From Mesorhizobium sp. (GTDB lineage Bacteria; Pseudomonadota; Alphaproteobacteria; Rhizobiales; Rhizobiaceae), in contig NZ_SUEO01000046.1 in assembly GCF_004962925.1 (NCBI RefSeq), positions 1-32,767 on the forward strand: DNA of 32,767 nucleotides. Reading direction: 5' to 3'. The notes beneath the pieces are model-generated. The model was not told the DNA's origin. It saw only the letters and a list, made by a program, of their open reading frames with translations, and did not search any database. Both the position numbers and the translations under genes were made by a program. Within the stretch, counting starts at the first letter, position 1; every line of letters starts with the position of its first letter. Below are positions 1-32,767 of this stretch, in pieces.

Positions 1-1
1 G

Positions 2-358
2 AACCCGGACATGCAGGAACTGATCGGCAGGACCATCAGCGAAAAGGCGATGGCGCTGGCCTCGCGCCGCGCCGATCTCGAGAAGGAAGCAGCCATGGCC
101 TATGCCAAGGTATTTTCCGAAAAAGAGCTTACCGAAATCGCCGCTTTCTACAATTCCGATTCCGGCAAGAAGCTGCTCGACAGCGGCCCGGCCGTGACAC
201 GTGACCTGCTCAAGGCCGCCGACATCTGGCAGAACGGCGTCGCGCGCGATCTCGCCCAGCAGGTCGGCGAAACGCTAGCCGCGGCAGCAAAGGCCGCAGC
301 ACCGGCAAATGCCGCGGCTCCTGCTGATGGTACGCAGCCGGAAGCACCGAAGAACTGA
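2..358 (+). CDS. DUF2059 domain-containing protein, C-terminal part (5' end outside window)
   Basis: Open frame runs from the window edge; 'FSEKELTEIAAFYNSDSGKKLL' is typical of DUF2059; ends TGA at 358. Confidence 0.75.
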   Translation, partial: NPDMQELIGRTISEKAMALASRRADLEKEAAMAYAKVFSEKELTEIAAFYNSDSGKKLLDSGPAVTRDLLKAADIWQNGVARDLAQQVGETLAAAAKAAAPANAAAPADGTQPEAPKN

Positions 359-395
359 GCATATTTTCCGGGCGGCGTTATCGCTGCCGAACCGG

Positions 396-454
396 AAAGC
401 CCGGCCTCTGTTGCGCATCCGACAGCATGCGCGGCGTTGTGGGTCCGGGCTTTT
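396..454 (+). terminator. possible intrinsic terminator with long loop
   Basis: AAAGCCCGG (396-404) pairs with CCGGGCTTT (445-453), followed by a T-rich stretch; about 40-nt loop. Confidence 0.45.
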
Positions 455-513
455 CTTTTGATGGTTTGCAGCCTACCTGTCTCAGACATTTTTGAAAGGC
501 AAGGAGCTGCACC

Positions 514-1902
514 ATGGCCGGTTACGACTACGATCTTTTCGTCATCGGCGGCGGCTCCGGCGGGGTGAGGGCGGCGCGCGTGGCGGCGGCGCTCGGCAAG
601 CGCGTCGGCATTGCCGAGGAATACCGCTATGGCGGCACCTGCGTCATCCGCGGCTGCGTGCCGAAGAAGCTCTATATCTATGCCTCCCAATTTCCCGAAC
701 ACTTTGCCGACGCCGCCGGTTATGGCTGGACCGTGCCGCAGGCGAGCTTCGACTGGCAAACACTGGTTGCCAACAAGGATCGCGAGATCAGCCGGCTGGA
801 GGCCATCTACAAGAAAAATGTCGAAGGCGCCGGCGGCGAGACGTTTCAGTCGCGCGCCATGCTGGTCGATCCGCACGTGGTGCATCTTCTCGGCGAGGAC
901 CGCACAGTCACCGCCGACCAGATTCTCATCGCCACCGGCGGTCGCCCGGCGCCACACCCCGCTCTACCCGGCCACGAGCACTGCATCTTTTCCAACGAGG
1001 CCTTCGACCTCAAGGCGTTGCCGAAGGCGATCATGATCGAAGGCGGCGGTTATATTGCCGTCGAATTTGCCAACATCTTTCACGGCCTCGGCGTCGACAC
1101 GACGCTGGTCTATCGTGGCAAGGAGATCCTCTCCCGCTTCGACATGGATCTGCGGCGCATGCTGCACGAAACGATGGAAAAGAAGGGGATAAAGATCCTC
1201 TGTCATGCGGTATCAGAATGGGTCAGGAAGCGTCCGGACGGTCGCCTCGACGCTATCGTCACCGGCGGCGAGGTGCTGACAGTCGATCAGGTCATGCTCG
1301 CCATCGGCCGCATTCCCAATACTGAAAACATGGGCCTTGAGGGCGTCGGCATCGAGATGACCAAGACCGGCGCTATCAATGTGGACCAATATTCACGCAC
1401 CAGTATCGACAACATCTGGGCGATCGGCGACGTCACCAACCGTGTGCAATTGACGCCGGTGGCGATCCACGAGGCGATGTGTTTCGTCGAGACTGTGTTC
1501 AAGGGCAATCCGACCGCGCCCGACCACGACATGATCGCCACCGCGGTTTTTTCGCAGCCCGAGATCGGTACGGTCGGCCTGTCGGAAGACGAGGCCATAA
1601 AGCGTTTTTCCGACATCGAGGTCTACCGCGCCACATTCCGGCCGATGCGGCATACACTGTCCGGCCGCGACGAAAAGATGCTGATGAAGCTGGTGGTCGA
1701 CGGCGCCTCGAAAAAGGTGCTCGGCGCCCATATCCTCGGGCCAGATGCCGGCGAGATGGCGCAGCTTCTCGGCATTCCGCTGAAGGCCGGGCTGACCAAG
1801 GACGATTTCGACCGCACGATGGCCGTGCACCCGACCGCGGCGGAAGAACTCGTCACCATGTACAAGCCGACCTACCGGGTGAAGCACGGCGAGCGCGTCT
1901 GA
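514..1902 (+). CDS. gor: glutathione-disulfide reductase
   Basis: 462 aa; GGGSGGVRAARVAA FAD motif, redox-active GGTCVIRGCVPKKL, C-terminal HPTAAEELVTM. Confidence 0.95.
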   Translation: MAGYDYDLFVIGGGSGGVRAARVAAALGKRVGIAEEYRYGGTCVIRGCVPKKLYIYASQFPEHFADAAGYGWTVPQASFDWQTLVANKDREISRLEAIYKKNVEGAGGETFQSRAMLVDPHVVHLLGEDRTVTADQILIATGGRPAPHPALPGHEHCIFSNEAFDLKALPKAIMIEGGGYIAVEFANIFHGLGVDTTLVYRGKEILSRFDMDLRRMLHETMEKKGIKILCHAVSEWVRKRPDGRLDAIVTGGEVLTVDQVMLAIGRIPNTENMGLEGVGIEMTKTGAINVDQYSRTSIDNIWAIGDVTNRVQLTPVAIHEAMCFVETVFKGNPTAPDHDMIATAVFSQPEIGTVGLSEDEAIKRFSDIEVYRATFRPMRHTLSGRDEKMLMKLVVDGASKKVLGAHILGPDAGEMAQLLGIPLKAGLTKDDFDRTMAVHPTAAEELVTMYKPTYRVKHGERV

Positions 1903-2023
1903 CGTTTTGCCCGTATCGTCACCAACGGAGCATCCATGCACGCAGGCAATGGTGCAGCGCCACTCGACCGCAATTTTAGATCACCAATCCGATGCGACAC
2001 TGGCAACGATATTCTGTTCACCG

Positions 2024-4003
2024 CTATTTCTGCCTCATGCGGCGAGGGAAGCGCAGCCATTTTTCCTCGACCGGCCTTGGGTGCGCGAGGATGGTGGTGA
2101 GCTCGACCGGCAGGCTCGGCGCCAGCGGCTTTTTGGTCGCGACGCCGTCCGCGATGGTAACGATGCTGTGGTAGAATTCGGCGCCTGAAAGCGATCTTGG
2201 CGGCGCGGCCTCGTGCATGATTGAGATCACCGTGACGTCTGGACAATTGTCTTTGATCGCCTGATGGAAAGCGATCTTCCCTTCGGGATCGAGCGCGCCG
2301 GTCGCTTCATCTAGGAACAGCAGCCCCGGCTGCTGCAGGACGATACGGGCGACAACCAGCTTCTGTTTCTGGCCGCCCGAAAGCACCTGATCCCAGTTCA
2401 TTCCCTCGCGGCTTTCATCGGCCATGTGTTCGATGAAATCGCCAAGACCCGCTCTGTGCAGAGCCGACGCAACCTGCGCGTCGGTGTGATCATGCTCTGA
2501 GCCAGGCAGGCAGACCAGTTGCTTCAGCGAGACCTGCTGCAGCTTGACCTCCTGGGCGGCATAGAAACTTTCGACCCCTTCCGGGAAGACGATGCTACCG
2601 CGGCCATAGGGCCACAAGCCGTTGATCGCCTTGATCAGCGATGTCTTGCCGCAGCCCGATTCGCCCTTCAGGAACGTCCACTCGCCGCGTCGGAAGCGCA
2701 AGTTCGCGGCACTCAGGAAGGGCGTGGCGTCCTCGCCCTGATGGGTCAGCTCCAGCTTCTGGATGGTCAAGCCGAAAACCGGGTTTTGGCGGTCATAGCG
2801 GAAATCGGAGCTGCCGGTCAGGCTGTAGAATTCCTGCGGGTGCTGGACGTTTTCGATCGCGTTGGCGAGTTCGGTCACGCGTTGGCTGTTGGCCCGCAGC
2901 GCCGCAATGGAAGGCATGACATGGATGAACCACGAACATTGACTGATCAGCGAGTTGACCATCTCGGAGCCGGTTATGTAGCCCTTGAGATCGAAACGGT
3001 TGTGGATGTAAGGCACCAGGCCCGGCGCATAGGCGACAATGCGGGCGCCGATGAAGTTGTAGACCAGCTCGAAAGAACGGTAGCTGGTGTTGACGATGTT
3101 CAACCGCGCCCATGTGCGATCGATGTCGACATAAAGTCGGTCATGCATTGTCTTTTGCACGTTCTCGCCCTGTGAGGCGGCGACGTGGAAACTGCGGCGC
3201 AGGAACGTCGTCAACTCGCCGCGATAACTGCCTTCGGACTGCTGCATCCTGATATTGAGCCGTTCAAGCAGTCTGCCGAGCTTCACCGCGATCCAGGTGT
3301 TCAACGGCACGTATATGGCGACCGCCAGGAAAGCCAGGACCGCGCTGCCATAGCTGCCGAGGAACTCCAGCCCTTTCACCTCCACCGAGGTTTCAAGCAG
3401 TTTCTGGCCGACGAAATAGAGCGATGTGGCGACAGCCATGACCCCCATGGCGAGGCCGATGGCTCCCCCGGTCATGTCCTTGATCGATTCCTGGACGCGC
3501 TGGTCGATGTTGTCGGGAGCGGCGGCGCCGGAGGACCCATGCTGGGCATGGAAATGCGTGTGGTTGGTGTCAAGAAGCGCTTCGTTGAAACGGCTGTCCA
3601 GCCAGCCGCGCCATTTGCGATGCAGCGTCGCGGAAACAAAGGTGCGGATGCCGGTAAAGCCCGCGTCCTTGAGCACGACCAGAAGGATGAGCATGCCGGC
3701 GTTGGTGAGCAGCGATGCGAGCGGCGTGGTGTTCGCGGCATCGTGGTAAAAGGCGATCGAGTTGACCAGTTCCCCGGATGCTTCGGCGAACCAGACGCCG
3801 GCCTTGCTGGAGAGCGCGGTGAACAGCGCGATGACCAGCGTCAGCGTCCAGGCTTCCACCCAGCGGTCCGAGAACCAGTAGGCCCGCATCAGTCCCCAGA
3901 AGCTGCGCATCGAGGAAACCGGTGTCAGGAGCGGCGGCCTTGCGGCACCGCGGAGCCATTTTTCCGATATTGAATGTCGCTCTGGTCTACCGACCCGAAT
4001 CAC
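2024..4003 (-). CDS. SbmA/BacA-like ABC transporter, fused permease and ATP-binding domains
   Basis: N-terminal multi-TM domain with 'DNIDQRVQESI'; C-terminal GESGCGKTS Walker A, LSGGQKQKLVVAR signature, LLFLDEATGALD Walker B. Start may be GTG 4003 or ATG 3910. Confidence 0.88.
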   Translation of the reverse strand: MIRVGRPERHSISEKWLRGAARPPLLTPVSSMRSFWGLMRAYWFSDRWVEAWTLTLVIALFTALSSKAGVWFAEASGELVNSIAFYHDAANTTPLASLLTNAGMLILLVVLKDAGFTGIRTFVSATLHRKWRGWLDSRFNEALLDTNHTHFHAQHGSSGAAAPDNIDQRVQESIKDMTGGAIGLAMGVMAVATSLYFVGQKLLETSVEVKGLEFLGSYGSAVLAFLAVAIYVPLNTWIAVKLGRLLERLNIRMQQSEGSYRGELTTFLRRSFHVAASQGENVQKTMHDRLYVDIDRTWARLNIVNTSYRSFELVYNFIGARIVAYAPGLVPYIHNRFDLKGYITGSEMVNSLISQCSWFIHVMPSIAALRANSQRVTELANAIENVQHPQEFYSLTGSSDFRYDRQNPVFGLTIQKLELTHQGEDATPFLSAANLRFRRGEWTFLKGESGCGKTSLIKAINGLWPYGRGSIVFPEGVESFYAAQEVKLQQVSLKQLVCLPGSEHDHTDAQVASALHRAGLGDFIEHMADESREGMNWDQVLSGGQKQKLVVARIVLQQPGLLFLDEATGALDPEGKIAFHQAIKDNCPDVTVISIMHEAAPPRSLSGAEFYHSIVTIADGVATKKPLAPSLPVELTTILAHPRPVEEKWLRFPRRMRQK

Positions 4004-4565
4004 TACCCGCCCAAACCTCTTTTAGTTTTGTTACAGACAGTAACACCAATTGATCATTTTCCATTATCTTTTCTCGGCCCGCGAAGGATTGATCCGCTCG
4101 CCGTTGCCATCAAGCAACAGAATTCAGGACTGCAATGTCATGCCATGTCGTTCCCGAAGGAACTTTATCTGTGTAATTTCAATAGCTTGCTGATCCGTTC
4201 GTGCGGGTGCCGGCATCTTCCCTCAGGGAAGCTCTTTCCACAGTTTTGTGAAGGCAAGGGCGAGGCCGATCAGCCGATTTTTATGCTGCGGAAGATGGAC
4301 GCGCGCGAAAAAGTGCCGTCTTCGACTGTCTTTGTTGCCATGTCGGACCTGGCGGCGGCCGGAAAAATAACCGGAATGGCGTTGGCTGAAGCGCTGCGCG
4401 GCGATGCCGCCAAGCTCGCCTACGGAAACAGCTGCAGCAAGGGGTCGCTTTCCTGCAAAGGCGTCGCCCAGGGCGACTCTTCAACCGCAGGATTGACCTG
4501 CACCAGCAGCAACGGGCACTGATTTTTCGTCGGCAACGCCAAGGTAGCGGTGCAGTAGCGCCTGT

Positions 4566-5246
4566 TCAGTTCGCTTTCTCCAACTCGCCCCGCGCCTTGG
4601 CCGCCGCAACCTGGCGAATGGCGTCGGCGAGCGTGTCGGCGTCCTGCGCGCCCATCACCGCATACTTGCCCTCAAGCAGGAAGCACGGCACGCCCGTGAT
4701 GCCCATGCGCGAAGCGGTGGCGATTTCGGTGCGCACCGCCTCGACATCGGCGGCAGTCGGCAAAAGCGTCTCGACCACGGATGCATCCATGCCGGCCTCG
4801 CGGGCGGCGCTGATCAGAACGGCATGATCGCCGAGATTGGCGCCTTCCTCGAAATTCAACTGGAACAGACGTCGCACCAGCCGGTTCTGCATGACCTCGC
4901 CGGCGGCGCCAGCCCAGCGGATGACGCGGTGCGCGTCCAGCGTGTTGGGCGCGACCTTGATGGCGGCGAAGGCGAAGTTGATCCCCTCGGCTTCGCCCAG
5001 TGGCTCGATGCGGGCGTGGATCTCGCGGACGCGTTCGTCGCTGCCGAACTTGGCCACCATGTATTCGCGGCGATCCTTGCCTTCGGGCGGGATGGTCGGG
5101 TCGAGCTGGAACGGCCGCCAGCGTATGTGCACGTCGACATCGCTTGCCGCGGCGATCGCCTTGTCGAGCCGCTTCTGGCCGATGAAGCACCACGGACAGA
5201 CGACGTCGGAGACCACATCGACGGTAATCGACTTCTCGTCGCTCAT
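4566..5246 (-). CDS. DsbA family oxidoreductase (FrnE-like)
   Basis: VDVVSDVVCPWCFIGQKRLDKA with CPWC active site; start trimmed to MSDEKSITVDV at 5246. Confidence 0.9.
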   Translation of the reverse strand: MSDEKSITVDVVSDVVCPWCFIGQKRLDKAIAAASDVDVHIRWRPFQLDPTIPPEGKDRREYMVAKFGSDERVREIHARIEPLGEAEGINFAFAAIKVAPNTLDAHRVIRWAGAAGEVMQNRLVRRLFQLNFEEGANLGDHAVLISAAREAGMDASVVETLLPTAADVEAVRTEIATASRMGITGVPCFLLEGKYAVMGAQDADTLADAIRQVAAAKARGELEKAN

Positions 5247-5269
5247 CTTGATCTCCTGTTCCGAAGAGG

Positions 5270-7090
5270 TCACTTCGGCTTGCGCCACCATGTCGGCAGT
5301 CGATAGCCTGATATGGGCGTCTTTTGCGGATGTTCCAGGTAGCTCCAGTAGGCGAGCCATTGCTGCGTGTTGTGCTGCATCGGAACCATGTAGTTGCCGG
5401 AGATCAACAACCTGTCGAGGACCCGGACTGCGGCAACATAATCTTCGCGGCTGCGGGCGTCGAGCATCGCCTCTAGTGCGGCATCTATCGCCGGATCGGC
5501 GACGCCGGCAAGGTTGAATGACCCTTCGGCATTGGCGGCAGCAGATCCCCAGCGCCCGAGCTGCTCGATGCCCGGCGACAGCGAGTTCTCGAAGCCGCTG
5601 GTGCCGATCAGCACCTCGAAATCGAAACGTTGCTTGCGTGACTGGATCTGGTCGCCGTCAAGGCCGCGGATGGTGACATCGATGCCGATCTTCGCCAGCG
5701 TGCGCTGGTAGATGGTGGCAAGGCGCTCCTCGTTCTGCGAGGCGGTCAGGATCTCGAAGCCGAAGGGGTTCCCCTCTGGATCGAGCATCGCTCCATCCTG
5801 CAAGCTATAGCCCGCGCCTTTCAATATATCGAAGGCGGCCTTCAGCACCTTGCGGTCCTGGCCCGAGCCGTCGGCGACGGGTGGCCGCCAGGTGCCGTCC
5901 ATGACATCGGCCGGCACGCGGCCGGGGTAGGGTGCCAGAAGCGCCTTTTCCTTATCGTCGGCCGGATGGCCGAGCGCGGAAAGCTCGGAATTCTGCCAAT
6001 AGCTCATGGTGCGCATGTACTTGCCGCCGAACAAGTTCTTGTTGGCCCATTCGAAGTCGTAAAGCATGCCGAGCGCGCGTCGAACGACCGGACTGGAAAA
6101 CTTCGGCAGCCGTGTGTTGAACAGGAACCCCGTCACCACTGGCGGGATGCCGGTGTCGAACGTTTCGGCGATCACATCGCCCTTGTGGAAGGCCGGGAAG
6201 TCGAGATCGCGCTCGCGCTTGACCGGATCGCTGTCGTCATCGATGGCGCAGATGCCTTTCTTGAAAGCTTCCAGCTTGGCGTTGGCGTTGAGGAAATATT
6301 CGATGGTGATCTGGTCGTAATTGTCGAAACCGCGCTTGGCGGGGATGTCCTTGCCCCAATAATTTGGGTTGCGCTTGAACACGATGCGCTGGCCGGGCGC
6401 GACTTGCACCACGGTGTACGGGCCACTGCCGATCACAGGCTTCAGCGTGGTCCTGTCGAAGGTCTCCTTGTCGAAAGCGTGCCTCGGTACGATTGGCGTC
6501 ATCGCGATGATCAACGGAGTCTCGCGGTTGGCCTTGTCATTGAATGTAAAGCGCACGCTGCGGTCGCCGGTTTTTTCGAGTTTGGCGACCATGCTCATAC
6601 GGGCGCTGTAGGGTGGCCGGCCTTTCTCGGTAAACACGTCGTAAGTGAACAGCACGTCCTCCGCAGTCACCGGTTGGCCATCCGACCACTTGGCCTTCGG
6701 ATCGAGGTGGAATTCGATGCTCTTGCGCTCTGGATCCATGTCGGCAGTGTCGGCAAGCAGGCCGTAAAGACTGAAGGCTTCATCGTCGTTGCGCTGCATC
6801 AGAGGCTCGAAGACGAGATTGCCGAAGATCTTATCCATCATTCCGCGCGCCGTCGTGCGCAGGCTTTTCAGGATGAACGGGTTGAGATTGTCGAAGCTGC
6901 CGACGACGCAATAGGTGATGTTGCCGCCCTTGGGCGCATCGGGATTGACGTAGTTGAAATGCGTATAGTCGGCCGGCAGCGCCGGCTCGCCCTGCATGGC
7001 GATCGCGTGTTTCGGCTCCGAGAGAGCTGGCTGCGGCGAAAGGGTGACAAACGAGATCGCAGCGATCAGCCAAACAAGAACGCGGCCCAT
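5270..7090 (-). CDS. extracellular solute-binding protein, oligopeptide/ABC family 5
   Basis: Signal peptide MGRVLVWLIAAISFVTLSPQPALS; 'GGNITYCVVGSFDNLNPF', 'KWSDGQPVTAEDVLFTYDVF'; start trimmed to 7090. Confidence 0.9.
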   Translation of the reverse strand: MGRVLVWLIAAISFVTLSPQPALSEPKHAIAMQGEPALPADYTHFNYVNPDAPKGGNITYCVVGSFDNLNPFILKSLRTTARGMMDKIFGNLVFEPLMQRNDDEAFSLYGLLADTADMDPERKSIEFHLDPKAKWSDGQPVTAEDVLFTYDVFTEKGRPPYSARMSMVAKLEKTGDRSVRFTFNDKANRETPLIIAMTPIVPRHAFDKETFDRTTLKPVIGSGPYTVVQVAPGQRIVFKRNPNYWGKDIPAKRGFDNYDQITIEYFLNANAKLEAFKKGICAIDDDSDPVKRERDLDFPAFHKGDVIAETFDTGIPPVVTGFLFNTRLPKFSSPVVRRALGMLYDFEWANKNLFGGKYMRTMSYWQNSELSALGHPADDKEKALLAPYPGRVPADVMDGTWRPPVADGSGQDRKVLKAAFDILKGAGYSLQDGAMLDPEGNPFGFEILTASQNEERLATIYQRTLAKIGIDVTIRGLDGDQIQSRKQRFDFEVLIGTSGFENSLSPGIEQLGRWGSAAANAEGSFNLAGVADPAIDAALEAMLDARSREDYVAAVRVLDRLLISGNYMVPMQHNTQQWLAYWSYLEHPQKTPISGYRLPTWWRKPK

Positions 7091-7321
7091 GACCGTCTCC
7101 TCACTGGGTCGGCTTGATGATTCGGAGCGCACCCTAACATGAGCCGGTCGCCTGCCGGCCAATCGCGCGTTCAAGAATTGCGAGTATCGGGCTGGATTTG
7201 GTACCGCTTGCAGTGTAACACGCCGTCCGAGTCATTCTGTTGCCTCATTTTGGCAACAGGTAGCTGGACCACACGGCGCGAAGAAGCCGGTCCTGGGATC
7301 ATTTGAGAGGAAGTTCACGAT

Positions 7322-7951
7322 ATGACGAGCCTGAACAGCAACGCGTACCGCCTGTCGGTCCTGGCCGCTGGCGTGGTCGGCTTTCTGGGCGCACAACTTC
7401 CTGCTGCTTTTGCGCAGCAGCAACAGCAGATTCCGCAGGGCTGGTTCAAAGCCTGCACCAAGCAGGAAGACGTCGACATCTGCAATGTCCAGAACATCAC
7501 CACTGCCGGCAATGGCCAGCTCGTCACCGGCGTTAGCCTGATCGAATTGAAGGGCAAGGTGAACCGCAAGGTGTTCCAGGTGACGGTTCCGACCGGTCGC
7601 CTGGTTCCTCCCGGCATTGGCCTTCAAATCGATACCGGCAAGGCGCAGAAGCTCGATTATGTGATCTGCTTCCCCGACCGCTGCGTGGCGGAAGTGCCGC
7701 TGACCGACCAGCTCGTCGCATCCTTCAAGAAGGGTTCCAACCTGACGCTGACCTCGGTCAATTTCCAGAACCAGCCGAACCCGATCAAGATTGCGCTGAC
7801 CGGCTTCAGCGGCGCCTTCGACGGGCCGCCGCTGCAGCAGTCGGACATCGAGGATCGGCAGAAGAAGCTTCAGGATTTCGTTGCCAAGAACAATCAGGAC
7901 TTCGCCAAGAAGCTCAAGGAAGAGCAGGACAAGGCGAAGACCGCCAACTGA
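7322..7951 (+). CDS. invasion-associated locus B (IalB) family protein
   Basis: Signal peptide; 'GWFKACTKQEDVDICNVQN', 'GLQIDTGKAQKLDYVICFPDRCVAEVPL'. Confidence 0.9.
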   Translation: MTSLNSNAYRLSVLAAGVVGFLGAQLPAAFAQQQQQIPQGWFKACTKQEDVDICNVQNITTAGNGQLVTGVSLIELKGKVNRKVFQVTVPTGRLVPPGIGLQIDTGKAQKLDYVICFPDRCVAEVPLTDQLVASFKKGSNLTLTSVNFQNQPNPIKIALTGFSGAFDGPPLQQSDIEDRQKKLQDFVAKNNQDFAKKLKEEQDKAKTAN

Positions 7952-7990
7952 TCGCCCCTCAGGGCAAAAGGCAATTTCTCAAGCAAGGAA

Positions 7991-8016
7991 AAAGCGGGGT
8001 CATGCCCCGCTTTTTT
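7991..8016 (+). terminator. rho-independent terminator of the ialB-like gene
   Basis: AAAGCGGGG-tcatg-CCCCGCTTT followed by a T run, 40 nt past the stop. Confidence 0.85.
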
Positions 8017-8056
8017 CGTTTCGGCCGATCCCGGTCAGGTCTGCAATCCCGTCAGA

Positions 8057-8380
8057 TCAGTGTCTTGATTGGCGTCTCGGCTCGTAACGCCCGTCCGGCC
8101 TCTTGTCGAACATCTCGCCGATCTGCGGATGCCGTACCGGTTCGCCAGACTGATCCTCGAGCAGGTTCTGCTCGGACACATAGGCGATGTATTCCGTTTC
8201 CGAATTCTCGGCGAGCAAATGGTAGAAGGGCTGGTCCTTGCGCGGCCGCACATCCGCGGGGATCGCCTCGTACCATTCGTCGGTGTTGGCGAATTGCGGA
8301 TCGACATCGAAAATGATGCCGCGAAACGGAAACAGCCGGTGGCGAACCACCTGTCCGATCGAGAATTTGGCTGTCTTCAT
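8057..8380 (-). CDS. hspQ: heat shock protein HspQ / hemimethylated-DNA-binding YccV-like
   Basis: MKTAKFSIGQVVRHRLFPFRGIIFDVDPQFANTDEWYEAIP, 'QPFYHLLAENSETEYIAYVSEQNL'. Confidence 0.9.
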   Translation of the reverse strand: MKTAKFSIGQVVRHRLFPFRGIIFDVDPQFANTDEWYEAIPADVRPRKDQPFYHLLAENSETEYIAYVSEQNLLEDQSGEPVRHPQIGEMFDKRPDGRYEPRRQSRH

Positions 8381-8399
8381 CGTACTCACCACTAAGCCC

Positions 8400-8476
8400 T
8401 AAGAGCGCTGCGCGTCATTGGAATGCGCAAAAAGACACTCTAAGACCTTGAATCTACGCATTACGCCACAAAAAAT
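8400..8476. repeat. intergenic palindromic repeat, copy B
   Basis: agagcgctgcgcgtcattggaatgcgcaaaaagacactctaagaccttgaatctacgcat; same layout as copies at 14242 and 21626. Confidence 0.55.
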
Positions 8477-8603
8477 CGAGCCCAACTTTAGGGCTGTTAC
8501 CTGGCCAATTTGGCGCAGACGCGGCGTCAATTCAATGCCGCACCGCTTGACGCGCCGTCAAGCCACGGGCTAGCCCCACCCGAGGTTTCGTGCCAGCACA
8601 AAA

Positions 8604-9566
8604 ATGTCAGACGTCATCGGTCTTGTTCTTCCATTCTTCGGGTTGATTTTCATAGGTTTCCTGGTGGCGCGCATCACCAGGCAACCGCTGGAAGCGCTTG
8701 GCTGGATGAACACCTTCATCGTCTATGTCGCGCTACCGGCCCTGTTCTTCCAACTGCTTGCCAAGACGCCGTTCGAGCGGCTGACCGAATGGAGCTTCAT
8801 CTCCGGCTCGGTCTTCTCGACCTACACGATCTTTTCGCTGATGTTCGCATGGTCGGTGTTGACATCGCGAGGCGAGATCGCGCAATCGACCATCAAGGCG
8901 CTCGCCGCCGCCTATGGCAATATCGGCTATATGGGGCCGGGGCTTGCGTTGCTGGCCTTCGGCGAGGAGGCGGCTGTGCCGGTCGCCCTGATCTTCTGTT
9001 TCGAGAACATCGTGCATTTCGCCGTCGCGCCGATGATGATGGCGCTGGCCGGCGACGACAAGACGTCGCCGTTGCGGCTCATCGTGGGTGTTTTGCGAAA
9101 GATCGTGCTGCATCCGTTCATTATCGCGACCGCCTTGGGCGTGGGCGCCGCCTATATCGGGTTTCGCCCGCCCGTGCCGGCAGAGCGCCTTCTCGAATAC
9201 CTGTCCCGGGCCGCCGCACCTTGCGCGCTGTTCGCCATGGGCGTCACCCTGGCGCTCAGGCCACTCAATCGCGTCCCGCACGAACTGGCGTGGATCGCTG
9301 CGCTGAAGCTTATCCTGCACCCGTTGCTCTGCTATGTCGTGCTGAGCTGGATCGGCAATTTTTCCGAGACCTGGCTGTTTTCGGCCGTGCTGCTGGCGGC
9401 ATTGCCCACCGCAACCAATGTCTTCGTCATCGCCCAGCAATATGGCGTCTGGGTGCAGCGTGCCTCAGCCAGCGTGCTGATCACCACTTGCCTCTCGGTC
9501 GTGACGGTGACCGGGTTGCTCTACATGATCCGCCATGGCGTGCTACCGCCGGACTTGTTTCCTTAA
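8604..9566 (+). CDS. AEC family transporter (auxin efflux carrier type)
   Basis: 320 aa, about 10 hydrophobic segments; 'LPFFGLIFIGFLVAR', 'YVALPALFFQLLAKTPF', 'LPTATNVFVIAQQY'. Confidence 0.88.
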   Translation: MSDVIGLVLPFFGLIFIGFLVARITRQPLEALGWMNTFIVYVALPALFFQLLAKTPFERLTEWSFISGSVFSTYTIFSLMFAWSVLTSRGEIAQSTIKALAAAYGNIGYMGPGLALLAFGEEAAVPVALIFCFENIVHFAVAPMMMALAGDDKTSPLRLIVGVLRKIVLHPFIIATALGVGAAYIGFRPPVPAERLLEYLSRAAAPCALFAMGVTLALRPLNRVPHELAWIAALKLILHPLLCYVVLSWIGNFSETWLFSAVLLAALPTATNVFVIAQQYGVWVQRASASVLITTCLSVVTVTGLLYMIRHGVLPPDLFP

Positions 9567-10805
9567 GCCGCCGGCGAGCGCCGCAAAACCACTGCCGGGC
9601 AGCAAGCCCTCGCGCATGAAAAAGGCGCGTAGCGGCGCGAAACCGCCGAGCACGCCGAGGCCGGCACTGCGCGCCATCTGGGCCGGTAGCATGTCGGAGA
9701 GCAGCGACTTGTTGAGCAGGTTGACCGCGCTGCTGCGTGCCAGAATGTCGGGCCGGCGCCTGAAATCATAAGCTGCGAGTGCCTTGACGGCGCCTGGATC
9801 GGTCCTGTTTTCGCAAGCAATTCCAATCAGATCGTCGATGTCCCTGATACCAAGGTTGAGACCCTGCGCGCCAATCGGCGGAAACACATGGGCGGCTTCG
9901 CCGACAAGTGCCACCCGGTTACGCGCGAAGCACCGGGGCGTCACGCCCGAAAGCGGGTAGATCTGCCGGCCGGCCTCGACAGACACCCGGCCCAGCATCG
10001 ATTGCATCCGCAATTCAACCCGCGTCGAAAGCGTCGCGTCGTCCAGTGCGGCGAGTTCCTTTGCCATTTCCGGTTCTACCACCCAGACAAGGCTAGACCG
10101 GTTGCCGGGCAGGGGAACCTGGGTGAACGGGCCGGTTTCGGTGTGGAATTCGGTCGAGGTGAAAGCGTGATCGCTGCGGTGGCTGAAATTGAGAACCAGT
10201 GCCGCCTGCGGATAGGAACGGGTGGATGTCGAGATGCCGGCAGCCTCACGGGCCGGAGACTGACGCCCGTCGGCAGCGACCGCCAGCGGTGCCGCGATCT
10301 CACTGCCGTCAGACAGGACCGCATGGGCATGATCGGCGTCGAGCCGCCAGGCATCCACCATCGATTTTCGCCATTCGATGCCGGAATGTGCGGCAACAGC
10401 CCCCGCAAGCGCGGGGTTCAGCGCGCTGTTGGGTAAATTCAGCCCGAACTGCTCCTCGCCGATTTCGCTGGCGCGAAAAGTGACCACCGGGCTGCGGATC
10501 AGCCGGCTGGTTGCATCGACGATGCGCATCACCTTCAGCGCTGCGGCCTGGGATCTCACCTCGTCGAGGACGCCCAATCGTTCAAGCATCTTCAGGGCCG
10601 GGTTCATCAACGCCGTCGTGCGGCCGTCTTGGCCATTTGCCTCAGGTCCGACAAGCGTCACCGGAAAGCCGGCGTCTGCGAAGCCAAGCGCCGCGATCAG
10701 CCCTGCCGGGCCGCTGCCGGCAACCAGTATCCGTGCTGTCTCCCGATGATCCAAATTCGGCTTCCCGGTTGCGAGGCGAGGTGGTCGGTCCGACCTCACG
10801 AGCAT
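9543..10805 (-). CDS. UbiH/UbiF/COQ6-family FAD-dependent monooxygenase
   Basis: ILVAGSGPAGLIAALGFADAGFPVTLVG, 'RVALVGEAAHVFPPIGAQGLNLGIRD'. Upstream part of the 607-aa ORF is antisense to DUF2182 and is excluded; start ATG 10805. Confidence 0.9.
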   Translation of the reverse strand: MLVRSDRPPRLATGKPNLDHRETARILVAGSGPAGLIAALGFADAGFPVTLVGPEANGQDGRTTALMNPALKMLERLGVLDEVRSQAAALKVMRIVDATSRLIRSPVVTFRASEIGEEQFGLNLPNSALNPALAGAVAAHSGIEWRKSMVDAWRLDADHAHAVLSDGSEIAAPLAVAADGRQSPAREAAGISTSTRSYPQAALVLNFSHRSDHAFTSTEFHTETGPFTQVPLPGNRSSLVWVVEPEMAKELAALDDATLSTRVELRMQSMLGRVSVEAGRQIYPLSGVTPRCFARNRVALVGEAAHVFPPIGAQGLNLGIRDIDDLIGIACENRTDPGAVKALAAYDFRRRPDILARSSAVNLLNKSLLSDMLPAQMARSAGLGVLGGFAPLRAFFMREGLLPGSGFAALAGGLRKQVRR

Positions 10806-10859
10806 ATAGGTCAGATCATGCGGCTTGATCAACGCGGCGATTCGGCCCATTCGATTGCC

Positions 10860-11756
10860 ATGACCGGCCAAGACCATGATTTCAGCCATCTCGACCGCGT
10901 CGGCCGTGCCACGGCGAGCGTCTCGCGCAATCCTCGACTGGCGGTGACCATCGTTTTGGGCGCAGGCGTTCTCCTGGCCTGGCTGCTTCTTGGCGCCATG
11001 GCGATACGTGGCGCCGAAAGCCGGATTCCCGGCATCGATGCACCCGGCGACACGATGCTCAGATATCTGCCGGAGCTGCCGCTGCCGGATTTTCTCGAGC
11101 GCTTCTTCACCCTTTGTCTTGCACCTGCGCCGCTCGACGGAGGCGTCGCCGCGCAGGCCGGAGCGCTCGTCATCATGTGGTTCCTGATGGCGGTCGCCAC
11201 CATGCTGCCCTCGGCGGCGCCGATGATCCGCACCTATTGCGAGATCGCCGATACTGCGCGGATCAAGGGCGAACCGGTCGTCCATCCGCTGGTCCTGGTC
11301 GCCGGTTACCTCAGCGTGTGGTTGGCTGCGTCGGCAGTGTTTGCGGCGCTGACGCTCGCCGTGCACACCTTCGCCTCATCTGTGCAGATGCTCGATCCAG
11401 TGGTCGGAGCGGCCGGAGCAGTCGCGCTTTCGATTGCCGGCCTTTACCAGTTCAGCGGCCTGAAGGAAGCCTGCCTGACAAAGTGCAAAAACCCGTTCTC
11501 GATCCTGTTTTCCAACTGGAGCGCTAAGCCCGGCCGCATTTTCCGGCTCGGCATGGAGCAGGGCGTCTGGTGCCTCGGCTGCTGCTGGGCGCTGATGCTG
11601 GTGATGTTCGCTGTCGGTGTGATGAACGTGTTCTGGATGGCGTTGATCGCCCTGTTCACCTTGATCGAAAAACAGACGGCGGGCAGGCTGCCAACCCGGG
11701 TCGCCGGTGCGATACTGCTTGTCTGGGCAACCGCCCTGCTAGTAGTCTCGGCATAA
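10860..11756 (+). CDS. DUF2182 domain-containing membrane protein
   Basis: 'MWFLMAVATMLPSAAPMI', 'LKEACLTKCKNPFSILFSNW', 'GVWCLGCCWALMLVMFAVGVMNVFWM' match the DUF2182 pattern; start MTGQDHD at 10860. Confidence 0.85.
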   Translation: MTGQDHDFSHLDRVGRATASVSRNPRLAVTIVLGAGVLLAWLLLGAMAIRGAESRIPGIDAPGDTMLRYLPELPLPDFLERFFTLCLAPAPLDGGVAAQAGALVIMWFLMAVATMLPSAAPMIRTYCEIADTARIKGEPVVHPLVLVAGYLSVWLAASAVFAALTLAVHTFASSVQMLDPVVGAAGAVALSIAGLYQFSGLKEACLTKCKNPFSILFSNWSAKPGRIFRLGMEQGVWCLGCCWALMLVMFAVGVMNVFWMALIALFTLIEKQTAGRLPTRVAGAILLVWATALLVVSA

Positions 11757-11770
11757 GGGGAGAGAATTCG

Positions 11771-12385
11771 ATGGCAGATCAAAGCTGGGCAATGAAAGGA
11801 GAGCTGGTGCTCTCCTGCAATTGCACGGTTTTTTGCCCTTGCGTGCTGTCTCTCGGCAATCATCCGCCGACCGAGGGCTACTGCCAGACCTGGGCAGGGT
11901 TCCGCATCGATGCTGGCCATTTCGGCGAAGTCGACCTGTCCGGCCTCAACCTTGGGCTGGTCATGGAAATCCCAGGCTATATGAGCCGTGGCAACTGGAC
12001 CGCCGGACTGTTCATCGACAAACGCGCCTCAGTCTACGCGGTAAAGGCATTGACGAAAATTTTCACCGGCAAGGCCGGCGGAACCACCTCACTGCTCTCC
12101 ATCCTGGTCGGAAAGTTCCTCGGCGTCGAGCAAGCGCCGATCACTTATGAGACGCGCGACAGGACGCGGATCTTCCAGATACCGAAAATCATCGATGGGG
12201 CGGTGACGCCGATTGCCGGCAAGGACCGCGGCACGGATACGGTGATCAGCAATTCGGAGTACTGGATCGCACCGGAAATCACCGTGGCCAGATCCGACAA
12301 GAGCAAGATGCGGGCCTTTGGGCGCAACTGGAATTTTGCCGGCCGCTCGGCCGAAATCTGCAAGCTGGACTGGCGGGGCCCGTGA
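11771..12385 (+). CDS. DUF1326 domain-containing protein
   Basis: MADQSWAMKGELVLSCNCTVFCPCVLS (cysteine cluster CNCTVFCPC); 'GYCQTWAGFRID'. Confidence 0.85.
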   Translation: MADQSWAMKGELVLSCNCTVFCPCVLSLGNHPPTEGYCQTWAGFRIDAGHFGEVDLSGLNLGLVMEIPGYMSRGNWTAGLFIDKRASVYAVKALTKIFTGKAGGTTSLLSILVGKFLGVEQAPITYETRDRTRIFQIPKIIDGAVTPIAGKDRGTDTVISNSEYWIAPEITVARSDKSKMRAFGRNWNFAGRSAEICKLDWRGP

Positions 12386-13200
12386 GCAAAAAAACAACGG
12401 CCAGGAAAATTACGGACAGGATTCCGAGGCCAAAGAAGAAAGTCACGTGGCCGCAGGCGCGCGCGTTTTCGGTCCACCTGCTGACCGCGTCGGGATCGTT
12501 CCTGGCGTTCCTGTCGCTGGTGGCCGCGAGCGAGCAGCGCTGGACGGCAATGTTCTGGTGGCTCGGGCTGGCGCTGTTCGTCGACGGTATCGACGGGCCG
12601 ATCGCCAGGAAGCTCGAGGTCAAGGAAATCCTGCCGACGTGGTCGGGCGAACTCCTCGACAACATTATCGACTATGTGACCTACGTGCTGATACCGGCCT
12701 TCGCGCTTTACCAGCGCGGCTTCATGGGCGAGGGCCTGTCGTTCCTATCGGCGGCGATCATCGTGGTATCGAGCGCGATCTACTATGCCGACACCGGCAT
12801 GAAGACGAAGGAAAATTTCTTCAAGGGGTTTCCGGTGGTCTGGAACATGGTGGTGTTCACGCTGTTCGTCATCGATCCGGGACAATGGGTTTCCTTCGCC
12901 GTGGTAGTGGTGGCCGGCATTCTGACCTTCATGCCGATCTATTTCATCCACCCGGTGCGGGTGGTGCGGCTGCGCCCGATCAACCTTGGCATGACGTTGC
13001 TATGGTGCGCTTTCGGAGCGCTGGCCCTGGCGCAGGCAGCTCTCGCCGCCTTCTACGACCAGATCGGGGTCCTGGGCGAGCAGGTGAGTGTCTTCACCAA
13101 GATCGGCATCACGGTCACCGGGCTTTACCTCGCTTGCATCGGCGGTATCATGCAGCTCTTTCCAGATCTCGGCGCCAAGCCGGATGACAAGAAAGCCTGA
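12382..13200 (+). CDS. pcs: phosphatidylcholine synthase
   Basis: CDP-alcohol phosphatidyltransferase-like 'DGIDGPIARKLEVKEILPTWSGELLDNIIDYVTYVLIPAFAL'; GTG start overlaps the DUF1326 stop by 4 nt (GTGA). Confidence 0.9.
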   Translation: MSKKTTARKITDRIPRPKKKVTWPQARAFSVHLLTASGSFLAFLSLVAASEQRWTAMFWWLGLALFVDGIDGPIARKLEVKEILPTWSGELLDNIIDYVTYVLIPAFALYQRGFMGEGLSFLSAAIIVVSSAIYYADTGMKTKENFFKGFPVVWNMVVFTLFVIDPGQWVSFAVVVVAGILTFMPIYFIHPVRVVRLRPINLGMTLLWCAFGALALAQAALAAFYDQIGVLGEQVSVFTKIGITVTGLYLACIGGIMQLFPDLGAKPDDKKA

Positions 13201-13233
13201 CCCCAAAGCTTGATCCCCCAAGAGAGCCAGAAA

Positions 13234-14211
13234 ATGTCCAAAGCGATCCGTATCCACGCCAATGGCGGTCCGGAGGTTCTGACCTATGAGGACGCCGATC
13301 CGGGCCAACCCGGCTCGGGACAAATTCTGGTCAGACACACGGCGATCGGCCTCAATTTCATCGATGTCTATCATCGCTCCGGCCTCTATCCGCCACCAGG
13401 CGGTTTCCCGCTGATACCCGGCAGCGAGGCGGCCGGCGTGGTGCTGGAAGTGGGTGCGGATATCGACTGGCTGAAGCCCGGCGATCGCATCGCCTATGCC
13501 GTGACGACTGGCGCCTATGCAGGGCAGCGCGTGATCGCCGCCGACCGCGTCGTGAAGGTGCCGGACGGCATCAGCGACGAACAGGCGGCCGCCATGATGC
13601 TGAAAGGGATGACCGCGGAATATCTGTTGCGCCGTACCTTCAAGGTGAAGGCGGGCGATACGATCCTGTTTCACGCGGCGGCCGGCGGTGTCGGGCTGAT
13701 CCTCGGCCAATGGGCCAAGCATCTTGGCGCAACCGTGATCGGCACCGCCAGCTCCACCGAAAAGATCGAGCTCGCCAAGACGCATGGCTTCGACCATGTC
13801 ATCAACTACCGCGAGCAGGACTTCGTCGCCGGCGTCCTCGCCATAACCGGCGGCAAGAAGTGCGACGTCGTCTATGATTCGGTCGGCAACGACACCTTTC
13901 CGGCCTCGCTCGACTGCCTGAAGCCGCTCGGCATGTTCGCCAGTTTCGGTCAATCGTCTGGGCCGATCCCGCCGTTCAGCATATCGTTGCTGGCGCAGAA
14001 AGGTTCGCTGTTCGCAACCCGTCCGACGCTGTTCGTCTACAACGCCAAGCGCGAAGACCTGGAGGCGTCCGCCGCCGCGCTGTTCGAAATCGTCCTCAGC
14101 GGCGCGGTCAAGATCAAGATCAACCAGCGCTACGCGCTCAAGGATGCCGGCAGGGCACATGCCGACCTTGAAGGGCGCAGGACAACCGGAACAACCATTC
14201 TTATCCCCTGA
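13234..14211 (+). CDS. zinc-independent quinone oxidoreductase (NADPH:quinone reductase family)
   Basis: MSKAIRIHANGGPEVLTYED, 'GLNFIDVYHRSGLY', 'GDTILFHAAAGGVGLILGQWAKHLGA'. Confidence 0.92.
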   Translation: MSKAIRIHANGGPEVLTYEDADPGQPGSGQILVRHTAIGLNFIDVYHRSGLYPPPGGFPLIPGSEAAGVVLEVGADIDWLKPGDRIAYAVTTGAYAGQRVIAADRVVKVPDGISDEQAAAMMLKGMTAEYLLRRTFKVKAGDTILFHAAAGGVGLILGQWAKHLGATVIGTASSTEKIELAKTHGFDHVINYREQDFVAGVLAITGGKKCDVVYDSVGNDTFPASLDCLKPLGMFASFGQSSGPIPPFSISLLAQKGSLFATRPTLFVYNAKREDLEASAAALFEIVLSGAVKIKINQRYALKDAGRAHADLEGRRTTGTTILIP

Positions 14212-14241
14212 GCCTTTCCACCACTTGAGCCTTGCTATCTC

Positions 14242-14360
14242 TCAGAGCGACGTGCGTCCGCCTGGACGCCCAAAAGCACGCTCCAACGTTTTTCCAACGT
14301 TTTGAAACTACGCATCGTGCCTTCCGAAAATCGATTTTGATTTTCGGGCGGATGCGTTAG
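14242..14360. repeat. intergenic palindromic repeat, copy A
   Basis: Contains perfect hairpin CCGAAAATC-gatttt-GATTTTCGG (14324-14347) and 'gctccaacg..ttgaaactacgcat'. Confidence 0.6.
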
Positions 14361-14480
14361 GTTTCCGCTGAAATTCTTGAAGCTCTTTCAAGACGGGTGC
14401 CGCTTTGCGATGACAGCAGGCCGCGCATACCATGCCTGCGGGAACACAGAACATGTCTGGCAAACCAGATGGGAGGCACT

Positions 14481-16046
14481 GTGAGTGCAAATCAGGACGG
14501 CGCAAACCTGCTTGAGGTTCGTGGCCTCACCAAGACGTTCGGCACGCTGACAGCGTGCGACCATATCGATCTCAATGTCGCAAAAGGCGAAATCCACGCG
14601 TTGCTCGGCGAGAACGGCGCCGGCAAGTCGACGCTCGTCAAAATGCTGTTCGGAACACTGGAGCCCAATTCGGGCGAGATTTTCTGGAACGGTCAGGCGG
14701 TCACGATCACCAATCCCGGCTTTGCGAAGAAGCTCGGCATCGGCATGGTGTTCCAGCATTTTTCGCTGTTCGAGGCACTGACGGCGGCCGAGAACATCGC
14801 GCTGTCATTGGACGACGGTTCGCCGATCAGCACGATTGCCGCGAAGGCCAGGGCGCTTTCCTACAGCTATGGCCTGCCGCTCGACCCGCAATCGCTGGTC
14901 GGCGACCTGTCTGTCGGTGAGCGCCAGCGTATCGAGATCATCCGCTGCCTTCTGCAGACGCCGCAGCTCATCATCCTCGACGAGCCGACTTCGGTGCTGA
15001 CGCCGCAGGAAGCCGACAAGCTGTTCGAAACGCTCGAACGGCTGCGCTCGGAAGGAAAGTCCATCCTCTACATTTCGCATCGCCTTGAAGAGGTCAAACG
15101 CATCTGCGACCGCGCCACGGTGCTGCGCCACGGCAAGGTGGTTGGCCATTGCAACCCGCGCAAGGAAACCGCGTCATCGCTGGCGCGCATGATGGTCGGC
15201 AACGATGTGCCGACCGTGGTGCGCGCGCCGGCCGAGGGTATCGAGACCGCGCAGCCGCTGCTTGAAATCCGCGCACTCAGCCGCAAGCCGGCAACGCCGT
15301 TCTCGATCCCGCTCAGGAACATCAACCTGACGGTACGCGCCGGAGAAGTGATCGGCATTGCAGGCGTCGCCGGCAACGGCCAGGGCGAGTTCTTCGAATC
15401 CGTTTCCGGCGAGGTGCCGCAGCAGGATGCCGCTTCGGTGCGCATCCGCGGCAAGGATGCCGGCGGCCTCAGCATCACCGGCAGGCGGCTGATGGGCGCT
15501 GCCTTCGTGCCGGAAGAGCGGCTCGGCCACGGTGCAGCGCCGCGCATGAAGCTCTCGGAAAACCTGCTTCTGTCGCGCCATGCCACCGATGGAAAGGTGT
15601 TTGTCGGCGCCGGCGGAATGGTCAAAAGCGACGCGATCTATGCCGCTGCCCAGCGCATCATCAAGGCGATGGATGTGCGCAAGAGCGCCCCGGACCCGGA
15701 GGCGGCAGCGCTTTCAGGCGGCAATCTGCAGAAATTCATCGTCGGCCGCGAACTCGACCGCAGGCCAAGCGTGATGGTCGTCAATCAGCCGACATGGGGC
15801 GTCGACGCCGGTGCTGCCGCCCACATTCGCCAGACGCTGATCGAACTGGCGCGCTGCGGCTCGGCAGTGCTGGTCATCAGCCAGGACCTCGACGAATTGT
15901 TCGAAATATCCGACGCGATCGCGGTGATGCATAATGGCGAACTGTCGAAGCCTTTGCCGATCGCTGAGGCCACGTTCGAAAAGATCGGACTGCTGATGGG
16001 CGGAGCCGAGCCCGGCCACGCCGAACACGCTCTGGAGACGTCATGA
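14481..16046 (+). CDS. nucleoside (BMP-type) ABC transporter ATP-binding protein
   Basis: Duplicated ABC domains; GENGAGKSTLVKMLFG, LSVGERQRIEIIRCLLQTPQLIILDEPTSVL. GTG 14481 preceded by GGGAGG; ATG 14469 is an alternative start. Confidence 0.92.
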   Translation: MSANQDGANLLEVRGLTKTFGTLTACDHIDLNVAKGEIHALLGENGAGKSTLVKMLFGTLEPNSGEIFWNGQAVTITNPGFAKKLGIGMVFQHFSLFEALTAAENIALSLDDGSPISTIAAKARALSYSYGLPLDPQSLVGDLSVGERQRIEIIRCLLQTPQLIILDEPTSVLTPQEADKLFETLERLRSEGKSILYISHRLEEVKRICDRATVLRHGKVVGHCNPRKETASSLARMMVGNDVPTVVRAPAEGIETAQPLLEIRALSRKPATPFSIPLRNINLTVRAGEVIGIAGVAGNGQGEFFESVSGEVPQQDAASVRIRGKDAGGLSITGRRLMGAAFVPEERLGHGAAPRMKLSENLLLSRHATDGKVFVGAGGMVKSDAIYAAAQRIIKAMDVRKSAPDPEAAALSGGNLQKFIVGRELDRRPSVMVVNQPTWGVDAGAAAHIRQTLIELARCGSAVLVISQDLDELFEISDAIAVMHNGELSKPLPIAEATFEKIGLLMGGAEPGHAEHALETS

Positions 16047-17155
16047 TGCGCCTCGAACTCGTCAAACGCCCGCAGCGCTCGATGCTGTTCTCGGCGCTGT
16101 CGCCGTTCATTGCCTTTGCACTGACGATCGTTGCCGGCGCCATCCTGTTCGCGCTGCTTGGCGTCAATCCTTTGAAGGCTTTCCAAATTTACTTCATTGA
16201 GCCGGTCAGTCAGGTCTGGCAGCTGCATGAGCTGGCGATCAAGGCGGCACCGCTCATCCTGATCGGGGTCGGCCTGTCGGTTTGCTACAGGGCCAACATC
16301 TGGAACATCGGAGCGGAAGGCCAATTCATCCTGGGCGGCATCGTCGGATCGAGCATTCCGGTGCTGTTTCCGCAGTTTGAAGGCCCGCTGGTGCTGCCGC
16401 TGATGCTGCTGTTCGGCATGATCGGCGGCGCCGCCTACGCCGCCATTCCGGCTCTGCTCAAAGCGCGCTTCAACACCAACGAGATCCTGACCAGCCTGAT
16501 GCTGGTCTATGTCGCGCAGCTGTTCCTCGACTGGCTGGTGCGTGGCCCTTGGCGCGACCCGAAGGGTTTCAACTTCCCGCAGACGATACAGTTCAACGAC
16601 TCCGCCATCTTGCCGGAACTGATGCCGGCCTCCGGCCGCGCCAATTGGGGTTTCGTCTTCGCGCTGGTCGCGGCGGTGCTGGTCTGGATCCTGATGAGCC
16701 GCATGCTGAAAGGCTTCGAGGTCCGCGTGCTCGGCTCAAGCCCCAGGGCAGGGCGCTTCGCCGGCTTCGGCATCAACCGGATGGTGTTCTTCGCCTTCAT
16801 GCTGTCGGGTGCGCTGGCTGGACTTGCCGGCATCTCGGAAGTCTCCGGCGCCATCGGCCAGCTGCAGCCGGTCATTTCGCCCGGCTACGGCTTCACCGCC
16901 ATCATCGTGGCGTTCCTCGGCCGGCTCAATCCGCTAGGCATCGTCGCGGCGGGCCTGGTGCTGGCGCTGACCTACCTCGGCGGCGAGGCGGTGCAAAGCG
17001 CGCTCGGCATCTCCGATAAGGTGGCGCGCGTGTTCCAAGGTATGCTGCTGTTCTTCGTGCTCGGCTGCGACACGCTCATTCATTACCGCATTCGTCTGAT
17101 CGGCTTTGCCGCGCCGAAGCTTGAATCCGCGCCGAAGCTGGAGGAGGCCCGCTGA
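16043..17155 (+). CDS. nucleoside ABC transporter permease 1
   Basis: BPD_transp_2-type permease; 'NIWNIGAEGQFILGGIVGS'; ATGA overlap with the upstream ATPase. Confidence 0.92.
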   Translation: MMRLELVKRPQRSMLFSALSPFIAFALTIVAGAILFALLGVNPLKAFQIYFIEPVSQVWQLHELAIKAAPLILIGVGLSVCYRANIWNIGAEGQFILGGIVGSSIPVLFPQFEGPLVLPLMLLFGMIGGAAYAAIPALLKARFNTNEILTSLMLVYVAQLFLDWLVRGPWRDPKGFNFPQTIQFNDSAILPELMPASGRANWGFVFALVAAVLVWILMSRMLKGFEVRVLGSSPRAGRFAGFGINRMVFFAFMLSGALAGLAGISEVSGAIGQLQPVISPGYGFTAIIVAFLGRLNPLGIVAAGLVLALTYLGGEAVQSALGISDKVARVFQGMLLFFVLGCDTLIHYRIRLIGFAAPKLESAPKLEEAR

Positions 17156-18075
17156 TGGACATCACCGTCAACATTCTTTTGACCATCGCCACCGCGGCGA
17201 CGCCGTTGCTGATCGCGGCGATCGGCGAGCTGGTGGTCGAACGTTCCGGCGTGCTCAATCTTGGTGTCGAAGGCATGATGATCATGGGGGCGGTCGGTGG
17301 TTTCAGCGCCGGCTATCTCACCGGATCGCCGTGGATCGGGTTGTTGGCGGCGATCGCCATGGGTGCGGTGTTTTCGCTGCTGTTTGCCATCATGACGCTG
17401 TCGCTGGCCACCAATCAGGTGGCGACCGGCCTGTCGCTGACATTACTCGGCCTCGGCCTTTCCGGCATGATGGGCACCAGCTTTGTCGGCCAGCCCGGCG
17501 CGAGGCTGCCAAACCTCGACATTCCCGGCCTGACAGCGATCCCCGTCATCGGCAGGTTGTTGTTCGGCCAGGACCCGATCTTCTACATCTCGATCGCATT
17601 GACCGCCGGCGTCATGTGGTTCCTGTTCAAGACCCGCACCGGGCTCACTCTGCGCTCGATCGGCGACAGCCACACATCGGCCCATGCGCTCGGCATCCAG
17701 GTCATCCGCTACCGCTATCTCTCGGTGATCTTCGGCGGCGCCTGTGCAGGCCTTGCCGGGGGCCACCTGTCGCTGGTCTATACGCCGCAATGGGTGGAGA
17801 ACATGACCGCCGGACGCGGCTGGATCGCGCTGGCGCTGGTAGTGTTCGCATCATGGCGGCCATGGCGGGTGCTGGCTGGCGCCTATATCTTCGGCGCGGT
17901 ATGGATCGGCCAGCTTCATGCACAGGCTTTTGGCATTCCGGTGCCCTCGCAACTGCTTTCTTCGTTGCCCTATCTGGCAACCATCGTGGTTCTCGTTCTA
18001 ATCTCGCGCAACAAGCGTTTGACGATGATGAACACACCGGCTTCCTTGGGGCAGCCATTCGTTCCGGATCGTTGA
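17155..18075 (+). CDS. nucleoside ABC transporter permease 2
   Basis: '[22 protein letters not shown]'; TGATG overlap with the upstream permease. Confidence 0.92.
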
Positions 18076-18126
18076 CAACAAAAGACAACCGGGAAGCTCC
18101 AAGGCTTAACTCAGAGAGGTAACACG

Positions 18127-19194
18127 ATGAAAAAACTGCTCATTGCGCTGATGGCCGCGGCGGCAGCATTGTCGCTGGCGGCGACCGCCGAAGCACAGGA
18201 AAAGCTGAAAGCCTGTTGGGTCTACACCGGCCCGATCGGCGATTTCGGCTATTCGTACCAGCATGACCAGGGCCGCCTGGACGTAGAGAAGGCACTCGGC
18301 GACAAGGTCGAGACGGCATACCTGGAGAACGTCTCCGAGGGTCCCGATGCCGATCGTGCTTTCGAGCGTCTGGCGCGCGAAGGATGCAAGATCATCTTCG
18401 GCACTTCCTTCGGCTTCATGGACCCCGAAGTGAAGGTCGCCAAGAAATTCCCCGACGTTAAGTTCGAGCACGCGACCGGCTACAAGACGTCGGACAATCT
18501 CGGCATCTACAATGCGCGCTTCTATGAAGGCCGCTACATTCTCGGCCAGATCGCCGCCAAGCAATCGAAGTCGGGTGTCGCCGGCTACATCGTTTCGTTC
18601 CCGATCCCCGAAGTGGTGATGGGCATCAATTCCTTCATGCTCGGCGCCCAGTCGGTCAACCCAGACTTCAAGGCGAAGATCGTCTGGGTCAATTCATGGT
18701 TCGATCCCGGCAAGGAAGCCGACGCCGCCAAGGCTCTGTTCGACCAGGGTGCCGACATCATCGTCCAGCACACCGACTCGACCGCCGCCTTGCAAGTCGC
18801 CGAAGAGCGCGGCCTGCAGGGGTTCGGTCAGTCTTCGGACATGATCAAGTTCGCTCCCAAGGCCCAGTTGACCTCGCTCACCGACGATTGGGGGCCGTAT
18901 TATATCAGCCGGGTGAAGGCCGTGCTCGACGGCACGTGGAAGCCGGGCAATGTCTGGCTGGGTATCAAGGACGGCGCCGTCAAAATGGCCCCTTACACCA
19001 ACATGCCCGATGACGTGAAGGCGATGGCGCAAGCCACCGAAAAGAAGATCGCCGACGGATGGAACCCCTTTACGGGACCGATTGCCAAGCAGGACGGCAC
19101 GCCGTGGCTGAAGGACGGCGAAGTCGCCGACGACGCTACGCTGCTCGGCATGAACTTCTACGTCAAGGGCGTCGATGACAAGCTGCCGAAGTAA
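18127..19194 (+). CDS. BMP family ABC transporter substrate-binding protein
   Basis: Signal peptide; 'KACWVYTGPIGDFGYSYQHDQGR', 'ADIIVQHTDSTAALQVAEERG'. Confidence 0.93.
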   Translation: MKKLLIALMAAAAALSLAATAEAQEKLKACWVYTGPIGDFGYSYQHDQGRLDVEKALGDKVETAYLENVSEGPDADRAFERLAREGCKIIFGTSFGFMDPEVKVAKKFPDVKFEHATGYKTSDNLGIYNARFYEGRYILGQIAAKQSKSGVAGYIVSFPIPEVVMGINSFMLGAQSVNPDFKAKIVWVNSWFDPGKEADAAKALFDQGADIIVQHTDSTAALQVAEERGLQGFGQSSDMIKFAPKAQLTSLTDDWGPYYISRVKAVLDGTWKPGNVWLGIKDGAVKMAPYTNMPDDVKAMAQATEKKIADGWNPFTGPIAKQDGTPWLKDGEVADDATLLGMNFYVKGVDDKLPK

Positions 19195-19232
19195 GCGCAA
19201 ACTTGGCTCGGCCGGCTTTCGCTAGAACCGGG

Positions 19233-19259
19233 GAGGGCGCCTTCGGGCGTCCTCTTTTT
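19233..19259 (+). terminator. rho-independent terminator of the BMP transporter operon
   Basis: GAGGGCGCC-TTCG-GGCGTCCTC then TTTTT. Confidence 0.88.
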
Positions 19260-19315
19260 CATGCGCAGAGCTTCGAAGATTAACCTGCCCGGCCGCGAGT
19301 CCCACTCACGAACGC

Positions 19316-20606
19316 TCAGCGGGCGACTATGGTGTGGACGCCCATGGGCAGTTTGATGCGATCCGATGTGGGAGCGAGCGCCGGGCGTCCCTCCGTCGTG
19401 ATCTGCCATATCTCGAAGGGGCGCTTCCTCATTGCGGTAACGGTTCACGCCAACGAAGAGCTTTTGTCCCGTGCGATCAAAAGCGAGTCCTTGCGGCAGC
19501 ACGCCTGCGAGCGGCCATTCGCCGTGCGGTGACAGCCGTCCTGTTTCAGTGTCCAGCTGATAGAGGCTGAGCGACGCGTGTTCCGTCCAGTCGCGCGAGC
19601 CGTCTGGCTTGCCGGTGCCGCGAAGATTGGACGTGACTAGAAAACGGCCGTCGGGGCTGAAGGCGATCGTCTCGGCGCCCCAGCCACCAAGCGCGATGTG
19701 AGGCACGAAGTGCCTTGCCGCGTTGCCCGTCGCGCCGACATCGGCAAGCCGGACTGTGGTGAGAATGCCCTCCTGAACGCCATAGAAGCCAGTTGTGTCG
19801 ATTCCCCATTGAACATCGGAGGTGATGTAGTAGCGGCCGTCCGGCGAAAAGCGGCCGACAAAGGGGAACTTGTTCGTCTGGACGCGATTGCCCCAGGGAC
19901 GAACAGCAGAAACCGCGCCGTCCTTTCCGCGCAGCACCTCATAGAAGGCAACCTGACCACGGTCGACGAGATTGACCCCGATATACCGGCCGCTTGGGTG
20001 CCACTGCACCCAGCTCGCCTTCAACGGAATGAAACCCGTTGACGGCTCAAGACCGAGACCGAAGCTGGATACGGGGCCGAACCGACCCTCCCTGACCGGT
20101 ACGAAAGTGAGTTCGTGTTCGGCGCCGACAGTAATCGCGGCGATAAGATCGCCTGCAGGATTGAGATGGATCGCCTGCGGCTGGATTCCGATCCTCACAC
20201 TGTCGACCGCCGACGAGTGGCCGCCATCGAGCCGAAGCGATCTGATCGTGTCGCCTTGCTGCAACTCGTCGAGGCGGGTCGCCCGTTCGGGCCGTTGACG
20301 GAAAGTTTCGGCGACGAAAACAAACCGGCCATCCAGGGAGACGTCTAGTGCTCCGGGCGGCCCATAGGTCGAATTCGAAACCTCCATCATCGCGACAGAG
20401 CGAGACCGCTCGGTCGGCGAGGTGATGATGGACAACGTATCCAGATAGTGAGGGTCTGGGGGCCCGAGCTCGCCCGTCTCGTAGACGGTCGGCACCATAT
20501 CGAGATCCGACAGCACGAAGACGGTCCCGTGACCTTCGGCCGGCTGAGTGCTTGAGAGGCTCGGCATCAGGAATAGAACGATAGCAGCGAGAGAACAGCG
20601 TCGCAT
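19316..20606 (-). pseudogene. secreted beta-propeller (lactonase/YncE-like) protein with an apparent 3' frameshift
   Basis: Signal peptide MRRCSLAAIVLFLMPSLSS; repeats 'GALDVSLDGRFVFVAE', 'VGRFSPDGRYYITSD', 'AETIAFSPDGRFLVTSN'. After the C4 run (minus strand) the native-looking ending continues in another frame: IWQITTEGRPALAPTSDRIKLPMGVHTIVAR*. The uninterrupted ORF ends at 19158 instead. Confidence 0.75.
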
Positions 20607-20667
20607 CCATGTCTCCATATCTATTGGAAGCGCCTATTTTCCGGGTTCGCTTTCAGTCGTCCAATCG

Positions 20668-20686
20668 ATATTTGACATCTCAATAT
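20668..20686. promoter_or_regulatory. candidate LysR-type binding box ATAT-N11-ATAT
   Basis: ATATTTGACATCTCAATAT in the divergent intergenic region; fits T-N11-A within a dyad; TTGACA (20672-20677) overlaps it. Confidence 0.5.
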
Positions 20687-20718
20687 TCCCTTCAGTAATA
20701 AAGTGTCGGAGGCCCAGT

Positions 20719-21627
20719 GTGAATCTAGCTGCCGTCGATCTGAACCTGCTTGTCGCCTTCGACGCCCTGCTCAGTGAAGGGAGCGTCAGCGCGGCGGCAG
20801 CCCGCATCGGGCTCAGCCAGCCTGCGATGAGCAAGCGCCTCGCCCATCTGCGTCGACTTTTCGCCGATGATCTCTTCGTCCGCCATGCCGATGGCGTGCG
20901 ACCGACTGAAAAGGCGCTCGACCTTGCCGATCCGATCCGGGCCGCGCTACGCCAGATCCAGGATGCGCTGGGAGGATTCGGCCAGTTCTCGCCGGAACGA
21001 TCAGGTCGTATCTTCAGGATCGCGACCACCGATCACACCGCGGCGACTTTGATGCCCAGACTGATGCCGGTGCTTCGTTCAGCGGCGCCTAGAGTTTCGA
21101 TCGTCCTGCGCAGCTCACACCGACAGGAGATCGTTGACTATCTCGAGAAGGGCTCGATAGACCTTGCGATCACTATCCTGCCCGATGCGCCGACGACGAT
21201 CAAACGTGCATTACTCTTCCACGTGAACTGGATATCGATCGTCTCGGCCGAGCATCCTGAGATCCGCGACGCGATGACGCTCGAACTCTTTCTGAAGTAT
21301 CCGCACTTGCTGGTCACTCATGTCGGCGATCTGAAAGGCTACATCGATCGTCTGCTGGACGACCGCGGCCTGAAGCGGACCGTTGCAATGAGCCTGCCTT
21401 ATGCGCTCGCCGTGCCGGCGATCATCGCCGAGACGGACATGATCTGCACCGTGTCGGCAAACGTGATCCGGCTTACGAATTGGCCGCGCGTTCGCTCTTT
21501 TCCGCTGCCCTTCGACTACTTCGGCTATCAGGAAACTCTGCTTTGGCATCGGAGGAACGACAGCGATCCCGGTCACGCCTGGCTCAGGCGGATGCTTATC
21601 CGCGTAAGCGAAACAGTCACGTCCTAG
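20719..21627 (+). CDS. LysR family transcriptional regulator
   Basis: VDLNLLVAFDALLSEGSVSAAAARIGLSQPAMSKRLAHLRRLFADDLFVRH; GTG start 20719. Confidence 0.92.
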   Translation: MNLAAVDLNLLVAFDALLSEGSVSAAAARIGLSQPAMSKRLAHLRRLFADDLFVRHADGVRPTEKALDLADPIRAALRQIQDALGGFGQFSPERSGRIFRIATTDHTAATLMPRLMPVLRSAAPRVSIVLRSSHRQEIVDYLEKGSIDLAITILPDAPTTIKRALLFHVNWISIVSAEHPEIRDAMTLELFLKYPHLLVTHVGDLKGYIDRLLDDRGLKRTVAMSLPYALAVPAIIAETDMICTVSANVIRLTNWPRVRSFPLPFDYFGYQETLLWHRRNDSDPGHAWLRRMLIRVSETVTS

Positions 21628-21728
21628 CGCGCTTTGCGTTTTGGTCGAACCAAAACCGCGCTCTAACTCTCTATTTTAACGCATTTGTCGGACGCCAAAC
21701 GAAGACGTTTGGTTGCAAAAATGCTCTA
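21626..21728. repeat. intergenic palindromic repeat, copy C
   Basis: Hairpins TTTTGGT-cga-ACCAAAA and CCAAACG-aaga-CGTTTGG; 'gcgctctaactctctattttaacgcat' layout. Confidence 0.55.
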
Positions 21729-21756
21729 GCAGAAGGGGTCTTCACCCCGCCGGCCA

Positions 21757-23070
21757 TCAGACGGCCGAGCCGTAGAGATCGTAGGCGTCGGCGCGGTCGA
21801 TCTTGACGGTGACGATGTCGCCGGCGCGTAACGGGCGCCGCGACTGGATATGCACCGAGCCGTCGATTTCGGGCGCGTCGTATTTGGTGCGGCCCTTGGC
21901 CGAGGTGCCATGCGCCTCGTCAATCAGGACAGGCAGGCGCTTGCCGACCTTCCTGGCGAGCTGCGTCGCCGAGATCTTCTGCTGGCGCTGCATGAAGCGG
22001 TGCCAACGCGCTTCCTTGATCTCCTGCGGTACCTGTTCGAGGCCGAGGTCGTTGGAGCGGGCGCCCCGGACCGGCTCGTATTTGAAACAGCCGGCGCGGT
22101 CGATCTTGGCTTCGTCCAGCCAGTCGAGCAGCATCTCGAAATCGTCGTCCGTCTCGCCGGGGAAGCCGACGATGAAGGTGGAGCGGATCGCCAGATCCGG
22201 ACAGATTTCGCGCCAGCCGCGAATGCGGTCGAGGCTCTTTTCGCCATGGGCGGGCCGGCGCATGTTCTTCAGCACCTGCGGCGAGGCGTGCTGGAACGGG
22301 ATATCCAAATAGGGAAGGATCTTTCCTTCGGCCATCAGCGGGATGACATCGGCGACATGCGGGTAGGGGTAGACATAGTGCATGCGCACCCAGATGCCGA
22401 GCTTGCCGAGTTCCTCCGACAGATCGAGGAACTTTGCCCGCACTTCGCGATCGCCGAACATGCTGGTCTGGTATTTGATGTCGATGCCGTAGGCGCTGGT
22501 GTCCTGCGAAATGACCAGGATTTCCTTGACGCCGGCCTTGGCCAGTTTTTCGGCTTCGCGCAACACATCGGCCGCCGGCCGCGAGACGAGATCGCCGCGC
22601 AGCGCCGGTATGATGCAGAAGGTGCAGCGGTTGTTGCAGCCTTCCGAAATCTTGAGATAGGCATAGTGGCGCGGCGTGAGCTTGACGCCTTGCGGCGGCA
22701 AAAGGTCGATGTAGGGATCGTGGCTCGGGGGCGCGGCCTCATGCACGGCAGCCATCACGCTCTCGTAGGCCTGCGGACCGGTGATGGCGAGAACGTTGGG
22801 ATGTTTTTCGCGGATGACGTCCGGTTCGGCGCCGAGACAGCCGGTGACGATGACCCTGCCGTTCTCCGAAAGGGCGGAGCCGATGGCGTTGAGCGATTCG
22901 TCGCGAGCCGAATCGAGAAAGCCGCAGGTGTTGACGACGACCAGATCGGCGCCGTCATGCTTGCGCGCGATCTCATAGCCTTCAGCGCGCAGGCGCGTGA
23001 TGATGCGCTCCGAATCCACGAGGGCTTTCGGGCATCCAAGGCTGACGAAACTGACACGAGGGGCAGACAT
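21757..23070 (-). CDS. rimO: ribosomal protein S12 methylthiotransferase RimO
   Basis: [23 protein letters not shown]; radical SAM '[24 protein letters not shown]'; start trimmed to 23070. Confidence 0.95.
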
Positions 23071-23206
23071 AAAGGTTTTCCGGCTTTTCGGGATTGGCGG
23101 CGCAGTACCACACTTATTGCGGCATTGGTATGGGCCCGCGGCAACCGCGACGAAACGCACGATGAATGTATCGGTGCCGACGACGGAAACGGCGGGACAG
23201 GCGGCG

Positions 23207-23866
23207 TCAGCTCACCGCGTTGTTAACATGTGGCCAGACTTCCAGCGCGCCTCGATAGACCATGTCGAGCGCGACATAGAGGATGATCAGCAGGCCGATA
23301 TAGGCTATCCAGCGGTGGCGGTGCAGCAGCTTGGCGATAAAGGTCGCAGCCAGACCCATCAGCGCGATCGAGAGAACGAGACCGATGATCAGCACGGAGA
23401 AATGATCGCGCGCCGCACCAGCGACCGCCAGCACATTGTCGAGCGACATCGAGACGTCGGCAACGACGATCTGCAGTGCGGCCTGGCCCAGCGTCTTGCG
23501 CGGCGACTTGCCAGCCACGGCATTGTCCTTGTCGAGATCGGCATTCGATAGCGCCTCGGTCGCTTCCAGCTCGTCGGCATGGGACGTGCGCAGTTCGCGC
23601 CACATCTTCCAGCAAACCCACAAAAGCAGGATGCCACCGGCCAGCAGCAGACCGACGATCAAGAGCAGTTGAACTGTTACTGCTGCAAAACATATGCGCA
23701 GCACGGTCGCTGCCAGCACGCCGATGAGAATGGCTTTCTTGCGCTGTTCGGCCGGCAGGCCGGCCGCGGCAAGGCCGATGACGATGGCGTTGTCGCCTGC
23801 AAGTACGAGGTCGATGGCGATAACCTGGAGCAGGGCGGAGAAGCCTGCGGCGGTAAAAATTTCCAT
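23207..23866 (-). CDS. TerC family integral membrane protein
   Basis: '[24 protein letters not shown]', '[22 protein letters not shown]'. Confidence 0.9.
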
Positions 23867-24101
23867 CAACCGGAAGTTCCTTGCTTGTTCGCCGATCGTC
23901 GGCGTCGGGTATTCGGACGCCTAACGTGTATGGTTCCCGCGCGTCAAGAGACCGCTTGAGGACAAGGCCGGCAAACCGCCTGATCGCGGTGGAAATCGCC
24001 AGCAGCCGGTGAAAGCTGCCAAGATCGAGATACGCTGGCCCATGGCGCCGGAAAACCGGAATCGGTCTCTGGAAAGAATCGTACGCCGATTCAAAGGGTT
24101 G

Positions 24102-24140
24102 GAGCGTCCTTTGCGCGTCCAATTGGACGCGCGACGCTCT
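24102..24140. repeat. intergenic palindrome, copy D
   Basis: GAGCGTC-cttt-GCGCGTCCAATTGGACGCGC-GACGCTC; inner 20 nt is a perfect palindrome. Confidence 0.6.
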
Positions 24141-24149
24141 AGCGGAGCT

Positions 24150-24539
24150 CTAATTGTAGAGATTGTATTCCGACCAATCGGTTTCCGGAATCTCCTCGCC
24201 GATCCGATAGCGAAAATCCAGAACCTGCATATGATCCGGCGCCGTCTGGCATTTGAATTTCAGCCGGTACCATTGTCCCTTGCTGCGAAAGGCTGCTCCA
24301 GGGCTTGTGATTGCGTCGGTTTCCATTTCGGGAGTCGCAAAAGCATAGGCGACCACGCGATCGGCTTTGTATTTGTGGTCATCATGGGTGATCCGGTCGA
24401 GCACTTCAGCATCGCATCGCTGTTCGAGCCGGGTTTGCGGGTCGAGTTTCAATAAGCCGGCGCGCAGTGCGCTATCCATCGCGCTAGCCGGCCACGCCAG
24501 CATCACCGACGCCAGAACCGTAAGACGGAGCTTCTTCAT
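24150..24539 (-). CDS. DUF930 domain-containing exported protein
   Basis: Signal peptide MKKLRLTVLASVMLAWPASA; 'LLKLDPQTRLEQRCDAEVLDRI', 'ADRVVAYAFATPE'. Confidence 0.8.
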   Translation of the reverse strand: MKKLRLTVLASVMLAWPASAMDSALRAGLLKLDPQTRLEQRCDAEVLDRITHDDHKYKADRVVAYAFATPEMETDAITSPGAAFRSKGQWYRLKFKCQTAPDHMQVLDFRYRIGEEIPETDWSEYNLYN

Positions 24540-24553
24540 GGGCGAGAGGAGCA

Positions 24554-24946
24554 TCATATTTGGGCGGAGAAATCAACTGCGTGCCGTACCGAGCCACGGT
24601 TACGAATGATGAAGACGCCATAAACGGGGTTTGACACGGGGCGGGCGCGCGCGATCTCGAAGCCGCGCCCGCCTCCGGTGACGAACGCCAAGCGGTCCTC
24701 TGCAGGCATAGGAACGATAAGCCGGTCCCAGGTGGTAAATGGGCGGGCCAAGCCCGACGACCGAGCACTTTGTCTTCGCTGCAGCACTCTGCCTTCAATG
24801 AACTTTTTCCATTCGGCGGATGGCTGCGCAAGTGTCTTAAACGCGGCCGTGCAGCGCGCTCGAAAAGATCCCTTAGCCACGACAGCCGCCGGACCTTCGC
24901 CGCCGACTTTCCCGACACTGTTGGCGATTGTCGTGATCGGCTCCAC
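24554..24946 (-). CDS. hypothetical protein, possibly a remnant
   Basis: Open frame with 'RPFTTWDRLIVPMPAEDRLAFVTGGGRGFEIARARP' that looks protein-like; no family recognised. Confidence 0.3.
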   Translation of the reverse strand: MEPITTIANSVGKVGGEGPAAVVAKGSFRARCTAAFKTLAQPSAEWKKFIEGRVLQRRQSARSSGLARPFTTWDRLIVPMPAEDRLAFVTGGGRGFEIARARPVSNPVYGVFIIRNRGSVRHAVDFSAQI

Positions 24947-24976
24947 CGCTTAGAGTTCGCCAAGAGGGGCAGTCAT

Positions 24977-25057
24977 ATGAATACGCAGAGTCGGCCTTCA
25001 TCTCTGGCCGTTAAGATGCCGCAGGCGTTCGTCCGCGCGCTGGAAGAAATGCGGTGA
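24977..25057 (+). CDS. 26-codon small ORF overlapping the start of the large glycosyltransferase
   Basis: MNTQSRPSSLAVKMPQAFVRALEEMR*; AGAGGGG just upstream of ATG; stop overlaps the next start as GTGA (25054-25057). Confidence 0.4.
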   Translation: MNTQSRPSSLAVKMPQAFVRALEEMR

Positions 25058-28000
25058 AGACACAAATGCATGTGCGCATTTTCACCGACAGTGTCAGCTT
25101 CATGGATATTTCCATGTTCCGCACGGAAGGCATGCAGGTAACGGTTACGCCTGGTTGGAAGTATAAACCTTGCGACGTCGCAGTCATGTACGGGCTTGCC
25201 AATCCGCCCCGACGCTCCCAGCAGGGGCGTCTCAGGAACGCCATCTATCGGGAACACAACGGACCCATCGTCGTCATCGAAAGCTCGCTGATCGGCCGGA
25301 GTTTCAATCAGCGCCTGCCCGGTTGGCTCGCAGCGTTGCGCCGTCGGCCGCTGCGCCCGCGGCAAGTGCACCCGTACTACCGCGTCGCCGTAGGCGGAGC
25401 GTTGGGCGACGACGCCGATTTTTGTGCAGAAAACAGCCCGCCGGATCGATGGGAAAGGGTGCAGGCCGAATTCGGGATCAAGCTGAAGCCCTACCGGACC
25501 GAGGGAGATTACATACTCCTGGTCGGACAGGTGCCCAAGGATGCATCGCTACGGGGCATCGACATGGTGAGGTGGCTGCACGAGACCGCGGCGGCGATAA
25601 GGAAGGTCAGTGATCGTTCAATTCTGATCCGGCTGCACCCCAGCACGCGATGGCGAGATCAAGAAGCCATTGTCGATGCTTGCTCCACCGTGCCCAGGGT
25701 CACCATCTCGCGCGGCAGGCAGCCGTTCGCCGACGAGGTGGCAAATGCGTGGGTGTGCGTAACCTTGTCATCCGGTGCCGCCATCGACGCGTTGATCGCG
25801 GGCGTTCCTCCGATATGTCTATCTCCAGCGAACCTCGCATACCGCCTTTGTTCCAACAGTCTCGATGATATCGAGCATCCGAAGCAACCGGAACGGGAGC
25901 AGTTCATGCGCGACCTCTGTTACAGTCAGTGGACGCCGCGTGAGATGTCTGACGGAACCGCATGGAGACATATTTTTCCGGCGGTCGAACGAGAGATGGC
26001 GCGAACCGGCGGTGATTCCGGCGAGCATGGTGCAGGGCGTTCCCGGGTCATTTGGGCAGTACAGGCCGACCACCAGGGCCATCACCGACTAGAGACTGTC
26101 CTGTCGGCGTCGGAGAAGCAACGTTGGGCGAGGTCGCTTGCGCTTTGGACAGTCGCCGCCCGTGTTCTCCCAGGCAAGCGGAAAAGATGTCTGCATAGGC
26201 GGGCCACGGCTCTATTCATGCTCGCCCGCTACAGCGAGGCCGAGCTGGTGTTCTCGGAGCTTCGCAGCCGCAATCCAGACTTTCCAGGCGGACATGAAGG
26301 AGCAGCCCGTTCGGCAGAGAAGCTGGACCACTGGGGTATCGCGGCGGAGGCCTGGGCGGCGGCAAGCAGGCTCGCGCCTGGCCGCAAGGCACTCGCCGGA
26401 CATGCCGCGGCCCTGCTCAAACTTGGAAGGCTGGCGGAAGCCGAAGCGGCTTTTGGCCTGCTGTGCGAACGTTTTCCGGCGGAAATCGCCGGATATCGAG
26501 GCCTGGAGCGGATCGCTTCCGAGCGCGGCGACTGGCCACTCGCACTGCAAATGCAGGATGTCATCTGGAAGACATTGAACGACCCCGACGCTATGCGGCG
26601 CAAGGTTCTGTTGCTTGTGCGGCTGCAGCGAATTGCCGAGGCTAAGGAGATCGTCAAGGAGTTGGAAGCGGGGAGCTCGCCACTTGCTTACCTGCTTGCC
26701 TCGATGCCACTTTTGGAAGCCACGCACGACTGGGCCACCATGAGCCAGCTCTTAGGCACGAACGAAGCGCTGCTCCTCGGGAATTGGCAGCTGCTGCATT
26801 CCTATTTAGGCGTTCTGGGAAGGCTCGGCCGGGCAGATGAGGCACTGGACGTGCTTGACCGCAGCCGCGCGGGTAAGGAGGCAGCCCGCAAGAAGCTTCG
26901 GATCAACTGCCTTATCCAGGCGCATCGGTATTTTGAGGCCGGTGAATGCTTGCGTCAGATTTGGGAGCACGGGAGTATCGACGAGTTCTCGCCTGAAATC
27001 CTGTCGGCCATGGTGAGTGCAGCCTGGGAGGCTGGCGGGGCTGGTCTCGCGAATGTCGTTTTGGATCGCGTAGACGCGGAAGCTCCCCCTACCGTAGCGG
27101 GGGAATTGCTGAGGCTATCGGCGGTCTTTCAGCGTACGAGGCTGCGCTCCCTTAATTGTCTGGTTTCCTCGTGTGAAAGTGCCTTCGATCAGAGGCCTCA
27201 CATTGAGCAATTGGTTCGGGATCTCGCGCACAGCCGGGGAGCGGTGCGGGCTGAAAATCGTCGAGATGCGGTTAGCGACATCTGCGGGATTTTTGTCCGG
27301 CTTCGTTCTGAGCATGCGGCCTTCTTCCCAGATCCCTCCTTCGTCCTGAATGAAGCACTTGAAGTTGCAACGTGCATTGCTGAGGCATTCGATGAACTGA
27401 AGCCTCTTTCGCTGATCAGGTTGGGCGATGGGGAAGGGTGCATGCTTCCCTACCGACCCGAGCTGGAGGTGTTTCGCGAGACGGACAGGGAAGCGACCCA
27501 GCAGACCTGGTGGGGGGGCGCTGCCCAGGTGGATGATGCGCTTGAGTGGCAACTGAAAGAAGCGATACGTTCCGCCGATGTCGTTGGGCTTCCCGATCTC
27601 GATCGCACTAGTCGCGGTATTTTGAGCAACTCTCTGGAGGCATTGGGAGACGGCGGCAGAAATGCCCGCGGCCTCCTTGCATCGATCGAATTTGCTGCCG
27701 GAAACACCAGTAAGCAAGCTGTGCTGACCTCCTGCCATATCCACCAATCCCTATCCTTCTGGGGAATTTGGGACCTATTGTTCCCCAGGTTTGGAGCCGT
27801 GTCCCTGATCACATGTCATGCCAAGCTCGGCGGCGTTCTGGCGCAGCGATACGGGATAACTGTCGAGACGGTTCACCTGGTTCCGCCGGAACATAAATAC
27901 GCCGCAGGCTTCGCCAGCATAGCCGGCGATGCGCACTATCCACACGCCTTCACCAGGCTGAGAGATCGATTGTCGGGACGGCTGCGCGGTCGTGTTTTTC

Positions 28001-28254
28001 TCATTTCAGCCGGCATGCTAGGTAAAATCTACTGCATGTGGATCAGGCAAGCGGGGGGTATTGCCATCGACATCGGAAGTGCCGCGGATTTCTGGTGCGG
28101 ATACGATACGCGCAGCGTCGCGGACATCGTGACCTACAGGAGCCCTGCCGGTGTGGCAGAACAGGTCAGGGATCTAGCGTCGGGGCATTCTCGATTCGCT
28201 CGGTTGCTGCGGCTCGATACCTCGGCAAAATTGTTGCTTGGAAATCCCACTTGA
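25054..28254 (+). CDS. multidomain protein: capsule-type glycosyltransferase + TPR + GT-D fold glycosyltransferase
   Basis: 1066 aa. N-term 'YILLVGQVPKDAS..ILIRLHPSTRW..VTLSSGAAIDALIAGVPPICLSPANLAY'; middle alpha-helical TPR-like repeats (RRATALFMLARYSEAELVFSELRSRNP); C-term 'LSLIRLGDGEGCMLPY..ISAGMLGKIYCMWIRQAGGIAIDIGSAADFWCGYDTR' as in GT-D domains. Confidence 0.75.
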   Translation: MKTQMHVRIFTDSVSFMDISMFRTEGMQVTVTPGWKYKPCDVAVMYGLANPPRRSQQGRLRNAIYREHNGPIVVIESSLIGRSFNQRLPGWLAALRRRPLRPRQVHPYYRVAVGGALGDDADFCAENSPPDRWERVQAEFGIKLKPYRTEGDYILLVGQVPKDASLRGIDMVRWLHETAAAIRKVSDRSILIRLHPSTRWRDQEAIVDACSTVPRVTISRGRQPFADEVANAWVCVTLSSGAAIDALIAGVPPICLSPANLAYRLCSNSLDDIEHPKQPEREQFMRDLCYSQWTPREMSDGTAWRHIFPAVEREMARTGGDSGEHGAGRSRVIWAVQADHQGHHRLETVLSASEKQRWARSLALWTVAARVLPGKRKRCLHRRATALFMLARYSEAELVFSELRSRNPDFPGGHEGAARSAEKLDHWGIAAEAWAAASRLAPGRKALAGHAAALLKLGRLAEAEAAFGLLCERFPAEIAGYRGLERIASERGDWPLALQMQDVIWKTLNDPDAMRRKVLLLVRLQRIAEAKEIVKELEAGSSPLAYLLASMPLLEATHDWATMSQLLGTNEALLLGNWQLLHSYLGVLGRLGRADEALDVLDRSRAGKEAARKKLRINCLIQAHRYFEAGECLRQIWEHGSIDEFSPEILSAMVSAAWEAGGAGLANVVLDRVDAEAPPTVAGELLRLSAVFQRTRLRSLNCLVSSCESAFDQRPHIEQLVRDLAHSRGAVRAENRRDAVSDICGIFVRLRSEHAAFFPDPSFVLNEALEVATCIAEAFDELKPLSLIRLGDGEGCMLPYRPELEVFRETDREATQQTWWGGAAQVDDALEWQLKEAIRSADVVGLPDLDRTSRGILSNSLEALGDGGRNARGLLASIEFAAGNTSKQAVLTSCHIHQSLSFWGIWDLLFPRFGAVSLITCHAKLGGVLAQRYGITVETVHLVPPEHKYAAGFASIAGDAHYPHAFTRLRDRLSGRLRGRVFLISAGMLGKIYCMWIRQAGGIAIDIGSAADFWCGYDTRSVADIVTYRSPAGVAEQVRDLASGHSRFARLLRLDTSAKLLLGNPT

Positions 28255-29774
28255 GCGGGGCATCTCCCGAACTTGCCGTGGTCGTACTTTCCGTTGGTGC
28301 GCCGGCGGAATTGAAGACGGCAGTGGATTCGCTGCTGGCGCAACCAATTCCGCTCGAGATTGTCGTCGTCAACTCAGGCGGTGGCGATCCCCACTCCGTT
28401 CTTTCGAGTGAGGCCCCCGGTATCAGCGTCATTTCCACCCCGCAACTGCTGTGGCCAGGGGCCGCGCGAAACGTCGGCATCAGATCCACTCGCGCACCCT
28501 GGGTCGCGTTTCTTGCCTCCGATCTCGTCGCCAGTCCGGGCTGGGCGGCCAACCGGCTCCTGCTTCACAAGAAAGGCCGCAACTCCGTAGCCTCGGCCTT
28601 GGTCAACAGCCATCCGCGGAACCTCTATGCATGGGCAAGCCATCTCTCGGTTCTGGTTCGCCGGATGCCCGATGTGCCCAAGAGGAAGGCGCTCCGCTAC
28701 GGCGCGAGCTATGCCCGAACGCTCTTCGAAAAATATGGCGGGTTCCGGGAGGACCTTCGGGTCGGGGAGGATACGGAGTTCCACCGCCGGATGAAACGTG
28801 CCGATCGTCCGGTCTGGGCCCCTTCGGTTCAGGCATCGCACCTGAACCCAACCAGTTTCCGGCAGATGATCCAGGATCAGCTTGCCCGTGGCAAGCGCGC
28901 CGCAATCCACTGGCCTGCCCTCGACGAGAGCTCGCTGCTGAGGCGAGGCTTCAGCCGGTTCATGCTCATCGCACCGCTTTCTTTCAGATCGGTTCGAGGG
29001 CTGGATCGCCTGTTCGTTGTCGCATCATGGCCGCTCGTCCTGGCGTGCACCTTCGCCTACGAGCGCGGCGTCGACCGAGGTAAGCGCGAATTGGCGCGGG
29101 CGGGCGGACCAGGTGCCGCGCGCGTGACGGTAGTGGCAATACTCGACCGGGATGACTGGCAAGCGAACACGGATATCATGGTGGTTGTCGATCCGACCTA
29201 CAGACATCTCACCTGGATTCCCCGGGATCTTTGGGTCCCCAGCCTCAACGATCGCATCAATGCGGCATTTGCGATCGGCGGCGGCGATCTTCTCCTGAAA
29301 GCGGTTCGAGAACTGGGGTTTCCAGCTGAGAGCCTACTGTGTGTCAGGCGCGCCGCGACCGAGGCTGCGCTCGAGGGGGTCAGGGTCACTGTGCCAGTGA
29401 GCGAACCTCTCGACTTCTGGTATCCCTTGCATCCTACGCGCCCGATCGAGGAGGGACGCAAGGCCATCTCGTTCCGCCCTCCAGAAGAGCTTCTTTCAGG
29501 CGAGCGACTTCACCAGTGGATGGGGGCGCGGATCATGATCAATCGCAGCGGGTCGGACCTGTTGCGACTGGATCGTCAGCAGTTGTTGCTGAGAGCTCTG
29601 CTCGCGGCCGGCTTTGATTTCCAGCGTGTGCTTCGGGACCCGAGCTTACAGCGGACTTCCGGAAAGAATCCCCTGGCGGCACTGTCCAGGGTGAGGCCTG
29701 ATTGGCACTTCTCCACTCTCGGTCCCCTCAAAGATGCTACGACGGATGGAAAGGCTGTTCTCGTAAAGGGGTAA
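28251..29774 (+). CDS. GT2 family glycosyltransferase fused to a LytR-CpsA-Psr (LCP)-like domain
   Basis: N-term 'LAVVVLSVGAPAELKTAVDSLLAQP..PGAARNVGIRSTRAPWVAFLASDLVASPGW..GGFREDLRVGEDTEFHRRM'; hydrophobic LDRLFVVASWPLVLACTFAY; C-term 'TDIMVVVDPTYRHLTWIPRDLWVPSLNDRINAAFAIGGGDLLLKAVRELGF..DLLRLDRQQLLLRALL' parallels LCP. TTG start overlaps the upstream stop (TTGA). Confidence 0.78.
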   Translation: MSGASPELAVVVLSVGAPAELKTAVDSLLAQPIPLEIVVVNSGGGDPHSVLSSEAPGISVISTPQLLWPGAARNVGIRSTRAPWVAFLASDLVASPGWAANRLLLHKKGRNSVASALVNSHPRNLYAWASHLSVLVRRMPDVPKRKALRYGASYARTLFEKYGGFREDLRVGEDTEFHRRMKRADRPVWAPSVQASHLNPTSFRQMIQDQLARGKRAAIHWPALDESSLLRRGFSRFMLIAPLSFRSVRGLDRLFVVASWPLVLACTFAYERGVDRGKRELARAGGPGAARVTVVAILDRDDWQANTDIMVVVDPTYRHLTWIPRDLWVPSLNDRINAAFAIGGGDLLLKAVRELGFPAESLLCVRRAATEAALEGVRVTVPVSEPLDFWYPLHPTRPIEEGRKAISFRPPEELLSGERLHQWMGARIMINRSGSDLLRLDRQQLLLRALLAAGFDFQRVLRDPSLQRTSGKNPLAALSRVRPDWHFSTLGPLKDATTDGKAVLVKG

Positions 29775-30046
29775 ATATTCCCGGTGCGAGACTCAAGATG
29801 GCACGAGCCGAGCGCGGGCGGCCAACGTCGCGGACCTCCGCTTACGACCGCTTCCGTGGTCACGCCGGCTATTCCACGATCTCTTGGTGGAATACTCGAC
29901 AACTGCCTGGTTCCTCCTGACGTCGCATCACACCAGACGGAGCTTGATTGAGAACGACAATAGGGTTGAAGCAAGCGGCCATCGCAATAGATTTCGGGGA
30001 CTGAAGAGTACGATGCCTGCGAAAGTGTCCCTCACAGGAGAGGCTC

Positions 30047-30844
30047 GTGACGTCTGACGACAACACACCCATCCTTTCCGGGGCGCCTATCCTTTCCGGC
30101 GCGATCGGGGAATACTGCGAGTTCGATCCTCCGGCCTCACTCGAAGGGCATTTCCAGTGTGTCTGGTCCAATACATTGCGACCGGAGGCGGGGAGCTTAT
30201 CGGCCGTGGTGCCCGACGGCTGCGTCGACATCACCTGGATCGACGGCGATCTGGTCGTAGCGGGCCCCGACGTGGCCGTTGCCCTCTCTACGCTGACACC
30301 CGGCTCTACTGTGATCGGCACCCGCTTCCGACCGGGTGCGGCAAGCCGGTGGCTCGGTCTGCCGATGTCTGAGATCGTGGGCGGCCGCGTGGCGCTCAGC
30401 CATTTCTGGGGAGCGCTGGCGCGCGAAATCGCCCAGAGAATTGGCGATGCATCCTCCACGGCGGAGCGGATGCGGGCGATGCAAGTGGCACTCTCCAGGC
30501 TTGCGCCCGATTTCGAGCCGCCACCTCCGGACATGGGATTTGCCTTCAACGCGCTGAAAACGGAATCCGCCGGTCCGGGGATGGCGGTCATCCTCGACCG
30601 GCTCGACGTCAGCCCGCGAACACTTCGCCGCCGCTGCCAGGAGGCTTTCGGCTATGGTCCGAAGACTCTCGACCGCATTCTCCGCTTCCAGCGGTTTCTG
30701 AACCTGGCGCGGCAGTCCGCCGAGCCGCGCCTTGTCGATCTTGCGTTCGAGGCGGGTTATTCCGACCAGGCGCATCTCACGCGCGAGGTGCGGCGCCTGT
30801 CTGGGTTTTCGCCCGCGACGGTTCTGCGACAGCTCGGCGCCTGA
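30047..30844 (+). CDS. AraC family transcriptional regulator
   Basis: C-term HTH 'RLDVSPRTLRRRCQEAFGYGPKTLDRILRFQRFLNLAR..LAFEAGYSDQAHLTREVRRLSGFSPA'; GTG start with AGGAG upstream. Confidence 0.9.
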   Translation: MTSDDNTPILSGAPILSGAIGEYCEFDPPASLEGHFQCVWSNTLRPEAGSLSAVVPDGCVDITWIDGDLVVAGPDVAVALSTLTPGSTVIGTRFRPGAASRWLGLPMSEIVGGRVALSHFWGALAREIAQRIGDASSTAERMRAMQVALSRLAPDFEPPPPDMGFAFNALKTESAGPGMAVILDRLDVSPRTLRRRCQEAFGYGPKTLDRILRFQRFLNLARQSAEPRLVDLAFEAGYSDQAHLTREVRRLSGFSPATVLRQLGA

Positions 30845-30913
30845 GCTGGCCGTTTCGTTCAATACGCCACCGCCAACTCCGCCTAGTCTGCCTTCATTGG
30901 AAAGGAGGCAGAT

Positions 30914-31312
30914 ATGACCATCTACAAATCCCGCATCATCACCGTGTCCATCGACAGGGATTGGCGCGAAGTTTATGACTTCGCCTCCATCCCGGAGAAT
31001 TTCCAGCGCTGGGCGGCAGGCCTCGGCCGGCGCTTCGAAAGATCGGGCGAGGAATGGACGGCGGAGGATCCCGACGGCCGGCCCATCCGCATCCGCTTCT
31101 CCCGGCCCAATGAATTCGGTGTCCTCGATCACATCGTCTTTGCCGAGGGCAAGGAAACCCGCAATGCGGTGCGCGTGGTTCCCAATGGCACCGGCGCAGA
31201 GGTCATGTTCACGCTTCTGAAGGCACGGGACATGACGGAGGAGATCTTCGCTGCCGACGCCGCGGCGGTGCAGCGCGACCTCAACACTCTGAAGGCGATG
31301 TTCGAACCCTGA
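30914..31312 (+). CDS. SRPBCC family protein (polyketide cyclase/START-like)
   Basis: 'ITVSIDRDWREVYDFASIPENFQRWAAGL', ends 'AVQRDLNTLKAMFE'. Confidence 0.75.
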   Translation: MTIYKSRIITVSIDRDWREVYDFASIPENFQRWAAGLGRRFERSGEEWTAEDPDGRPIRIRFSRPNEFGVLDHIVFAEGKETRNAVRVVPNGTGAEVMFTLLKARDMTEEIFAADAAAVQRDLNTLKAMFEP

Positions 31313-31342
31313 GCCTTCCAGAGACCACGAAAGGAGAAGATC

Positions 31343-31699
31343 ATGGTCAAATCAAGCAACGACAAGCGCATCGACTACGTCGAGTTTTCGGTCAGCGATA
31401 TCCCGCGTTCGCGCGACTTCTATGGCAAGGCCTTCGGCTGGTCCTTCAAGGACTACGGGCCGAGCTATTGCGAGTTCAACGATGGCCGCCTGACCGGCGG
31501 CTTCGCCCTCGGTGGCCAGAGCAAGGCGGCAGGCGGGCCGCTGGTGATCCTCTATGCCGACAAGCTCGACGAGACCCAACGCCGCGTCGAGGAGGCAGGC
31601 GGGAAGATCGTCAAGCCCGCCTATTCCTTCCCGGGCGGCCGCCGCTTCCACTTTTCCGATCCGGATGGCTACGAGCTGGCCGTGTGGTCAGCGAAGTGA
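31343..31699 (+). CDS. VOC family (glyoxalase-like) protein
   Basis: 'IDYVEFSVSDIPRSRDFYGKAFGWSFKDYG', 'GGRRFHFSDPDGYELAVWS'. Confidence 0.92.
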   Translation: MVKSSNDKRIDYVEFSVSDIPRSRDFYGKAFGWSFKDYGPSYCEFNDGRLTGGFALGGQSKAAGGPLVILYADKLDETQRRVEEAGGKIVKPAYSFPGGRRFHFSDPDGYELAVWSAK

Positions 31700-31863
31700 A
31701 GAGGTGGAGAGGGACGCCGGACCGGATCCGGCGCCCCCATCAATTTTCCTTCTGTATGTCCCGCGACTCCACGAAGGCACGACCATTTCTCCCCACTGCG
31801 ACTCATGTAGCGCTTAACGAGAAAGCAACGCGCTGTTGAGGTCCTGTTAGTCGCTGCCTATGC

Positions 31864-32091
31864 CTAGGAAATAGCCAATCGCAAGGCGCCTTGGGTGGCT
31901 AGTAGCTTGTGCTTTTCGAAGATCGCTAGCTTCTGCGGATAAGTGATCCGCACCTTGGCGTTACACCCGTCGCATCTGATGTGCGCGATTGTTCTTAGCG
32001 CAGAGCCCTTCCTTACAGTCGGATGCGAGCAATCCGGACAAGCGAATGTCAGCGAAACATCAGACAAGTTTTCGGCTAAACCCATTTCCAT
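31864..32091 (-). CDS. small zinc-ribbon-like hypothetical protein
   Basis: 'LTFACPDCSHPTVRKGSALRTIAHIRCDGCNAKVRITY' has two CxxC pairs; start taken at MEMGLAEN. Confidence 0.6.
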   Translation of the reverse strand: MEMGLAENLSDVSLTFACPDCSHPTVRKGSALRTIAHIRCDGCNAKVRITYPQKLAIFEKHKLLATQGALRLAIS

Positions 32092-32314
32092 CTCCCTCGC
32101 CAGCGCTCTGGCGACACCATTCAAAGCCGCCGTATGTGAAACTGATATGAAGGCGCTCACATAGTGACCGAAGAAGTTCGCTGCCCCGCAATCAGCGAGC
32201 CTCGCTTCGAATGTACCAGACCGATTTCGGCCCCAACTCGGGCGAGTCTCAATTTGCAATTTAGATGCCAATCCGATCGTGCCAAAACGGGACGAGGCAT
32301 GCCGAGAACCTTAG

Positions 32315-32433
32315 GAGACGCAGCGCCGCGTCGAGGAGGCCGGCGGGAAGATCGTCAAGCCCGCCTCTTCTGGCGCCGCTTCCATTTCTCCGATCCGGAC
32401 GACTACGAGCTGGCCGTGTGGTCGGACAGGTGA
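32315..32433 (+). pseudogene. 3' fragment of a VOC-family gene, near-copy of 31571-31699
   Basis: gagacgcagcgccgcgtcgaggaggccggcgggaagatcgtcaagcccgcc.. is nearly identical to the VOC 3' end, with a small internal deletion. Confidence 0.85.
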
Positions 32434-32461
32434 GAAAGCCCAAGCAAGCGAGGCAGCAGAG

Positions 32462-32490
32462 AGAGGCGCCGTGCCGAGCTCGGCGCCTCT
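32462..32490. terminator. hairpin, possible transcription attenuator/terminator without T tract
   Basis: AGAGGCGCCG-tgccgagct-CGGCGCCTCT perfect 10-bp stem. Confidence 0.4.
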
Positions 32491-32664
32491 TCGAATGGTT
32501 GGGTTGGGCCACCAAGGATCCGATTGCGCGGGTGGTTATAGCTGCGCTGAACCTAGTCAAAGGGGCAAGCGCTGCTGTTTAAACGATGTAACAATTATTG
32601 TCCGATGGCGTAGCGCTCGCATCGTATAAGGCTGGCCTGAGGACCATCGCATACCGCACCGCGC

Positions 32665-32767
32665 ATGACGGAACCGACACGAACGACAATACGGCAAAGA
32701 CTGTATGCCTTGTTGATCGCCGGCCTGGGCGGGCTGGCCGCATCGGCAATCTCGTTTTCGATGACGC
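32665..32767 (+). CDS. N-terminus of a membrane protein, cut by window end
   Basis: MTEPTRTTIRQRLYALLIAGLGGLAASAISFSM.. hydrophobic start, open to the end of the window. Confidence 0.5.
   Translation, partial: MTEPTRTTIRQRLYALLIAGLGGLAASAISFSMT

Follow-up and report, generated by a model that had tools for sequence, protein, structure and literature searches.

A GT2-LCP fusion protein in Mesorhizobium and its anchor-less LCP relatives in Alphaproteobacteria

LytR-CpsA-Psr (LCP) enzymes cleave polyprenyl-diphosphate-linked glycans and hand the glycan phosphate to an acceptor. The window, by which we mean the whole 32,767-nucleotide stretch of Mesorhizobium DNA analysed here, encodes an LCP domain joined in one protein to a family 2 glycosyltransferase (GT2). 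Since the closest relatives of this domain have no route out of the cell, it looks like a member of a rare, previously undescribed anchor-less LCP branch in Alphaproteobacteria, acting inside the cell beside a GT2 partner. In our view there is about an even chance that the gene belongs to a small glycan-building island, in which the fusion protein combines a GT2 with an anchor-less LCP at the cytoplasmic face working on polyprenyl-diphosphate-linked glycan.

Domains and active site of the fusion protein

The fusion gene occupies positions 28251–29774 of the window on the + strand, the same limits as in the earlier note on this DNA, and encodes 507 residues from a TTG start codon which overlaps the stop codon of the upstream gene (TTGA, 28251–28254). 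Membership of the GT2 family is indicated both by the Pfam match to Glycos_transf_2 (PF00535), which covers residues 10–138 (28278–28664, + strand; E = 8e-14, 52.3 bits, above the cut-off), and by the acidic motifs of this half, namely the nucleotide-binding VNSGGGD (residues 40–46), FLASD (the xSD motif; residues 87–91) and GED (residues 172–174). A hydrophobic helix (residues 251–270; 29001–29060, + strand), which falls inside the region aligned with GT2A, the stand-alone GT2 of locus L055, precedes the LCP domain, which comprises residues 292–507 (29124–29771, + strand) as judged by Pfam, AlphaFold2 and Foldseek. In the whole protein LytR_cpsA_psr (PF03816) matches residues 306–451 (29166–29603) with 31.5 bits and E = 2e-7, the Pfam cut-off being 24.6 bits; the earlier note had proposed this profile as a check on the C-terminal part, which clears the cut-off with 34.1 bits when scored alone. 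The NCBIfam model TIGR00350 scores 26–29 bits, which is under its strict cut-off of 62.3.

A profile built from the LCP parts matches solved LCP proteins in the PDB, including MsrR/LcpA (PDB entry 6uex, E = 2.5e-4), TagV and TagU. AlphaFold2 gave no usable model of the full-length fusion (pLDDT 40); the LCP domain was modelled with a pLDDT of 76 and a pTM of 0.76. When this domain model was submitted to Foldseek, all 33 matches at E ≤ 0.001 were LCP-family structures, lipid-bound ones among them. The Pfam, PDB-profile and fold matches, together with the presence of the same fusion in a second species, bear out the earlier note's observation that one reading frame joins a GT2 to an LCP domain in a Gram-negative bacterium.

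The active site was placed by sequence-profile alignment to LcpA/MsrR, TagV and TagU rather than from superposed coordinates, using published residue roles from Cps2A (PMC7831098) and further LCP members (PMC6381275, PMC11337229). The magnesium-binding aspartates correspond to Asp299 and Asp308 (29145–29174, + strand; Asp234 and Asp246 in Cps2A), and the catalytic arginine to Arg325 in the sequence IPRDLW (29223–29225, + strand; Arg267 in Cps2A, Arg118 in TagT and Arg149 in Actinomyces oris LcpA). The diphosphate-binding block (29529–29579, + strand) consists of Arg427, Asp436, Arg439 and Gln443, equivalent to Arg362, Asp371, Arg374 and Gln378 of Cps2A. The catalytic arginine and the aspartates, which the earlier note had singled out for inspection, are therefore in place, and seven of the eight published positions are kept, with no variation among the 13 aligned sequences. 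Two replacements occur throughout this LCP group: in the canonical RxR pair Met429 stands instead of the second arginine, and Asn306 takes the place of the arginine of the RSD motif, so that LCP activity could be altered or lost.

Distribution, relatives and probable origin of the fusion

A search with the LCP-domain alignment found matches in 26 of 146 Mesorhizobium genomes, comprising two fusions, 17 stand-alone genes in as many other species and seven cases with fragments only, which suggest repeated loss. The fusion is carried by the window genome and by an M. mediterraneum genome (G709), and the two proteins are 97% identical and of the same length. These are independent assemblies, and the dN/dS values between the two species (about 0.14 for the GT2 part and about 0.25 for the LCP part) indicate purifying selection, which together rule out a frameshift or an assembly artefact as the source of the fusion. 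Beyond Mesorhizobium, relatives were found in two genomes of one genus from another family (G474 and G644), and G1044 has an incomplete gene at the edge of a contig. The only LCP relatives in a 398-genome sample of the phylum were those of Mesorhizobium; PF03816 itself has the fusion gene as its sole match in the window genome, and of 170 genomes sampled from the phylum it matched this one alone. No LCP relatives were present in the plasmid, phage and viral-contig collections searched, and hence nothing points to carriage by a plasmid or phage. In a survey of the family, LCP proteins were reported to be absent from Proteobacteria (PMC2632651). The earlier note knew of no characterised GT2-LCP fusion, and we likewise found no report of such a fusion, or of a rhizobial LCP protein, in the open-licence literature.

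The close relatives of the fused LCP part are all stand-alone proteins, and none of them shows a recognisable anchor or signal. In G474, and likewise in G644, the ATG of the LCP gene shares bases with the TGA that ends the transferase gene before it (ATGA), so that the LCP protein begins MTAVVVAVLDRDDW. Its N-terminus in G474, MTAVVVAVLDRDDWGANTD, is the first LCP strand itself, with neither a signal nor a membrane anchor. In seven of the eight stand-alone Mesorhizobium loci that were scanned a tRNA-Pro gene lies shortly 5′ of the LCP gene, which leaves little space for an anchor; we note that in L013, L014, L015, L019, L020, L062 and L063 the LCP gene directly follows a tRNA-Pro(TGG) gene. 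In-frame stop codons are found 6–20 codons upstream of the start in L014, L020 and L062, and the remaining Mesorhizobium loci inspected have room for at most about 60 codons. A simple hydrophobicity scan of the stand-alone LCP proteins for transmembrane-like stretches revealed none besides parts of the LCP fold, the stretch in the longest possible form of L015 (KD 1.96) overlapping the first LCP strand. The L055 protein passes the PF03816 cut-off with 25.2 bits, and two stand-alone Mesorhizobium LCP proteins fall just under it at 22–23 bits. In L057 a secreted-protein-like gene adjoins the LCP gene.

In G474 and G644 both halves of the fusion are present as separate genes of a four-gene operon in the order GT2A-GT2B-GT-LCP. 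The GT2 half from the window is 52% identical to the operon GT2A over 271 residues, the hydrophobic C-terminal helix included, and the LCP half shares 58% identity with the operon LCP protein. In the tree the fused LCP domains cluster with the operon LCP proteins and that of G1044, apart from the clade of stand-alone Mesorhizobium proteins (support 100/99). From these identities and this grouping, the fusion probably arose from an operon of the G474/G644 kind and probably entered the M. mediterraneum group by a route separate from that of the stand-alone Mesorhizobium genes. An in-frame GTG codon at 29124–29126 (+ strand; Val292), giving MTVVAILDRDDW and lining up with the point at which the stand-alone L055 LCP protein starts, is present in both fusion species; on the strength of this alignment it is a probable relic of the former LCP start codon, and possibly still serves as an internal start.

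The third operon gene (L055, 8266–8979; VVAIFSFRYDAHLVPDL...) matches nothing in Pfam or NCBIfam, adjoins GT2A in several genomes and may possibly represent an undescribed transferase family. In another genus GT2A and the transferase-like third gene are paired with no LCP gene (L058, 5861–8692; L059; L066). An autotransporter gene lies directly upstream of the pair in L058, and the pairs of L059 and L066 have genes resembling heavy-metal P-type ATPases and MerR nearby. Autotransporter glycosylation was considered as an explanation and set aside: such a gene is beside the L058 pair (and the secreted-like gene in L057), and the other copies are without it.

The fusion gene lies in an island of about 5.9 kb (24022–29962) which blastn shows to be missing from two relatives, G761 and G717. 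In the blastn comparison with L085 and L086, window positions 24021 and 29963 are separated by 4 bases in G761 and by about 70 in G717, and the flanking terC and AraC-type regulator genes adjoin in both. The upstream gene (25054–28254, + strand; 1066 residues), also inside the island, shares 4 bases with the fusion gene and has a putative sugar-transferase-like N-terminus, TPR repeats and a C-terminal GT-D domain; Pfam supports the GT-D-like region (residues 769–859, 7e-13) and TPR_14, with weak matches to TIGR04396 and DUF6716. Within Mesorhizobium it has near-full-length matches only in the two fusion genomes (G000 and G709). Beside the fusion gene no priming transferase, flippase or acceptor protein turned up, which speaks against the glycan-building role proposed below. 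Within the island, at 24643–24687, the window lacks about 750 bases of a short-chain-dehydrogenase-like gene that are present in M. mediterraneum. Elsewhere in the window, at 14397–19194, are ABC transporter genes (an ATPase, two permeases and a PnrA-like binding protein), which resemble NCBIfam putative B6 transporter families at scores under their cut-offs.

Proposed membrane placement and function

The earlier note had proposed that one polypeptide may couple cytoplasmic glycan synthesis to periplasmic attachment, an arrangement in which the helix between the domains would span the membrane once and place the LCP domain in the periplasm. Such an arrangement is compatible with a GT2 that must be cytoplasmic, with a single hydrophobic helix between the domains, with the extracellular location of canonical LCP domains (PMC2632651, PMC7831098) and with the retained active-site residues. 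Against it stand the LCP relatives, which are all anchor-less, and the helix itself. Its mean hydrophobicity in the scan is 1.54, marginal for a membrane span, and its insertion energy, a rough indication computed on an approximate scale, is also marginal. It is flanked within 15 residues by five Lys/Arg on the C-terminal side versus two on the N-terminal side, and it is the usual C-terminal helix of its GT2 family, also ending the stand-alone GT2A proteins. Instead of the N-terminal transmembrane anchor and extracellular domain of a canonical LCP ligase, a marginal GT2 helix alone precedes the LCP domain here. Cytosolic stand-alone relatives would not prevent the helix from spanning the membrane in the fusion, but we regard the periplasmic arrangement as unlikely. 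With the GT2 in the cytoplasm and LCP relatives that have no anchor, the simplest reading is that the helix lies on or dips into the inner membrane face and that both domains are inside. On the sequences compared, an LCP domain at the cytoplasmic face appears to fit better than synthesis inside with attachment outside. The earlier interpretation is supported as regards the fusion and its retained active site but not as regards the periplasmic placement.

With the LCP domain at the cytoplasmic face, the GT2 half would be held on the inner membrane face through its C-terminal helix and would use an NDP-sugar to add a sugar to a polyprenyl-diphosphate-linked glycan. The LCP half, on the same side, would bind the polyprenyl diphosphate with Mg2+ and its conserved arginines and would break the diphosphate, transferring glycan 1-phosphate to an acceptor (a protein or another glycan) or releasing it to water. 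The presence of both halves on one chain at this face suggests that the same lipid-linked glycan is built and then transferred or cleaved. The cytoplasmic location of the fused LCP domain, the lipid-linked substrate, the direction of the reaction and the acceptor are what we infer. Among PDB structures, the GT2 half is matched best by a PglI-type GT2 (PDB entries 9jma/9jn3; E = 2e-5), a remote match over about 110 residues, and GT2A, its homologue, has weak similarity to AglG. We offer tentatively, and with some doubt, the idea of a cytoplasmic LCP phosphotransferase branch that would link polyprenyl-diphosphate glycan by a phosphodiester to an intracellular protein or glycan, with the GT2 in the same polypeptide. 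To our knowledge, the characterised LCP members all act on the other side of the membrane.

Two further explanations assign the LCP half a different activity. It may have lost its ligase activity and now have a binding or regulatory role, either sensing polyprenyl diphosphate or keeping the GT2 on its lipid-linked substrate. The group-wide loss of the RxR and RSD arginines agrees with this, as does the decay of the LCP gene in seven Mesorhizobium genomes, which implies that its function is dispensable; pure binding, however, would need fewer residues than the seven that are invariant, and we judge this explanation improbable. The LCP half might otherwise be a cytosolic diphosphatase whose substrate is not lipid-linked glycan but a nucleotide sugar or another soluble diphosphate, as the soluble, anchor-less stand-alone forms would allow; docking and simulation of a streptococcal LytR suggest that LCP domains could bind and hydrolyse ADP or ATP (PMC11337229). 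The lipid-bound structures among the fold matches and the resemblance of the GT2 partners to transferases acting on lipid-linked glycans both argue against a soluble substrate, which we consider very improbable.

Comparison with known systems

The PglI-type GT2 shares the GT2 fold with the N-terminal half and acts on undecaprenyl-diphosphate-linked glycan, but has no LCP domain. LCP enzymes have been studied as Gram-positive wall ligases and as drug targets. If the cytoplasmic-face reading is true, the chemistry of LCP enzymes can be put to use in another compartment and on another acceptor, and the soluble stand-alone forms would be handy enzymes for study. A. oris LcpA is an LCP enzyme that glycosylates a protein (PMC6381275), and its Arg149 and Arg266 should match Arg325 and Arg439 here (by way of Arg118 and Arg227 of TagT); in contrast to the LCP domain as read here, it is extracellular, anchored and disulfide-stabilized, and its substrate is the cell-wall protein GspA. 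With the LCP glycopolymer transferases of PF03816 (TagT/TagU/TagV, Cps2A and MsrR/LcpA) the group shares the fold, the magnesium-binding aspartates, the PRD arginine and the R-D-R-Q block. It differs from them in its stand-alone members, which have no N-terminal membrane anchor, in the missing second RxR and RSD arginines, in being fused or operon-linked to a GT2 and in belonging to Alphaproteobacteria. Judged by the open-licence literature, what appears to be new here is an alphaproteobacterial anchor-less LCP branch that is operon-linked to a GT2 and, in one lineage, fused to it.
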